Shown here piece after piece: positions 1 through 64,000 of a DNA stretch of 64,000 nucleotides. Position 1 is the first letter of the stretch. The number at the start of each line of letters is the position of its first letter. The DNA lies in contig JACPPA010000037.1 of the NCBI GenBank assembly GCA_016191285.1, forward strand, positions 1 through 64,000. The letters run 5' to 3'. This DNA comes from Gammaproteobacteria bacterium (GTDB lineage: Bacteria; Pseudomonadota; Gammaproteobacteria; Ga0077536). The position numbers and the translations under genes are program-made. Under the pieces are notes generated by a model. It had not been told where the DNA came from. It ran no database searches and worked only from the letters and a program-made list of their open reading frames with translations.

Positions 1-93
1 AAAATCCGAGTGTTGCAGCGTCGCGCTTACGGACTGCGTGACGAAGAGTACCTTCGATTGAAGATCCTTACCTGCATGCTGCCTAAGCTTTGA
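1..93 (+). CDS. ISL3-family transposase, C-terminal fragment
   Basis: The first 30 codons are open from base 1 and end at TGA 91-93. The residues include the stretch RRAYGLRDEEYLRLKIL, which resembles the conserved C-terminal tail of DDE transposases of the ISL3 (IS204/IS1001/IS1096/IS1165) family. The protein would catalyse cut-and-paste movement of the element. Only the tail is visible, so catalytic residues cannot be checked. The family call is from memory of this motif; another DDE family is possible. Confidence 0.65.
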   Translation, partial: KIRVLQRRAYGLRDEEYLRLKILTCMLPKL

Positions 94-137
94 GCGATAA
101 ATGATCAAGTTTTACCCACACTAAGTCCGGATGACCC
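1..137 (+). mobile_element. 3' end of an ISL3-like insertion sequence
   Basis: The window opens inside an insertion sequence. It contains the end of a transposase gene (stop at 91-93), 20 bases of spacer, and a candidate terminal inverted repeat at 114-137 that reads GGGTCATCCGG inward from the right end. Immediately outside is AT-rich sequence (138-145, taaatttt), which would suit the 8-bp AT-rich target duplications typical of ISL3 elements. The left end lies outside the window, so neither the inverted repeat nor the duplication can be confirmed here. Confidence 0.6.
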
Positions 138-372
138 TAAATTTTTATATCTCTTGTAAAAACCAACGCGCTTCAAACATCACTTGCGTTCGAAGTCGTG
201 ATCGTTTGTGATGCTGAATCTTTCCAATCAGATCAGGTGACTCGAGGGCGCGAGTCCGAGGACGTGTTCAGCGTTTGATCGGAGCTGACGATGAACAAGG
301 GGGGCGATGATAACGAGAAAAATCGAACGGCGAAAGCACCGTTTGCAAACTCGCGAAAGATTTTTTTCGTGC
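138..372. other. Gap between IS end and DUF3426 gene
   Basis: This AT-richer stretch lies downstream of the minus-strand DUF3426 gene and beside the IS end. I see no convincing gene, RNA or strong terminator hairpin in it. It may hold the insertion scar and the remains of whatever followed the DUF3426 gene. Confidence 0.4.
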
Positions 373-1188
373 TTACAAAAACGTGAATTCGAAGCTTGCA
401 GCCCGCGCACTAGCTTCGGCAATTTCTAACACGACGTAGAGCCTGCGACCGGCGGCGAGTCCAGTAGTTGGGTCAATACTTTTATCCAAATATTGATTGG
501 GTTCGAAACGTCTGATTCCAACCACACTGCCAGTATTGTCGTAAATTCCAAGTTCAATGATCGGATACGCGGCGGCGGCGGCGCTGCGATTCGCCAGCGT
601 CGCGTTCACGAGTAAGGCCTGTGCATAGTGCGGATGCTCGCGCACGTCGCGCGCGACGAGTTCAATCGCTCGCGCATCGTGCGGCGGATCGAGGCGACAT
701 CCCAATTCAGTGCACAACTGCGCACTGGCGGGACGTAAATTTGGATAACGTGCAAGTAACGGCGCGCGATAATTCCACGCGAGTTGTGCCAACAACGCGG
801 TCGCGCCGAACAACGCTAGTACGCTCCAAGCCCACACTAGACCGGAACGTTGCCGGCGCACCAAGCGCTCGACATCAGCGCGCAACACCGCAGGCACCGC
901 GTCAATATTGATGACGCTGAGTGGAGCTGTGTCGTCGCGCGGTGCTTCGGTGATCGAAACCTCAGCAAAATCCGCCGCGTTATCGATAATTAATCGCGGC
1001 GACGCGGGCCGCGTTTCGGCGGCGATCGCGGTGGTGATGGCGGGGAGAGACGTCGGCTCATCGGCGAGACGCGCGAGTGCGCTAAACACGCTCGCGCACG
1101 ATCCACAGGTGACGAAACCCTGTGCGGCGCTTAGCGTTGGCGCGTGTAGACGGAAAACCGCGGAACACTGAGGGCACTGCGTTAGCAT
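373..1188 (-). CDS. DUF3426 zinc-ribbon membrane protein
   Basis: A 271-residue protein. It begins with an MJ0042-type zinc ribbon (C5-x2-C8 and C28-x2-C31), followed by a low-complexity linker, one transmembrane helix at about residues 115-138, and a C-terminal DUF3426 domain predicted to lie outside the cytoplasm. The function is unknown. In betaproteobacteria this family commonly follows prmA, as here, where it starts 15 bases after the prmA stop and is probably co-transcribed. It ends the minus-strand accB-accC-prmA run just before the IS. The family call is from the zinc ribbon, topology and context. Confidence 0.8.
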   Translation of the reverse strand: MLTQCPQCSAVFRLHAPTLSAAQGFVTCGSCASVFSALARLADEPTSLPAITTAIAAETRPASPRLIIDNAADFAEVSITEAPRDDTAPLSVINIDAVPAVLRADVERLVRRQRSGLVWAWSVLALFGATALLAQLAWNYRAPLLARYPNLRPASAQLCTELGCRLDPPHDARAIELVARDVREHPHYAQALLVNATLANRSAAAAAYPIIELGIYDNTGSVVGIRRFEPNQYLDKSIDPTTGLAAGRRLYVVLEIAEASARAASFEFTFL

Positions 1189-1203
1189 CGATGTTTCAAT
1201 CGG

Positions 1204-2088
1204 CTAGCGACGGTGACCCGTGACTAGCGCCCACTCTCCTCGGCGTTCAGGTGCGTCCATCTTAAACGCGTCGGCATAGGCCTCCAACACATTGGTGACC
1301 TGCTCATTCAATATTCCGGAGAGTCCAAGGCGTCCGCCCGGCGCGAGCAACGCGGCAAAGCGCGACTGCAGGGCGAGCACGGGTTTAAGTAATAGATTCG
1401 CGACCACCACGTCGAAGGATTCGCTGCTGAACTCGTGCGGTTCGCCAATGACAAGGGAAGCGCAATGGTTGATGGCGGCGTTCTCGCGCGTGACCCGACA
1501 GGCGTCGGCATCGATATCGATGGCGGTTACGTGCGCGGCGCCGAGCTTGTGCGCGGCGATGGCGAGGATCCCGGACCCACAACCATAATCGAGCACGCGC
1601 CGGCCGCGAATCGCGGCGCGATCCACCAACCATTCCAAGCACAGCGCGGTGGTGGGGTGTGTACCCGTACCAAAGGCCATACCCGGATCGAGCGTGATCA
1701 CCAACTCGGCTTCAGGCGGCGACTCATGCCAGCTCGGAACAATCCACAATCGTTCAGCAAAACACAGCGGCACAAACTGCGCGCGCCACGTTTGCTCCCA
1801 GGTCTGATCCGCGATCCACTCAAAGCGGGCGTTGGTGAGGTCGAAGCCAGCGGCCGCCACCTGTTGCACGATCTCTTCACGTGGAACATCGGAATCGAAC
1901 AGCGCCTCCACGCAACACCGCGGCCACAGGCTTGGATCGGCGCTGTCCTCGGTATCAAAGATCAAGGTGTCATCGGCGGCATTGAGCGTCACGGTCAGCG
2001 CGCCCAAGTTTTCGAATAACGCTTCAAGCGCCGCGACGTTGATGTCGCGTGCGTTAATCGATAACTGGTACCAGCCGGATGCAGTCAT
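1204..2088 (-). CDS. prmA: Ribosomal protein L11 methyltransferase
   Basis: Trimethylates lysines and the N-terminus of ribosomal protein L11 using S-adenosylmethionine. The frame stays open further upstream, into accC, but the family starts at the ATG at 2088 (MTASGWYQL), giving 294 residues, the usual length. Visible motifs are the substrate-side GMAFGTGTHPTT loop, the SAM-binding DYGCGSGILAIAA (motif I) and the catalytic-region NLLLKP. The N-terminal third is the L11-recognition domain. It lies 40 bases after accC and leads into the DUF3426 gene, in the usual betaproteobacterial order. Confidence 0.95.
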   Translation of the reverse strand: MTASGWYQLSINARDINVAALEALFENLGALTVTLNAADDTLIFDTEDSADPSLWPRCCVEALFDSDVPREEIVQQVAAAGFDLTNARFEWIADQTWEQTWRAQFVPLCFAERLWIVPSWHESPPEAELVITLDPGMAFGTGTHPTTALCLEWLVDRAAIRGRRVLDYGCGSGILAIAAHKLGAAHVTAIDIDADACRVTRENAAINHCASLVIGEPHEFSSESFDVVVANLLLKPVLALQSRFAALLAPGGRLGLSGILNEQVTNVLEAYADAFKMDAPERRGEWALVTGHRR

Positions 2089-2128
2089 GATCTCGCGTTC
2101 GAACGGAACTCGCGGGTGCGTGGCTCGA

Positions 2129-3472
2129 CTACTCGTGCGCCAGTTTGCGTTCGAGGTAATGAATGTCCGTCCCACCGGCGATGAAGGCTGCATCGTGCAC
2201 CAGTTCGCGGTGCAACGGGATATTGGTGTCGATCCCGTCGACCACCATTTCGCTGAGCGCGTTCGACATCCGCGCCAGCGCTGTCGCGCGATCCGGGGCG
2301 TGCGTGATGAGCTTGGCCACCAACGAATCGTAGTACGGCGGCACCACATAACCGTCATAGAGATGAGAATCCACCCGCACGCCGAATCCGCCCGGTGTGT
2401 GAAAAGTCTTGACCCTGCCGGGTGAGGGGCGAAAGGTTCGCGGATCTTCGGCGTTAATCCGGCATTCGATCGAATGGCCACGCAACACCACGTCCGCCTG
2501 CGTCAGCGAAAGCCGGGCGCCAGCGGCTACCGCGAGTTGTTCTTTGACGATATCGAGCCCTGTCACCATTTCGGTTACCGGATGTTCAACCTGCACGCGC
2601 GTATTCATCTCAATAAAGTAGAACTCGCCGTTCTCGTACAGGAATTCGAAAGTCCCGGCGCCTCGATAGCCGATGGCGAGACAGGCTTCAACGCAGCGCT
2701 GGCCCATGCGCTCGCGCGTTTTGGCATCGAAGCCTGGCGCGGGCGATTCTTCGATGATTTTTTGATGCCGGCGCTGCATCGAACAATCGCGCTCGCCTAG
2801 GTGCACACAGTTGCCGTGATTATCCGCCATCACCTGGAATTCGATATGCCGCGGATGCTCCAAAAATTTTTCCATGTACACGGCATCGTTCTGAAAAGCG
2901 GACAGTGCTTCGCTTTTGGTCAATTGAATCGCGTTTTTAAGCGCCGCTTCGACGTGCACCACGCGCATCCCGCGCCCGCCGCCACCGCCGGCGGCCTTGA
3001 TAATGATCGGATAGCCGAGGTCCCGCGCGATTCGGATGTTCTCCGCCATGTCGTCAGTCAACGGTTTGCCCGAACCCGGCACGCAGGGCACGCCGGCTTT
3101 TTTCATCGCCGTGATAGCCGAAACCTTATCGCCCATTAGGCGAATCGTGTCCGAGCGTGGGCCGATAAATACAAACCCGCTCTGTTCCACGCGTTCGGCG
3201 AAATCCGCATTCTCCGCCAAAAAGCCATAGCCCGGATGGATGGCGACCGCATCAGTGACTTCGGCGGCACTGATCACCGCCGGGATATTCAAGTACGACA
3301 GGGCCGGCGCGGCCGGTCCGATACACACCGACTCGTCCGCCAGACGCACATGTTTTAGATCCCGGTCGACCGTGGAATGCACGGCCACCGTTTTGATGCC
3401 GAGTTCATGACACGCACGCAGAATACGCAACGCGATTTCGCCGCGATTGGCGATGACAACTTTGTCGAACAT
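2129..3472 (-). CDS. accC: Acetyl-CoA carboxylase, biotin carboxylase subunit
   Basis: Carboxylates biotin on AccB with ATP and bicarbonate, the first half of malonyl-CoA synthesis for fatty acids. At 447 residues it has the usual length. It begins [20 protein letters not shown], then shows the glycine-rich ATP-grasp loop ([12 protein letters not shown]), the catalytic [16 protein letters not shown] segment and the C-terminal biotin-carboxylase domain. It sits 12 bases downstream of accB, so the two are surely one transcript. The AccA and AccD subunits are not in the window. Confidence 0.98.
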
Positions 3473-3484
3473 GGAAATTGCGAG

Positions 3485-3907
3485 CTAACCGAGAATGAAG
3501 AGCGGTTGTTCAAATTCAACCGGTTGTCCGTTTTCGGCCAGAATCGATAACACCGTGCCGGCGCGGTCGGCCTCAATCGGATTCATGATTTTCATCGCCT
3601 CGATAATGCACAGGGAGTCACCGACTTTGACTTTGTCGCCGACTTTGACGAACGCCGGACTATCCGGCGCCGGCGAGCTATAGAAAGTCCCGACCATCGG
3701 CGCCGTCACCACGTGTCCATCCGGTTTGGCGGGCGTAGGCGGCGTGGCCACGACGGCGGTTACTGGCGCGGCCGGCGTCATCATTTGTACGGTGGCACCC
3801 GGTAGCCGGCTGATGCGGACCGATTCTTCGCCTTCTTTGATTTCGATCTCAGCGATGCCGGATTCTTCGAGCAATTCGATGAGTTTTTTTACTTTTCGCA
3901 AATCCAT
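3485..3907 (-). CDS. accB: Acetyl-CoA carboxylase biotin carboxyl carrier protein
   Basis: Carries the biotin that AccC carboxylates. The 140-residue protein has an N-terminal helical region ([17 protein letters not shown]), a Pro/Ala/Val-rich flexible linker at about 40-65, and a C-terminal biotinyl domain with the canonical EAMKIMN motif; K106 is the biotinylation site. It is followed directly by accC and preceded by aroQ. Biotin synthesis genes (bioB, bioF, bioC, bioD) lie about 27 kb away in the same window. Confidence 0.98.
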
Positions 3908-3934
3908 AATGAGTTCCTGAGAGGCCAGACTCGC

Positions 3935-4381
3935 TTAGGTCCGAAGACTGAGGTGATGCGCCGCAGCGGCGATCGCTAATCCATAACTGTGGGCGCCGAA
4001 GCCGGCGATGGTCCCGAGCGCGACATCCGCTAAATAAGAATGTTGCCGGAATGGTTCGCGCGCGTGGACATTTGATAAATGGACTTCGATGAATGGGATC
4101 GCAACCCCCAGCAACGCATCCCGGAGCGCAATGCTGGTATGCGTATAGGCGCCCGGATTGATCACGATGAACACCACTTGTTCGGCTTTGGCCGCGTGGA
4201 TCCGGTCGATCAGGGCATGTTCGGCATTACTCTGATAGCAGGCGAGGGTATGACCTAGGCCCGCCGCCTGCGCAACGGCTGCCGCTTCGATGGCAGCGAG
4301 CGTCAGCTGTCCATAGCGATCCGGCTCGCGTTCGCCGAGTAGGTTCAGGTTGGGTCCGTTAATAAGTAAAAGCTGCGCCAC
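3935..4381 (-). CDS. aroQ: 3-dehydroquinate dehydratase, type II
   Basis: Converts 3-dehydroquinate to 3-dehydroshikimate in the shikimate pathway. The 148-residue length is typical of the dodecameric type II enzyme. Visible motifs are the N-terminal [20 protein letters not shown] with the catalytic Tyr, the [16 protein letters not shown] segment and the [16 protein letters not shown] substrate loop with the catalytic His. It lies between the TlpA-like gene and accB, 27 bases before accB, as in many betaproteobacteria. Confidence 0.97.
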
Positions 4382-4488
4382 CGGTTACTTGGCCTGTCAC
4401 TGCCGCAGCACACGCGGCGCGCGGAAAGTATCACAGCAGATTGGGAGATGCGAGCGCGATCGCCGCTGATAAGACCAAATCGCGGTGG

Positions 4489-5079
4489 TTATCGTGCGAC
4501 TTGCTGTTGGGCAGCGGGTGCTTTGACGAGAGATTCGAACACTTCACGGGCCGCCGATGACGACCATTCCCCTTGGTGCGTGGTAACGATTTCACCACGC
4601 GGGTCGAACACCACCGTAAACGGCAACGCGCCAATAGTATTGCCTAGTCCACGCATCAGCTCCGCGACATTGTCATCGCCGGCGAGTACGGGATAGTTAA
4701 TGCCGCGCACGGCAGCGAACTTACTCGCCGCGTTGACGTCATCGAGTGCAATGCCGACAAATTGCAAACCACGCGGACCGAACTCTTTTTGCAGTTCAAT
4801 GAATCCCGGAATTTCATGCACACACGGCGGACACCAGGTCGCCCAGAAATTAACAACTAAGACTTTCCCCCTCCATTCGGTAAGCGAGTGCTCACGGCCG
4901 TTGAGATCTTTGATGCGCACGGGTACGTCGGCAACGGTCCGGAGAGGTTGCGGCGCAACGTCCGTGACAAGCGCATTGGTAGCGGCCGAATGGTGCCGGT
5001 TGACGCTAACTTGGTAGCCGGCAACCGCCGAGAGGCTGGCAACTACCAAGGCCCAGGCCAGTACGCGCCGGTCACTCAT
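4489..5079 (-). CDS. TlpA-like thiol-disulfide oxidoreductase
   Basis: A membrane-anchored periplasmic thioredoxin-fold protein that likely reduces disulfides, perhaps in cytochrome c or oxidase copper-site maturation. The chosen start is the ATG at 5079 ([16 protein letters not shown]), giving 196 residues with an N-terminal signal-anchor at about 5-22. The AhpC-TSA/Redoxin domain carries the WATWCPPC motif with C83 and C86. The start overlaps the dsbD stop by 8 bp (ATGAGTGA), which suggests coupled translation and fits DsbD as its electron donor. TlpA, ResA and CcmG-like roles cannot be told apart from sequence alone. Confidence 0.88.
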
Positions 5080-6898
5080 GGGGCGTGGATTCCGTGAGCA
5101 ACGCTCCGAATTCAATCGGATCGGCATAGCCTACGAGCCGTTGTGCGCGAAGCTCCCGGCCAGTCGAATCAAACACCAGCACGGCGGGCGGACCCAGTAA
5201 CTCAAAGCGCTTGAGCAATGCCTGATCCTCCGTGTCCACCGCCGTCACATCCGCACGGAGACGAACAAATCCCGTCAAGCGCGCTCGAATCGCCGGATCG
5301 CGAAAAGTATTGCGCTCCAGCCGTTTGCACTCGAGACACCAATCCGCATAGAAGTCGACCAGTACCGGTTTGGCAGCGCTACGCGCCGTGGCGAGCATTG
5401 CGTCGAGCTGACGCACGCCCTTGACGGCCGTGAACTCGGCCGGAGCCGCTACAGAGTTCGCCTGTGCGCTGGTCAAGGGCGCCAAAGGACGCAATGGATT
5501 GTCAGCCCCGGCCGCGGCGCCGACGATTAACACCACGCCATAACACAACAGGACCATTCCCATGCCCTTCCATAATCGCTGCCAACCGGAGGCTGCATCT
5601 TTCAGCGGTTCGAGTGCCCCCAAAAAAATCGCCGATCCAATTAAAAGCGTCGCCCACAGCGCCAGGGTTGCTGCCGGCGGGATGATCCGCTCAAGAAACC
5701 AGATTGCGAGCCCAAGAAAGACCACGCCGAACAGATGCTTCACCGTTTCCATCCACACCCCAGCGCGCGGCAACCAACGACCCGCGGATGCACCCAACAC
5801 TAATAACGGCGCACCCATGCCGAGACCCAAGGCGAACAGCGCGCTACCACCCACCACCGCGCTGCCCTGATGGCTGAGGTACAACAAGGCGGCCGCGAGC
5901 GGCGGCGCGACGCAGGGTCCGACAATCAGCGCGGACAGGACACCCATCGCCGCTACCCCTGCGAGCCTGCCGCTGGCCTGGCCCCGACTCAGCGCTTCGA
6001 GTCGGGTTTGCAGAAACGACGGGAGTTGCAAGGTGAAGAACCCAAACATCGACAACGCCAGGGCGACAAAGAGGGCGCTGAAACCGACCAATACCACGGG
6101 GTGTTGCAACATACCCTGTAGATTGCGACCGAAAAGCCCGGCGACCAGGCCGAGCAACGCATAGGTGACGGCCATGGCAAGCACATAAGTCAGTGACAAG
6201 CCAAAACTGCGCGCGGCACCGAGTGCCGCGCGTTGGCCAACGATGATCCCCGACAAGATGGGGATCATTGGAAATACACAGGGCGTGAATGCCAGCGCGA
6301 GACCAGCGAGGAAAAACCAACCGATCACGCCGCTTAAACTTTGGGTGGCAAGGCCGGCTGCGAGTCGATCGATTGGCGCTTGAGTTGCGGAAGACTCCTC
6401 CCGCCCGGCGGGATTAGCCGCCGAATCGCCGGTTAACAGTACCTCTTTCTTGATAGGCGGATAACAGATCCCGTCTTCGGCGCAGCCTTGATAGGTAACA
6501 CGTAATTTGCGTTCGCCAGCGACGCGACCCGTCACGGCAAGATCCACCGTCTGGCCAGTCCGATAAATTTGCACGCGGCCAAACTCAGCATCGTCCTTGA
6601 TTTCACCGATCGGAAGGTTGGGCGTCGTTACCCTTAGTCCCGGGGTTAACGCCTCAAATCGCATCCGGTCACGATAAAGGTAATAGCCCGGCGCAATTTG
6701 CCATTCGAGACGGACGCCATCCGCTTGCTCAGTATGTGATAGAGAAAAAGCCTGGTCGGCCGGCAGGAATTCCCGGTGAGGTAAACGGCCACCGTTGCTT
6801 AGTGCCTCCAGCCTATCGAGTACACCAGCGGCAAACGCCGGCGAGTGCAGTCCCAAACTACTCAGCAATAAAATTAAGCAACAGAATCGTTTAGCCAT
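5072..6898 (-). CDS. dsbD: Thiol:disulfide interchange protein DsbD
   Basis: Moves electrons from cytoplasmic thioredoxin across the inner membrane to periplasmic disulfide reductases. The 608-residue protein has a signal peptide, an N-terminal DsbD-alpha domain (cysteines in the segment [13 protein letters not shown]), an eight-helix membrane domain containing the FTPCVFPM and GPCVAPP cysteine motifs, and a C-terminal thioredoxin domain with C521-L-E-C524. Length and domain order are normal. It is the first complete gene of the minus-strand run, and its start overlaps the relic of cutA, its usual upstream partner. Confidence 0.97.
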
Positions 6899-6999
6899 AA
6901 CAAAAATTGTGGTAAGCCGGTATCGATAGGGACCGCTAGAACTTCGAGGAGTTCATAGGGGCGCTGTGCCGCCAATGCCGCTTCGAGCCTCGGATCCAC
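6874..6999 (-). pseudogene. cutA: Relic of cutA (C-terminal end only)
   Basis: Reading the minus strand in the frame that crosses the dsbD start by 25 bases gives VDPRLEAALAAQRPYELLEV and then [16 protein letters not shown], ending at TAA 6876-6874. This matches the C-terminal third of the divalent-ion tolerance protein CutA (the HPYEVPE...LPI..G...YL.WL region), which often sits just upstream of dsbD. The frame is closed upstream by TAG at 7011-7009, and I find no N-terminal CutA half in any frame before it. About 60-65 residues appear to be lost, so it is called a pseudogene. A GTG at 6999 could still start a 41-residue peptide. Confidence 0.7.
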
Positions 7000-7133
7000 G
7001 GCCGAAAACTAAAGCGCGGGTCTGTGCGAAACGCCGTTCAAACTACGCCGTGTCGACGAAATGGTTATTCTACGCGCAGAGCCTTGAGTACCGGTATGGC
7101 TTTAGATGAGCACTTACGCAGCACATTCCCACT

Positions 7134-8036
7134 ATGCAAAATTTGATCTTAATTTGCGTGCCGACGTATCAACGGCCGGTCATGCTGCAAAAATGTCTGT
7201 CCGCGCTCGCCGCGCTGGAGGGGCTGGACGCCTATCGAGTCGAATGCTTAATTGTGGATAACGACGCCGCAGGCTCCGCACGCGCGGTTGTTACAACCTT
7301 CGCGTCGAAGGCGCCATGGCCGTTGCATTATGTTATCGAACCGGCGCGTGGCCTGGTGTGTGTGCGTAATCGCGTGCTCGAAGAAGCCGTGGTGCGCGCC
7401 GCGACTTATCTCGCGTGCCTCGATGACGACGAGTGGCCGGCACCAGTCTGGTTGGCGCGCCACTTGGAAGCGTTGGTTAAATTTAATGCCGAGGTCACGA
7501 CCGGACCGGTAATCCCCGTTGCCGAGAATGAAATCACACCGCCCGGAGTCGGCGGTGGCAAGGCGCGACCCCGCACCGGCGAGCAACCACATCATGTCGC
7601 TTGCAACAACGTCGTTTTCCATCGACGTTTACTCGTGGATCAAGCGCTGCGCTTTGACCCACGCTATAACTTTATCGGCGGTGAAGATTTCGATTTTTTT
7701 GATTCTTCTCGCGCGCTCGGAAATAGACACGTGTGGGTGGCCGAGGCCACGGTGTTCGAGACGATTCCGCCCGAACGCCAAACCGCGCGTTATATCTTCA
7801 AACGCCATTTTAGCGGCGGCATCAATAGCGTGGTGTTCTATCGCAAACGTCACGGGCGAGTCGCTACATGGAGTTATTTCACGCTGCGCGCATTCGGCAA
7901 GCTGCTCAGCGCCAGCGTGGTTTTCCCGCTATATGTACTATCGGGGCGTTATCGCTCACGGTCGCTAAAGCGCGTGGCCAATGCCCTCGGTTTTATCAGT
8001 GGACTATTTAAATTCAGCGTTGAACGCTATCGCTAA
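7134..8036 (+). CDS. Glycosyltransferase family 2 protein
   Basis: A 300-residue GT-A fold transferase. It begins LILICVPTYQRPVMLQKCL, has the nucleotide-sugar binding VDNDAAGS and the DDDEWPAP (DxD-type) motif, and a second conserved GGEDFDFFDS segment (the ED(x)D region of GT2 enzymes). The C-terminus has a hydrophobic stretch (about 245-270) that may tie it to the membrane. It probably adds a sugar to a surface glycan; donor and acceptor are unknown. It stands alone, divergent from dsbD and convergent with the aminotransferase gene. Confidence 0.85.
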   Translation: MQNLILICVPTYQRPVMLQKCLSALAALEGLDAYRVECLIVDNDAAGSARAVVTTFASKAPWPLHYVIEPARGLVCVRNRVLEEAVVRAATYLACLDDDEWPAPVWLARHLEALVKFNAEVTTGPVIPVAENEITPPGVGGGKARPRTGEQPHHVACNNVVFHRRLLVDQALRFDPRYNFIGGEDFDFFDSSRALGNRHVWVAEATVFETIPPERQTARYIFKRHFSGGINSVVFYRKRHGRVATWSYFTLRAFGKLLSASVVFPLYVLSGRYRSRSLKRVANALGFISGLFKFSVERYR

Positions 8037-8044
8037 CGCGTCAG

Positions 8045-9196
8045 TTAAAGTGCCGCAAGCCTCAAAGCGGCTTTTTCCAGTGTCGAGTCTTCCTTACAAA
8101 AACAAAATCGCACATAGCGCGACGCCGGCGGGTGTTCGTAGAACACCGACATCGGGATCGCAGCCACGCCACGTTCCTTGGTCAACCATTCAACGAACGC
8201 GCGATCCGGCAAATCGCTGATCGCACTGTACTCGGCGAGTTGAAAAAAAGTGCCTTGCGAGGGCTTAAGCACAAAGCGCGAATGCTTGAGCGCGGCGTTG
8301 AACAGATCCCGTTTCCGTTGATAAAACTGCGGCAACTCATCCAGATGCTCGGGATGGGCCTGCATGAAATCGGCAAGGCCCAGTTGAATCGGCGTGATCC
8401 CGACAAAGGTCACGAATTGATGCACCCGTCTGAGTTCTTGAGTCAGGGCCGGCGGCGCTACGCAATAGCCGGTCTTCCAGCCCGTTACGTGATAAGTCTT
8501 ACCGAAGGACGACACCGCGAACGAACGCGCGGCCAGCGCCGGGTAGCGCAGCACGCTTTCGTGGCGCACGCCATCGAATACCAAATGTTCGTAAACTTCA
8601 TCGGAACACACGACGAGGTTGTGACGTTCGGCCAGACGCTCGAGTTCGCGCAAATCCTCGGCATCCAACATGGTGCCGGTGGGATTATGCGGTGAATTCA
8701 CCATGATCATTCGCGTGCGCGACGTGATCGTGTCGGCCACGCGTTGCCAGTCAATGCGATACGCCGGCGGCGTCAACGCTAATCGAATGGGTCGACCGCC
8801 GGCCAAGGTTACCGCCGGCTCATAACTGTCGTAAGCCGGGTCGAACAGGATGACTTCGTCGCCGGGCCGACACACGGCGGTTACCGCACAGTAAATCGCT
8901 TCGGTGGCGCCCGGGGTTACCGTCACTTCGGTCTCGGGTGACACCTTGGCGCCGTAACACCTCAGCACTTTAGTCGCGATCGCTTCGCGCAGACTCAATA
9001 CGCCGGCCATTGGGGGATATTGATTGAAGCCCGTGTCGAGGTAATGCTTAACGCGTTCCTTCAATGCGCTGGGTCCGTCGTAATCCGGAAAGCCTTGCGA
9101 GAGATTGATGGCGCCATGCGCGGCGGCCAGCGCCGACATCACGGTAAAGATCGTCGTCCCGACATGCGGGAGCTTGCTGTTAAGCTTAAGGCTCAT
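8045..9196 (-). CDS. Class I/II PLP aminotransferase (methionine/kynurenine type)
   Basis: A fold-type I pyridoxal-phosphate aminotransferase of 383 residues from the ATG at 9196 (MSLKLNSKLPHVGTTIF). An in-frame ATG at 9226 is possible but adds non-family residues. Motifs are the N-terminal INLSQGFPDYDGP, the PHNPTG loop, SDEVYEHLVFD, and the cofactor-binding lysine in SFGKTYHVTGWK. This closely resembles the YbdL/KAT II group, which uses methionine and aromatic amino acids with 2-oxo acids, possibly in methionine salvage. The exact substrate cannot be fixed from sequence. Confidence 0.85.
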   Translation of the reverse strand: MSLKLNSKLPHVGTTIFTVMSALAAAHGAINLSQGFPDYDGPSALKERVKHYLDTGFNQYPPMAGVLSLREAIATKVLRCYGAKVSPETEVTVTPGATEAIYCAVTAVCRPGDEVILFDPAYDSYEPAVTLAGGRPIRLALTPPAYRIDWQRVADTITSRTRMIMVNSPHNPTGTMLDAEDLRELERLAERHNLVVCSDEVYEHLVFDGVRHESVLRYPALAARSFAVSSFGKTYHVTGWKTGYCVAPPALTQELRRVHQFVTFVGITPIQLGLADFMQAHPEHLDELPQFYQRKRDLFNAALKHSRFVLKPSQGTFFQLAEYSAISDLPDRAFVEWLTKERGVAAIPMSVFYEHPPASRYVRFCFCKEDSTLEKAALRLAAL

Positions 9197-9268
9197 TCGC
9201 GCATTATGGCCAAAGCCGTTGCGCATCCCAACCGCGGTTGCGAGCCTTCCTGCTAATCGCCGAATCGA

Positions 9269-12118
9269 ATGTCTGCCATGGGTTCAACGCCAAACGCTGA
9301 TTTAGCCGGACTACCGTCGCCCCTGCTCGCCGCCGCGCGTGCACAAATGGCGGGATTTCGAGCGGGCGCGGCGGGCGCAGGGACGACGATCGACGACTTC
9401 CACCTCCTGCAAGTGTTCGTCTGTAGTCCTTTCGTCGCGGAATATGCGGGGCGCGAATCCGGCGCATTTTCGGAAATGCTGCTTAATCAAGCAGCACCAA
9501 CCGCGACGGGGTTCGACGCAGCCTTACTTGCGATCACCGACGAAGCAGAAGCCCGCCGCCTGGCGCGTGCCATTCGAAATCGCGAAATGGTGCGAATCGC
9601 CTGGCGCGATTTGACGGGCAGCGCCGACCTGGATGAGGTGTTGCGGGCATTGTCAGGGCTCGCTGATGCGTTGGTGTGTGCGGCGTTGAACTGGCTGACT
9701 CGCGATCTAGAGCGGCGCTATGGCGCGCCGCGCGACGCTGCCGGTCAAGTCGTCAACCTGTTGGTGTTGGCGATGGGCAAACTGGGTGGAGAAGAGCTTA
9801 ATTTCTCATCCGATATCGATTTGATTTTTCTCTTTCGTGCCGCGGGCGAAACCACTGGCGGGACACGCGCGCTTGCCAATCAAGATTATTTCGATCGTCT
9901 CGGGAAACGTTTAATCGCCTTTTTGAACGATGTGACGGCAGACGGATTCGTCTATCGCGTGGATATGCGACTGCGGCCATTCGGCGAGAGCGGCGCGCCT
10001 AGTTTAAGTTTTGCCGCCCTTGAACATTATTACCAAGTACATGGACGCGACTGGGAACGTTACGCCTTGGTCAAAGGTCGCGTGGTCAACGGCAGTGCAG
10101 CGGATATCAAGGCACTTGAGGCGATTACGCGACCATTCGTTTATCGCCGTTACCTCGACTTTGGCGCCTTGGCCGCCGTGCGCGACATGAAGGCCTTGAT
10201 CAATGCCGAAGTGGCGAAGTTTGGCTTAGAGAACGACCTTAAGCGCGGCCCCGGGGGGATCCGCGAAGTCGAATTCATCGGTCAGATGTTTCAATTAATT
10301 CGCGGCGGTCGCGAACCGCGGCTCAGACAGCGCTCGATCGTCCACATCTTGCACACCTGCGCTGACTTAAATCTCTTGTCGCCAAGCGATAGCGACGCGT
10401 TGATTGCCGCCTACCGTTTTTTGCGCGTGGCCGAACATCGCCTACAACAGGTGCACGATGAACAGACACAGTTGTTGCCGACCACCGCTTTAGAACAATC
10501 ACGCCTTGCTTTTGGGATGGGTTGTACCAACTGGACTGAATTCGCCACACAGCTGAATGCGCATCGCTCTCGGGTTCAAACCACCTTTGCGGCGCTTTTC
10601 GCGTCACTCGAAAGTGCGCCGGATGGCGCGCGACACCAGGTTAAGCAGATCGCGGAAATGGCGAGCGCCGCCGCCAATGACGGCGCTCTTCGACGCGAAC
10701 TCGCCGCGCTCGAGGAACCGCGCTTCGTCGCGCGCCTAAGTAGTGAAGCACGCGATCGACTCGAACGTCTGCTGCCGCTTCTGATCGCTGAATGCAAGCA
10801 ACGACCTCATCCCACGTTGATCCTGCGACGGCTAGGCGAACTAATCCGCGCCATCGCGCGGCGATCAGTTTATCTGGCGTTATTATCGGAAAATCCGGCA
10901 GCCCTGCGCCGGTTGGTCGATCTCTTTGCGGCAAGCAGCTGGATTGCGCGCGAAATTATCGCCACGCCGATTCTGCTTGATGAACTCCTCGATGGTCGCA
11001 ATCTATTCGTGCCACCGGTGCGGTTCGAACTTGTTCGCCAACTCGATGAAGTGGTGGCCGCGACGATCGACGAGGGGCTCGATCAGGTCATGGAAGGGTT
11101 GCGCCTGTACAAGCATCAGCAAGTGCTGCGGGTTGCGGCGAGCGACTTGATGATGAATTTTCCGGTTGCTGACGTCAGCAACCATTTGACCTGGATCGCG
11201 GAAGTTTTGATCGGCCGCGCGCGCGCCCTGGCGTGGCGTGACCTGGTCGCCAAGCACGGTCGCCCGCGTTATCGGCTTAACAAACGAAAGTTAGCCGCGG
11301 GTTTTGCGATTATTGCCTATGGCAAGCTCGGTGGGCTCGAACTCGGGTATGGGTCTGATCTCGATCTGGTGTTCATTCACGATAGCTGCGGTGAGGACCA
11401 GCAGACCGACGGGCCCAAACCGCTCGCCAACGATCTGTTTTTCACTCGGTTGGCGCAGCGAATCATTCATTTATTGGCCACGCGAACCGCAGCCGGTACC
11501 GCCTACGAACTCGACGTGCGGCTGCGTCCAAGTGGCGCGGCGGGTCTGTTGGTAACCACGATTGCGGCGTTCAGCGAGTACCAAGCTCACGCCGCCTGGA
11601 CCTGGGAACACCAAGCGTTGGTCCGCGCCCGCGCATTGGCCGGACAGGCGGAAGTCTCGGCTCGGTTTGAATCCGTGCGACGACAAGTGCTCGGGCAGCC
11701 GCGTGATCCGGCGATCTTGCGCCGCGATATCGGCGCGATGCGCCAGCGCATGCGGCACGAACTTAGCAATTCGGACGCCGCCGTATTTGACCTTAAGCAC
11801 GGGCCAGGCGGTATTACCGATATAGAATTTGTGGTGCAATATGCGGTACTGCGCTGGGCCGGACGTTATCCCGTTTTAACCGGCTATACAGACAACCTCC
11901 GCCTTCTCGATTTGATCGCCGACTTGGGCCTCATTTCTCGCGCGGACTGCGACACTTTACGCGCGGCCTATTTCGTTTATCGCGCTGAATTACACCGTTG
12001 CGCCTTACAGGAGGTCGACGGCCTAGTGGCGGCGACTCGTTACCTCGACGAACGTGCCGCGGTCGTCGGCGTATGGACGCGGGTTATGCAAACTGTTGGT
12101 GAAGGAGAAGAACTATGA
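9269..12118 (+). CDS. glnE: Bifunctional glutamine synthetase adenylyltransferase/adenylyl-removing enzyme
   Basis: Adenylylates and deadenylylates glutamine synthetase under PII control, tuning nitrogen assimilation. The 949-residue length is normal. It has two nucleotidyltransferase domains, each with the GxxS-D-x-D motif: the N-terminal adenylyl-removing one around ELNFSSDIDLIFLF and the C-terminal adenylyltransferase one around LGYGSDLDLVFIHD. Each is followed by a KHGPGGI- or KRGPGGI-type helical segment. Its TGA overlaps the ilvE ATG by 4 bp (ATGA). Glutamine synthetase and glnB are not in the window. Confidence 0.97.
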   Translation: MSAMGSTPNADLAGLPSPLLAAARAQMAGFRAGAAGAGTTIDDFHLLQVFVCSPFVAEYAGRESGAFSEMLLNQAAPTATGFDAALLAITDEAEARRLARAIRNREMVRIAWRDLTGSADLDEVLRALSGLADALVCAALNWLTRDLERRYGAPRDAAGQVVNLLVLAMGKLGGEELNFSSDIDLIFLFRAAGETTGGTRALANQDYFDRLGKRLIAFLNDVTADGFVYRVDMRLRPFGESGAPSLSFAALEHYYQVHGRDWERYALVKGRVVNGSAADIKALEAITRPFVYRRYLDFGALAAVRDMKALINAEVAKFGLENDLKRGPGGIREVEFIGQMFQLIRGGREPRLRQRSIVHILHTCADLNLLSPSDSDALIAAYRFLRVAEHRLQQVHDEQTQLLPTTALEQSRLAFGMGCTNWTEFATQLNAHRSRVQTTFAALFASLESAPDGARHQVKQIAEMASAAANDGALRRELAALEEPRFVARLSSEARDRLERLLPLLIAECKQRPHPTLILRRLGELIRAIARRSVYLALLSENPAALRRLVDLFAASSWIAREIIATPILLDELLDGRNLFVPPVRFELVRQLDEVVAATIDEGLDQVMEGLRLYKHQQVLRVAASDLMMNFPVADVSNHLTWIAEVLIGRARALAWRDLVAKHGRPRYRLNKRKLAAGFAIIAYGKLGGLELGYGSDLDLVFIHDSCGEDQQTDGPKPLANDLFFTRLAQRIIHLLATRTAAGTAYELDVRLRPSGAAGLLVTTIAAFSEYQAHAAWTWEHQALVRARALAGQAEVSARFESVRRQVLGQPRDPAILRRDIGAMRQRMRHELSNSDAAVFDLKHGPGGITDIEFVVQYAVLRWAGRYPVLTGYTDNLRLLDLIADLGLISRADCDTLRAAYFVYRAELHRCALQEVDGLVAATRYLDERAAVVGVWTRVMQTVGEGEEL

Positions 12119-13038
12119 GCTACGCCGATCGTGACGGCGTCATTTGGATGGATGGCAAGCTTACGCCGTGGCGCGAGGCCAATGTTCATGTGTTGACCCA
12201 TTCGCTGCATTACGCGACCGGCGCGTTCGAAGGCATTCGTGCTTATCAAACGCCACGGGGCACGGCGATTTTTCGCTTGGACGAACACATCGACCGGCTG
12301 TTTGATACGACGCATATCCTAGGCATGAAGATGCCGTTCGATAAGCCGACCGTGCGTCAAGCCTGCATCGATTGCGTGCGCGAAAATAAACTCGATGCCG
12401 CCTACCTTCGCCCGTTGGCTTATTACGGCTCCGAAGGCATGGGCTTGCACGCATCGAATTTGTCGGTGCATGTGGCGGTGGCGGCGTGGTTTTGGGGCGC
12501 GTACCTGGGTGGTGAGGCGTTGGAGAAGGGGATTCGAATCAAGACTTCGTCCTTTACTCGCAACCACGTCAACAGCGTGCTGTCGAAGGCCAAGGCGACG
12601 GGCAATTACATCAATTCGATCCTGGCTCTGCAGGAAGTCGCGCGTGATGGTTATGACGAAGCGCTACTGCTCGATCACGAAGGCATGGTCGCAGAAGGCA
12701 GCGGTGAGAATATTTTCATCGTACGAAAAGGCGTGCTGTACACACCGGATCCGGTCTGCGCGTTGGAAGGCATTACCCGCGACACGGTGATGGGGCTGGC
12801 CGCCGAGGAAGGCATCAAGGTTCTCGAGAAGCGCATCACGCGCGATGAATTTTACATTGCCGACGAAGCGTTTTTCACGGGCACCGCCGCCGAAGTCACG
12901 CCCATTCGCGAGCTGGACAATCGCGTTATCGGCAGTGGGCGGCCGGGCCCGATCACGCAACGCCTGCAGCGCGCGTACCTCGATACTGTGCAGGGCAAGC
13001 GCCCATGTCCTAGTGCATGGCTCGCCCTTTGCCGTTAG
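12115..13038 (+). CDS. ilvE: Branched-chain amino acid aminotransferase
   Basis: Performs the last step of leucine, isoleucine and valine synthesis. The 307-residue fold-type IV PLP enzyme begins with the family-typical YADRDGVIWMDGKLTPWREA and the HSLHYATGAFEGIRAY segment. The catalytic lysine lies in SKAKATGNYINS and is followed by the EGSGENIF motif. It is preceded by a strong ribosome-binding site (AAGGAG, 12103-12108) inside glnE and overlaps glnE by 4 bp. Confidence 0.97.
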   Translation: MSYADRDGVIWMDGKLTPWREANVHVLTHSLHYATGAFEGIRAYQTPRGTAIFRLDEHIDRLFDTTHILGMKMPFDKPTVRQACIDCVRENKLDAAYLRPLAYYGSEGMGLHASNLSVHVAVAAWFWGAYLGGEALEKGIRIKTSSFTRNHVNSVLSKAKATGNYINSILALQEVARDGYDEALLLDHEGMVAEGSGENIFIVRKGVLYTPDPVCALEGITRDTVMGLAAEEGIKVLEKRITRDEFYIADEAFFTGTAAEVTPIRELDNRVIGSGRPGPITQRLQRAYLDTVQGKRPCPSAWLALCR

Positions 13039-13057
13039 CGAGCGCGCGGCAGATCGG

Positions 13058-13987
13058 GTGAGCACGCGCCTCGTGGTGTGGCGCTGGTGTGACGGCAAGG
13101 CCGGACACGAGCGGCAGACGGCGGGCTTGTTAAAACACTTAGGCGACTTGCGCGAGTTGAGCGTACACGAGCTCGCGGCGAATACGCTTCGATTCCCGCT
13201 GTGGCATTGGCTGCGAAACGACTTCGCGCCGCTACGCCCGCTGCCTAAACCCGATTTGTTGGTCGGCGCCGGACGCGCTTGCCAGTGGCCGATGCTGGCC
13301 GCGCAACGCGCGGCCGGCGGACGCACGCTGTATTGCATGAAGCCGTACCTTCCCACCTGGGCCTTCGATCTTTGCTTGGTGCCGCGCCACGACGGCGCCG
13401 AACTTTCGCCTCATGTGGAGCCGACGCAGGGGGTTTTGAACGATGTATCGCCACGCGATCCTATCTCCGGACAACAAACGCTGATCTTGATCGGTGGGCC
13501 GTCGCGTCACCACACCTGGGATGAAGCGGCACTCCTGCGCCAAGTCGCTTCGATCGTTTTTGGTAGTAATACGCGCGCGATGGTGATTATGGATTCGCGC
13601 CGGACTCCCGCCTCCACGTCGGCACGGTTAGCGGAATTCGTACAACGCGGCGTCGAATTCCACGCTCATCACACGACGTCCCCAACTTGGATATTGGACA
13701 AGCTACACACGGCGCGCGAGGCGTGGGTAACCGCGGATAGTGTGTCGATGTTAAGCGAAGCGCTAACCGCGGGGTTGGCCGTCGGGCTTATTGACGTGCC
13801 AGCGCGGCGTGCCGATCGCATCACGCGATTGGCAGCTCAGCTAATCACCGATGGCGACGTGATATCGCTGAGTGCGTGGTTGCAGGGACAGCCGCTCAAA
13901 CCCCGCCCGCAACCGCTGGCCGAAGCGCGACGCTGCGCGGCGCTGGTGGCCGCGCGATGGTTTCCACAGCGCGGGCGTAGCGCTTAG
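13058..13987 (+). CDS. ELM1/GtrOC1-like family protein
   Basis: A protein of about 309 residues from the GTG at 13058 (VSTRLVVWRWCDGKAGHERQ). An in-frame GTG at 13013 is an alternative. It resembles the bacterial members of the mitochondrial-fission ELM1 family (PF06258), which look like nucleotide-sugar-dependent glycosyltransferases and often sit in lipopolysaccharide loci. Visible features are the N-terminal DGKAGHERQT loop, LLVGAGR, LILIGGPSRHH and the late TADSVSMLSEALT motif that recalls the GT-B donor site. It starts the glycosyltransferase group downstream of ilvE. The biochemical role is not established. Confidence 0.75.
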   Translation: MSTRLVVWRWCDGKAGHERQTAGLLKHLGDLRELSVHELAANTLRFPLWHWLRNDFAPLRPLPKPDLLVGAGRACQWPMLAAQRAAGGRTLYCMKPYLPTWAFDLCLVPRHDGAELSPHVEPTQGVLNDVSPRDPISGQQTLILIGGPSRHHTWDEAALLRQVASIVFGSNTRAMVIMDSRRTPASTSARLAEFVQRGVEFHAHHTTSPTWILDKLHTAREAWVTADSVSMLSEALTAGLAVGLIDVPARRADRITRLAAQLITDGDVISLSAWLQGQPLKPRPQPLAEARRCAALVAARWFPQRGRSA

Positions 13988-13991
13988 CACC

Positions 13992-15113
13992 ATGGCACTA
14001 ACCGTCGTTCAATTATTGCCGGAAATGGAAGTCGGCGGGGTCGAACAAGGCACGATCGAAATTGCACAGGCGCTGGTCGCGCACGGCCACCGGGCACTGG
14101 TGGTATCCGCTGGCGGCCGATTGGTCAGCCGTTTGGAGGCCATTGGCGCTGAACACGTACTCTTGCCGATCGGCCGTAAGCGCGTTTCAACACTATTTCT
14201 GGTTCGTAAGCTGCGCGAGTTATTGCTGGCTGAAAACGTCGACCTGGTGCATGCCCGCTCGCGCCTGCCGGCTTGGATCGGGCATTTGGCGCTGAAGAAA
14301 ATCGAGGCGATGCGCCGACCGCATTGGGTGACCACGGTGCATGGGCCTTACACCGTGAATCGGTATAGTCAGATCATGGTCAGTGGCGCGCGCGTGATCG
14401 CGATTTCGGAGTTTATTCGCGACTATATTTTTGAATCTTATCCCGATACTCCACGCCATCGCGTGGAGGTTATTCCGCGCGGAGTGGATGACGCGATCTA
14501 TTCGCCACGATTCGCGCCGGCCGCTGACTGGCGGAGGCAATGGGACCGCGAACACCCAGCGTTGCATGGGCAGCGCTTACTCTGTTTGCCGGCACGGCTA
14601 ACACGCTGGAAAGGACAGCAGGATTTTATCCAGCTCATCGCACGCCTGGTTGCCGACAAACTACCGGTGCACGGATTGATCGTTGGCGGACCACATCCCG
14701 CCAAACGTGAATTCGCCGACGAGTTAAAACAACTGGTGCGTCAACTCGATCTAGAACGCGCGATAACCTTTATGGGTCAACGCGCCGATCTGCGCGAGAT
14801 CTTGTGTCTGTGCGATTGCGTGTTCTCACTGACGGGTAAACCCGAAGCGTTTGGCCGAACCACGCTCGAGGCGTTAAGTCTCGGCCGGCCGGTAATCGGC
14901 TACGACCACGGCGGGACTGGCGAAATATTGCGTCAGGTATTTCCGCGCGGGCTAGTGCCAAATGGGAATGTCGCGCTCGCAGCGGAACGCTGCCGAGAGT
15001 TTCTGGCTCAACCGCCGCGCGTACCTGCGACGCACCCCTATCAGCTCGCGCGAATGCAAGCCGCGACGATCAACCTCTATGAGACGCTAGTCTCCGCTCC
15101 GCGCCCGACGTGA
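13992..15113 (+). CDS. Glycosyltransferase family 4 protein
   Basis: A GT-B fold transferase of 373 residues from the ATG at 13992 (MALTVVQLLPEMEVGGVEQG). The N-terminal GGVEQGTIEIA loop and the C-terminal FGRTTLEALSLGRPVIGYDHGGTGEI donor-binding (E-x7-E) motif are both present. It likely adds a hexose to lipopolysaccharide core or a related glycan. It starts 4 bases after the ELM1-like gene, and its stop overlaps the next gene (GTGA), so the group reads as one operon. Confidence 0.88.
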   Translation: MALTVVQLLPEMEVGGVEQGTIEIAQALVAHGHRALVVSAGGRLVSRLEAIGAEHVLLPIGRKRVSTLFLVRKLRELLLAENVDLVHARSRLPAWIGHLALKKIEAMRRPHWVTTVHGPYTVNRYSQIMVSGARVIAISEFIRDYIFESYPDTPRHRVEVIPRGVDDAIYSPRFAPAADWRRQWDREHPALHGQRLLCLPARLTRWKGQQDFIQLIARLVADKLPVHGLIVGGPHPAKREFADELKQLVRQLDLERAITFMGQRADLREILCLCDCVFSLTGKPEAFGRTTLEALSLGRPVIGYDHGGTGEILRQVFPRGLVPNGNVALAAERCREFLAQPPRVPATHPYQLARMQAATINLYETLVSAPRPT

Positions 15114-16027
15114 AGCGCATTCTGGTAATCAAACTTGGCGCACTCGGGGATTTCTTCATGACCCAACAAGCTTTCCGGGCGATTCGCTTGCACCATGTTG
15201 CCGACCATATAACGCTGATGACGATACCGAATCTGGTCGAGCTCGCCACCTCAAGCGGTGTATTCGATGCGGTAATCGTGGATCGGCGCGCACGGTCGCT
15301 GCTTGGTTATTGGCAGATTGCGCAGGGCTTACGCCGCGCGCATTTTGATTTTGTGTATGACCTGCAAGGGAACCGGCGCACGGCTTGGTACTGGCGATTA
15401 TTGTGGCCAAACCGTCCGTGTTGGTCGGGTCCGGTCGCTGGCTGCTCGCATCCGCGACCGCCACGACCCGCGAACCAATCGCGGACAGAATGGCTACGCG
15501 TGCAACTCCAGGCTTTAGGCGTGAAAGTCCCTTCGACCCTCGATGTCGCGTGGCTTAAGGCGGATATTTCCAAGTGGAAATTGCCGATGCGCATGGCATT
15601 ACTAGTTGCCGGTGGTTCGGCCCACCGCCCGGGGAAACGCTGGCCGGTCGCTCATTACGCGCGCGTCGCTGAAATGCTGGTGGCGCGCGGGATAACCCCC
15701 GTGTTGATCGGAACGACCATTGATGCCGTCGTGACACGGGAAATTCAGACGCGCGTACCGGCGACATTGGATCTATCTGACCAGACCTCGGTGGCGGCAC
15801 TTGCGAGCCTGGCGCGCATGGCCTGCGGTGCGCTCGGTAACGACACCGGCCCCATGCATGTGGTGGCCGCCACCGGTTGCCCTAGCGTGGTGCTGTTTTC
15901 CAACGAGTCTGATCCGCATTTTGTCGCGCCCACGGGCCCGTGTGTGGAATGGCTACAGCGCGGCAGCTTGAGCGCCTTGGGCCCGGACGAAGTTATGCAG
16001 GTTATTGATCGGTGTTGGCGGTGGTAG
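15110..16027 (+). CDS. Glycosyltransferase family 9 (heptosyltransferase-like)
   Basis: A 305-residue GT9 protein starting at a GTG that overlaps the previous stop by 4 bp. The N-terminus MKRILVIKLGALGDFFMTQQ and the C-terminal GNDTGPMHVVAATGCPSVVLF are the hallmarks of ADP-heptose:LPS heptosyltransferases. It probably adds a heptose or similar sugar to the inner core. Whether it is WaaC-, WaaF- or WaaQ-like cannot be settled from the sequence alone. It is embedded between two GT4 genes. Confidence 0.87.
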   Translation: MKRILVIKLGALGDFFMTQQAFRAIRLHHVADHITLMTIPNLVELATSSGVFDAVIVDRRARSLLGYWQIAQGLRRAHFDFVYDLQGNRRTAWYWRLLWPNRPCWSGPVAGCSHPRPPRPANQSRTEWLRVQLQALGVKVPSTLDVAWLKADISKWKLPMRMALLVAGGSAHRPGKRWPVAHYARVAEMLVARGITPVLIGTTIDAVVTREIQTRVPATLDLSDQTSVAALASLARMACGALGNDTGPMHVVAATGCPSVVLFSNESDPHFVAPTGPCVEWLQRGSLSALGPDEVMQVIDRCWRW

Positions 16028-16044
16028 TGGGTGCGGGATCACCG

Positions 16045-17163
16045 ATGATTTTGATCACCAGCCAAAACTTTCCACCCGACCTCGGTGGGATCCAAACCCT
16101 GATGGGCGGGCTCGCCGCGAGTTTAGCGGCGGCTGGTGAGCGAGTCGCGGTGTATGCGGATCGGCTGCGAGCTAACGGCGCGAATGATTTTCACCCGCCC
16201 TACGCCCTGGAACGCTTTGGCGGGATCCGCCCGTGGCGACGGCGGGTTAAAGCTCGAGCGATTGCAAAGGCTTGTCGCAAGCATCCAGTCCGGGGGGTGT
16301 TCGCGGATTCGTGGAAGAGCGTCGAACTTCTCCCAGCGCTTCCGGTGCCCATCGCCGTACTCGCCCATGGCATGGAGTTCCCGCTCCACCCTTCGCCGCG
16401 TAAACGGCAACGGATTTGTCGGGCGCTTAGTCGCGCACACTGTGTAATCGTCAATTCGTCGTTTACGGCGGAACGGGTAAGGGCTTACTTGGCGAACGAT
16501 GCGCGGCAACTACACGTGATTCATCCGCCGATCGATCCGCAACCTGCGCCGTCGGCGACGGCGTTGGCAGATGCTCAGCGGTTATGCGCGGGTCGATCGC
16601 CCGTACTCATTACACTGGCGCGGCTCGAACCTCGCAAGGGAATCGACCGGGTTTTACGCGCCATGCCGGCGGTGCTGGCTGCGCACCCGGGTGTGCTGTA
16701 CATCATCGCTGGGGTTGGTGCCGATAAGCTGCGTCTCCACGCGATCGCCGACGCACTTGGCGTCCAGCACTGTGTGCGATTCACTGGCGCCGTCGAGAGT
16801 GACACCAAGGCCGCGCTGTTTTCAGTCGCCGATCTCTTTGTGATGCCGGCACGGCGTGAAGGTAATTCCGTCGAAGGATTCGGCATTGTTTATCTGGAAG
16901 CGGCGTGGTACGGCGTGCCGGCGATTGCGGGAAGCGATGGCGGTGCGACAGACGCGGTTCTCGACGGCGACACCGGGATCTTGTGCGACGCGATCAGCGA
17001 CGCCGATGTGGCGCGTCAAATTTTGTTGGTGCTGGGTGACCCTACGCTCCGCCACCGTCTGGGCGCGGCAGCCGCGCGACGCGCCGTCGAGCAGCAATGG
17101 GCAAATTGTTTGCCCCTGTATTTAGCCGCGCTATTCGAATCAAATCGAGGGACAAAGTCATGA
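16045..17163 (+). CDS. Glycosyltransferase family 4 protein
   Basis: A 372-residue GT-B fold transferase from the ATG at 16045 (MILITSQNFPPDLGGIQTLM). A GTG at 16012, inside the previous gene, is in frame but less likely. The GGIQTLM acceptor loop, the LARLEPRKGIDRVL segment that opens the C-terminal domain, and EGFGIVYLEAAWYGVPAIAG (E-x7-E) are visible. It overlaps the following DsbA-family gene by 4 bp (ATGA). It is likely part of the same lipopolysaccharide or glycan operon. Confidence 0.87.
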   Translation: MILITSQNFPPDLGGIQTLMGGLAASLAAAGERVAVYADRLRANGANDFHPPYALERFGGIRPWRRRVKARAIAKACRKHPVRGVFADSWKSVELLPALPVPIAVLAHGMEFPLHPSPRKRQRICRALSRAHCVIVNSSFTAERVRAYLANDARQLHVIHPPIDPQPAPSATALADAQRLCAGRSPVLITLARLEPRKGIDRVLRAMPAVLAAHPGVLYIIAGVGADKLRLHAIADALGVQHCVRFTGAVESDTKAALFSVADLFVMPARREGNSVEGFGIVYLEAAWYGVPAIAGSDGGATDAVLDGDTGILCDAISDADVARQILLVLGDPTLRHRLGAAAARRAVEQQWANCLPLYLAALFESNRGTKS

Positions 17164-17774
17164 CGGCGCGCGTAATTCACTACTTCGACTACAAGAGCCC
17201 GTACGCTTATCTGGCGCAAGAAGCGACCTACGCGCTCGAAAGCGAGTTCGGACTACCGGTTACACGTATTCCGTACACGCTCGATATTCCGAGTTTTCTC
17301 GGCACCGCGAAACTCGATAGCGAAGGCAACGACATGCTCGGTACACGAAACGCACATCATTGGCGACGCGTGCGCTACAGCTACATGGATTGTCGTCGCG
17401 AAGCCAATCGCCGTGGGCTTACGATCCGCGGTCCGCGGAAAATCTGGGATAGTTCGTTGGCCCACCTGGGGTTCCTCTATGCGCAGGCAACGGGTGACGC
17501 ACGACGCTACCATGACTTGATTTACGAACGATTTTGGCGGCGCGAACTTGATATCGAAGCGGTTGAGGTGATCATCGGCGTACTAATCGAATCGGGAATA
17601 GACGCGCGTGATTTCACGCACTATGTCACCGAGACAGGGAATCATACCCTAGTTGAACTTCAACACGCGGCGGAAACCGCCGGTGTCTTTGGCGTGCCGA
17701 GTTGGCACGTCGAGGGTGAATTGTTTTGGGGTTCCGAACGACTCGATCGTATTCGTGAAAAACTGCGCGGCTAG
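17160..17774 (+). CDS. DsbA-fold oxidoreductase (2-hydroxychromene-2-carboxylate isomerase-like)
   Basis: A 204-residue thioredoxin-fold protein with a helical insert, from the ATG at 17160 (MTARVIHYFDYKSPYAYLAQ). The FDYKSPYAYL start and the late GVFGVPSWHVEGELFWGSERLD cis-Pro segment match HCCA isomerase/DsbA-family proteins (PF01323). The CxxC redox motif is replaced by SPY, as in the glutathione-dependent isomerases, so it is probably not a disulfide oxidant. The substrate is unknown. It is the last gene of the glycosyltransferase operon, apparently a passenger. Confidence 0.8.
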   Translation: MTARVIHYFDYKSPYAYLAQEATYALESEFGLPVTRIPYTLDIPSFLGTAKLDSEGNDMLGTRNAHHWRRVRYSYMDCRREANRRGLTIRGPRKIWDSSLAHLGFLYAQATGDARRYHDLIYERFWRRELDIEAVEVIIGVLIESGIDARDFTHYVTETGNHTLVELQHAAETAGVFGVPSWHVEGELFWGSERLDRIREKLRG

Positions 17775-17785
17775 GGTGGTAGTCG

Positions 17786-17956
17786 TTAGCGCTGGGCGCC
17801 ACGAATTCGGCAACTAAAGCTCACCGCGCGCACGAATTTAACATTGACGTTTTCGGCCCCAGGAATCGCTTTACGCGCAAGGGCCGCTGTTTCGGCGTGC
17901 ACCATCACGGCGGCCGTCACTCCGTCTAATTCGTAGGTGACGACGTATTCGTTCAT
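17786..17956 (-). CDS. Small protein of unknown function, 56 residues
   Basis: A short frame from the ATG at 17956 to the TAA at 17788-17786. It starts MNEYVVTYELDGVTAAVMVH, continues with an ALARKAIPGAENVNV segment and has a basic C-terminus. The pattern suggests a small alternating-strand fold with one helix. Its ATG overlaps the stop of the 75-residue gene upstream (ATGA), so the two are very likely translated together. I do not recognise a family. Confidence 0.6.
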   Translation of the reverse strand: MNEYVVTYELDGVTAAVMVHAETAALARKAIPGAENVNVKFVRAVSFSCRIRGAQR

Positions 17957-18180
17957 CCGCCTGGAATACCCGTTACATTAACTTGCGAGTAAAACACTTT
18001 TTGATGATAGATCTTGGCGAGCAGTTGGTTAATTTCTTTAGCACGTTCGGTGTTGGCGGGTGTTGAAGGACCGTGGGTTAGCGTCTTCTTCGCGCAGCGC
18101 GAAAGTTCGCTCCGCAGCGCGGTTTCTATCAAGTCAATGTCGCGTAAATGCAGCGCAAATTGTTTGCGATATTTAGTCAT
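17953..18180 (-). CDS. Small helical protein of unknown function, 75 residues
   Basis: Begins MTKYRKQFALHLRDIDLIET and is mostly charged helix, with a segment ERAKEINQLLAKIYHQKVFY that could form a second amphipathic helix. There is no signal peptide or membrane segment. It overlaps the 56-residue gene by 4 bp, forming a two-gene unit between the glycosyltransferase operon and a minus-strand GT9 gene. Coupling of two small genes recalls toxin-antitoxin pairs, but no known toxin or antitoxin motif is visible, so I make no such call. Confidence 0.6.
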   Translation of the reverse strand: MTKYRKQFALHLRDIDLIETALRSELSRCAKKTLTHGPSTPANTERAKEINQLLAKIYHQKVFYSQVNVTGIPGG

Positions 18181-18298
18181 GGCCTGTTCCTAGAAACGGT
18201 GGTTAACCTAGCATCTCGTTAAACCGTCGAGCGTGATAATAACCCGCGATCAACGCGTCTGTCTGCGATGAAAATTCCTTTCGGACATGCCCACGTTA

Positions 18299-19210
18299 TT
18301 ATGTTTTAGAGGGTAAGCTTTTCAGCGCCGCGGCAACTTCGATGGCTGACAGATGCGCCAGGTTTTTGTCCGGCGCCAGCAATATTTTGGCGCGGCCACC
18401 CCACGGCCGATAGCGCTCTGGGCGCCCTGGACCAAATAAGGTCAGTGTTGGCACTCCGCGCGCGGCGGCGAGATGTCCGAGCCCCGAATCATTGCCGACG
18501 AACGCCACGGCGTGATCTAACAACGCCACCGCCTGCGTTAGGCTCGACTTCCCCGTCATATTCACGGTGGGCAATACATTGCGCGAAGCCAGATACTCGG
18601 CAGCCGCCTGATCACCAGACCCACCGAGGATTAACACCCCGTCGTAGGCGTCCTTGCATTCCACGAGCAAGGCCGCGAAATGTTCGCGCGGCCACTGTTT
18701 GCCCAGCCAATTTGCCCCGGGTCCAAGCGCCAGCCACCGCTTTATCCGCAAATCCGCCAACAGATTGTGTGCAAAGACTGTATCGGATTCCGCGATCCAT
18801 ATCGTTGGATTTGGAATCGTTGAGGCTTCCGGCAATACCTGGCTCACGATTGCCATGTGCTGTTCGATGGCGTGTGGTCCGTGTGGACCACGGCGCCAGC
18901 GTGCCGTGCGTCGTGTGCCGCGCAGCAACCACGGCGCGAAATCGGTTCGTAGATCAACCATTGCGGCGTAATGCACTCGCCGTAATTGACCAATCAGTTC
19001 AAGCATGCCGCGGATTCCGAGGCGCTTGTCGCGATGGTAAAGCGTATGTAGAAACGGACATGCCTTCAGTAACGAACTCGAGCGCGCATCGGCCACGATG
19101 TCCACGCGGTGATCTGGGTAGGCAGCGTGCAGTGCTAATAGGGCGGGCGTGGTAAGAACGAGATCGCCAATGTTGCTTAGCGTGATGAACAACAGACGCT
19201 TATCAATCAT
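18299..19210 (-). CDS. Glycosyltransferase family 9 (heptosyltransferase-like)
   Basis: A 303-residue GT9 protein. The N-terminus is LLFITLSNIGDLVLTTPALL, and the C-terminal half has LALGPGANWLGKQWP and the FVGNDSGLGHLAAARGVPTLTLFG donor-site motif of heptosyltransferases. It is the second GT9 gene in the window, in opposite orientation to the main glycosyltransferase operon, and probably serves the same lipopolysaccharide core pathway. The exact acceptor is unknown. Confidence 0.87.
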   Translation of the reverse strand: MIDKRLLFITLSNIGDLVLTTPALLALHAAYPDHRVDIVADARSSSLLKACPFLHTLYHRDKRLGIRGMLELIGQLRRVHYAAMVDLRTDFAPWLLRGTRRTARWRRGPHGPHAIEQHMAIVSQVLPEASTIPNPTIWIAESDTVFAHNLLADLRIKRWLALGPGANWLGKQWPREHFAALLVECKDAYDGVLILGGSGDQAAAEYLASRNVLPTVNMTGKSSLTQAVALLDHAVAFVGNDSGLGHLAAARGVPTLTLFGPGRPERYRPWGGRAKILLAPDKNLAHLSAIEVAAALKSLPSKT

Positions 19211-19253
19211 TGGCGTGGCATTTCGCGGCTGTTAGTTAGCTCGAGGCAACCTG

Positions 19254-19643
19254 TTAATAGGACTGATAAGATTTCTCTTCGCGGAACGTCGCGCCAAGTT
19301 GGAGATCAATTTCTCGCTTTACTGTTGCGCGCCGGTCATTAGTTAGATAGACCTGCCGCGCCAGTTCGATGAACTCAGCGTCGAATTGTTTGGCGCGCTC
19401 TTTAGCACGAATCGCGTCTTCAATTTCCCACAGTTCTTCGTTGATCGATTTTAATCGCGCGACACGTGTGAGCAATGCATCGTCATTATGCGGGACAGGT
19501 GCGGCACACCAAGATGAATTGAGCGCTCTAAGTTCAACTTGAATATTGGCCAGTTTGCTCGCATCGATAATGCGCTCGGATTTGATCTCCAAGATTGAAA
19601 TGCGATCAAGGAGATCGGCAAAGGAAACTTGAATCGTTATCAT
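19254..19643 (-). CDS. DUF6165-type protein
   Basis: A 129-residue protein from the ATG at 19643 (MITIQVSFADLLDRISILEI). It is charged and largely helical, with the conserved ending AREVYLTND-like (here ARQVYLTNDRRATVKREIDL) and EEKSY. This matches my memory of the DUF6165 family, often found beside glycosyltransferase and lipopolysaccharide genes. It lies 11 bases after mnmE and 43 bases before the GT9 gene, so it may share a transcript with either. The function is unknown. Confidence 0.7.
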   Translation of the reverse strand: MITIQVSFADLLDRISILEIKSERIIDASKLANIQVELRALNSSWCAAPVPHNDDALLTRVARLKSINEELWEIEDAIRAKERAKQFDAEFIELARQVYLTNDRRATVKREIDLQLGATFREEKSYQSY

Positions 19644-19654
19644 GAGAAGCGCGG

Positions 19655-20989
19655 TTATTTTCCGATGCAAAAGTGCGCGAAGATGTTGCCCAGTAGATCT
19701 TCATTACTGTATTCGCCCACCAGCTCTTCGAGCGCGACTTGCGCCTGTCGGAGTTTTTCGGCGGTTAGTTCGAGAACCTCGGTAAAGGCGTTGGAGTCGG
19801 CAAAATCTAGCGCTCTTAGCGCGGTTCGCAATGCTTCTAAATGCCGTTCGCGCGCGAGGAAGGGGCTGATCACCTCACCCTGCAGGCCGGCTATTTTCTG
19901 GATCGCTTCGCGCAACAAGTCCAGGCCTGCGCCAGTGCGTGCCGATAAATGGACTTCATATCCGTCCGACATGCGGCGAATACTGGGTGATTCACCGATT
20001 AAATCGATTTTATTTCTGACTCGGATCAGTTTTGCGGTAGGCGCGATATCGAGAGAATCGGGTTCGGAGTCGTTGCGATCGGCGACATAGACAATCACAT
20101 CCGCCTGCGACAAGGCCGCGTGCGCACGGCGCACGCCTTCACGTTCGATTTCGTCGATTGCAACTCGGATCCCGGCCGTGTCATGAACGGTTAATAGTAA
20201 TCCATCGAAATTAATGTCGACTTGTAACACGTCCCGCGTGGTGCCGGCTTGCGGACTAACAATGGCGCGATCCTCGCCCGCTAACCGATTCAACAACGTA
20301 GACTTGCCGGTATTCGGCTGACCCACGATGACAACGTTGGCACCGCGCATTAGCAACGCGCCCTGGCGCCCGGAAACGAGCAGCGCGCTAATCGCATCGC
20401 GCACGTGTAGGACCTCGCGATAAAGGTTATCCGCGCCAGTCGCGGAGATGGCATCTTCGGCGAAGTCGATGGCGGCTTCGATATTTGTTCGAATCGCTAT
20501 CAAGGCGGCGGATAAATTGCGAATGTGAGTCGAAAAGTCGCCTCTGATCGCCGCATTGGCGGCGGCGAGCGCCCGATCGGTACTTAATGAAATTAAGTCG
20601 GCGATTGCTTCAGCTTGGAGGAGATCGATTTTTCTATTACAGAAAGCGCGCGCCGAAAATTCCCCTGGCGCGGCGGGCGCAGCGCCGGCGGTATAAATGG
20701 CTTCTAGCAGACGCGAGAGTACGATGAGACCGCCGTGCGCATGAAATTCGGCCATGTCTTCACCGGTATACGACGCGGGACCTGGGAAATAGAGCACCAA
20801 TCCATGATCGATGCGCGTGCCGTCGGCAGCGCGGAAAGTTTGCAATGACGCGTAACGCGGCGGCGGCAACTTACCGCCGATGGCCCGGACAATCGCCGCT
20901 GACTCGGGTCCGCTAATTCTTACAACCCCAATTGCTCCTGGACTGGCGCCTGTCGCGATGGCCGCGATGGTCGCTTTGGCGCGGATCAA
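19655..20989 (-). CDS. mnmE: tRNA uridine-5-carboxymethylaminomethyl GTPase MnmE
   Basis: With MnmG it modifies the wobble uridine of certain tRNAs. The 444-residue protein has the N-terminal folate-binding domain (ATGASPGAIGVVRISGP), the Ras-like G domain inserted in a helical domain (G1 GQPNTGKST, G2 GTTRD, G3 DTAG, G4 NKID) and the invariant C-terminal CIGK. It follows yidC with a 31-base gap. In many relatives rsmG, parA and parB lie near here; they are not found in this window. Confidence 0.97.
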   Translation of the reverse strand: MIRAKATIAAIATGASPGAIGVVRISGPESAAIVRAIGGKLPPPRYASLQTFRAADGTRIDHGLVLYFPGPASYTGEDMAEFHAHGGLIVLSRLLEAIYTAGAAPAAPGEFSARAFCNRKIDLLQAEAIADLISLSTDRALAAANAAIRGDFSTHIRNLSAALIAIRTNIEAAIDFAEDAISATGADNLYREVLHVRDAISALLVSGRQGALLMRGANVVIVGQPNTGKSTLLNRLAGEDRAIVSPQAGTTRDVLQVDINFDGLLLTVHDTAGIRVAIDEIEREGVRRAHAALSQADVIVYVADRNDSEPDSLDIAPTAKLIRVRNKIDLIGESPSIRRMSDGYEVHLSARTGAGLDLLREAIQKIAGLQGEVISPFLARERHLEALRTALRALDFADSNAFTEVLELTAEKLRQAQVALEELVGEYSNEDLLGNIFAHFCIGK

Positions 20990-21020
20990 AAGGTTCGACC
21001 TTGGTACATGTCAGCACAGG

Positions 21021-22652
21021 TCAGGCTTTTTCAATGGAACGTGTGATAAACCATTGTTGAGTTATCGACAAGACATTATTCACGAACCAATACAACACCA
21101 AACCGGCCGGGAAAAACGCGAAAAAAATGCCGAAGGCAAAGGGCATGATCTGCATAACCTTGGCTTGGATCGGATCGAGCGGCGCGGGATTTAATTTCGA
21201 TTGCAACCACATGCTGATGGTCATCAGAAACGGCAGCACGAAAAATGGATCTTTCAACGACAGGTCGTGAACCCACAGAATCCACGGCGCCTGGCGCAAT
21301 TCAACACTTTCCAAAATGACCCAATACAGCGAGATGAACACGGGGATCTGCACGACAATCGGCAGACATCCACCGAGTGGATTGATTTTTTCTTCCTTAT
21401 AGAGGTCCATCATCGCTTGGTTCAGGCGCGGACGATCATCGCGGAAGCGATCGCGAATGGCGAGTAGTCGCGGTTGGACTCGCCGCATTTTGGCCATCGA
21501 GCGATAGCCGGCGGCGGATAACGGAAGGAACAGTGCTTTAACAATGCACGTCAAAAATATGATTGCCCAGCCCCAATTACCAATGATCGAATGGAGTTTA
21601 GACAGGATCCAAAACAGAATTTTTCCAATAAACCACAACAGGCCGTAATCGACCGTGAGTTCGAGACCGGGCGCGACGGTCGGTAACACCTTTTGCAGTT
21701 TTGGTCCGGCATACATCCGATTCGAGACTGTTAAGGTGCCGCCTGGTTGGACTACCTGCTGTGGGCCGTAGTAGCCGATGATGTAGCGATCGCCGTTCAC
21801 GATCGACGAATAGTAGTGGTACGGCTTGTCGTTCGGCGGAATGATTGCGGCAACGAAATAGTGTTCTGCAATTGCCGCCCAGCCATTAGTGATGTTGACA
21901 TCAACGGGTTTTTCTACCAGCTCGGAAAATTTGTATTTTGTGTACCGTTGGTCTGGCGATGACACCGCGGCGCCAGTGAAGGTATTAATCAAATGCCGCG
22001 CCGGTTTATCGTTTAGTCGTTGCAACTGTTCGTAATGGTGAAAGGACCAGACACCGGTAGACTTATTGTTAATAAGATAGCGAACTTCGATGACATAACT
22101 ACTGCGGGTAAAGCGATATTCCTTGGTGACCGTAACGCCGGCGACCGATTCCCACGTTAGCGGAACAATCAATGAATCGGAGGTCGGCGTCAATGAGAAT
22201 TGGTCACTTGCGGCGCTAAAGTGCCCGTAATGGTCCGGTGTGTCGCCCTCGGCTTTAAGACCACTTTGATGAATGAAGAGGCGCGACCCGCTCATATCGA
22301 GTAAAGAAAATGTTGCATCGTCATTGATGTTGTCGGATCGATAGTGTTCCAGCGACGCGCGATCGATCACTGCACCGGTTAAATTGATCTGTACTTTTAA
22401 TACGTCGGTGGTGACGACGATTTCTTTGCCGGGCGATGGCGTCGAGTGTGCGTTGGATTCGGGAACTACGCTTGGGGGATCAGTGGGCTTTGAAGTTAAG
22501 CCAGTAGATGGTAGATCGGCGACCGTTCCGTGCGCCGCGGGGGTTACCGGTGGCGCTGGTGGAAGATGGTAATCGCGCTGCCAAGCGTCCCACATTAAGA
22601 ATCCAAGAAAGCTTAGTAATAGCAACAGAATCAGGCGAGTTTGTTCAATCAT
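21021..22652 (-). CDS. yidC: Membrane protein insertase YidC
   Basis: Inserts and folds inner-membrane proteins alone or with SecYEG. The start is the ATG at 22652 ([20 protein letters not shown]), giving 543 residues. The first helix (about 5-22) is followed by a large periplasmic domain and a C-terminal five-helix core with GWAIIFLTCIVKALFLPLS and NPLGGCLPIVVQIPVFISLY. The start overlaps the rnpA stop by 8 bp (ATGATTGA). The small yidD gene that usually lies between rnpA and yidC is missing. Confidence 0.97.
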   Translation of the reverse strand: MIEQTRLILLLLLSFLGFLMWDAWQRDYHLPPAPPVTPAAHGTVADLPSTGLTSKPTDPPSVVPESNAHSTPSPGKEIVVTTDVLKVQINLTGAVIDRASLEHYRSDNINDDATFSLLDMSGSRLFIHQSGLKAEGDTPDHYGHFSAASDQFSLTPTSDSLIVPLTWESVAGVTVTKEYRFTRSSYVIEVRYLINNKSTGVWSFHHYEQLQRLNDKPARHLINTFTGAAVSSPDQRYTKYKFSELVEKPVDVNITNGWAAIAEHYFVAAIIPPNDKPYHYYSSIVNGDRYIIGYYGPQQVVQPGGTLTVSNRMYAGPKLQKVLPTVAPGLELTVDYGLLWFIGKILFWILSKLHSIIGNWGWAIIFLTCIVKALFLPLSAAGYRSMAKMRRVQPRLLAIRDRFRDDRPRLNQAMMDLYKEEKINPLGGCLPIVVQIPVFISLYWVILESVELRQAPWILWVHDLSLKDPFFVLPFLMTISMWLQSKLNPAPLDPIQAKVMQIMPFAFGIFFAFFPAGLVLYWFVNNVLSITQQWFITRSIEKA

Positions 22653-23025
22653 GGGCGAGCTGAGCGGGTCGAGCGCTTTCTTGTGGCTGGGTCCAAAATT
22701 CAATTAACGAAACGAATAAGACCTGGTTAGGAGTCGTGCGTGCACTAGGCTTGACGTACACCACGACATCAAGCGGAACCACCGCTGGTTGAACGTGTAG
22801 GCGAAAGGATTCGCGAATTATTCTTTTTATACGGTTCCGATCGACAGCGCGCGGGACCATCCGTTTACTGACGGCGATTCCTAATCGTGGCGTTAGCGTC
22901 TCTGACGTGCGATACAGGAAATCAAAGTGCCTCGCGCGTAGACGTCTAGCACCACTGAATATCTGCGAAAAATCTGCCGCTTTTGTTATGCGGTATGCGG
23001 CGGTTAAACGATGTCGATTAGTCAG
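22645..23025 (-). CDS. rnpA: Ribonuclease P protein component
   Basis: Protein subunit of RNase P, which matures tRNA 5' ends. The frame is closed by TAG at 23040-23038. The only plausible start before the conserved N-terminus ([20 protein letters not shown]) is a CTG at 23025, giving 126 residues; an ATG at 22860 would remove half the fold. The CTG overlaps the rpmH stop as CTGA, the same geometry as the ATGA overlaps elsewhere in the window. The RNA-binding signature [15 protein letters not shown] is present. The gene overlaps yidC by 8 bp. The gene call is firm; the start is an inference. Confidence 0.9.
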
Positions 23026-23159
23026 AGCGGTGTCAGTCTATGGCGGCCCTTGGCGCGGCGTGCTTTGAGGACTAGCCGTCCACCACGCGTACGCATGCGA
23101 GCGCGGAACCCGTGAGTGCGGGCTCTTTTTAGTCGGCTGGGTTGAAAAGTACGCTTCAT
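23022..23159 (-). CDS. rpmH: 50S ribosomal protein L34
   Basis: A 45-residue, very basic protein: [20 protein letters not shown], then an RMRTRGGR segment and the ending KGRHRLTPL. This is the standard L34 sequence and length. It is the first gene of the rpmH-rnpA-yidC-mnmE run, divergent from dnaA across a 176-base gap, as at most bacterial origins. Its TGA lies inside the CTGA that appears to start rnpA. Confidence 0.98.
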
Positions 23160-23335
23160 TGATTGTTGAGCCTCAATTTGGAAAACGATCGGGCGGGCGG
23201 CGCGAATGGTAGGCGGCGAATAAGACTGTTGTCAATTTAGAACGGGTAACGAGGTAGATGGCTAAGGCGATCGGCGGTCGATAGACTTCGCGGCGTTAGG
23301 CAGGCAATTGGTAGGAAATTTATAGAGGCACGCAG
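23160..23335. other. Divergent rpmH / dnaA promoter region
   Basis: This 176-base gap separates the starts of rpmH (minus) and dnaA (plus) and must contain both promoters. I see no DnaA box with eight or more matches to TTATCCACA, unlike the gap on the other side of dnaA. A modest ribosome-binding site (AGAGG) lies before the dnaA ATG. Individual -35 and -10 elements cannot be assigned with confidence. Confidence 0.5.
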
Positions 23336-24670
23336 ATGGCCGTTTCTTGGGAAAGTTGCCTTAGGCAATTGGAGAATGAACTCACGCCCCAACAGTTCAA
23401 TACCTGGGTGAGGCCATTGGTGGCTTCGGTAGTGGGTGACGAAGTTACGATTTCTGCACCCAATCGATTTGTCGCGGATTGGGTTAAGGGGAAATACGAG
23501 AAGCGAATTGTCGAACTAATAACGGCAGATAATCAGGGGAAGTGCGTTACGCTCGAATTCGTGATTGCCGAAGAAAATACCCATAGCTCACAGGAGCTAC
23601 CAGGCGGTGTGGCTGTTGAGTCGGATATGCCGACTGCGCGCGCCAGTAATCCAAAAACGCTGAAACGTGACTTCACGTTTGAATCTTTTATCGAGGGTAA
23701 GTCGAATCAATTAGCTCGAGCGGCTTCCTATCAAGTCGCAGAAAATCCGGGCAAGGCGTATAACCCTTTGTTCATTTGTGGTGGAGTTGGGCTTGGTAAA
23801 ACCCACCTTATGCAGGCTATTGGGAATCTAATCGTCACCCAACGACCGACCGCGACTGTTGCCTATGTTCACTCTGAAAAATTCGTCGGCGATATGGTAC
23901 GAGCGCTCCAGCACAACAAGATTGGGGAGTTCAAGAAAAAATATAGAACCGTCGATGCATTACTCATTGATGACATCCAGTTCTTTGCCGGTAAAGAGCG
24001 ATCGCAAGAGGAGTTCTTCCATACTTTCAATGCGTTACTGGAGAGCCAACAGCAGATCGTATTAACCTGTGATCGGTATCCACGTGAAGTGACCGGTGTG
24101 GAGGAGCGACTTAAATCTCGTTTCGGTTGGGGTTTAACGGTTGCTATTGAACCACCGGAGCTGGAAACGCGAGTGGCGATATTGATGAGCAAGGCACAAC
24201 GCTCGGGTGTGGAGTTGCCGCATGAAGTGGCATTTTTTGTCGCCAAACGATTCCGTTCGAATATTCGGGAAATTGAAGGCGCTCTACATCGCATGGTGGC
24301 TAACGCCCACTTCACCGGGCGTGCGGTCACGTTAGAATTCGCACGTGATGCGCTCAAAGATCTCTTAGCGATCCAAGATAAACTCATCACCATAGAAAAC
24401 ATTCAGAAAACGGTCGCGGAATACTACAAAATGCGTGTCTCTGATTTGGTTTCAAAGCGTAGGAGTCGTTCCGTGGCGAGACCGCGACAAGTGGCTATGG
24501 CACTCTCTAAGGAACTCACGAACCATAGTCTGCCAGAAATTGGAGATGCCTTTGGCGGCCGCGATCACACGACAGTAATTCACGCGTGTCGAAAGGTTGC
24601 GGAACTACGTCGGTCGGAAATCCGATTACATGAAGATGTTACAAATTTAGAACGCATCCTTACGAGCTAG
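23336..24670 (+). CDS. dnaA: Chromosomal replication initiator protein DnaA
   Basis: Binds DnaA boxes at oriC and opens the duplex. The 444-residue protein has the N-terminal DnaB-contact domain ([20 protein letters not shown]), a short variable linker (about 85-110), the AAA+ core with Walker [10 protein letters not shown] near residue 150 and Walker [10 protein letters not shown], and the C-terminal DNA-binding domain ending in the signature [15 protein letters not shown]. Codon use from here through recF is visibly more AT-rich than in the flanking regions. The gene heads the dnaA-dnaN-recF-gyrB run. Confidence 0.98.
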
Positions 24671-24856
24671 AGTAACTTCTGGATAAGCTGTGGAAAAATA
24701 GCGAGTGATAAAGGATGTGTACTGATTGGCGCTTTTAAAATCAAAGTTATCTACAGTGGGACGCGTTTTTTTATTTATATAATTGGCTGATAAATATAAA
24801 AAATATAAACTTATAAACACACGAAGCTGCTTTTATTAACATAATAATATTGATCT
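24671..24856. other. oriC: Probable replication origin, oriC
   Basis: The 186-base dnaA-dnaN gap has three sites with 8 of 9 matches to the DnaA box TTATCCACA or its complement: TCTGGATAA at 24678-24686, TGTGGAAAA at 24689-24697 and TTATCTACA at 24747-24755. They are followed by a strongly AT-rich tract (about 24768-24850) that could be the unwinding element. Position between dnaA and dnaN is a common oriC site. GC-skew over the whole chromosome would confirm it. Confidence 0.75.
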
Positions 24857-25957
24857 ATGAAAATAAGTATCGGTAGAGAAGATCTACTGCCAGCGCTAAT
24901 TGCCGTAACTAATGTTGTTGAACGACGGCAGTCACTGCCTATTCTTAGTAACCTTTTGGTTAACGCGGATAGCACTGGTGTCAGCATCACCGCTACGGAT
25001 ATGGAAGTTGAAGTTGTTGCGAAAGCTAGCGCACTTGTAGTCAGACAGGGCGCGACAACCATTCCGGCGCGGAAATGGCTAGATATTTGTAAGTCGCTCG
25101 ATGCATCATCTTCGCTAGAAATCGAAGAAAAAGGCGGAAAAATAAAGATAGTTTCGAACCGTAGCCGTTTTTCTCTAGCATCCTTACCTGCTAACGACTA
25201 TCCGAGTATGCAATTAGGAAAGGACGAAATAAGCATTCAGCTCGATCCTAAGTTATTGCTTGAGTTGATCAGCAACACACAATTTGCGATGGCACATCAG
25301 GATGTGCGGTATTACTTAAATGGGTTGCTCTTTGAATTTTCACCGAATTCAATACGCACGGTTGCGACAGACGGTCATCGTCTTGCGCTGTGTGAACGCA
25401 ATGTAAATACCAAACAAGATTTAACACGGCAAATAATTGTACCCCGAAAAGGCATTTCGGAAATTCTACGATTGGTTTCACACACGGATAAGGAAGTGTT
25501 TTTGGGCCTTTCTGGATCGCAAATCCGATTAACCCTTGACGGGAATTCCGTGGCCGTGAAGCTAGTCGACGGCAAATTTCCCGACTACGAACGTGTTTTA
25601 CCTAAAGATATTGGAAAAGTAGTTGTTACGGAACGAGAACTCACTAAGTCGGCACTGCATAGAACTTCAATTTTATCGAACGAAAAATTTCGTGGGGTAC
25701 GCCTAGTTCTGTCAAAAAACCTGCTAAAGACGGCGGCCCATAATCCAGAGCAAGAAGAGGCTGAGGAAGAACTCGAAGTGGAATATGACGGAGATGATCT
25801 CGAGATCGGCTTTAATGTGTCATACCTCCTCGATGTACTTGGTGTACTGCAATCGCAAAAAGTAAGGTTTGGGTTATCGGACGCAAATAGTAGCTGTCTG
25901 CTGCAGGATCCAGAGGATGATCGCAGTAAATACGTCATCATGCCGATGCGCTTGTAG
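24857..25957 (+). CDS. dnaN: DNA polymerase III beta subunit (sliding clamp)
   Basis: Forms the ring that keeps DNA polymerase III on its template. The 366-residue length is standard. It begins MKISIGREDLLPALIAVTNV, shows ERRQSLPILSNLL, TATDMEVEV, and ends with the typical YVIMPMRL. Three clamp domains are inferred from length. An unusually acidic stretch (about residues 293-311, EQEEAEEELEVEYDGDD) lies in the third domain. The gene is clearly more AT-rich than the rest of the window. Confidence 0.98.
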   Translation: MKISIGREDLLPALIAVTNVVERRQSLPILSNLLVNADSTGVSITATDMEVEVVAKASALVVRQGATTIPARKWLDICKSLDASSSLEIEEKGGKIKIVSNRSRFSLASLPANDYPSMQLGKDEISIQLDPKLLLELISNTQFAMAHQDVRYYLNGLLFEFSPNSIRTVATDGHRLALCERNVNTKQDLTRQIIVPRKGISEILRLVSHTDKEVFLGLSGSQIRLTLDGNSVAVKLVDGKFPDYERVLPKDIGKVVVTERELTKSALHRTSILSNEKFRGVRLVLSKNLLKTAAHNPEQEEAEEELEVEYDGDDLEIGFNVSYLLDVLGVLQSQKVRFGLSDANSSCLLQDPEDDRSKYVIMPMRL

Positions 25958-25995
25958 ACAGTGGAATTAAGGATAAAGGCTTTCTTCAGCACTAA

Positions 25996-27057
25996 ATGCA
26001 ATTAGAGCATTTGCATATAGGGAATTTCCGGAAAATTGCGACGGCCGAAATTCACCCTAGTCCTGGACTGAATTTCTTTTTCGGCAAGAACGGAAGCGGT
26101 AAGACATCGCTGCTTGAAGCAATTTACCTACTACATGCAGGTAAGTCGTTTCGAGCAAAGAATCCATCGGAACTAATCTCGTTAAATGAAGACACGCTTG
26201 CAGTGAGCGGAGTCGTTAGTAACAACAACAGCGAACGAACTGAAATTCGGGTGATTAAACGAAAGGAGTCTTCGCGATACACCGTAAATGATCGAAACAT
26301 CTCATCTGCGTCGCAGTTAGCGACGGCTTTGCCAATGCTATTGATAAACTCAGACTCCTTCGATGTGATTAATGGCAGCTCGAGAATACGACGTTCGATA
26401 ATTGATAGAACGCTGTTTCACGTGGAACCCACGTACTTGGAGTTCCTTATTAAATTCAATAAAGCGACAAAGCAAAGGACTCACCTCCTAAGAGTTCGAG
26501 CTTCGCTTAGCGAATTGGCTTATTGGGATAACGAATTCACCTCGAACGGCCTCCGAGTTCATCACGCTCGCTTGGATTGTGTTCAGCACCTCAACCAAAA
26601 ATTAAATGAACGAAACCTGCATTTGAGCTATGTTCCCGGTTGGAAGCAGGATTTAGGCTTAGAAGAAGCAATCGTTCAGGACCGTGACAAAGATTTCGCA
26701 ACTGGTCGAATAAGCAGTGGTCCGCATAAAGCCGAAGTATTGATTGAGATAGATCAAAAACCGGCTTCTAAATTTGCGTCGCGAGGCCAAATCAAAACAG
26801 CGGTTTTTTTAATTATGGACGCGGTCTCTGCTTATATCGTTGAGAGGCGAGGTTGGACCCCTATCTTTCTTATTGATGATGTTTCGGCGGAGCTGGATGC
26901 TGACTCCCAAAGCCTCGTGCTTAATTTTATTGCTAACACCCGTGCTCAAGCCTTTATTACGGCACTAACTGACCGGGATTTCAAATTACCTAAAGAATCT
27001 TTTCCCTCAAAAATATTCCACGTGGAACACGGGATTGTTCAAACATGTCAACCTTAA
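25996..27057 (+). CDS. recF: DNA replication and repair protein RecF
   Basis: An SMC-like ATPase that helps load RecA at gapped DNA. The 353-residue protein begins LEHLHIGNFRKIATAEIHPS, has Walker A FFGKNGSGKTSLLEAIYLL near residues 28-46 and a C-terminal Walker B LIDDVSAELD. It lies 38 bases after dnaN. Two sequences close to the ParB-binding parS palindrome fall within its coding region. Base composition is AT-rich like dnaN. Confidence 0.96.
   Translation: MQLEHLHIGNFRKIATAEIHPSPGLNFFFGKNGSGKTSLLEAIYLLHAGKSFRAKNPSELISLNEDTLAVSGVVSNNNSERTEIRVIKRKESSRYTVNDRNISSASQLATALPMLLINSDSFDVINGSSRIRRSIIDRTLFHVEPTYLEFLIKFNKATKQRTHLLRVRASLSELAYWDNEFTSNGLRVHHARLDCVQHLNQKLNERNLHLSYVPGWKQDLGLEEAIVQDRDKDFATGRISSGPHKAEVLIEIDQKPASKFASRGQIKTAVFLIMDAVSAYIVERRGWTPIFLIDDVSAELDADSQSLVLNFIANTRAQAFITALTDRDFKLPKESFPSKIFHVEHGIVQTCQP
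26414..26429. promoter_or_regulatory. parS: parS-like ParB-binding site 1
   Basis: TGTTTCACGTGGAACC inside recF. It matches 15 of 16 bases of the Bacillus-type parS read in reverse (TGTTTCACGTGGAACA) and 14 of 16 of the symmetrical TGTTCCACGTGGAACA. Together with the second site 600 bases away and the nearby origin this points to a chromosome-partition centromere. ParA and ParB are not encoded in the window. Confidence 0.75.
27014..27029. promoter_or_regulatory. parS: parS-like ParB-binding site 2
   Basis: TATTCCACGTGGAACA near the 3' end of recF, matching 15 of 16 bases of the symmetrical parS TGTTCCACGTGGAACA. The CCACGTGG core is a perfect palindrome. It lies about 2.3 kb from the probable oriC, within the usual range for parS. 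Confidence 0.75.
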
Positions 27058-27060
27058 TGA

Positions 27061-30161
<3,101 letters not shown>

Positions 30162-30205
30162 CGCGTTGACATCCTTGTCATCGCCCCTACAGAGCATTGA
30201 ACGAT

Positions 30206-31198
30206 ATGTTAACGGCGACCAGAACCCAAGCCCAGTCTTCAACCACTTCCGAAATAGCGCCCAAGTGGTCGGTTGCAGACACTGAAGCCCTGCTTTCGAA
30301 GCCGTTAATGGACCTCCTCTTTCAAGCGCATAGCACGCATCGAAACTACTTCGATGCGAACGCCATCCAGCTCAGTACCTTGCTTAATATAAAAACCGGC
30401 GGCTGCCCTGAGGATTGCGCGTATTGTCCGCAAAGTGCGCGCTACGCCACGGGCGTGGAAGCGAGCGCTCTGCTGTCGTTGGACGCAGTTGTCAGCGCCG
30501 CAAAACAAGCGAAGGAAGCGGGCGCGTCCCGCTTCTGCATGGGCGCCGCATGGCGCGCGCCGAAAGACCGCGACCTCGACCGCGTGGTTCCATTGATCGA
30601 AGCTGTCAAGGACCTTGGGTTAGAAAGTTGCGTGACTCTTGGGATGTTACGACCCGCGCAAGCGCAGCGTTTAAAACGCGCCGGCCTTGATTACTACAAT
30701 CACAATCTCGATACCTCGCCTGAATTTTATGGCGAGATTATTTCCACCCGCACATATCAAGATCGTCTCGATACGCTCGCTGCGGTGCGCGCCGCGAATA
30801 TCAATGTCTGTTGCGGCGGCATCATCGGCCTGGGTGAGTCGACTACCGACCGCGCTGCCTTGTTATGCGAGCTTGCGAATCTACCGGAACCGCCGGAAAG
30901 CGTGCCGATTAACATGTTGGTCCGTGTCGAAGGGACACCGCTGGCGAACCAAGGGCAAATCGATTCCTTCGACATGATTCGCACTGTCGCCACCGCACGG
31001 ATCATGATGCCGCGAGCCTATGTGCGTCTGTCAGCAGGCCGCCAATCAATGAACGATGAAGCGCAAGCGCTGTGTTTTTTTGCTGGCGCGAATTCGATTT
31101 TTTACGGCGAACAACTGTTAACTACGTCGAATCCGCTGACCGAACACGATCGCCAACTGTTTTCCAAGATCGGTCTGGAGCCTAGTTCGGCTCATTGA
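30206..31198 (+). CDS. bioB: Biotin synthase
   Basis: A radical-SAM enzyme that inserts sulfur into dethiobiotin. From the ATG at 30206 it has 330 residues; a TTG at 30197 is also in frame. The [4Fe-4S] cluster motif is C67-PED-C71-AY-C74, and the family segments [16 protein letters not shown] and [12 protein letters not shown] are present. It heads a compact bioB-bioF-bioC-bioD operon. I see no BirA-type operator in the 44-base comF-bioB gap. Confidence 0.97.
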
Positions 31199-31202
31199 TG
31201 TC

Positions 31203-32384
31203 GTGACCTCAGCGTTTGCGCGCCTGGCAGGAAATTTAGGCGTGTTGCGCACGGCTAGTCTGGTGCGGACCTTGGAAGTTGGCGCCGCCGCGCAAGGACC
31301 GATTCGTCAATTTGACGGTCATCAATTCATCAATTTTTGCAGCAACGATTACCTTGGCCTCGCGAACCACCCGGCACTCAAAACCGCACTGGTCGAAGGC
31401 GTGGAAAAATTCGGCGTCGGCGCCGGCGCTGCGGCGCTGCTCTCCGGATACTCAGAAGCACACCACGCCTTGGAAGTTGAATTGGCGAATTATTTAGGGC
31501 ATGAACGCGCCCTATTGTTTTCGTCTGGCTATCTCGCCAATCTTGGGGTCATTGGCGGCCTCGTGAATCGTCATGATTGCGTGTTCCACGATCGCCTCAA
31601 TCATGCATCGTTAATCGACGCCATTCGCCTCGCAGGCGCCAGACATGTCCGATACCGCCATGCAGATCCGCTTGCGCTAGCCGACCGCCTCGCCGACAGC
31701 GCTCAGCCCGCATGGATCGTGACCGACGGGGTGTTTAGCATGGATGGCGATCTCGCACCGCTACCGCAACTGGCCGAACTCGCTGTAAGGTATGACGCCG
31801 TTTTGATTTGCGATGATGCGCACGGCTTTGGCGTCCTCGGTAATGGCGCTGGCACCGTAGCCTCCTTTGGACTCGAGTCGCGCGCGGTGCCGATTCAAAT
31901 GGTGACCTTCGGCAAAGCGCTCGGCACCGTCGGCGCCGCCGTTCTCGGTCCGGCGGTTGTTATCGAAACGTTGATCCAAAGTGCGCGCACCTTTATCTAT
32001 GACACTGCGCTCCCGCCCGCCCTCGCGTGGACGACGTCGTGCGCGCTACGGCTAGCCACGCGAGAATCGGCGCTGCGCACACAGCTGTTTGCCAATATCA
32101 AGTTGTTCAAAGCAGGTCTTCATGCTGCCGGACTGCCGGTACCGATGAGCACCACGCCCATTCAACCGCTAGTGCTTGGGGAATCGAGCGCGGCGCTGGC
32201 CGCTGCCGCCGCCTTACGCGAACGAGGTCTTTACGTTCGAGCCGTACGTCCACCGACGGTCCCGATCGGGACCGCACGCTTAAGGATTTGTATCAGCGCT
32301 GCGCATACTGCGCTACAAATCGAGCGGCTTATTGACGGTTTGCAGGCGATTCGGCCTTTATTTCCCGAGGCTTCGCGTGCCTAG
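31203..32384 (+). CDS. bioF: 8-amino-7-oxononanoate synthase
   Basis: Condenses pimeloyl-ACP with alanine in biotin synthesis. The 393-residue PLP enzyme starts at the GTG at 31203, four bases after bioB. It shows FINFCSNDYLGLANHP near the N-terminus, the DDAHGFGVLG motif, and the cofactor lysine in VTFGKALGTVGAAV. It overlaps bioC by 8 bp (GTGCCTAG). Confidence 0.96.
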   Translation: MTSAFARLAGNLGVLRTASLVRTLEVGAAAQGPIRQFDGHQFINFCSNDYLGLANHPALKTALVEGVEKFGVGAGAAALLSGYSEAHHALEVELANYLGHERALLFSSGYLANLGVIGGLVNRHDCVFHDRLNHASLIDAIRLAGARHVRYRHADPLALADRLADSAQPAWIVTDGVFSMDGDLAPLPQLAELAVRYDAVLICDDAHGFGVLGNGAGTVASFGLESRAVPIQMVTFGKALGTVGAAVLGPAVVIETLIQSARTFIYDTALPPALAWTTSCALRLATRESALRTQLFANIKLFKAGLHAAGLPVPMSTTPIQPLVLGESSAALAAAAALRERGLYVRAVRPPTVPIGTARLRICISAAHTALQIERLIDGLQAIRPLFPEASRA

Positions 32385-33261
32385 CGACACGGAGTTTGAG
32401 CTTCGCCCACGCGACGTACGCGCGAGCTTCAATCGCTCAGCCCCACGCTACGACGAATACGCGTTTCTACAACGCGAGATCGGGGATCGATTAATCGACC
32501 GCCTCGGTTTCATGCGCCTGACACCGGCGCTCGTCGTCGATCTCGGCGCCGGCACCGGTTACTGCGCGCGGCGCTTGGAGCAGCAGTATCCGCAATCTCG
32601 AGTGTTGTTGATCGATTTGGCGAGCGACATGCTTACCATTGCCCGCCGACAAGCGCGGCGCTGGTTTTCCAGACTACTTTTTATGACCGCAGACGCGGCG
32701 CAGCTTGCCGTGCACGACAGTACCGCTGATCTCGTGTTTTCTAATCTAATGCTGCAATGGTGCGACGGGTTGAATTCTGCATTGAGTGAATGTCGTCGCG
32801 TGTTACGCCCAGGCGGCCTGTTGCTATTTTCGACGCTGGGTCCCGATACGCTACGCGAACTTCGCACCGCGTGGGCCGCTGTGGACGAAACACCTCATGT
32901 AAATCGATTTTTGGATATGCACGATGTGGGCGACGCGCTGGTCAACGCCGGCTTTAGTTCGCCGGTGCTGGACCGCGAGTTCGTGGCCTTGACCTATGCG
33001 GATGCGGTCGCTGTCATGCGTGACCTCAAGGGCATCGGCGCCCACAATGTTCAAGCGCATCGCGCTCGGGGACTATTTGGCAAGCAGGCGTTTAGCGCGT
33101 TTACGACGGCGTATGAACAATTTCGCGTGGACGGCCGTCTGCCCAGTACGTATGAAGTCATCTTCGGCCATGCCTGGGCGCCAACCGCGACCACGCGTCC
33201 GCAGGACGGCAGCACTGTCGCGACTTTTCCGTTCAAAAACTTGAAGCGGCGTGACTCATGA
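32377..33261 (+). CDS. bioC: Malonyl-ACP O-methyltransferase
   Basis: Methylates malonyl-ACP so it can prime pimelate synthesis on the fatty-acid machinery. The GTG at 32377 (VPSDTEFELRPRDVRASFNR) gives 294 residues and overlaps bioF by 8 bp. The SAM-binding motif VVDLGAGTGYCARRL and FSNLMLQWCDGLNSAL are typical of BioC. No bioH lies between bioF and bioC, where many relatives carry it, so the demethylating esterase must be elsewhere. Confidence 0.95.
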   Translation: MPSDTEFELRPRDVRASFNRSAPRYDEYAFLQREIGDRLIDRLGFMRLTPALVVDLGAGTGYCARRLEQQYPQSRVLLIDLASDMLTIARRQARRWFSRLLFMTADAAQLAVHDSTADLVFSNLMLQWCDGLNSALSECRRVLRPGGLLLFSTLGPDTLRELRTAWAAVDETPHVNRFLDMHDVGDALVNAGFSSPVLDREFVALTYADAVAVMRDLKGIGAHNVQAHRARGLFGKQAFSAFTTAYEQFRVDGRLPSTYEVIFGHAWAPTATTRPQDGSTVATFPFKNLKRRDS

Positions 33262-33953
33262 ACTGTTTTATCACGGGCACGGACACCGAAATCGGGAAGA
33301 CCACGGTCACTGCCGCCCTGCTTTTTGGTTTACAACAACGCGGCTGCCCGGCCGTTGGCATGAAGCCAGTAGCGGCCGGCGCCGTTATGAAGAACGGCGT
33401 CGCGACCAATGCCGACGTCGATCAATTGCGCCGCTTGGCTCCTTCGTACATCCCTTCCAAGCTGATCAACCCTTATCTCTTCGAGGCCCCCACCGCGCCA
33501 CAGATTGCGGCTGAACGCGAAGCGCGCACGATCGAATGGCCGGTCATTGCTGCTGCCTTTGCGGATTTAACGCGACTGAGTTCCTGTGTGGTCGTCGAAG
33601 GGATCGGCGGCTGGGACGTGCCGCTTAGCACCGTGCTGTCCTCGCGCGATATTCCACGCCGCCTCGCGCTGCCGGTGATCCTAGTGTCCGGAATCCGCTT
33701 GGGCGCGATTAATCACACGCTACTAACCGCGCGCGCCATTGAAAATGACGGCTGCCAGTTGCTCGGCTGGGTGGCGAACGTGGTTGACCCGCACTACCCT
33801 TTTTTGATTGAGACAATTGCCACCCTACGTGCGACATTGCCTGCACCCTGCTTAGCCGAAATCCCGTGGTTGACTGCGCCGACCCCGGAAGCCGTGGCAA
33901 ATTGGTTGGTGGAGGCCATCCACGTCATCGACGATCGCCCTCCAGCGCCATAA
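33258..33953 (+). CDS. bioD: Dethiobiotin synthetase
   Basis: Closes the ureido ring of dethiobiotin using ATP and CO2. The 231-residue protein has the P-loop CFITGTDTEIGKTTVTAALL, the GMKPVAAGA substrate loop and VVVEGIGGWDVPLS. It overlaps bioC by 4 bp (ATGA). bioA, which supplies its substrate, is not in the window. Confidence 0.96.
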   Translation: MNCFITGTDTEIGKTTVTAALLFGLQQRGCPAVGMKPVAAGAVMKNGVATNADVDQLRRLAPSYIPSKLINPYLFEAPTAPQIAAEREARTIEWPVIAAAFADLTRLSSCVVVEGIGGWDVPLSTVLSSRDIPRRLALPVILVSGIRLGAINHTLLTARAIENDGCQLLGWVANVVDPHYPFLIETIATLRATLPAPCLAEIPWLTAPTPEAVANWLVEAIHVIDDRPPAP

Positions 33954-33956
33954 CGG

Positions 33957-34454
33957 ATGGCGACGCTGATGTTGGAATTTCCGACGCCATGCCAGCCCTC
34001 CGGTCACCACACCCTCGTAATCCGACCGACGCGGAGCCTTAGTTGGTCTCAAGCCAAACGTGTCTTGTGGCTTATATCTGGACTGCCTATCACCGTCGGC
34101 ATCCTTTTTGCGGCGCTCGATATTCTATGGATTTTGCCGTTCGCAGGCCTCGAGGTCCTGCTGCTTTGGGTGGCTTTCTATGTCGTGGTCTTGGAGGGCG
34201 AATATCAGGAGATTGTACGCGTGGAAGCACACAAGGTTGTCATCGAAAAAGGCCGGCAGCGGCTGGTCGAACATTATGAATTCGATCGCGAATGGTTGCG
34301 CGTGGAATTGCGGACGCCGACCGACGGCTGGTATCCGAGTCGACTCCAATTGCGATCGCATGGCCGCAGTGTGGTACTTGGACAATGCCTCACTGACGGT
34401 GAGCGCACCGAACTTGCGCAAGCCCTGATTAACGCCATCGGTAAAAACCGCTAG
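33957..34454 (+). CDS. DUF2244 membrane protein
   Basis: A 165-residue protein with two adjacent transmembrane helices (about 36-55 and 58-80) and a cytoplasmic C-terminal domain. The helices and the following VVVLEGEYQEIVRVEAHKVV segment match the DUF2244 family. These proteins are often found beside cytochrome oxidase genes; here it lies between bioD (4 bases upstream) and coxB. The function is unknown. Confidence 0.8.
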   Translation: MATLMLEFPTPCQPSGHHTLVIRPTRSLSWSQAKRVLWLISGLPITVGILFAALDILWILPFAGLEVLLLWVAFYVVVLEGEYQEIVRVEAHKVVIEKGRQRLVEHYEFDREWLRVELRTPTDGWYPSRLQLRSHGRSVVLGQCLTDGERTELAQALINAIGKNR

Positions 34455-34616
34455 AATGCGAGCGGTTCGCCGCTTCGATACACGATCGGCTCCAGCTACA
34501 GGGGTCATCGAGGGGGAGTAAGTAGCTAAGGTACGGCGACGTGCGAAGAATCCGTGAGCTAACGAGTGCACTCGCGCGAAAAGATTATTCTGATGAGTTG
34601 TGGGGAGCACTTTAGT

Positions 34617-35486
34617 ATGACGATCTCTCGGTCAAGACCGCGCTTGCGAACTACGCTGGCGGCGGTGCTGTCGATGCCTTCCATGGCCGCGTTGGCGGAC
34701 TGGAGTAAGCTCAATTTGCCGTTTGGCGTAACGCCTTATAGTCACACGATCTATCACTTACATAACATCATCATGTGGATTTGCGTCGCAATCGGCGTGA
34801 TCGTGTTTGGCGCGATTTTCTACTCCATCTTCAAATTCCGAAAATCCCAAGGCGCGGTCGCCGCGCAATGGCACGAGAGCACGCTCGTGGAGATCCTGTG
34901 GACCATCGTGCCGTTGTTGATCCTCATCGCGATGTCGGTGCCCGCCACCAAGGCCCTCATCATGATGGAGGATGTATCGAAATCAGACCTCACCATTAAG
35001 GTCACCGGGTATCAGTGGAAGTGGCGTTACGACTATGTCAATGATGGTGTCGGATTCTTCAGTACCTTAGGTCAGTCGAGTAATGTCGCGCGCCAATTAA
35101 AATCAGGCATCGACCCGCACTCGGTCGACAATTATCTGCTCGAAGTCGATCACGAATTGGTGGTCCCGATCAATAAGAAAATTCGGTTTTTGACCACCGC
35201 TTCCGATGTCATCCATTCGTGGTGGGTGCCAGATCTCGGCTGGAAACGCGATGCCATCCCTGGTTACATCAATGAATCCTGGGCGCTGATTGAAAAGGAA
35301 GGCACTTATCGTGGGCAATGCGCCGAACTCTGCGGTAAAGACCACGGATTTATGCCTATTGTGGTCCGCGCCGTATCCGAGGCGGACTACAAAGCGTGGC
35401 TGGAGAAGATGAAGGCCGAGCAAGCGCCGGCGCCACACGCGTCGAATGAATTATCCAATAACACACTTCTCGCGCAACGCCGCTAG
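34617..35486 (+). CDS. coxB: Cytochrome c oxidase subunit II
   Basis: Receives electrons from cytochrome c at its binuclear CuA centre. The start is the ATG at 34617, placed by GGGGAG at 34602-34607, giving 289 residues. A signal peptide (ending near LADW) is followed by two transmembrane helices and the CuA domain with C235, C239, H243 and M246 in GQCAELCGKDHGFM, plus the upstream His in DVIHSWWVPDLG. There is no C-terminal cytochrome c domain. It heads the aa3-oxidase operon. Confidence 0.97.
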   Translation: MTISRSRPRLRTTLAAVLSMPSMAALADWSKLNLPFGVTPYSHTIYHLHNIIMWICVAIGVIVFGAIFYSIFKFRKSQGAVAAQWHESTLVEILWTIVPLLILIAMSVPATKALIMMEDVSKSDLTIKVTGYQWKWRYDYVNDGVGFFSTLGQSSNVARQLKSGIDPHSVDNYLLEVDHELVVPINKKIRFLTTASDVIHSWWVPDLGWKRDAIPGYINESWALIEKEGTYRGQCAELCGKDHGFMPIVVRAVSEADYKAWLEKMKAEQAPAPHASNELSNNTLLAQRR

Positions 35487-35529
35487 GCGCTAGCGAGACC
35501 GTACGTAACGATTTGAAGAGGGCACGCGA

Positions 35530-37128
35530 ATGAGCGACGCAGCGATTCACGATGAGCACCACGACCATCACCCTTATGGAGGAATGACGCGCTGGCTGAC
35601 CACCACGAATCATAAAGACATCGGCACGATGTACTTGGTTTTCGCACTGATCATGTTCTTCATCGGCGGCGCCATGGCCATGGTGATCCGCTTGGAGCTA
35701 TTCCAACCGGGCCTCCAATTTGTTGACCCGGTGTTTTTCAATAGCATGACCACCATGCACGCCTTGGTCATGATCTTCGGTGCGGTCATGCCGGCCTGGA
35801 CTGGATTCGCGAACTGGCTAATTCCGATGATGATCGGTGCGCCCGATATGGCGTTGCCACGGCTCAATAACTGGAGTTTCTGGATCCTGCCGTTTGCCTT
35901 CACCTTATTACTTAGCACTCTCTTTATGCCCGGTGGCGGTCCTGCCGGCGGCTGGACGATGTATCCCCCGTTGGTTCTGCAAACCGGCGCGGCGTTTCCA
36001 TTTTTGATCTTCTCAATCCACTTCATGGGTGCGTCGTCGATCGCGGGCGCCATCAACATTATCGCGACAGTCTTTAATTTGCGCGCCCCCGGCATGACCC
36101 TGATGAAACTGCCGCTCTTCGTCTGGACGTGGATCATTACCGCTTTCTTATTGATCGCCTCGATGCCGGTGCTAGCTGGCGCTGTGACGATGTTGCTGAC
36201 GGACAAATTTTTCGGCACCGCGTTTTTTAGTGCGGCGGGTGGCGGTGATCCCGTGATGTTCCAACACATCTTCTGGTTCTTTGGTCACCCCGAAGTCTAT
36301 ATTTTGATCCTGCCCGCCTTTGGTATCGCCTCGGCAATTATTCCGACCTTTGCGCGCAAGCCACTGTTCGGTTACGCCTCCATGGTCTATGCCGCGGCGT
36401 CAATCGCGTTCCTATCGTTTATCGTGTGGGCGCATCACATGTTCACCGTGGGCATGCCGCTTGCCGGCGAACTCTTCTTTATGTACGCGACGGTGTTGAT
36501 CGCGGTGCCTACCGGCGTCAAGGTATTCAACTGGGTGGCCACCATGTGGCAGAGTTCCATGACCTTCGAAACGCCGATGTTGTTCGCTATTGCGTTTGTG
36601 GTGCTGTTTACGATCGGGGGTTTTTCAGGCTTGATGCTCGGCGTCACGCCGATCGATTTTCAATATCAAGACACCTATTTCGTGGTCGCTCATTTTCACT
36701 ACGTGTTAGTCACCGGGGCGATCTTTTCGATCATGGCTGGGACCTATTTCTGGTTACCGAAATGGACTGGGCACATGTATGACGAGGGGCTCGGCAAGCT
36801 GCATTTCTGGTTATCGACGATTTCAGTCAACGTGCTGTTCTTTCCGCAACACTTCCTGGGCCTCGCCGGCATGCCGCGTCGGATCCCGGACTATGCCGTG
36901 CAATTTGCGGATTGGAATATGGTGTCCAGTATCGGCGGCTTTGTGTTCGGTGGGTCGCAAATCCTGTTTCTGGTCGTCATCGTTAAGTGCGTCCGCGGTG
37001 GTCAAAAGGCGACTGATCGAGTATGGGAAGGCGCGCATGGATTAGAGTGGACTCTGCCCTCACCTCCGCCCTACCACAGCTTCTCGACGCCACCGGCGCC
37101 GGCGACGATCGAAGGCGGTATGCGCTAG
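35530..37128 (+). CDS. ctaD: Cytochrome c oxidase subunit I
   Basis: Catalytic subunit with heme a, heme a3 and CuB; reduces oxygen and pumps protons. The 532-residue protein has about 12 transmembrane helices. Motifs include TTNHKDIGTMYL, the CuB/cross-linked region FWFFGHPEVYILILPAFG, the K-channel HHMFTVGMPL region and the heme ligands in VVAHFHYVLVTGA. A good ribosome-binding site (GAAGAGG) precedes the ATG. It is of the A-type, aa3-like group by motif content. Confidence 0.98.
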   Translation: MSDAAIHDEHHDHHPYGGMTRWLTTTNHKDIGTMYLVFALIMFFIGGAMAMVIRLELFQPGLQFVDPVFFNSMTTMHALVMIFGAVMPAWTGFANWLIPMMIGAPDMALPRLNNWSFWILPFAFTLLLSTLFMPGGGPAGGWTMYPPLVLQTGAAFPFLIFSIHFMGASSIAGAINIIATVFNLRAPGMTLMKLPLFVWTWIITAFLLIASMPVLAGAVTMLLTDKFFGTAFFSAAGGGDPVMFQHIFWFFGHPEVYILILPAFGIASAIIPTFARKPLFGYASMVYAAASIAFLSFIVWAHHMFTVGMPLAGELFFMYATVLIAVPTGVKVFNWVATMWQSSMTFETPMLFAIAFVVLFTIGGFSGLMLGVTPIDFQYQDTYFVVAHFHYVLVTGAIFSIMAGTYFWLPKWTGHMYDEGLGKLHFWLSTISVNVLFFPQHFLGLAGMPRRIPDYAVQFADWNMVSSIGGFVFGGSQILFLVVIVKCVRGGQKATDRVWEGAHGLEWTLPSPPPYHSFSTPPAPATIEGGMR

Positions 37129-37135
37129 CACAAGC

Positions 37136-37255
37136 ATGCCCACCGTGTCCGACGCGCAATTGCATTTCCAACGCCGGAAGGCCAAGCGAACAGCGCTGAT
37201 TCTGGCGGCGGTTGCGATTGCGTTTTATCTCGCATTTTTTCTGACGCGCTGGTAG
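37136..37255 (+). CDS. Small cytochrome oxidase assembly protein, 39 residues
   Basis: A short frame between ctaD and ctaG: MPTVSDAQLHFQRRKAKRTA, then one transmembrane helix (about 20-36) ending FFLTRW. Small single-helix proteins of this shape, with a basic N-terminus, sit at this point in many betaproteobacterial oxidase operons and are annotated as small assembly proteins. It starts 7 bases after ctaD and ends 3 bases before ctaG. Confidence 0.75.
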   Translation: MPTVSDAQLHFQRRKAKRTALILAAVAIAFYLAFFLTRW

Positions 37256-37258
37256 ACG

Positions 37259-37831
37259 ATGGATACGGGCGTCAGTACGCGCAAACTCGTGACTAAACTA
37301 AGCCTCCTGGTGCTCGTGATGTTTGGGTTTGGTTACGCGCTGGTTCCTCTGTACAACACCCTTTGTACAGTCACCGGACTAAACGGCAAAACCGGGCGCC
37401 TCTCGGAAGCCACTGCGGCGGCGATGCCGAAAGACGATACGCGTCTGATCACGGTCGAATTTGTCACCAACGTCAATTCGGGAATGCCCTGGCGATTCAA
37501 GCCATTGGTGACGCGAATCGCCGTCCACCCTGGGGTTGAGACCGCGGTCGACTTCGAAGTGATGAATACTAGCTCTGATGCAATTACCGGCCAGGCGGTA
37601 CCCAGCCTCGCGCCGAACGAAGTCGCGCGTTATTTCAGCAAGACCGAATGTTTTTGCTTTACGCAGCAGACCTTGGCGGCCGGCGAAACGCGGCGTATGC
37701 CGGTGCGGTTTATCGTCAATCCGAAAATTCCGGCCCACGTGGACGTCCTGACCTTGAGCTATACGTTTTTCCGCGCCGCAGCCCAAGTCACTGCGGCCAC
37801 TCCGACGGTTAAATCGGTTCCGAATTCATGA
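37259..37831 (+). CDS. ctaG: Cytochrome c oxidase assembly protein CtaG/Cox11
   Basis: Delivers copper to the CuB site of subunit I. The 190-residue protein has an N-terminal transmembrane anchor (about 14-32) with the downstream LYNTLCTVTG motif and a periplasmic Ig-like domain with the copper-binding KTECFCFTQQTL (CFCF). It follows the 39-residue gene by 3 bases within the oxidase operon. Confidence 0.95.
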   Translation: MDTGVSTRKLVTKLSLLVLVMFGFGYALVPLYNTLCTVTGLNGKTGRLSEATAAAMPKDDTRLITVEFVTNVNSGMPWRFKPLVTRIAVHPGVETAVDFEVMNTSSDAITGQAVPSLAPNEVARYFSKTECFCFTQQTLAAGETRRMPVRFIVNPKIPAHVDVLTLSYTFFRAAAQVTAATPTVKSVPNS

Positions 37832-37879
37832 TCCCAGTTTCCTTATACACACCACGTTATTCGTAAGAGAGAGATAGTC

Positions 37880-38761
37880 ATGACCAATGCTCATGCGCAT
37901 CACCACTACTACGTCCCGGATCCTAGCCGCTGGCCGATCACAGCGACGATAGCCATCTTTACCATGTTCGTCGGCGGCGCGCTCACGCTCGACGAACAAA
38001 CCTATGGACCGAAGATCCTGCTCGGCGGCTTTGTGCTGTTTGTCTATATGTTGTTCGGGTGGTTCGGCGATGTAATCCGCGAATCCGAAAAAGGCACCTA
38101 CGGCCACTGGGAAGACACTAGCTTTCGCATGGGAATGATGTGGTTCATTTTTTCCGAAGTGATGTTCTTCGCGGCCTTTTTTGGCGCGCTGTTTTATGCC
38201 CGCGTCCTGTCGGTGCCGTGGCTCGCCGGTGCGGGCGCGAAGGCCGCGACCCATCAATTTCTCTGGCCAAGTTTCATTACTGATTGGCCGCTGCTCCAAG
38301 TCCCAAATAACTACGGCTTTAAGGAAGCGAAGGATGTTATTGGGGCGTGGGGCGTACCAGCGCTGAACACCGCCATTTTGCTGACCAGCGGTGGCACGGT
38401 GACCTGGGCACATTGGGCCTTGAAGAAAAACAATCGAGGTCAACTCATTCTCGGCCTCGCGTTGACGGTTGCCTTAGGCGCGCTTTTCGTTGGGTTGCAG
38501 GCCAAGGAGTACGGTCACGCCTATCACGAACTCGGTCTAACGCTAAACGCCGGGATCTACGGTGCGACCTTTTTTATGTTGACGGGTTTCCACGGCTTTC
38601 ACGTGACGATGGGCACGATCATGCTCGCTACCATCTTGGCCCGCTCGATTCGCGGACACTTCAAACCCGATCATCATTTTGCGTTTGAAGCCGTCGCTTG
38701 GTATTGGCACTTTGTCGACGTGGTGTGGATCGGCCTATTCATCTTTGTTTATTGGTTGTAG
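37880..38761 (+). CDS. ctaE: Cytochrome c oxidase subunit III
   Basis: Stabilises the oxidase and its proton uptake path. The 293-residue protein has seven predicted transmembrane helices. It starts AHAHHHYYVPDPSRWPITAT and shows the conserved GMMWFIFSEVMFFAAFFGALFY and GFHGFHVTMGTIML segments, with the final FEAVAWYWHFVDVVWIGLF. A purine-rich ribosome-binding site (AGAGAGA) lies before the ATG. A terminator hairpin follows. Confidence 0.97.
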   Translation: MTNAHAHHHYYVPDPSRWPITATIAIFTMFVGGALTLDEQTYGPKILLGGFVLFVYMLFGWFGDVIRESEKGTYGHWEDTSFRMGMMWFIFSEVMFFAAFFGALFYARVLSVPWLAGAGAKAATHQFLWPSFITDWPLLQVPNNYGFKEAKDVIGAWGVPALNTAILLTSGGTVTWAHWALKKNNRGQLILGLALTVALGALFVGLQAKEYGHAYHELGLTLNAGIYGATFFMLTGFHGFHVTMGTIMLATILARSIRGHFKPDHHFAFEAVAWYWHFVDVVWIGLFIFVYWL

Positions 38762-38778
38762 AAGGCTGTCGCAGAAAT

Positions 38779-38810
38779 AAAAAAAGGCGTTCGTCGGGGG
38801 CGCCCTTTTT
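38779..38810. terminator. Intrinsic terminator after ctaE, probably two-way
   Basis: A run of A's with GGCG, an 11-base loop region, then CGCC-C-TTTTT. The GGCG/CGCC stem is extended by pairing of the flanking A and T runs, with one bulged C. It sits between the plus-strand ctaE and the minus-strand DUF2909 gene, so it could serve both directions. Confidence 0.65.
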
Positions 38811-38848
38811 GACGTTATGAGGAAAGCACTTATTCTAAGCGACACGGC

Positions 38849-39067
38849 TCAGTGGCCACGCGGATGGATGATGCCGAGCGCGTAGAGGACCATTAACAGA
38901 ACAAACAGCGCAATCGATAGCGCGACTCGAAGCGTTAACGCTTTTACGGTCGAAGTTCCCGCTTCACGCCCGCCGCGCAGCATCGAGTACAACGCGGTTC
39001 CGAGCGTCCCAATGATCAAAATCAACATGCCGATAATGACGTACTTGATGATCGGATGCATGTCCAT
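38849..39067 (-). CDS. DUF2909 twin-transmembrane protein
   Basis: A 72-residue protein from the ATG at 39067 (MDMHPIIKYVIIGMLILIIG), preceded by a good ribosome-binding site (AAGGA). It has two transmembrane helices (about 7-28 and 45-66) separated by a short polar loop. Position between ctaE and SURF1, in opposite orientation, is typical of DUF2909 proteins in betaproteobacterial oxidase clusters. A role in oxidase assembly is suspected from context only. Confidence 0.78.
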   Translation of the reverse strand: MDMHPIIKYVIIGMLILIIGTLGTALYSMLRGGREAGTSTVKALTLRVALSIALFVLLMVLYALGIIHPRGH

Positions 39068-39132
39068 GCGTGATCCTTTTTCGAATGCGGTGACGGTTGC
39101 ATCAAGTGAGCGAAGAGCGCGCACTTTACTCC

Positions 39133-39879
39133 GTGACTCGCGTTGCCGGTAGTCGCGTGTCGCCCAGATATTTTAGGCCGAGCCTCGCGGCCACCCTGAT
39201 CACTCTAGCTCTAGTGCCGTGTTTAATTGGTCTGGGTCGCTGGCAATTGCGTCGCGCGGACGAAAAAACTGTCCTTTTAAATACCTTTCGTGCGCAATCC
39301 ACGGCGCCGGCGCTCGAACTCCCGCTGCCGACTCTCGACGCCCCAACCCTCGAATGGCGGCACGTAAAAGGGCGCGGACATTTCCTCGCGCCCAACGTAC
39401 TACTCGATAATCGCGTGCGCGATGGCGTAGCCGGCTATGAGATCTTCACGCCGTTCGAATTCAATAACGGTGAGCAATTACTCGTTGCCCGCGGCTACAT
39501 TCCAGTCGGCGTTGATCGTGAACATTGGCCAACCATCGATAACCCATCCGCGGAACAAATCCTATGGGGATACTTAGGCCAGCCGCCGTGGGTCGGTATC
39601 ACTTTGCAAGATCACGCCAATAGCGAAAAGCTAAATCACGACTTATGGCGCGTGCAAACTCTCGACATTCAGGCGTTGAATACGGATCGCAACTTGCACC
39701 TTGCACGCTTGGTTCTTTATCTAGATCCAGCCGCGCCCGGCGGTTATGAACGGTCTTGGCCAGTGCCGACCATTGATGTTGGCAAACACATGGCTTACGC
39801 GATTCAATGGTTCGCGATGGCCACTGTGCTGGTCCTCCTGTATTTAAAAGTCAGCTTTAAAACCATCCCGCACGTATGA
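39133..39879 (+). CDS. SURF1-family oxidase assembly protein
   Basis: Assists insertion of heme a into subunit I. The GTG at 39133 gives 248 residues; a TTG at 39097 or other in-frame starts are possible because no clear ribosome-binding site is visible. The N-terminal helix (TLITLALVPCLIGLGRWQLRRADEK), a periplasmic domain with ELLVARGYIPVG-like core (EQLLVARGYIPVGVD), and the C-terminal helix with HMAYAIQWFAMA define the family. It overlaps the next gene by 4 bp. Confidence 0.9.
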   Translation: MTRVAGSRVSPRYFRPSLAATLITLALVPCLIGLGRWQLRRADEKTVLLNTFRAQSTAPALELPLPTLDAPTLEWRHVKGRGHFLAPNVLLDNRVRDGVAGYEIFTPFEFNNGEQLLVARGYIPVGVDREHWPTIDNPSAEQILWGYLGQPPWVGITLQDHANSEKLNHDLWRVQTLDIQALNTDRNLHLARLVLYLDPAAPGGYERSWPVPTIDVGKHMAYAIQWFAMATVLVLLYLKVSFKTIPHV

Positions 39880-40460
39880 ACCTGCCACTAACCGAGCCTG
39901 TTCGACACAACCGCGTAACACTACTGCTGATAATCGCTGCGTTTATATTGCCCATCGTCATTGCCTGGCTATACGCAACCGGACGCCTCGATTTGCGCGG
40001 GCGGGCATTGATGAATCATGGCGAATTATTATCGCCACCGATCGATCTGGCCGCGCTAAATCCCAGTCCAACCTTATCCCCCTTACTCAAACTAGCGCCG
40101 AGCGAATGGGCCGCCGTAGTCGTCGAGCCGACAAACTGCGGGGACGCGTGCGTGCGTGCGCTGAACGAATTATTAGTGATACGAGAGCTCATCGGGCAGG
40201 GCGGCGTGCGTGTTTCGATCCATGCGCTGGTCGCTAAGGATTCGAATACCGAATCGTCACACGGTGCACGGATCCATGTCGATTCAAAATTAGTCAAGGC
40301 GCTCGCGTCGGCGCTGCACGCGCGCCAGCTCGCCGCATTGCCCGCGGTGATGCTGCTGGATTGGCGCCATCAGGTGGTGATGCGTTACGCCATCGACGCC
40401 CCACCACGCGATATCCTTAAAGACTTGCAGCGTCTGCTGCGCGCCTCCGAGATCCGCTGA
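39876..40460 (+). CDS. Membrane-anchored SCO/thioredoxin-like oxidase assembly protein
   Basis: A 194-residue protein with one N-terminal transmembrane helix (about 14-33) and a periplasmic domain. The segment EPTNCGDACVRALNELLVIR carries a C-x3-C pair like the copper site of SCO proteins, though the following proline of classical SCO is absent. Proteins of this type are common between SURF1 and ctaA. It overlaps SURF1 by 4 bp and abuts ctaA (TGA-ATG). With no classical SCO gene in the cluster it is the best candidate for CuA copper delivery. Confidence 0.7.
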   Translation: MNLPLTEPVRHNRVTLLLIIAAFILPIVIAWLYATGRLDLRGRALMNHGELLSPPIDLAALNPSPTLSPLLKLAPSEWAAVVVEPTNCGDACVRALNELLVIRELIGQGGVRVSIHALVAKDSNTESSHGARIHVDSKLVKALASALHARQLAALPAVMLLDWRHQVVMRYAIDAPPRDILKDLQRLLRASEIR

Positions 40461-41462
40461 ATGAAGTACCTGTTCCGTGCGCTGGCGCATATTGTTCCGG
40501 CACTGGCGCTAATCGTCATCGTCAAAGGCGCCTATGTGCGGTTGAATGACGCGGGGTTGGGCTGCCCTGATTGGCCTGGATGCTACGGACATCTAACCGT
40601 GCCTACCACTCCGCAGAATATAGCGGAAGCGCAACGTCTTAGTGCCCGTCCCCTCGAGCCGCGCAAGGCTTGGCGTGAAATGATTCATCGCTACCTGGCA
40701 TCGAGTTTGGGTGGACTCATCGTGCTAATGGCACTACTGGCGTGGAGCAATCGACGTGTGTCGGGCCAACCGCTGGCGTTGCCCCTCTGTTTACTGCCGC
40801 TCGTGTTGTTTCAAGGTCTACTCGGCATGTGGACGGTTACGCTGTTGTTAAAGCCCTTAGTGGTGGTTGGGCATCTTGTTGGCGGGATCACTATCGCGGC
40901 GCTGGCCTGGTGGAATTTGCTCGACGTTCGCGCTGGGCCGCGCCAGCCGGAAATGGCATTGCGACGCTATGCCAGCCTTGCGCTACTCGTCGTCACGATC
41001 CAAATCTGTCTCGGCGGTTGGACAAGCGCGAATTATGCAGCGTTGGCGTGTACGGATTTTCCGACCTGTCACGGGAGCTGGTGGCCGGCCATGGATTTCA
41101 AGAAAGGCTTCGTCCTATGGCGCGGTTTGGGGATCAACTATGAGTTCGGTGTGCTTGATACGCCGGCGCGCACTGCCGTCCATTTTGCGCACCGCGGGTG
41201 GGCCGTCGTCGTTACGGCGAGCCTAGTGACACTGATTGTCTACACGTGGCGGACCGCCGACCGGCGCGGCCGTCGAATCGCGTGGTGTATACTCGCTTTG
41301 CTCGCGTTACAGTTAATCCTCGGGATTACCAACGTAGTCCGAGGCCTGCCCCTGCCCGTGGCCGTAATGCATAACGGAACCGCCGCCGCCCTTGTCTTAA
41401 GCTTGGTGACGCTAATTCACTACGCGAGTCCAGCGCGGCGCCAATACGAAACACTAACATGA
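40461..41462 (+). CDS. ctaA: Heme A synthase
   Basis: Oxidises heme O to heme A. The 333-residue protein has eight predicted transmembrane helices. Motifs include [20 protein letters not shown], the heme-ligand region [32 protein letters not shown], and [12 protein letters not shown]. It overlaps ctaB by 4 bp, so the two heme A enzymes are co-translated. Confidence 0.96.
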
Positions 41463-42370
41463 ACGAAATTTCCGCCCCTTCCGCCTTGCACGCCACGTGG
41501 CGCGACTATCTTGAGTTGTGCAAACCTCGAGTGGTGTCGTTGATTGTCTTCACCGCCATCATCGGCATGCTGTTGTCAACGCCAGGGTTAGTCCCGGTGC
41601 CGACGCTCGTGATCGCGACCTTAGGTATTGCCTTGGCGGCCGCGTCGGCAGCGGCCATTAATCATGTGGCCGAACACCGAATCGACGCGTTAATGGCGCG
41701 CACTCGGCAGCGGCCATTGCCCCAAGGCGAGTTGAATGTAACGCAGGCACTCGCGTTCGCGCTGGCGCTGGGATTTTTGTCGATGTACCTGTTAGTGGCG
41801 TTCATTAACGGGTTGACCGCCATTCTTACTTTCGCGTCACTCATCGGTTACGCGGTGATTTACACGTTGTATCTGAAACACGCCACGCCCCAAAACATCG
41901 TCATTGGCGGCGCGGCCGGAGCGGCGCCACCGGTGCTTGGCTGGACGGCCGTCACCGGCACCCTCGATCCTCACGCTCTGCTGCTGTTCTTGATTATATT
42001 CGCGTGGACACCGCCGCACTTTTGGGCGCTCGCGATCTATCGTCGACATGAATACGCCAAAGCGAATATCCCCATGCTACCGATTACCCATGGGACCGAA
42101 TTCACGCGTCTACACGTGTTGTTTTACACCCTCCTATTGGTCGCCGCGACCTTACTGCCGTTTGCGACTTTTATGTGCGGGGGAATTTATTTAGCGGGGG
42201 CCAGTGTCTTAAACGCGGGATTTTTGTATTACGCGATTCGAATGCAATTCGATACTCGGGATGAATTCGCGTACGCCACCTTTAAGTATTCGATCGTGTA
42301 TTTAACTGCGCTGTTTGTCGTATTGTTTATTGATCATTATTGGCCGCTGGTACGCGCTGCGTGGCTATAA
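41459..42370 (+). CDS. ctaB: Protoheme IX farnesyltransferase (heme O synthase)
   Basis: Adds farnesyl to protoheme IX. The 303-residue UbiA-type prenyltransferase has nine predicted helices. It shows [20 protein letters not shown], the Mg-binding [20 protein letters not shown] motif (NxxxDxxxD-like) and the cytoplasmic loop [20 protein letters not shown]. It ends the oxidase cluster, convergent with rpoH. The SCO gene that often follows ctaB is absent. Confidence 0.96.
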
Positions 42371-42412
42371 CGTTGCCTTAACCGCGCAGCGCGACGTTAG
42401 CGTTTGGTACGC

Positions 42413-43282
42413 CTACACGGCTGGCAATTGCGGCAACGCGTGGCCTAGGGCTTTGCGCATCTGGCGCATTGCACCCGCCTCGATCTGCCGAATACGCTCG
42501 GCGGAGACGTCGTACTTAAGCGCCAACGCTTGCAAGGTCATTTTCGGATCGCTAAGCCAGCGCCGGCGGACGATATCGCGGCTGCGCGGATCCAGGACTG
42601 CCAAGGCACTCGATAAGTGATCTTGATCAACGCGGTCTTCTTCAACTGCTTCCAGTTGTTGACCGGGTTCAAAGCGGAAGTCCGCCAAGTAAGCAGCTGG
42701 CACCAATTCGTCATCGCCATCGTTGAGTGTGGCGTCGAACGTCGGGTCATGCGCGTTCAGGCGCTCTTCCATCAACAGCACATCCTTAGGTTCCACGCCC
42801 AAGTCTTTCGCGACCGCGGCGACTTCATGCGCGTTCATCCACCCCAGGCGCTGCTTGGCGCTGCGCAAATTGAAGAACAATTTCCGTTGCGCCTTGGTCG
42901 TCGCGACTTTGACGATACGCCAGTTGCGGAGAATGAATTCGTGGATTTCGGCGCGCACCCAATGGACCGCGAACGACACCAACCGCACCCCCATCGAAGG
43001 GTTGAAGCGTTTGACCGCCTTCATGAGGCCGATATTACCTTCCTGGATTAAGTCGCCGTGTGCTAGCCCATAGCCTAAATAGCCGCGCGCCACGCGCACG
43101 ACAAAGCGCAGATGTGACAGGACTAGTTGGCGGGCCGCATCGAGATCGTTGTGCTCTTGGAGTCGGTGCGCCAGCGCCTGCTCTTCCGCTTCGCTCAACA
43201 GCGGTACCCGATTGACTGCTGTGATGTAGGACTCCAACGAGCCGACCGGCATCAAAAACTGATTAAACGGACTGGTTGCCAT
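42413..43282 (-). CDS. rpoH: RNA polymerase heat-shock sigma factor (sigma-32)
   Basis: Directs transcription of heat-shock genes. The 289-residue group 3 sigma factor has region 2 with [20 protein letters not shown] and the -10-reading [19 protein letters not shown], the RpoH box [16 protein letters not shown], and region 4 with [26 protein letters not shown] ribosome-binding site lies 11 bases before the ATG at 43282. A perfect CIRCE operator lies 40 bases upstream, so HrcA probably represses it. Confidence 0.98.
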
Positions 43283-43321
43283 GATGAGTTACGTCTCCAA
43301 TATCCTTAAATTGAGGAAAGT

Positions 43322-43348
43322 TTAGCACTCGGGTTGTTAGAGTGCTAA
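43322..43348. promoter_or_regulatory. CIRCE operator (HrcA-binding site)
   Basis: TTAGCACTC (43322-43330), a 9-base spacer, then GAGTGCTAA (43340-43348): an exact match to the consensus CIRCE inverted repeat, including spacer length. It lies upstream of rpoH (minus) and also faces the plus-strand gene that begins near 43561. HrcA, which would bind it, is not encoded in the window. Confidence 0.95.
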
Positions 43349-43560
43349 CGCCGAACAATATTCTGCGATCCCAGGACCGCCGCCTTAACAGTCACACCGG
43401 GACGGCTTTATCCAACGCGGCGCCGGCGTTAAATCGCACCGGAGGAATGCGCCACAATTCACCCTTCCCGGCATTCGATTATCAACCGAATTGCAATAAA
43501 CTCATGCGTCTTAAGTATAGGGGGCGCTCACTTTATGTCGTTCGAGAACCGGCCTTAGCG

Positions 43561-44052
43561 ATGATTGAAGTCCGGTGGCTGGGCGCCCCGACCACCGCGA
43601 CGTCGACTCAGGTGCGAACACTTCTCGCTGGCCACGGTCTTACGCTGCACCACGTCGCCGATCAGGATCCCATCCCGGGCAGCTACTGGGGGGCGCCGGA
43701 AGCAGGATTAAGGGGCGCAGTCCTTTACGCGCGGTGCGACACGCCGCTGCACTCGGTGTTACACGAGGCCAGCCATTTTATTTGCATGGATTCGACACGT
43801 CGGGCGGCGCTCGATACCGATGCTGGCGATGACGAACTCGAAGAGTGCGCGGTGTGCTACTTGTCGGTGTTACTGGCCGATGCAATTCCCGGCTTCGGCC
43901 GCGCCGCGATGTTCGCGGATATGGACGCGTGGGGCTACAGCTTTCGGCTTGGCAGCGCTCGTACTTGGTTTGAAGACGACGCCGAGGACGCCGCAAGGTG
44001 GCTCAGTAGGCGTGGACTATTGGACGGCGGTGGTGGATTCCAAACCCAGTAA
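43561..44052 (+). CDS. Putative HExxH-type metallopeptidase-like protein
   Basis: A soluble protein of 163 residues from the ATG at 43561 (MIEVRWLGAPTTATSTQVRT). The start is uncertain: the frame is open back to 43342 and has an ATG at 43504. The segment LHSVLHEASHFICMD holds H68-E69-x2-H72, the zinc-binding pattern of many metalloproteases, and acidic residues downstream (DDELEECAVCYLSVLLAD) could supply the third ligand. No signal peptide or membrane helix is seen. It faces the CIRCE site from the other side and overlaps the convergent ftsY end by 36 bp. I do not recognise a named family. Confidence 0.6.
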   Translation: MIEVRWLGAPTTATSTQVRTLLAGHGLTLHHVADQDPIPGSYWGAPEAGLRGAVLYARCDTPLHSVLHEASHFICMDSTRRAALDTDAGDDELEECAVCYLSVLLADAIPGFGRAAMFADMDAWGYSFRLGSARTWFEDDAEDAARWLSRRGLLDGGGGFQTQ

Positions 44053-44940
44053 TGCCGCGACAAACGCTTCGGCCGAGAACACTTGAAGATCATCGAATTG
44101 CTCGCCCACGCCAATGAAGCGTAGCGGCAGCGCTAATTCCGACGCCACCGCAAACACAATCCCGCCTTTGGCGGTGCCATCGAGCTTGGTCATGCATACC
44201 GAATCCAATTTGACGGCTTGATGAAAGACTCGCGCCTGTTGTAACGCGTTTTGACCCATGGTGGCATCTAACACGAGCATGATTTCATGGGGCGCCGCCG
44301 CGTTTTGTTTGCCTAACACGCGGCGAATTTTCGCCAATTCGGCCATCAGGCCGTCTTGGGTGTGCAAGCGTCCCGCGGTATCGGCAATTAACACATCAAC
44401 ACCGCGTGCCGCCGCCGCGGCATAGGCGTCAAAAATGACCGATGCCGGATCAGCGCCGCCGGCTTGCGCGATTACGGGGACTTTCAGACGTTCGCCCCAG
44501 GTCTTTAACTGATCGACCGCCGCGGCCCGAAAGGTATCGCCTGCCGCAAACATTACCGAATAACCGGCGGCTTGCAGATGACGTCCGATCTTGGCGATGG
44601 TAGTGGTCTTACCCACGCCGTTAACGCCTACGATCAATAACACATAGGGCCCGGCGGTAGCAGGCGGAATGTCGAGCGGTCGCGCCACCGGCGCCAAAAC
44701 CGCGATCATTTCATCGCGCAAGATATCGATCAGCGGTGGTCCGTCGGCGCGCGAGCGCTTCTTCACCGCAGCGAGGATCAACTCAGTGGTGGTGACTCCA
44801 GTGTCCGCCAGCAGCAGCGCGGTTTCGAGCGTTTCAAACGAGGCGCTGTCGATTGGTTCGCGTCGGCTAAACAGGCGCGATAGTCGATTAACCAAACCAT
44901 TTCGCGTGCGTGCGATCCCATCTTTAAGGCGTTTGAACAT
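44017..44940 (-). CDS. ftsY: Signal recognition particle receptor FtsY
   Basis: SRP-receptor GTPase that brings translating ribosomes to the membrane. The 307-residue protein has only a short N-terminal region before the NG domain, as in many betaproteobacteria. The G domain has GVNGVGKTTTIAKIG, DTAGRLHTQDGLMAEL and TKLDGTAKGG. It is divergent from the M16 peptidase genes, a common arrangement. Confidence 0.97.
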   Translation of the reverse strand: MFKRLKDGIARTRNGLVNRLSRLFSRREPIDSASFETLETALLLADTGVTTTELILAAVKKRSRADGPPLIDILRDEMIAVLAPVARPLDIPPATAGPYVLLIVGVNGVGKTTTIAKIGRHLQAAGYSVMFAAGDTFRAAAVDQLKTWGERLKVPVIAQAGGADPASVIFDAYAAAAARGVDVLIADTAGRLHTQDGLMAELAKIRRVLGKQNAAAPHEIMLVLDATMGQNALQQARVFHQAVKLDSVCMTKLDGTAKGGIVFAVASELALPLRFIGVGEQFDDLQVFSAEAFVAALLGLESTTAVQ

Positions 44941-45045
44941 GTGGTTTGATCAATAACTCGCGGTCGAACGTGCTCATTTGAAGCTGCCGGAGCTTCATTG
45001 CGATATGCTAACACCTTCACGCATCGCTTCGCGGGGGAACTGCGT

Positions 45046-46395
45046 ATGGCGTCAATTCGCGCCGCTTGGGCCACGCTATTTTTTTCATTCGCCGTGTTCG
45101 CGACGCCGCAACCGACGCAAGAATTTGCGCTCGCCAATGGCTTGCGCGTTATCGTGCAAGAAGATCATCGTGCGCCAGTCGTCGCGATCCAGGTGTGGTA
45201 TCAAGTCGGCGCGAGCTACGAACTCGACGGCGCAACCGGGCAGTCGCATGCGCTCGAACACATGATGTTCAAGCGGACCAAGACGCTCAAGAGCGGCGAA
45301 TTTTCGCGCATCGTCGCCGATCGCGGTGGCCGTGAGAACGCTTTTACGAGCGCCGACTACACCACTTATTTTCAAACCTGGTCCGCCGACCAGACCGAAC
45401 TCAGCATGCAGCTCGAATCCGATCGCATGCAGAATTTGGTGCTCGATCCCGCGGAGTTTAAAAACGAACTCAAGGTGATCCAGGAAGAACGCCGACTGCG
45501 CACCGACGACAGCGCGCAAGCCTTGGCGCTTGAAACCGTATTGGCGCACACCTGGCAAACCAGCCCGTATCGACAACCGGTGATCGGCTGGCCCGCCGAT
45601 CTGGCGCAGATGCAGCTCCCCGACCTGGCGGCGTGGTACCACCGCTACTATGCGCCGAACAACGCCATCTTGGTGGTCGTCGGTGACGTCGAGATCGCGC
45701 GTATCAAGCAACTAGCAACGCGCTATTTTGGTCCGATTCCGCGCCGCGAAGTGCCGCCGCCCAAGGCGCGTCCCGAACTCCCGCAGCGCGGCGAAAAACG
45801 ACTCACTATCGCCAGCGACAAACTTCGTGTACCGCTATTGATGCTGAACTACAAAGTGCCGGGCTTTACCGCGGTGGGTCACGGCCAGCCGGCGACCGAA
45901 GCCTGGGAAATTTATGCGCTCGATGTGTTACTCGCGACGCTTGATGGCGGCGACAGCGCGCGTTTCGCGCGCCACCTCGTGCGCGGTCGGGAGCTCGCGT
46001 TATCGGCCGGCGCGAGCTACCAGAGTGCGTCGCGCCTCGAAGATCTCTTTAGTTTTACCGGCGCGCCGCGCGAAGGCCATACCCTCGCCGAGCTCGAGGC
46101 TGCGATCAAAGCCGAAATCGCCGCGCTTCAGTCCAGCCCCCCTGATCCAGCTGAACTGGCGCGGATAAAAATCGCGGTGGTGGCGCAAGAGGTTTATCAA
46201 CAAGATTCGTTGATGGGACAGGCGATGCTGATCGGTTCGCTCGCGGTGGTAGGTCTCGATTGGCGTATTAAGGATAGCTATGCCGAACGCATCCAAGCAA
46301 TTAATCCACAGCAAGTCCAAGCCGTCGCGAAAAAATATTTTCAGTCCGATCAGGCGACGATCGCCTATGTGGTCCCGGCGCAAAAGCATGAGTAG
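45046..46395 (+). CDS. M16-family zinc peptidase, catalytic partner
   Basis: A 449-residue periplasmic peptidase from the ATG at 45046, which is preceded by GGGGGAA. The signal peptide ends near residue 19. The inverted zinc motif is H68-A-L-E71-H72 in GQSHALEHMMFK, with the distal glutamate region in KVIQEERRLRTDDS. Its stop overlaps the next M16 gene by 8 bp (ATGAGTAG). The two probably form a heterodimer like other paired bacterial M16 proteins. The substrate is unknown. Confidence 0.92.
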   Translation: MASIRAAWATLFFSFAVFATPQPTQEFALANGLRVIVQEDHRAPVVAIQVWYQVGASYELDGATGQSHALEHMMFKRTKTLKSGEFSRIVADRGGRENAFTSADYTTYFQTWSADQTELSMQLESDRMQNLVLDPAEFKNELKVIQEERRLRTDDSAQALALETVLAHTWQTSPYRQPVIGWPADLAQMQLPDLAAWYHRYYAPNNAILVVVGDVEIARIKQLATRYFGPIPRREVPPPKARPELPQRGEKRLTIASDKLRVPLLMLNYKVPGFTAVGHGQPATEAWEIYALDVLLATLDGGDSARFARHLVRGRELALSAGASYQSASRLEDLFSFTGAPREGHTLAELEAAIKAEIAALQSSPPDPAELARIKIAVVAQEVYQQDSLMGQAMLIGSLAVVGLDWRIKDSYAERIQAINPQQVQAVAKKYFQSDQATIAYVVPAQKHE

Positions 46396-47767
46396 ATGGC
46401 ATCGCAAAGTGCGGTATGGCGCGATCATGCGCAATTGCGCAACCATCTCCGGCATCAATTTACTGCGCGTGAATGCACTGCTAATTCTTACCCTGGTGGC
46501 GCTTACGGCGCGCGCGGGATCGCCGCGGATCGAACGCTGGGCCACCGCCAATGGCATTCCTGTCTACTACGTGCACGCGCCCGAGATTCCAATGTTCGAT
46601 TTGCGCGTGGTGTTCGCCGCCGGCAGCGCGCGCGACGGCGCGCAGCCGGGACTCGCGAGCTTAACCAGCGCCTTGCTCACCGAGGATACCGCCGCGCTTG
46701 GAGTCGACGATTTTCACGCCGCGCTCGAAGCCACCGGCGCGGCGCTCGGCGCCGGCTCGTTGCGCGACATGGCGTGGCTTTCGTTGCGGAGCCTGACGGA
46801 TCCGAAAGCGGCCACACCGGCTGTCGAACTAATGCGCGCCGCGTTACTGTCTCCCCGTTTCAGCGACGAAGTATTTGTGCGTACGCGCAAGCAAATGTTG
46901 GCGGGCATTAAGAGCGAGGAAGGTTCACCCGACGCGTTGGGCGCCAAGGCGCTATATCGCGCCATTTATGGCGATCACCCCTACGCCGCGCCCACGAGCG
47001 GCACGGAAACCGCCGTCAGCGCGTTCACGGTGGCCGATGCCAAAAGCTTTTATCAACGCTATTACGTTGCCAAGAACGCGGTGCTCATCGTGGTCGGTGC
47101 GCTCGATCGCATGGCTGCGGAAAAAATGACGAACGAATTAGTGCGTGGGTTACCAGACGGCGAAGGCGCGCCGCCGTTGCCCGCGGTTAAAGCGCTTGCC
47201 GTCCCCCATGCGGTCCAGATTGAGTTCCCAGCGAAACAAAGCCATCTCATTCTTGGCCAGCCCGGTATCGCGCGCCAAGACCCCGATTATTTTCCGCTCG
47301 TGGTCGGCAATCATGTCTTGGGTGGTAACGGGACGGTGTCCTTATTGTTCGGCGAAATTCGCGAACAACGTGGACTCTCCTATTCGGTAAGCAGTTATTT
47401 CGAGCCGATGGCGGTGGCGGGACCGTTTGTCGCGACCTTGCAGACGGATCGTCCGCGCCAGGAGGAAGCGCGCAAGGTGTTACACGCCGTCATCAAGAAA
47501 TTTATCGACGATGGTCCACCGCTGGCCGCCTTGGCGGCAGCCAAGCGCAACCTCATCGGTGGATTTCCGCTTCGAATCGACAACAATTCGAAAATCGCCG
47601 AGTACGTTACTCTGATTGCGTTCTACGGCTTGCCGCTCGATTATTTGACCACTTATCCACAACACGTGGCAGCAGTAACCGCGGCGCAAATCAAGGACGC
47701 GTTTAAACGCCGTGTTCATCTCGAAACCATGGCCGAGATCACCGTCGGCACCAGCGCGACGCCCTAG
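46388..47767 (+). CDS. M16-family protein, non-catalytic partner
   Basis: A 459-residue M16 protein from the ATG at 46388, overlapping the catalytic gene by 8 bp; an ATG at 46427 would give a more usual signal peptide. The place of the zinc motif reads GLASLTSALLTED, without the HxxEH, so it should be inactive. The C-terminal domain has REQRGLSYSVSSYFEPM, the substrate-binding R/Y motif. Catalytic plus non-catalytic pairs are well known in this family. Confidence 0.9.
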   Translation: MSRWHRKVRYGAIMRNCATISGINLLRVNALLILTLVALTARAGSPRIERWATANGIPVYYVHAPEIPMFDLRVVFAAGSARDGAQPGLASLTSALLTEDTAALGVDDFHAALEATGAALGAGSLRDMAWLSLRSLTDPKAATPAVELMRAALLSPRFSDEVFVRTRKQMLAGIKSEEGSPDALGAKALYRAIYGDHPYAAPTSGTETAVSAFTVADAKSFYQRYYVAKNAVLIVVGALDRMAAEKMTNELVRGLPDGEGAPPLPAVKALAVPHAVQIEFPAKQSHLILGQPGIARQDPDYFPLVVGNHVLGGNGTVSLLFGEIREQRGLSYSVSSYFEPMAVAGPFVATLQTDRPRQEEARKVLHAVIKKFIDDGPPLAALAAAKRNLIGGFPLRIDNNSKIAEYVTLIAFYGLPLDYLTTYPQHVAAVTAAQIKDAFKRRVHLETMAEITVGTSATP

Positions 47768-47769
47768 GC

Positions 47770-48360
47770 ATGGTCGCGACTTCGGCCAGCCCGCGCGCCC
47801 CCCCCGGCAAAGTCCGCATCATCGGTGGCCAGTGGCGACGTCGGTGGTTACCGGTAACCGCCGTGGACGCGGTGCGGCCGACGCCGGATCGCGTGCGCGA
47901 AACGCTGTTTAACTGGTTACAACCATACTTGGCGGGCGCGCGTTGTCTGGACTTGTTTGCCGGCACCGGGGTGTTGGGCTTTGAAGCCGTGTCACGTGGC
48001 GCCGCCCAGGCGATGCTGATTGAAAATGACGCGCAGACGGCAGCCACGCTGCGCGCGCAGGTCGCCGCGTTTAAAACCACCAGTGTCGAAGTGCTCAATA
48101 TGGATGCGCGCAGTTACCTAAGCGCTACCTTGCCCCGCGTCTACGATATCGTGTTTCTCGACCCACCGTTTGATAGTCCTTTGTTAACGGCAACCTTGTC
48201 TCTCCTCGAGGCGGGTTGGTTACACCCCGAGGCTCTGATCTACATCGAGTCCGCACGCGCGGCGAACGCAGTCACGTTGCCATCGGGATGGCGTATGATG
48301 CACGCCGGCCAAACCCGCCAGATCCGCTACGGGCTGGCACAACTAACTTTTGAACCCTAA
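47770..48360 (+). CDS. rsmD: 16S rRNA (guanine-966 N2)-methyltransferase
   Basis: Methylates G966 of 16S rRNA. The 196-residue protein has VRIIGGQWRRRWLPV at the N-terminus, the substrate loop RPTPDRVRETLFNWL, SAM-binding CLDLFAGTGVLGFEAVSRG and the catalytic DPPF motif (VFLDPPFDS). It begins 3 bases after the M16 gene, and coaD follows, the usual order. Confidence 0.96.
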   Translation: MVATSASPRAPPGKVRIIGGQWRRRWLPVTAVDAVRPTPDRVRETLFNWLQPYLAGARCLDLFAGTGVLGFEAVSRGAAQAMLIENDAQTAATLRAQVAAFKTTSVEVLNMDARSYLSATLPRVYDIVFLDPPFDSPLLTATLSLLEAGWLHPEALIYIESARAANAVTLPSGWRMMHAGQTRQIRYGLAQLTFEP

Positions 48361-50922
<2,562 letters not shown>

Positions 50923-50941
50923 TGTGGACCGCGCGGCGCCG

Positions 50942-51256
50942 ATGCGTCAGCTCCCGGTTAATTTTGTTCATTCGCTAGTTTTTGCGCTGCTCTTGCTGGC
51001 CGCAGCCCTGGCGCTCGGCACGATGGGTTATTACATGATTGCGCACCTCGGGTGGATTGATGCCATCTTGGACGCCGCGATGATTCTGACTGGAATGGGT
51101 CCAGTCGCGGTCCATACGACCGATGCGGCCAAACTGTTCGCGGCAGCTTACGCGTTATTTTCCGGCGTGGTGTTTCTGACCATGACCGGCATCGCGTTGG
51201 CGCCAGTGGTCTATCGGGTGCTGTATAAATTTAATGTGGAAGATCGCGAGTATTAA
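50942..51256 (+). CDS. Small membrane protein, two-helix channel-like
   Basis: A protein of 104 residues from the ATG at 50942; a GTG at 50924, 2 bases after ggt, would add six residues. It has two strong transmembrane helices (about 8-30 and 68-92) with a shorter hydrophobic segment between them (LDAAMILTGMGPVAVHTTDA). The layout resembles the pore module of two-helix potassium channels, but the GYG filter is replaced by GMGP. The function is unknown, and the channel idea is only structural analogy. Confidence 0.6.
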   Translation: MRQLPVNFVHSLVFALLLLAAALALGTMGYYMIAHLGWIDAILDAAMILTGMGPVAVHTTDAAKLFAAAYALFSGVVFLTMTGIALAPVVYRVLYKFNVEDREY

Positions 51257-51342
51257 TTTTTAAAAAAGCCGACCGGTCTGTCGATTCCGCCGTGACTCAT
51301 TCGACTAAGAGGTGACGATCCTCGTATCTCAAGGAGATCCCC

Positions 51343-51693
51343 ATGCAATATCTACTCTTAATTTACGAAAACGAAGCCCAAGCAGCGAACCGCGGTCAGG
51401 CCGGCATGGCCACCATGATGAGCGAATACCGCACGTTCACGCAGGGCATCATCCAAGGTGGACAGTTCAAGGCGGGTGATGCCCTGCAGCCGAGCAGTAC
51501 CGCGACCACGGTAAAGGTCCGCGATGGCAAAACCCTCACCACCGACGGACCGTTCGCCGAAACCCGCGAACAGCTGGGCGGCTATTACCTTATCGAAGCG
51601 AAGAATCTGGATGAGGCGATTGTCATCGCGGCGCGCGTTCCCACGGCGAAATATGGTTCGATCGAGGTGCGCCCCGTCATGGTTTTCAACTAA
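51343..51693 (+). CDS. YCII-related DGPF-domain protein
   Basis: A 116-residue ferredoxin-like-fold protein of the YciI/DGPF family. It begins MQYLLLIYENEAQ and holds the name-giving motif D68-G-P-F71 in TTDGPFAETREQLGGYYLIEA. A strong AAGGAGAT ribosome-binding site precedes the ATG. DGPF proteins are the conserved genetic partners of ECF42 sigma factors, and here the sigma gene follows by 18 bases. The function is unknown. Confidence 0.9.
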   Translation: MQYLLLIYENEAQAANRGQAGMATMMSEYRTFTQGIIQGGQFKAGDALQPSSTATTVKVRDGKTLTTDGPFAETREQLGGYYLIEAKNLDEAIVIAARVPTAKYGSIEVRPVMVFN

Positions 51694-51711
51694 GCCCTAA
51701 GCGCAATCGAA

Positions 51712-52995
51712 ATGGACTCCGCGCAGCCGCCGAAGATCCCGGTGACTGCGCGGACCATCGAACAAGTCTTTCGCACGGAAGCCGGTCGCGCCCTGGCGAC
51801 GCTAATTCGCTTTCTGAATGACTTCGACTTGGCCGAGGATGCCTTACAAGAGGCTTTCACCGCCGCGCTTCAACAATGGCCGAGCCACGGCCTCCCCGCG
51901 AACCCGCGCGCCTGGCTGGTGCAGGTCGGACGTCATCGTGCCATTGATCAACTGCGTCGCCAACAAAATTTCGGGCGCAAACAACCCTGGCTCGTGATCG
52001 AAGGCGCGGCGACCACGTGCGACATTCTCGCCGAGTACGAAACGCCCGTGGCCGACGATTTACTCCGGCTAATTTTCACTTGTTGCCATCCGGCACTGAA
52101 TCTCGAGGCCCGGGTGGCGCTTACCTTGCGCGCGGTGTGTGGGCTTACGACGGAATCAATCGCGCGTGCGTTCTTGGTCAGCAATGAGACCATGGCTCAA
52201 CGTCTGGTGCGTGCAAAGCAGAAAATACGCGTCGCGAAAATTCCGTATGAAACACCAGCCACCGACCAGCTCGATTCACGAATCGAAGACGTATTAGCCG
52301 TCATATACCTGGTGTTCACCGAGGGCTATGCGGTAACCACTGGCGAGGACTTGATCCGTGAAGACTTGTGCACCGAGGCCATTCGGCTGGCGCGGCACTT
52401 GATTTCGTTGATGCCTGGGCGGACCGACAGCCAAGGCCTCCTTGCGCTCATGTTGTTGCATGACGCGCGGCGCGCGGCGCGCACCACCATCGCTGGTGAT
52501 ATTGTTTTGCTTGAGGACCAGGATCGCACGCTTTGGAACCAGCAATTGATCGCCGAAGGGGTCGCGCTCGTCGAAGCGGCGTTACACTCCCCGCAGCGGA
52601 TCAGCCGGTACGCTGTCCAAGCCGCGATCGCGGCCTTGCATGTCGAAGCGCCGCAACCGGCGTTGACGGACTGGCCGCAGATCGTCGGCCTTTATGAAGT
52701 GCTATTACGATTGCAACCGACACCGGTCGTCGAACTGAATCATGCGGTCGCGGTCTCGATGGTCGATGGTCCGGCGGCCGCGCTCAACCTTATCGAAGCC
52801 TTGGCCGCGCGTGGGGGCTTAAGCGATTACCATTTATTACCGGCCGCGCGGGCTGATCTGCTGCGTCGATTGGATCGCCACGCCGAGGCGCGCGACGCGT
52901 ACTTGCAAGCCCTTGCGCTAGTTAAGCTCGCCCCGGAGCGACGCTTGCTGGCTCGGCGCCTAGCGGCGCTCGGTGAAATTCCACGGGCCAATTAA
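51712..52995 (+). CDS. ECF42-type RNA polymerase sigma factor
   Basis: A 427-residue sigma factor with N-terminal region 2 (FDLAEDALQEAFTAALQQWP; NPRAWLVQVGRHRAIDQLRR), region 4 (LTLRAVCGLTTESIARAFLV) and a long C-terminal TPR-like/DUF6596 domain with YLVFTEGYAVTTGEDLIRED. This architecture and the upstream DGPF gene identify the ECF42 group. In this group the C-terminal extension, not an anti-sigma factor, is thought to control activity. No anti-sigma gene is nearby. Confidence 0.92.
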   Translation: MDSAQPPKIPVTARTIEQVFRTEAGRALATLIRFLNDFDLAEDALQEAFTAALQQWPSHGLPANPRAWLVQVGRHRAIDQLRRQQNFGRKQPWLVIEGAATTCDILAEYETPVADDLLRLIFTCCHPALNLEARVALTLRAVCGLTTESIARAFLVSNETMAQRLVRAKQKIRVAKIPYETPATDQLDSRIEDVLAVIYLVFTEGYAVTTGEDLIREDLCTEAIRLARHLISLMPGRTDSQGLLALMLLHDARRAARTTIAGDIVLLEDQDRTLWNQQLIAEGVALVEAALHSPQRISRYAVQAAIAALHVEAPQPALTDWPQIVGLYEVLLRLQPTPVVELNHAVAVSMVDGPAAALNLIEALAARGGLSDYHLLPAARADLLRRLDRHAEARDAYLQALALVKLAPERRLLARRLAALGEIPRAN

Positions 52996-53016
52996 GTGCT
53001 CGTATTCACCGACCAG

Positions 53017-53154
53017 CCAAGGCGGCTGCTGGGTATGCGCTCCGCTCTTCCGAGCCTGCCAGCCATGGCCGGCTCGTCGCTGTTCCGCGTCCAGCGCTGT
53101 CCGTGCGCCGGACGCTTCACAAGTCGCTATGCGCACACCCAACAACCGCCTTGG
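53017..53154. repeat. Imperfect long inverted repeat
   Basis: The 24-base arms at 53017-53040 and 53131-53154 pair at 21 of 24 positions; all three mismatches are transitions. Between them are smaller stems, for example GCGTCC ... GGACGC and GAGCC ... GGCTC. The element fills most of the gap between the ECF42 gene and the convergent mutM stop. It could be a dispersed palindromic repeat or a two-way terminator. Short frames inside it are judged non-coding. Confidence 0.6.
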
Positions 53155-53197
53155 CCCCGACATCGCCATCAATTACTGGCACTTTTCTAGCTTGTAT

Positions 53198-54016
53198 TCA
53201 GCGCTGGCATTTCACGCAGAAATAACTCATGCGTTGCCCGATAACCCGCGTGCGAATGTCGCCCTTCCCGCATTGCAAGCAAGCTTGACCCGCGCGATCG
53301 TAGACCCGCAATTCGTTGCGAAAATAACCCGGTTCGCCGTCATCGCGCGTGAAGTCGCGCAAGGTGGTACCACCGAAGGTAATCGCCTCATCGAGCACCT
53401 CGCGCACGCTGGTAACGAGGGCGTCGTATCGTGCGTGACTCACGCGCCGGGCCGGCCGCGTGGGATGAATCAACGCGCGATGTAGCGACTCGCTCGCATA
53501 AATATTGCCGACGCCGACGACCGCGTGCCCGTCCATCAAAAAATTTTTTACGGCGCCGGTGCGAGTGCGAGCCAGATCGACCAAGTAGTCTGCCGAGAAG
53601 CGTAAATCCCAGGGTTCAGGGCCGAGCTTCGCGAGCAACGGGTGGGTAGCGGGGTCGTCGACCGTCCACAACATCAAGCCAAATCGCCGCGGATCGTGGA
53701 AGCGCAAACAGCGCGCGGCGTCAAATACAATATCGATATGATCGTGCGGGCGCGCGACTGTACCGGGTTCGAGGACGCGTAAACTGCCCGACATCCCCAG
53801 ATGCACGATGAGCGTGCCGCGAGGAAATTCGAGCAACAGATATTTGGCGCGCCGGCGCACCGCGGTAAGCGTCTGCCCGGTGAGAATGCGCACCAAGTCG
53901 CGTGGGACCGGTTGGCGCAGGCGACGTTCGCGAACGATAACGGCGCTTACCGTACGGCCGGTGAGATGCGGGGCTACGCCGCGCCGCGTGGTCTCGACCT
54001 CCGGCAGCTCAGGCAC
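53198..54016 (-). CDS. mutM: Formamidopyrimidine-DNA glycosylase
   Basis: Removes 8-oxoguanine and other oxidised purines from DNA. The GTG at 54016 gives 272 residues and places the catalytic PELPEVETTRRG directly after the initiator, as the mechanism requires. The helix-two-turn-helix lies around VGVGNIYASESLHRA, and the C-terminal zinc finger is CLQCGKGDIRTRVIGQRMSY followed by FCVKC. The start overlaps the upstream Gld gene by 8 bp (GTGCCTGA). Confidence 0.96.
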   Translation of the reverse strand: MPELPEVETTRRGVAPHLTGRTVSAVIVRERRLRQPVPRDLVRILTGQTLTAVRRRAKYLLLEFPRGTLIVHLGMSGSLRVLEPGTVARPHDHIDIVFDAARCLRFHDPRRFGLMLWTVDDPATHPLLAKLGPEPWDLRFSADYLVDLARTRTGAVKNFLMDGHAVVGVGNIYASESLHRALIHPTRPARRVSHARYDALVTSVREVLDEAITFGGTTLRDFTRDDGEPGYFRNELRVYDRAGQACLQCGKGDIRTRVIGQRMSYFCVKCQR

Positions 54017-55346
54017 GACGTCGATGCCACCAAATGAGTGCGCCGTTGACGAGGAAGGCCAGCGGCAGCACGAACAAAAACCCAAACCCAAGCACCATCT
54101 GTTGCCAGCGCGTCAGATCGAGCGCGACATCGGGTGCGAGACGGGTTTCAATCGAGATCAGGTGATTATTGGCGGCGAGCCAATCGACGAGGCGCGTGCC
54201 GAGATCTTGATTGCCACCATTGCCAATGTAGGTATTGGATAGAAAATCGCCGTCGCCTAACACCACCAGATGTTGTTCGCCCGTGCCGCGGGGACGACTG
54301 AGCGCGAGGCCGAGCGTGAGCGGGCCGCGTGTATCGACGCCGGGATCGAAGCCCACATTGCCCGTCATCCGACCGGTTTCAGCCCACGCGCGAGCGCTGC
54401 TCAACAACAGCGGCGTGGCGTGCCAACCCGTGGGCGGCATGGCCACCAGCGGTGTCGCATACGGCATGAGCGTGGCGGCCTTGAGTCCGTCAAGTGCGGG
54501 GTGTTCGGGATAACGGGTGATCACGGCCAACGCCGGATTGTCGATGTTCAAGGCCTGGGTCACGGGATCGATTACCGTCGCGGCCAAATGTTTAAAACCC
54601 ACGATCGCTGCCAGCGCATTCAGGCTCGCCGGCATATCGGGTTCGACCAGCCATAGCAGTTGACCGCCCTCGGCGACGTAATCGGCGATGACGCGACTTT
54701 CGCCCGGCAAATAATCCAATTGTGGACTGGCGAGCACCAGCAGCGTGGTGTTGCTCGGAATCGCCGCCTGCTCTGCCAAGTTCAATTCCTGGACGCGATA
54801 GCCGCGCCCGCGCAAGACTTCCGCCCAATGACTAACGTCGAAATTTGCGCTGCGTTGTGGGCTGCGCTCGCCGTGGCCGGTGATGAACACCAGCCATTGT
54901 TCGTCACGCCGCATCAAGCGCAACAGCGCGTTAGTGAACGCTTCTTCGGTAGTGCGCGTGAACCGTTCGCGCTGACCGTTGAGTTCCAGTGCAAGCTCTC
55001 CGTCTTTAATGCCTTCGGCCCGTGCCACATCGGCAATACTGGCCGGATCGGTGAAGATCAATTTTAATCGGGGCTGATGCGCTTGATATAACGCGACGAG
55101 ATCGCTGACCTGTGTACGCGTCGGGCTTTTGCTCGACAGATACGCGGTGACTGTCAGGGGTTGGGTCACCGCCGCGATGGCGTGCACGCTCGCCGCCGAC
55201 AGGGTGTGCCGCGCATTGGCGCTTAGATCGAGAGTGGTCGAATGATTGCCGGTCCACCAGATGACGCCGCCGCCCAGCCCGCAGATTGCGAGTGCCGAAC
55301 TGTAGTAAAGCACACGCCGACCCATCGCCCGCCAGCTAGTGCGCAC
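54009..55346 (-). CDS. GldG-like ABC-exporter auxiliary protein
   Basis: A 445-residue protein with an N-terminal transmembrane helix (about 12-30), a large extracytoplasmic domain (VTAYLSSKSPTRTQVSDLVA; FITGHGERSP; GGQLLWLVEPD) and a C-terminal helix (about 418-438). This matches the GldG/ABC_transp_aux family (PF09822). It is the third gene of a Gld-type exporter with the ATPase and permease upstream. The transported substrate is unknown; gliding motility is not implied outside Bacteroidetes. Confidence 0.85.
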   Translation of the reverse strand: MRTSWRAMGRRVLYYSSALAICGLGGGVIWWTGNHSTTLDLSANARHTLSAASVHAIAAVTQPLTVTAYLSSKSPTRTQVSDLVALYQAHQPRLKLIFTDPASIADVARAEGIKDGELALELNGQRERFTRTTEEAFTNALLRLMRRDEQWLVFITGHGERSPQRSANFDVSHWAEVLRGRGYRVQELNLAEQAAIPSNTTLLVLASPQLDYLPGESRVIADYVAEGGQLLWLVEPDMPASLNALAAIVGFKHLAATVIDPVTQALNIDNPALAVITRYPEHPALDGLKAATLMPYATPLVAMPPTGWHATPLLLSSARAWAETGRMTGNVGFDPGVDTRGPLTLGLALSRPRGTGEQHLVVLGDGDFLSNTYIGNGGNQDLGTRLVDWLAANNHLISIETRLAPDVALDLTRWQQMVLGFGFLFVLPLAFLVNGALIWWHRRRA

Positions 55347-56085
55347 GCCGATCTCCCGTCAAACGCCACACGGTCAGGGCCAATGCCGTGGCCATCAAGG
55401 CGACGAAATAGCCCACATCGGCGGTGGTCACGAGGCCACGCGTTAGGCGTTGAAAATGTGCGAGCAGCGACAGTTCGCTCAATAAATTTGCACGGGTTTC
55501 GAGCTGGCTGGCCCAATCGATCAGCCACAACGCGAGCAAGGTGGCGAAGCTGCCCATGGCTGCCACCGCCGGTTGCGCCGTGAGCGCCGAGAAAAAGAGT
55601 CCGATGGCGGTCCCTGCCGCCATCAACAAGTACAAGCCAAGCAGGTTCGCGGCGTAAGTGCCGAGATCGAGCGCCGTGCCCCACAACAGCGTCAATGGCA
55701 TCAGCGCATTGAGCGCCCAGATCACGCTCTGGAGCGCCATCACGCCGAGAAATTTGCCTAGCACGAGCGAGGTAAGGCTTAGGGGTGCGCTGTACCACAG
55801 GCGCAGGATCCCGGTCCGGCGTTCGCCGCTTAAGGTTTGCATCGTTAACAGCGGAATCAGAAATAACATCAGAAAGGCCGTCAAACCCACCGTCGGGATC
55901 ACCACCAGCTGCACCACGCCAGGCGGCTGCGGCATGCTCCGAATTCGCGGCAGGTACTGTACAAAAACATCAATTTGGGCGAGAAATTGATAGCCGACCA
56001 AGCCTTGCACCGCTGCCAGCACTACCCAGGCGAGCGGCGAACGGAACAAGCTTAGCGCTTCGCGTTTCGCCACGACGCCGATCAC
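55336..56085 (-). CDS. GldF-like ABC-2 type permease
   Basis: A 249-residue membrane protein with six predicted helices and an ABC-2 permease pattern, including FLMLFLIPLLTMQTLSGERRTGIL, the conserved cytoplasmic SGERR-x-GT motif of this family. It overlaps the ATPase gene by 4 bp and the GldG-like gene by 11 bp. It should form the membrane channel of the exporter. Confidence 0.88.
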   Translation of the reverse strand: MIGVVAKREALSLFRSPLAWVVLAAVQGLVGYQFLAQIDVFVQYLPRIRSMPQPPGVVQLVVIPTVGLTAFLMLFLIPLLTMQTLSGERRTGILRLWYSAPLSLTSLVLGKFLGVMALQSVIWALNALMPLTLLWGTALDLGTYAANLLGLYLLMAAGTAIGLFFSALTAQPAVAAMGSFATLLALWLIDWASQLETRANLLSELSLLAHFQRLTRGLVTTADVGYFVALMATALALTVWRLTGDRRAH

Positions 56086-57008
56086 GTAGACGCCTCAGTG
56101 TGGTCCCGCGTTAGGCCGAGAAATGTGCGTTCGAGGGCCGAGTCGCCTACTTTAAGTTCGCGTAAGCCCCAGCCATGTTGCGCCGCCGCCGCACCGATCG
56201 CTTCGGCGGCGCGATCGAAATCATTGACTTCGAGTTCAAATTTACCCGCGCCGAAATCATGTACGTCGACCACGGCGGCGAGCGCCGCCAACGTCGCGCG
56301 CGGTGGGGCCGCGCGCAATTCAAGCGCCAGGCGGTAAGCGCCATGGTTTAACGCTGCGTCGTAGACCATGCGGCCGTGATGCACGATCACCACGCGGGAA
56401 CAAATACTTGCGGCTTCGGTCAATAGATGGGTTGAGAGCAGTATCGCGCGTTCGGCGCCTAGGGTGCGGATTAGTTCGCGCATTTCGTGCATCTGGGCGG
56501 GATCGAGACCGGCGGTTGGTTCGTCGAGGATCAACACTGTGGGGTCGTGAATGATTGCCTGCGCGATGCCGACGCGTTGCTGATAGCCCTTGGACAAATT
56601 CCGAATTAAGCGCGGGCCGACCGCGGTTAGACCGCAGCGCGCCTTCGCCGCCGCGACAACTCCAGCGCGCAGCGACGCTTGTACGCGGTGCAAAGCGGCG
56701 CAAAAGTCCAAATATTCATCGACCCGGGCTTCCGGATACAGCGGCGGCACCTCGGGTAGATAACCGAGCACCCGTTTAGCACGCTTCGGATCGCGGGCGA
56801 GGTCGAAACCGCCGAGCGTGACTCGTCCCGTATCCGGCGCCAGCACCCCGGTAAGCATTTGCAGTGCGGTGGACTTGCCGGCGCCGTTCAAGCCGAGCAA
56901 TCCGAGGACTTCGCCACGTCGCAGCGTGAGCGTTAAATCGTGGACCGCAAATCGCGCGCCATACCGCCGCGAGATGCCGTCTGCCGTTAGAAGAGTATCC
57001 GACGTCAT
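56082..57008 (-). CDS. GldA-like ABC transporter ATP-binding protein
   Basis: A 308-residue ATPase that powers the adjacent permease. Walker A is GLLGLNGAGKSTALQML, the signature motif is NLSKGYQQRVGIAQAII (LSKGY variant), and Walker B is PTVLILDEPTAGLDP. A C-terminal extension of about 90 residues follows, typical of GldA/CcmA-like exporters. It is divergent from the desaturase gene. Confidence 0.92.
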   Translation of the reverse strand: MTSDTLLTADGISRRYGARFAVHDLTLTLRRGEVLGLLGLNGAGKSTALQMLTGVLAPDTGRVTLGGFDLARDPKRAKRVLGYLPEVPPLYPEARVDEYLDFCAALHRVQASLRAGVVAAAKARCGLTAVGPRLIRNLSKGYQQRVGIAQAIIHDPTVLILDEPTAGLDPAQMHEMRELIRTLGAERAILLSTHLLTEAASICSRVVIVHHGRMVYDAALNHGAYRLALELRAAPPRATLAALAAVVDVHDFGAGKFELEVNDFDRAAEAIGAAAAQHGWGLRELKVGDSALERTFLGLTRDHTEAST

Positions 57009-57209
57009 GTGGGCGGTATTATTAGAGAATGCACCAAGCGCTGGCTACTCTTGTCGCGAGCGCTTGAGTACAAGGGTGAAAAAAGGTGAATTGACGTGCG
57101 CACCGCCGCCATCGATTTGCACCCGACCACACGTATCAGCGATGATCGCGCGGCGGCTGGCCGAGCGTGTCACCGCGTAACCCGGACTAGGTCTGATGGC
57201 AGGTGAAAA
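57009..57209. other. Divergent promoter gap, exporter / desaturase
   Basis: A 201-base gap between two divergent starts. The AGGTG ribosome-binding site of the desaturase lies at 57201-57205. Short open frames occur (for example from a GTG near 57076), but none looks like a known protein. I cannot assign promoters with confidence. Confidence 0.4.
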
Positions 57210-58385
57210 ATGTTAGCTGGATACTTTGCAATGCCGTGGTGGGGATACGTCCTCGTCGCGTTGGTGTTTACGCATATCACGATTGCCGCCGTCACGATTT
57301 ATCTACATCGCAATCAAGCCCATCACGCGCTCGATCTCCATCCGCTGGTCGCGCTTTTCTTTCGTACCTGGTTGTGGCTGACGACCGGTATGACCACGCG
57401 CAATTGGACGGCGGTACACCGCAAACATCATGCGTTTGTAGAAACCGTCGGCGATCCGCACAGCCCGCAATTATTTGGGATTCGGAAAGTGCTGTGGCAG
57501 GGCGCCGAGCTCTACCGCATCGAAGCCAAAAATGAAGAAACGCGAGCAAAGTACGGGCATGGCACACCAGAGGATTGGCTCGAACGCCACGTTTTTTTGC
57601 ACGATCGCATTGGCATCGGCGCGATGCTTAGCTTCAATTTGTGGGCGTTTGGTGCGTTGGGGCTGTCCATCTGGGCCATTCAAATGGCCTGGATTCCGTT
57701 TTTTGCCGCGGGGGTTGTGAACGGAACCGGCCATTGGCGCGGTTATCGTAATTTCGAAACCAGCGACACTTCGACCAATATCACGCCGTGGGGCATCTTG
57801 ATCGGCGGCGAAGAGTTGCACAATAACCATCACGCCTTTGCCAGTTCCGCCCGTTTCGCGGTGAAACCCTGGGAGTTTGATATTGGTTGGTGCTATATCC
57901 AACTATTGAGCGCGCTCAAATTAGCCAAGGTGAAAAAACTGGCGCCACGCCTGCGAGTTGATCGGGCCAAACACGGTATCGATGTCGACACGCTGCGCGC
58001 GATGATAGCCACCCAATGGCATGTCATGGCGGATTACGCGAAACGGGTCGTGCAGCGAGTTCACCGCGAAGAATTGCGCCACGCAGCCCACGACGTAAAG
58101 GGCCAGCTAAAACCAGTACGCCGTTTGATTAGCCGCTCGCCACGGTTTCTCGGCGAGCGCGAACGCAGCGTCTTGAACGACGGCCTGGCGCATAGCCGTG
58201 CGCTGACTGTGGTGTATCAATTCCAGCAGCAGCTGGGTGCGATTTTCACTGAACGCAGCGCGACACAAGAGCGCTTGCTGCAGCAATTACAGGATTGGTG
58301 TCGCGCGGCCGAGGCGACCGGGATCGCCGCGCTGGCTGAATTCGCCGACCGCGTTCGCGGCTATTCGCTGCAACCGACACAATAA
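57210..58385 (+). CDS. Membrane acyl-CoA/acyl-lipid fatty acid desaturase
   Basis: Introduces a double bond into a saturated acyl chain with oxygen, probably at delta-9. The 391-residue protein has the three histidine boxes of the family, HRNQAHH, HRKHH and HNNHH, spread over four predicted helices. The last 130 residues form a charged helical extension (from about LRVDRAKHGIDVD) common in proteobacterial DesA-like proteins. It stands alone. The exact substrate is inferred. Confidence 0.9.
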   Translation: MLAGYFAMPWWGYVLVALVFTHITIAAVTIYLHRNQAHHALDLHPLVALFFRTWLWLTTGMTTRNWTAVHRKHHAFVETVGDPHSPQLFGIRKVLWQGAELYRIEAKNEETRAKYGHGTPEDWLERHVFLHDRIGIGAMLSFNLWAFGALGLSIWAIQMAWIPFFAAGVVNGTGHWRGYRNFETSDTSTNITPWGILIGGEELHNNHHAFASSARFAVKPWEFDIGWCYIQLLSALKLAKVKKLAPRLRVDRAKHGIDVDTLRAMIATQWHVMADYAKRVVQRVHREELRHAAHDVKGQLKPVRRLISRSPRFLGERERSVLNDGLAHSRALTVVYQFQQQLGAIFTERSATQERLLQQLQDWCRAAEATGIAALAEFADRVRGYSLQPTQ

Positions 58386-58526
58386 AAACCCGCGGCGACG
58401 GCACACCATAAGAATTTGTCTTGAGTATAGCGCTGCGCCATCACCAAGCTGATTTGCAGCATTGAGGCTCCCCGCCCGGGCCAGTTTGCCATTTTCATGA
58501 TCGCTCGATTCGAGATATGGACGGCT
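58386..58526. other. Gap between desaturase and metal-efflux operator
   Basis: Plus-strand sequence without a supported gene. On the minus strand a 45-codon frame (58361-58498) starts MKMANWPGRGASMLQISLVM and overlaps the desaturase end by 25 bases. It may be the remnant of a gene but is not called. No MerR-type regulator gene is present here. Confidence 0.4.
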
Positions 58527-58560
58527 TGACTCTACAGCCACTAGATGGGTTCAAACGTTA
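58527..58560 (+). promoter_or_regulatory. MerR-family (PbrR/CadR-like) metal-responsive promoter
   Basis: TTGACT (58527-58532), then 19 bases, then a weak TCAAAC -10. The spacer holds CTACAGCC-ACTAGATGGGT, an imperfect dyad (58530-58551) closely resembling the promoters of lead and cadmium efflux genes controlled by PbrR and CadR. The long spacer is the mark of MerR-type activation. The P-type ATPase starts 61 bases downstream. Confidence 0.7.
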
Positions 58561-58621
58561 CTACGCCAGGTGGCGCTTAATGACATCGAAAACTGCTCGA
58601 CCCACTCCCTCTCTCTGATCG

Positions 58622-60802
58622 ATGCCTGCGATACAGGACGCTAGGGTTGCCACCCCCGCTGCGGCAACTGGGGGGGCATCGACCTTTCAGATCTTGGCGA
58701 TGGATTGCGCGGTCGAAGAAGGCGAGATCCGCAGCGCGCTCGAGCGGGTTCCAGGCATCAAGGCGCTGAACTTCCAGCTCGCCTCGCGCACGCTGGCGAT
58801 CAACGCGCCTGCCGACGTTTTAGCGGCGGCACTCGCGGCTATTCGCGGCGCCGGTTTCGATCCCCAACCCATCGCAGCGCAAGCCGGGGGCGGATCTAAA
58901 ACCGAAGAGTTCCATGACCATACAGAAACGGCCGGCCTCAGGCGTCTACTGTTCGCACTGTTGCTGGCTTTGGCCGCAGAGGCGATCGGTTTCGTCGCTT
59001 CCGACTCGACTGCGTTGAACGCTCTCGGATTTGCCGTTGCGGCGGTGGCCATCTGGCTTGCTGGCGTCGACACCTACATGAAGGGCTTTTTTGCGTTGCG
59101 ACGCGGCAGGCTCAATATCAATGCGCTGATGAGCGTGGCGGTAACCGGTGCGTTCGTGATCGGTCAGTGGCCGGAAGCGGCGATGGTCATGGCGCTTTAC
59201 GCCATGGCAGAACTCATCGAAGCCAAGGCCGCCGACCGGGCCCGTAACGCCATCAAAGGTTTGGTCGAGCTGGCACCGGACCAGTCCGACTTGCGCCAGC
59301 CCGATAGGAGTTGGAAGACCGTTCCCTCGCGTGATGTACCGCTGGAAGCGATCGTTCGCATCCGGCCCGGTGAGCGTGTGCCACTGGACGGCGTGGTGAC
59401 CGAAGGAAACAGCGCGGTCAATCAGGCACTAGTGACGGGTGAAAGCATCCCGGTCGACAAGGCGGCGGGCGACACCGTGTTCGCTGGCACGATTAACGAG
59501 ACTGCGGAACTCCAGTTTCGGGTGACTGCAGCGGCTTCGGATACGACGCTGGCGCGCATCATTCATGCAGTCGAAGAGGCGCAGCAGACGCGGGCGCCGA
59601 CTCAGCGTTTCGTGGAGCGTTTTGCCGCGGTCTACACCCCCGCGGTCTTTGTGATGGCGCTGGCCGTCGCGCTGCTGACCCCCTGGCTGATGGGCCTGAA
59701 CTGGCTGGCCGCTGTGTACAAAGCACTCGTCTTGCTGGTCGTCGCCTGCCCCTGCGCGCTCGTCATTTCGACCCCGGTTACCGTTGTCAGCGCGCTCGCC
59801 GCTGCCGCCAAACGCGGCATCCTCATCAAGGGCGGCACTTATCTCGAAGAGGCTCGTAAGCTCAAGGCTGTAGCGCTCGACAAGACCGGGACAATTACCG
59901 AAGGCAAGCCTAAGCTCGTGGAGTGGAAGCCGGTGCGGGATGACGCCGATAAGGACCGGATCGGGCGCCTCGCCGCCAGCCTGACCAGCCGCTCGGATCA
60001 TCCGGTCTCGAAAGCAATCTTTAAAGACTTGGGCCTCGACGGCCACGAGGTCAACGATTTTGCGGCACTTCCCGGGCGCGGCGTGCAGGGCACGGTCGAA
60101 GGCAGAATTTACATCCTCGGCAATCACCGCATCATCGAGGAACGCGGTCAATGCAGCCCGGCAATCGAAGCCGAGCTCGAGTTCCACGAGAAGCAAGGCC
60201 GCACGGTGACATTGCTGACCGACGCAGGAGGGGTGTTGGCGATCTTCGCGGTGGCCGACACGATTAAGGAATCGTCCAGGCAGGCCGTCGTCGACCTAAA
60301 AGCGCTTGGCGTCATCCCGGTAATGCTCACCGGTGACAACGTCGCCACCGCCACGACCATCGCCGCTCAGGCCGGAATCGACGACGCCCAGGGTAATCTC
60401 TTGCCGGAAGACAAGTTGACGGTGATTAAGTCCCTTCAGCAGCGCTATGGGGCAACCGGCATGATCGGGGACGGTATTAATGATGCCCCGGCTCTCGCCC
60501 AGGCCGACATCGGGTTCGCGATGGGTGCAGCCGGCACCGACATCGCGATGGAAGCCGCGGATGTGGTCATCATGAACGACGATCTCCGTCGCATCCCGGC
60601 CACGATCCGACTGTCGCAGCGCACGCGCACTGTACTGTGGCAGAACATAACGGTTGCGTTGGGGGTCAAGGCGGTATTCATGGCGCTCGCACTGTTCGGG
60701 TCGGCGACGATGTGGATGGCCGTCTTTGCCGACATGGGCGCGACGCTCATGGTGGTGGCGAACGGCTTGCGGCTGCTGAAGACACCTTCAAGCCATAACT
60801 AA
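58622..60802 (+). CDS. Heavy-metal efflux P1B-type ATPase (Zn/Cd/Pb type)
   Basis: Exports divalent metals from the cytoplasm. The 726-residue protein has one N-terminal heavy-metal domain with a variant motif (AMDCAVEEGEIRSAL, MDC-x2-E rather than GMTCxxC), eight predicted helices, the transport motif C376-P-C378 in VVACPCALV, phosphorylated D420 in DKTGTITEG, and GDGINDAPALA. The CPC and MDC motifs suggest Zn/Cd/Pb. Codon use is more GC-rich than in neighbours, in line with transfer. No good ribosome-binding site precedes the ATG. Confidence 0.94.
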   Translation: MPAIQDARVATPAAATGGASTFQILAMDCAVEEGEIRSALERVPGIKALNFQLASRTLAINAPADVLAAALAAIRGAGFDPQPIAAQAGGGSKTEEFHDHTETAGLRRLLFALLLALAAEAIGFVASDSTALNALGFAVAAVAIWLAGVDTYMKGFFALRRGRLNINALMSVAVTGAFVIGQWPEAAMVMALYAMAELIEAKAADRARNAIKGLVELAPDQSDLRQPDRSWKTVPSRDVPLEAIVRIRPGERVPLDGVVTEGNSAVNQALVTGESIPVDKAAGDTVFAGTINETAELQFRVTAAASDTTLARIIHAVEEAQQTRAPTQRFVERFAAVYTPAVFVMALAVALLTPWLMGLNWLAAVYKALVLLVVACPCALVISTPVTVVSALAAAAKRGILIKGGTYLEEARKLKAVALDKTGTITEGKPKLVEWKPVRDDADKDRIGRLAASLTSRSDHPVSKAIFKDLGLDGHEVNDFAALPGRGVQGTVEGRIYILGNHRIIEERGQCSPAIEAELEFHEKQGRTVTLLTDAGGVLAIFAVADTIKESSRQAVVDLKALGVIPVMLTGDNVATATTIAAQAGIDDAQGNLLPEDKLTVIKSLQQRYGATGMIGDGINDAPALAQADIGFAMGAAGTDIAMEAADVVIMNDDLRRIPATIRLSQRTRTVLWQNITVALGVKAVFMALALFGSATMWMAVFADMGATLMVVANGLRLLKTPSSHN

Positions 60803-61046
60803 GCGACGGCCGGAACGCCCGTAATCCGGTAACCTCCATCGTCACGCCATAGCGCGAGAATTCCAGCACTACCTGCCGCTGGGGTCGCCGCAATCTGGCG
60901 GGAATCCTTAAACGCTCAATGCCGTTACGCTGCGTGACCTGACGCTCGATCAAACCTTGGTATTACGAGGCGGGAAACCCAGCACTCAGGATCAAAGTCG
61001 TTGACATCGTCAATGCCATTCCGATTAGCTGACTTCAAATCGTCGC
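60803..61046. other. Gap between metal ATPase and ZIP gene
   Basis: A 244-base gap. A minus-strand frame from 60953 to within the ATPase end encodes a basic, Arg-rich peptide with no recognisable family; it may be a decayed fragment. I see no terminator hairpin with a T-run. Confidence 0.4.
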
Positions 61047-61769
61047 ATGCCATCGTTGCTAAACATTCTCGCATACGCAGCCTTTCCTGCGGCCGCCGTC
61101 GTGGTTGGTGGAATTGTCGCCTCCATCCGCGCGCCCGGTCCGGGCACTCGCAGCGCCGTGCAACACTTTGCGGCGGGCGTGGTCTTCGCCGCGCTTGCCA
61201 CGGAACTCTTGCCGGACGTGATGCATCGGCGGCTGCCGCTGGTGACGATAGCCGGCTTCGCCCTTGGCGTTATCGTGATGCTCGGGTTGAAGGCACTGAC
61301 CCAACCCCCGCCGCGACCGGACCTGCTGCAAGGCCAACTACCGACCAGCCTCCTGATCGCCCTGGCAGTCGATATCGCACTGGACGGACTACTAATCGGG
61401 GTGGGCTTTGCGGCAGGGGTAAGACAAGGGCTGTTGCTTACGATTGCTTTGGCGTTGGAGGTGCTGTTTCTGGGTGTGTCCGCCGCCGCGGCGCTCTGCG
61501 GCGCAGGCGCTTCCCGAGCGACGATTGGCCTCATTGCGATGGGGCTCGGCGCGCTGCTGCTAGCCGGCGCAGGCATAGGGGCGGCACTACTGATCAACAT
61601 GTCGGGGGTCGCGTTCGACGCGGTATTGTCGTTCGGTGTAGCGGCGCTGCTCTATCTTGTGACCGAAGAACTTCTGGTGGAGGCGCACGAGGTTCCGGAA
61701 ACTCCGTTTCTCTCAGCGACGTTTTTTGTCGGCTTTCTCGTGCTGTTAGTGCTCGAGATGCTCATATGA
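61047..61769 (+). CDS. ZIP-family metal transporter-like protein
   Basis: A 240-residue membrane protein with about seven to eight helices. FAAGVVFAALATELLPDVMH and LLIALAVDIALDGLLIGVGF correspond to the helices that form the metal site in ZIP proteins, but the usual His of the H-x3-E motif is replaced (D-x3-D here), so metal choice may differ. Its place behind a metal-efflux ATPase suggests a role in divalent-metal handling. Composition is GC-rich like the ATPase gene. Confidence 0.75.
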   Translation: MPSLLNILAYAAFPAAAVVVGGIVASIRAPGPGTRSAVQHFAAGVVFAALATELLPDVMHRRLPLVTIAGFALGVIVMLGLKALTQPPPRPDLLQGQLPTSLLIALAVDIALDGLLIGVGFAAGVRQGLLLTIALALEVLFLGVSAAAALCGAGASRATIGLIAMGLGALLLAGAGIGAALLINMSGVAFDAVLSFGVAALLYLVTEELLVEAHEVPETPFLSATFFVGFLVLLVLEMLI

Positions 61770-61792
61770 GCGCGCATTAAGTGAATGAATAC

Positions 61793-61866
61793 GCCACTGG
61801 CTAAAGCCGGTGGCTTCGGATTACGGCAGGAAGCCGGATTGACCGCCCCGTCGGCCAAGACCGACG
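61793..61866 (+). ncRNA. Three tandem hairpins, possible structured RNA
   Basis: Hairpin 1 pairs GCCACTGG (61793-61800) with CCGGTGGC (61807-61814) around CTAAAG. Hairpin 2 pairs CGGC with GCCG (61824-61836). Hairpin 3 pairs CGTCGG (61849-61854) with CCGACG (61861-61866). The close spacing and the CTAAAG loop recall the HEARO/omega RNAs of IscB elements, but no IscB gene is present. Strand and function are unproven. Confidence 0.4.
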
Positions 61867-61984
61867 AGTCAAGCGCTATCGGTTAGTTAATGAGAGCGCC
61901 GCAGACGGTTGCGCAACAACGCATGGACGCGCCACAAGCGTTTTTGAAAGATGTCGAATGGAATACTTGTTTAAGTGCGGTTTA

Positions 61985-62061
61985 CGTCGTCACCCCGTGC
62001 TCCGAGCACTGGGTCCAGTGAAAAATGAATCCATAGCCGGGAATTCGCCGGCATGACGACG
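61985..62061. repeat. 77-bp palindromic repeat element
   Basis: Bounded by an exact 8-base inverted repeat, CGTCGTCA (61985-61992) and TGACGACG (62054-62061). Inside are two hairpins, GTGCT-CCG-AGCAC and GCCGG-GAATTCG-CCGGC, joined by GGTCCAGTG. The layout matches small dispersed REP-like or MITE-like repeats of proteobacteria. Only one copy is seen in this window. Confidence 0.6.
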
Positions 62062-62122
62062 GGCCAAGATTGCGCATCTTTCCCGGCATTTCAGCTTTTG
62101 TAAGTGCCATTCAGGTCGGAGT

Positions 62123-62278
62123 CTATTTGATCTTGCCTTCGGTATACGAGACGTGTTTGCGCACCACCGGGTCATATTTCTTGCGCTCCATCTTCTCGGG
62201 ATTGTTGCGCTTGTTCTTGGTCGTCGTGTAGAAGTGGCCAGTGCCGGCGGTCGAGACGAGTTTAATTTTCTCTTGCAT
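62123..62278 (-). CDS. rpmG: 50S ribosomal protein L33
   Basis: A 51-residue protein from the ATG at 62278: [20 protein letters not shown], then [17 protein letters not shown] and [14 protein letters not shown]. This is the cysteine-free (zinc-independent) form of L33. It lies 16 bases after rpmB, the standard rpmB-rpmG pair. Confidence 0.98.
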
Positions 62279-62294
62279 GGGATTTCTCTCTATG

Positions 62295-62531
62295 TCACAC
62301 GCGTTCGCCACGGGCGCGTAGGTCTTTAAGAACGGCGTCGATGCCAACCTTGTCGATAATCCGCAAACCATGAGAACTCACGCGCAACCGCACCCAGCGC
62401 TGCTCACTATCTACCCACAGCCGACGGTAGTGCAGGTTCGGCAGATAACGGCGGCGGGTCTTATTGTTAGCGTGCGACACATTGTTGCCACTCAAGGGGC
62501 GTTTGCCAGTAACTTGACAGACTCGAGACAT
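62295..62531 (-). CDS. rpmB: 50S ribosomal protein L28
   Basis: A 78-residue ribosomal protein: [40 protein letters not shown], and the ending DVxL-like RARGERV. Length and sequence are standard. It is upstream of rpmG, with radC upstream again on the same strand. Confidence 0.98.
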
Positions 62532-62621
62532 GATTTTTGGCCTAAGTTCTTGGTTTGTTAGGGCGGGCGCGCGATTCTAGCCCGTTTCCACGAGCCCGCC
62601 AAGCGCTAGCAGGCGTTTTCG

Positions 62622-63296
62622 CTACAGCCAGCCGCGTTCGGCAAACGACGTTGTCGCCCCATCGCCGATCACCACATGGTCGATCACTCGCACCTCCACC
62701 AAACTCAACGCGTCACTCAAGCGCCGGGTCAGTGCGCGGTCGGCCTGACTCGGCTCGGCGACGCCGGAGGGATGATTGTGGGCGAGGATGACCGCGCCGG
62801 CGTTGAGCTCGAGCGCTCGCCGCACTACCTCTCGCGGGTGGACGGTGGCGGCATCGAGAGTCCCGAAAAATAATCTTTCGAACGCAATGATCTGATGTCG
62901 AGTATCCAAAAAAAGGCACGCGAAAACCTCACGCTGCAGCGGCTTAAATTGCGCGATAAGGTAGTCGCGAGCAGCCGCTGGATTAGTTAACGGACCTGCG
63001 CGCTCAAGACCCGCGCGCAAATAGCGTCGACTGAGCTCGAGCGCCCCTTGCATGGCGACAAAGCGTGCCTGTCCGAGGCCCGGTAGACGAATAAATTCGG
63101 CCAACGGCAGTTCAAGTAACGCGCGCAATCCGCCACAGGCAGTTAGTGCGGTACGCGCGAGTTGAACGGCACTCTGGCCATGGCTACCAGAGCCGAAAAG
63201 CGCCGCCAGCAATTCGGCGTCCGACAGCACGCCAGGGCCGTGAGTTATCAAACGTTCGCGTGGCCGCTCCGGCGCGGGCCAATCCTTGATTGCCAT
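62622..63296 (-). CDS. radC: RadC-family JAB-domain protein
   Basis: A 224-residue protein with an N-terminal helix-hairpin-helix ([20 protein letters not shown]) and a C-terminal JAB/MPN metallo-domain with the JAMM motif [14 protein letters not shown]. Despite the name, a repair role is doubtful and the function is unclear. It is divergent from coaBC, as in many proteobacteria. Confidence 0.95.
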
Positions 63297-63409
63297 ATAA
63301 ACATCCTTGTCTAAGTCGTTAATCGATAGTGAATCGCGGTAGTGGGTCAGTCAGCCGTGAGTTAAACTCCGGACGACCAACCAGGGCACGACGCAAATGA
63401 GCGCCAACG

Positions 63410-64000
63410 ATGAGCTTATTAATCCATAAACAGCTCTGCCTTATTGTGACAGGCGGAATCGCTGCCTACAAAGCCCCCGAATTGGTGCGCCGATTGCGCG
63501 ATGCGGGGGCGGTGGTGAAAGTGGTGATGACCGCCGCGGCGCGCGAATTCGTGCAGCCACTGACGTTTCAAGCCGTCTCCGGTCAACCGGTGCATGGCGA
63601 TCTGCTAGACCCCGCGGCCGAAGCCGCGATGGGACATATCGAACTCGCGCGGTGGGCCGACCTCGTGTTGATTGCGCCAGCCTCGGCCGATTTTCTGGCG
63701 CGCCTCGCCGCTGGGTTAGCCGATGATTTGGCGACAACCCTGTGTCTCGCGACAGCGGCGCCGATCCTCGTGGCGCCCGCGATGAACCGTGTGATGTGGG
63801 AGCATCCGGCGACGCAGGCCAACCTCGTCACCTTACGCACGCGCGGCGTGCAGGCTGTCGGCCCCGACAGCGGCGCTCAGGCCTGCGGCGAAACCGGTCC
63901 CGGACGCCTGGCTGAACTACCCGCCATCGTCGCCGCGGCCGAGCATTGGTTTAGCGGCGGCGAACTCGCCGGTGTGCGGCTGTTGATCACGGCGGGACCG
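63410..64000 (+). CDS. coaBC: Phosphopantothenoylcysteine decarboxylase/synthetase, N-terminal part
   Basis: Makes 4'-phosphopantetheine for CoA. From the ATG at 63410 (MSLLIHKQLCLIVTGGIAAY) 197 codons are seen before the window ends. This covers the flavin-containing decarboxylase domain: GGIAAYKAPELVRRL, the catalytic His in MGHIELARWAD, the PASADFLARLA flavin site, the PAMNRVMWEHPAT motif and the ACGETGPGR cap with its catalytic Cys. The synthetase domain begins at the very end (VRLLITAGP). Confidence 0.95.
   Translation, partial: MSLLIHKQLCLIVTGGIAAYKAPELVRRLRDAGAVVKVVMTAAAREFVQPLTFQAVSGQPVHGDLLDPAAEAAMGHIELARWADLVLIAPASADFLARLAAGLADDLATTLCLATAAPILVAPAMNRVMWEHPATQANLVTLRTRGVQAVGPDSGAQACGETGPGRLAELPAIVAAAEHWFSGGELAGVRLLITAGP

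Follow-up and report, generated by a model that had tools for sequence, protein, structure and literature searches.

Proteobacterial heat-shock control is usually taught from Escherichia coli, which lacks HrcA, and for that reason the heat-shock sigma factor RpoH and the repressor HrcA are treated as alternatives. The closest described system to the locus reported here is the CIRCE/HrcA regulon, with groESL and hrcA-grpE-dnaKJ as its known targets. Our locus, from the genome of a gammaproteobacterium, shares with that regulon the operator, a gene for HrcA in the same genome and groESL as a further target. It differs from it in that the operator appears before rpoH throughout the class and, in most relatives, seems to overlap the -10 of a sigmaE-type promoter, and also in that the hrcA gene of this genome carries no CIRCE of its own.

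As for rpoH itself, a CIRCE element was listed before this gene in Geobacter sulfurreducens, at position -51, in 2004 (PMC545781, Table 8). Cited there as well is Permina and Gelfand (2003), a study of beta-, gamma- and epsilon-proteobacteria that may list more cases. rpoH as a CIRCE target is common to G. sulfurreducens and to our locus, and the available portion of PMC545781 makes no mention of sigmaE. Transcription of rpoH by sigmaE-family factors is on record separately: the P3 promoter of E. coli rpoH is sigmaE-dependent, and SigE of Bordetella bronchiseptica transcribes the promoter region of its own rpoH (fam) in vitro (both in PMC3490749), which is the kind of transcription that we propose for the relatives of the species under study. 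Neither HrcA nor CIRCE occurs in the main text of that article. Within the open-licence literature searched, to the extent that its text was available, CIRCE before rpoH was found only for G. sulfurreducens and HrcA and sigmaE were joined at rpoH nowhere; the overlap of the two at rpoH and its class-wide extent may be new in print.

CIRCE, hrcA and groES in the window genome

A pattern scan of the window, by which we mean the whole 64-kb stretch of DNA analysed, found an exact CIRCE palindrome (TTAGCACTC-N9-GAGTGCTAA, 0 mismatches) at 43322-43348, assigned to neither strand. It is the sole match in the window at up to 3 mismatches, and none appeared in 100 shuffles. The gene under this candidate HrcA binding site, at 42413-43282 on the minus strand, encodes the heat-shock sigma factor sigma32, RpoH, of 289 aa (TIGR02392, 392 bits against a cut-off of 323). 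CIRCE is separated from the rpoH ATG by 39 nt (43283-43321, minus strand), within which GGAG at 43295-43298 on the same strand, read by eye, is the likely ribosome-binding site.

Throughout the 5.1-Mb assembly (60 contigs), two CIRCE elements were found at up to 3 mismatches, the rpoH site with 0 mismatches and a groES site with 1; the backward control pattern gave 3 matches per strand at 3 mismatches, more than the two real ones, which leaves only near-exact sites as safe. The second element lies 60 nt before the GroES gene (Pfam Cpn10) and is itself preceded by GTTGAAT-N13-CCCATAT, which by eye resembles a sigma32 promoter. The genome has a single hrcA (217 bits), whose DNA-binding domain scores just over the cut-off (PF03444, 22.9 against 21) and which adjoins grpE. 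No CIRCE was found at this hrcA when the surrounding 3.7 kb were scanned at up to 5 mismatches.

The exact CIRCE before rpoH that a preliminary description of this DNA had reported is thus confirmed, with no chance matches in the shuffles, and the searches suggested there for hrcA and for further CIRCE sites yielded one gene and two sites, at rpoH and groES. Palindrome, hrcA in the genome and a conserved place at the promoter of a heat-shock gene are all found together at this element.

Conservation of CIRCE at rpoH and its association with hrcA

The set of relatives comprised 40 genomes including the window's own, with an RpoH match in 38; loci were scanned for 30 of these 38, the window's included. 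CIRCE lies near rpoH in 28 of the 30 loci scanned and is exact in 25. hrcA was likewise not found in the two relatives without the element (G026 and G031). The upstream comparison proposed in the preliminary description therefore finds the element kept, both exceptions being genomes without a detected hrcA, and the idea put forward there that HrcA controls rpoH is, by inference, well supported by the presence of hrcA and the conservation of the element.

A collection of 80 named rpoH loci, taken irrespective of hrcA, has CIRCE at up to 3 mismatches in 44 and an exact one in 21; in two of the 80 (L043 and L054) the upstream sequence is too short for CIRCE to be judged. Dyella, Luteibacter, Thioalkalivibrio and two Legionellales records are among those with the element, and no CIRCE was found in the named loci of one Legionellaceae record (L047), 14 Pseudomonas, two Haemophilus, two Idiomarina and two Marinobacter.

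To quantify the association, we sampled the class with 140 genomes, taking with few exceptions a single genome from each family; RpoH was found in 130 of them, HrcA in 105 and CIRCE anywhere in 105. For each of the 130, the best CIRCE was sought over 91 nt of the rpoH match and the 500 nt upstream of it (fewer in one case, where the contig ends); a second rpoH of one genome (G056), without CIRCE, was excluded from the table. At up to 3 mismatches, CIRCE is present at rpoH in 90/98 genomes with hrcA vs 5/32 without (Fisher p = 5e-16), and at up to 1 mismatch in 78/98 vs 4/32, it being understood that these and all other genome counts and p values ignore kinship and that the sampled genomes share ancestry. 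The reversed-sequence control, on 131 stretches, never came nearer to CIRCE than 4 mismatches. To judge from these genomes, CIRCE at rpoH is the usual state class-wide where hrcA is present. The statement in the preliminary description that HrcA control of rpoH had been proposed for some betaproteobacteria was right in kind, but the arrangement is no betaproteobacterial peculiarity, being usual in the whole class where hrcA is present.

Eight of the 98 genomes with hrcA lack CIRCE at rpoH (G037, G050, G060, G088, G122, G129, G156 and G159), and five of the 32 without a detected hrcA have it (G040, G091, G106, G136 and G143). In G106 and G143, which have two CIRCE sites each, hrcA may merely be absent from the assemblies. 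G091 has no detectable hrcA and carries, before rpoH (L173), a CIRCE with 3 mismatches together with an intact GAACTTT box; this site looks eroded, as if the operator were on its way to loss. Outside the class but within the same phylum, CIRCE at up to 3 mismatches was found at 0 of 40 rpoH genes among the matches listed (38 genomes, 26 families), the nearest of these matches having 4 mismatches (G165); this absence may merely reflect an absence of hrcA.

A sigmaE-type promoter pattern at CIRCE in the relatives

When 95 rpoH sites were aligned at CIRCE, with positions counted relative to its first base, the sole conserved upstream block (information above 0.25 bit) was GGAACTT, at -16 to -10. 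GAAC starts at -15 in 52 of the 95 sites and at -16 in 9 (61/95 in total). Within the CIRCE spacer, whose bases the operator itself does not fix, the first base is T in 68% and the third is A in 76% of the sites, both occurring (TNA) in 47/95, and where the spacer begins with TNA it combines with the TC that closes the left arm to give TCTNA. Set against the generally known consensus of RpoE-type promoters, the layout in most relatives, GGAACTT-N16-TCNNA, looks like a sigmaE-type promoter with its -10 inside CIRCE.

The CIRCE sites of groES served as a control, with 27 loci drawn from 30 of the 57 places listed (56 genomes), three having been dropped, all without hrcA and without CIRCE. GAAC at those positions and the TNA spacer were each found in 0/27 of the groES sites, where CIRCE directly follows a different promoter, CTTGAC...TATNA.

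In the class sample, 99 of the 140 genomes encode an RpoE that exceeds the TIGR02939 cut-off. The GAAC box at CIRCE-rpoH sites occurs in 61/83 genomes with RpoE vs 0/12 without (p = 1e-6), and a wider search from -60 to +40, for a GAAC box followed 15-17 nt on by a TC box, returned 74/83 vs 0/12. Mirror-image controls of this search gave 0/83 and 1/12, respectively, a control that is not fully fair for sites with the -10 inside CIRCE; the groES sites and the genomes without RpoE are fair controls for the overlay. Since CIRCE by itself supplies the TC of the -10, the evidence for the latter comes only from the spacer bases. The -10 lies inside CIRCE in 63 of the 74 sites, just before it, much as at groES, in 6, and elsewhere in 5.

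Furthermore, a strict scan for GGAAC-N11-CIRCE in 377 genomes, many of them shared with the other sets, matched 68, once each, the backward control giving 0. All 30 of the composite loci checked among these 68 stand before rpoH on the right strand, and 18 of them have the TNA spacer. Dyella psychrodurans (L108) is one species that carries the complete composite. A GGAACTT-like box, a TCNNA-like box 15-17 nt from it and RpoE in the genome are thus found together in the relatives.

The rpoH promoter of the window species

In the window, TCTAA at 43337-43341 on the minus strand, composed of the two closing bases of the left CIRCE arm plus the three spacer bases next to them, corresponds in position (in the alignment of 95 sites) and in sequence to a sigmaE-type -10, TCNNA, and would serve as such. 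The place of the -35, at 43358-43364 on the minus strand, reads AGAATAT where most relatives have GGAACTT. This is a degenerate match, scoring 2.0 vs 8.6 for the consensus, a score that 4.7% of background positions reach (tail 0.047). A strict search near CIRCE found no sigmaE promoter here, which places the window genome among the 9 of 83 RpoE-bearing genomes with this outcome. At the same place, four of five congeners have GGAAC (L006, L007, L009 and L010) and the fifth, L005, has a poor GGATGTT. The window genome has an RpoE, and upstream of its gene CGAACTA-N16-TCTAC can be read by eye, so that the sigmaE of this species probably retains the usual preference. For the window species the case for the HrcA part is strong, while the sigmaE part, which draws on position, the intact -10 and the congeners, is uncertain because of the degenerate -35; we therefore class the operator as CIRCE but do not class the promoter as sigmaE-type.

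These features bear on an alternative that we regard as possible but doubtful, namely that the overlay seen in the relatives has been lost in this species, leaving a plain HrcA operator on an rpoH promoter that is recognized by the housekeeping sigma factor or by some other one than sigmaE. The degenerate -35 is what such a loss would leave. In addition, 12 genomes without a detected RpoE have CIRCE at rpoH and no -35, which makes it probable that CIRCE acts somewhere in the absence of sigmaE. This alternative has against it the intact TCTAA, the GGAAC of four of the five congeners and the RpoE of the genome itself, and also the outcome of a search for sigma70-type promoters near rpoH, which returned one weak site, some 230 nt ahead of the ATG, where 0.9 were expected, no better than chance.

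The strict sigmaE pattern matched 7 times in the whole window genome vs 9 times for the backward control, and these counts carry no information on the regulon. The same genome contains a 28-base stretch starting with GGAACTT that is identical on three contigs (L267, L269 and L270) and has a variant on a fourth (L272); it is probably a repeated element.

Other explanations for the palindrome

A role of the palindrome at the RNA level, as a 5'-leader hairpin that confers stability or senses temperature, whether instead of or in addition to a role as DNA operator, is in our judgement improbable. CIRCE is a perfect inverted repeat; its commonest departure, G for A in the left arm (27/95 sites), would still allow G-U pairing in RNA, and a standard pair is seen in four cells of the comparison in which both sides have changed. 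The other departures break the pair (including 9 C-C and 6 C-A cells), most arm positions hardly vary, and the presence of the element tracks hrcA, all of which speaks against a hairpin. Besides, a search of 42000-45000 for an RNA thermometer or riboswitch near rpoH gave no Rfam hit at E<=1, and the left arm would be untranscribed if the sigmaE promoter were used.

It is more unlikely still that the operator serves the divergent reading frame and not rpoH. The window CIRCE does lie between two divergent reading frames, the other being an ORF at 43342-44052 on the plus strand, between rpoH and ftsY, whose true start is probably further in. No NCBIfam or Pfam match was obtained for this ORF; its LHEASHF stretch resembles, by eye, a zinc-binding motif. 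Beyond it, ftsY (44017-44940, minus strand; profile match) lies near rpoH as in E. coli, where ftsE and ftsX stand between the two genes, neither of which occurs at that place in the window. In 19 of the 28 scanned loci with CIRCE, a gene on the same strand ends at most 400 nt before rpoH (ftsX in 12, ftsY in 7), with no divergent neighbour; two further loci have ftsX or ftsY in such a position without CIRCE. Because ftsX or ftsY precede rpoH on its own strand in these relatives, the operator is tied to rpoH rather than to the divergent ORF, and the site stands before rpoH in the 90 of 98 genomes with hrcA already mentioned. Least likely of all is a functionless relic or chance palindrome, given the exact match with none in shuffles, the conservation over more than 80 families and the association with hrcA.

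Discussion

Altogether, our results lead us to propose, with good though not full confidence, that CIRCE serves HrcA as an operator overlying the rpoH core promoter, that this promoter is of the sigmaE type in most relatives, and that the two together give rpoH a two-signal logic. HrcA bound to CIRCE would repress by occlusion, covering the -10 together with the expected start point and thereby blocking RNA polymerase. The promoter so blocked would in most relatives be of the sigmaE (RpoE) type, with the TC of its -10 inside the left CIRCE arm, and transcription of rpoH would need both active sigmaE (envelope stress or strong heat) and the release of HrcA. HrcA requires GroEL, and heating or the occupation of GroEL leads to loss of HrcA; that GroEL returns HrcA to its active form is known from work in Bacillus. 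RpoH would then raise groESL, itself predicted to be repressed by HrcA through its own CIRCE, which would make a coherent feed-forward loop, and recovered GroEL would restore HrcA and shut off rpoH, closing the loop.

The preliminary description had seen in the element a link of the two classical heat-shock circuits in a cascade. This link finds support by inference, but the two-circuit picture appears incomplete because the blocked promoter looks sigmaE-type in most relatives, so that a third circuit, that of sigmaE, may converge on it. One spot before rpoH may thus join three stress circuits, those of HrcA, RpoH and sigmaE. An observation in Xylella fastidiosa is not what simple repression would lead one to expect, provided that Xylella carries the site: under nitrogen starvation hrcA was up four-fold at 2 h, and rpoH was still up two-fold at 8 and 12 h (PMC3224663, in the portion available).

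In E. coli K-12, rpoH has TGAACTT-N16-TCTGA 121 nt before the ATG and no CIRCE (8 mismatches at best). This P3 promoter has the same spacing as the composite of the relatives, but without CIRCE, whereas in the window it is the -35 that is degenerate. We lean, if only slightly, towards the view that the composite HrcA/sigmaE switch is the ancestral rpoH design of the Gammaproteobacteria in the GTDB sense, that E. coli P3 is a remnant left after loss of hrcA and erosion of CIRCE, and that the sigmaE half is fading in the window species. Within the 27 genomes of the class sample without hrcA and CIRCE, a sigmaE promoter was found at the strictest threshold in 4 vs 1.65 in shuffles and at the next threshold in 10 vs 6.3, barely above chance, a weak result that alone would give no support for an ancestral sigmaE promoter. 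Each of the 14 loci with Pseudomonas in the title nevertheless shows a GGAACTT or TGAACTT box that is followed, 16-17 nt further along, by a TC box.

If the ancestral reading is true, the operator and the sigmaE -10 share bases, and rpoH would need envelope stress and chaperone depletion together. RpoH and HrcA would then form one circuit, with sigmaE as third input, in most lineages of the class that keep HrcA, and the RpoH control of E. coli, centred on RNA and proteolysis, would be a derived state. The prediction of a composite switch is a sharp one and could be tested cheaply in many species.

The CIRCE palindrome itself departs from symmetry, and does so unequally with respect to the direction of transcription: G occupies the third place of the left arm in 29% of the 95 rpoH sites, but C the partner place of the right arm in only 2%, and the 27 groES sites lean likewise (22% and 7%, respectively). 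In one genome without an RpoE match (G034, locus L200), rpoH is preceded by a pair of CIRCE-like sites that almost adjoin each other.
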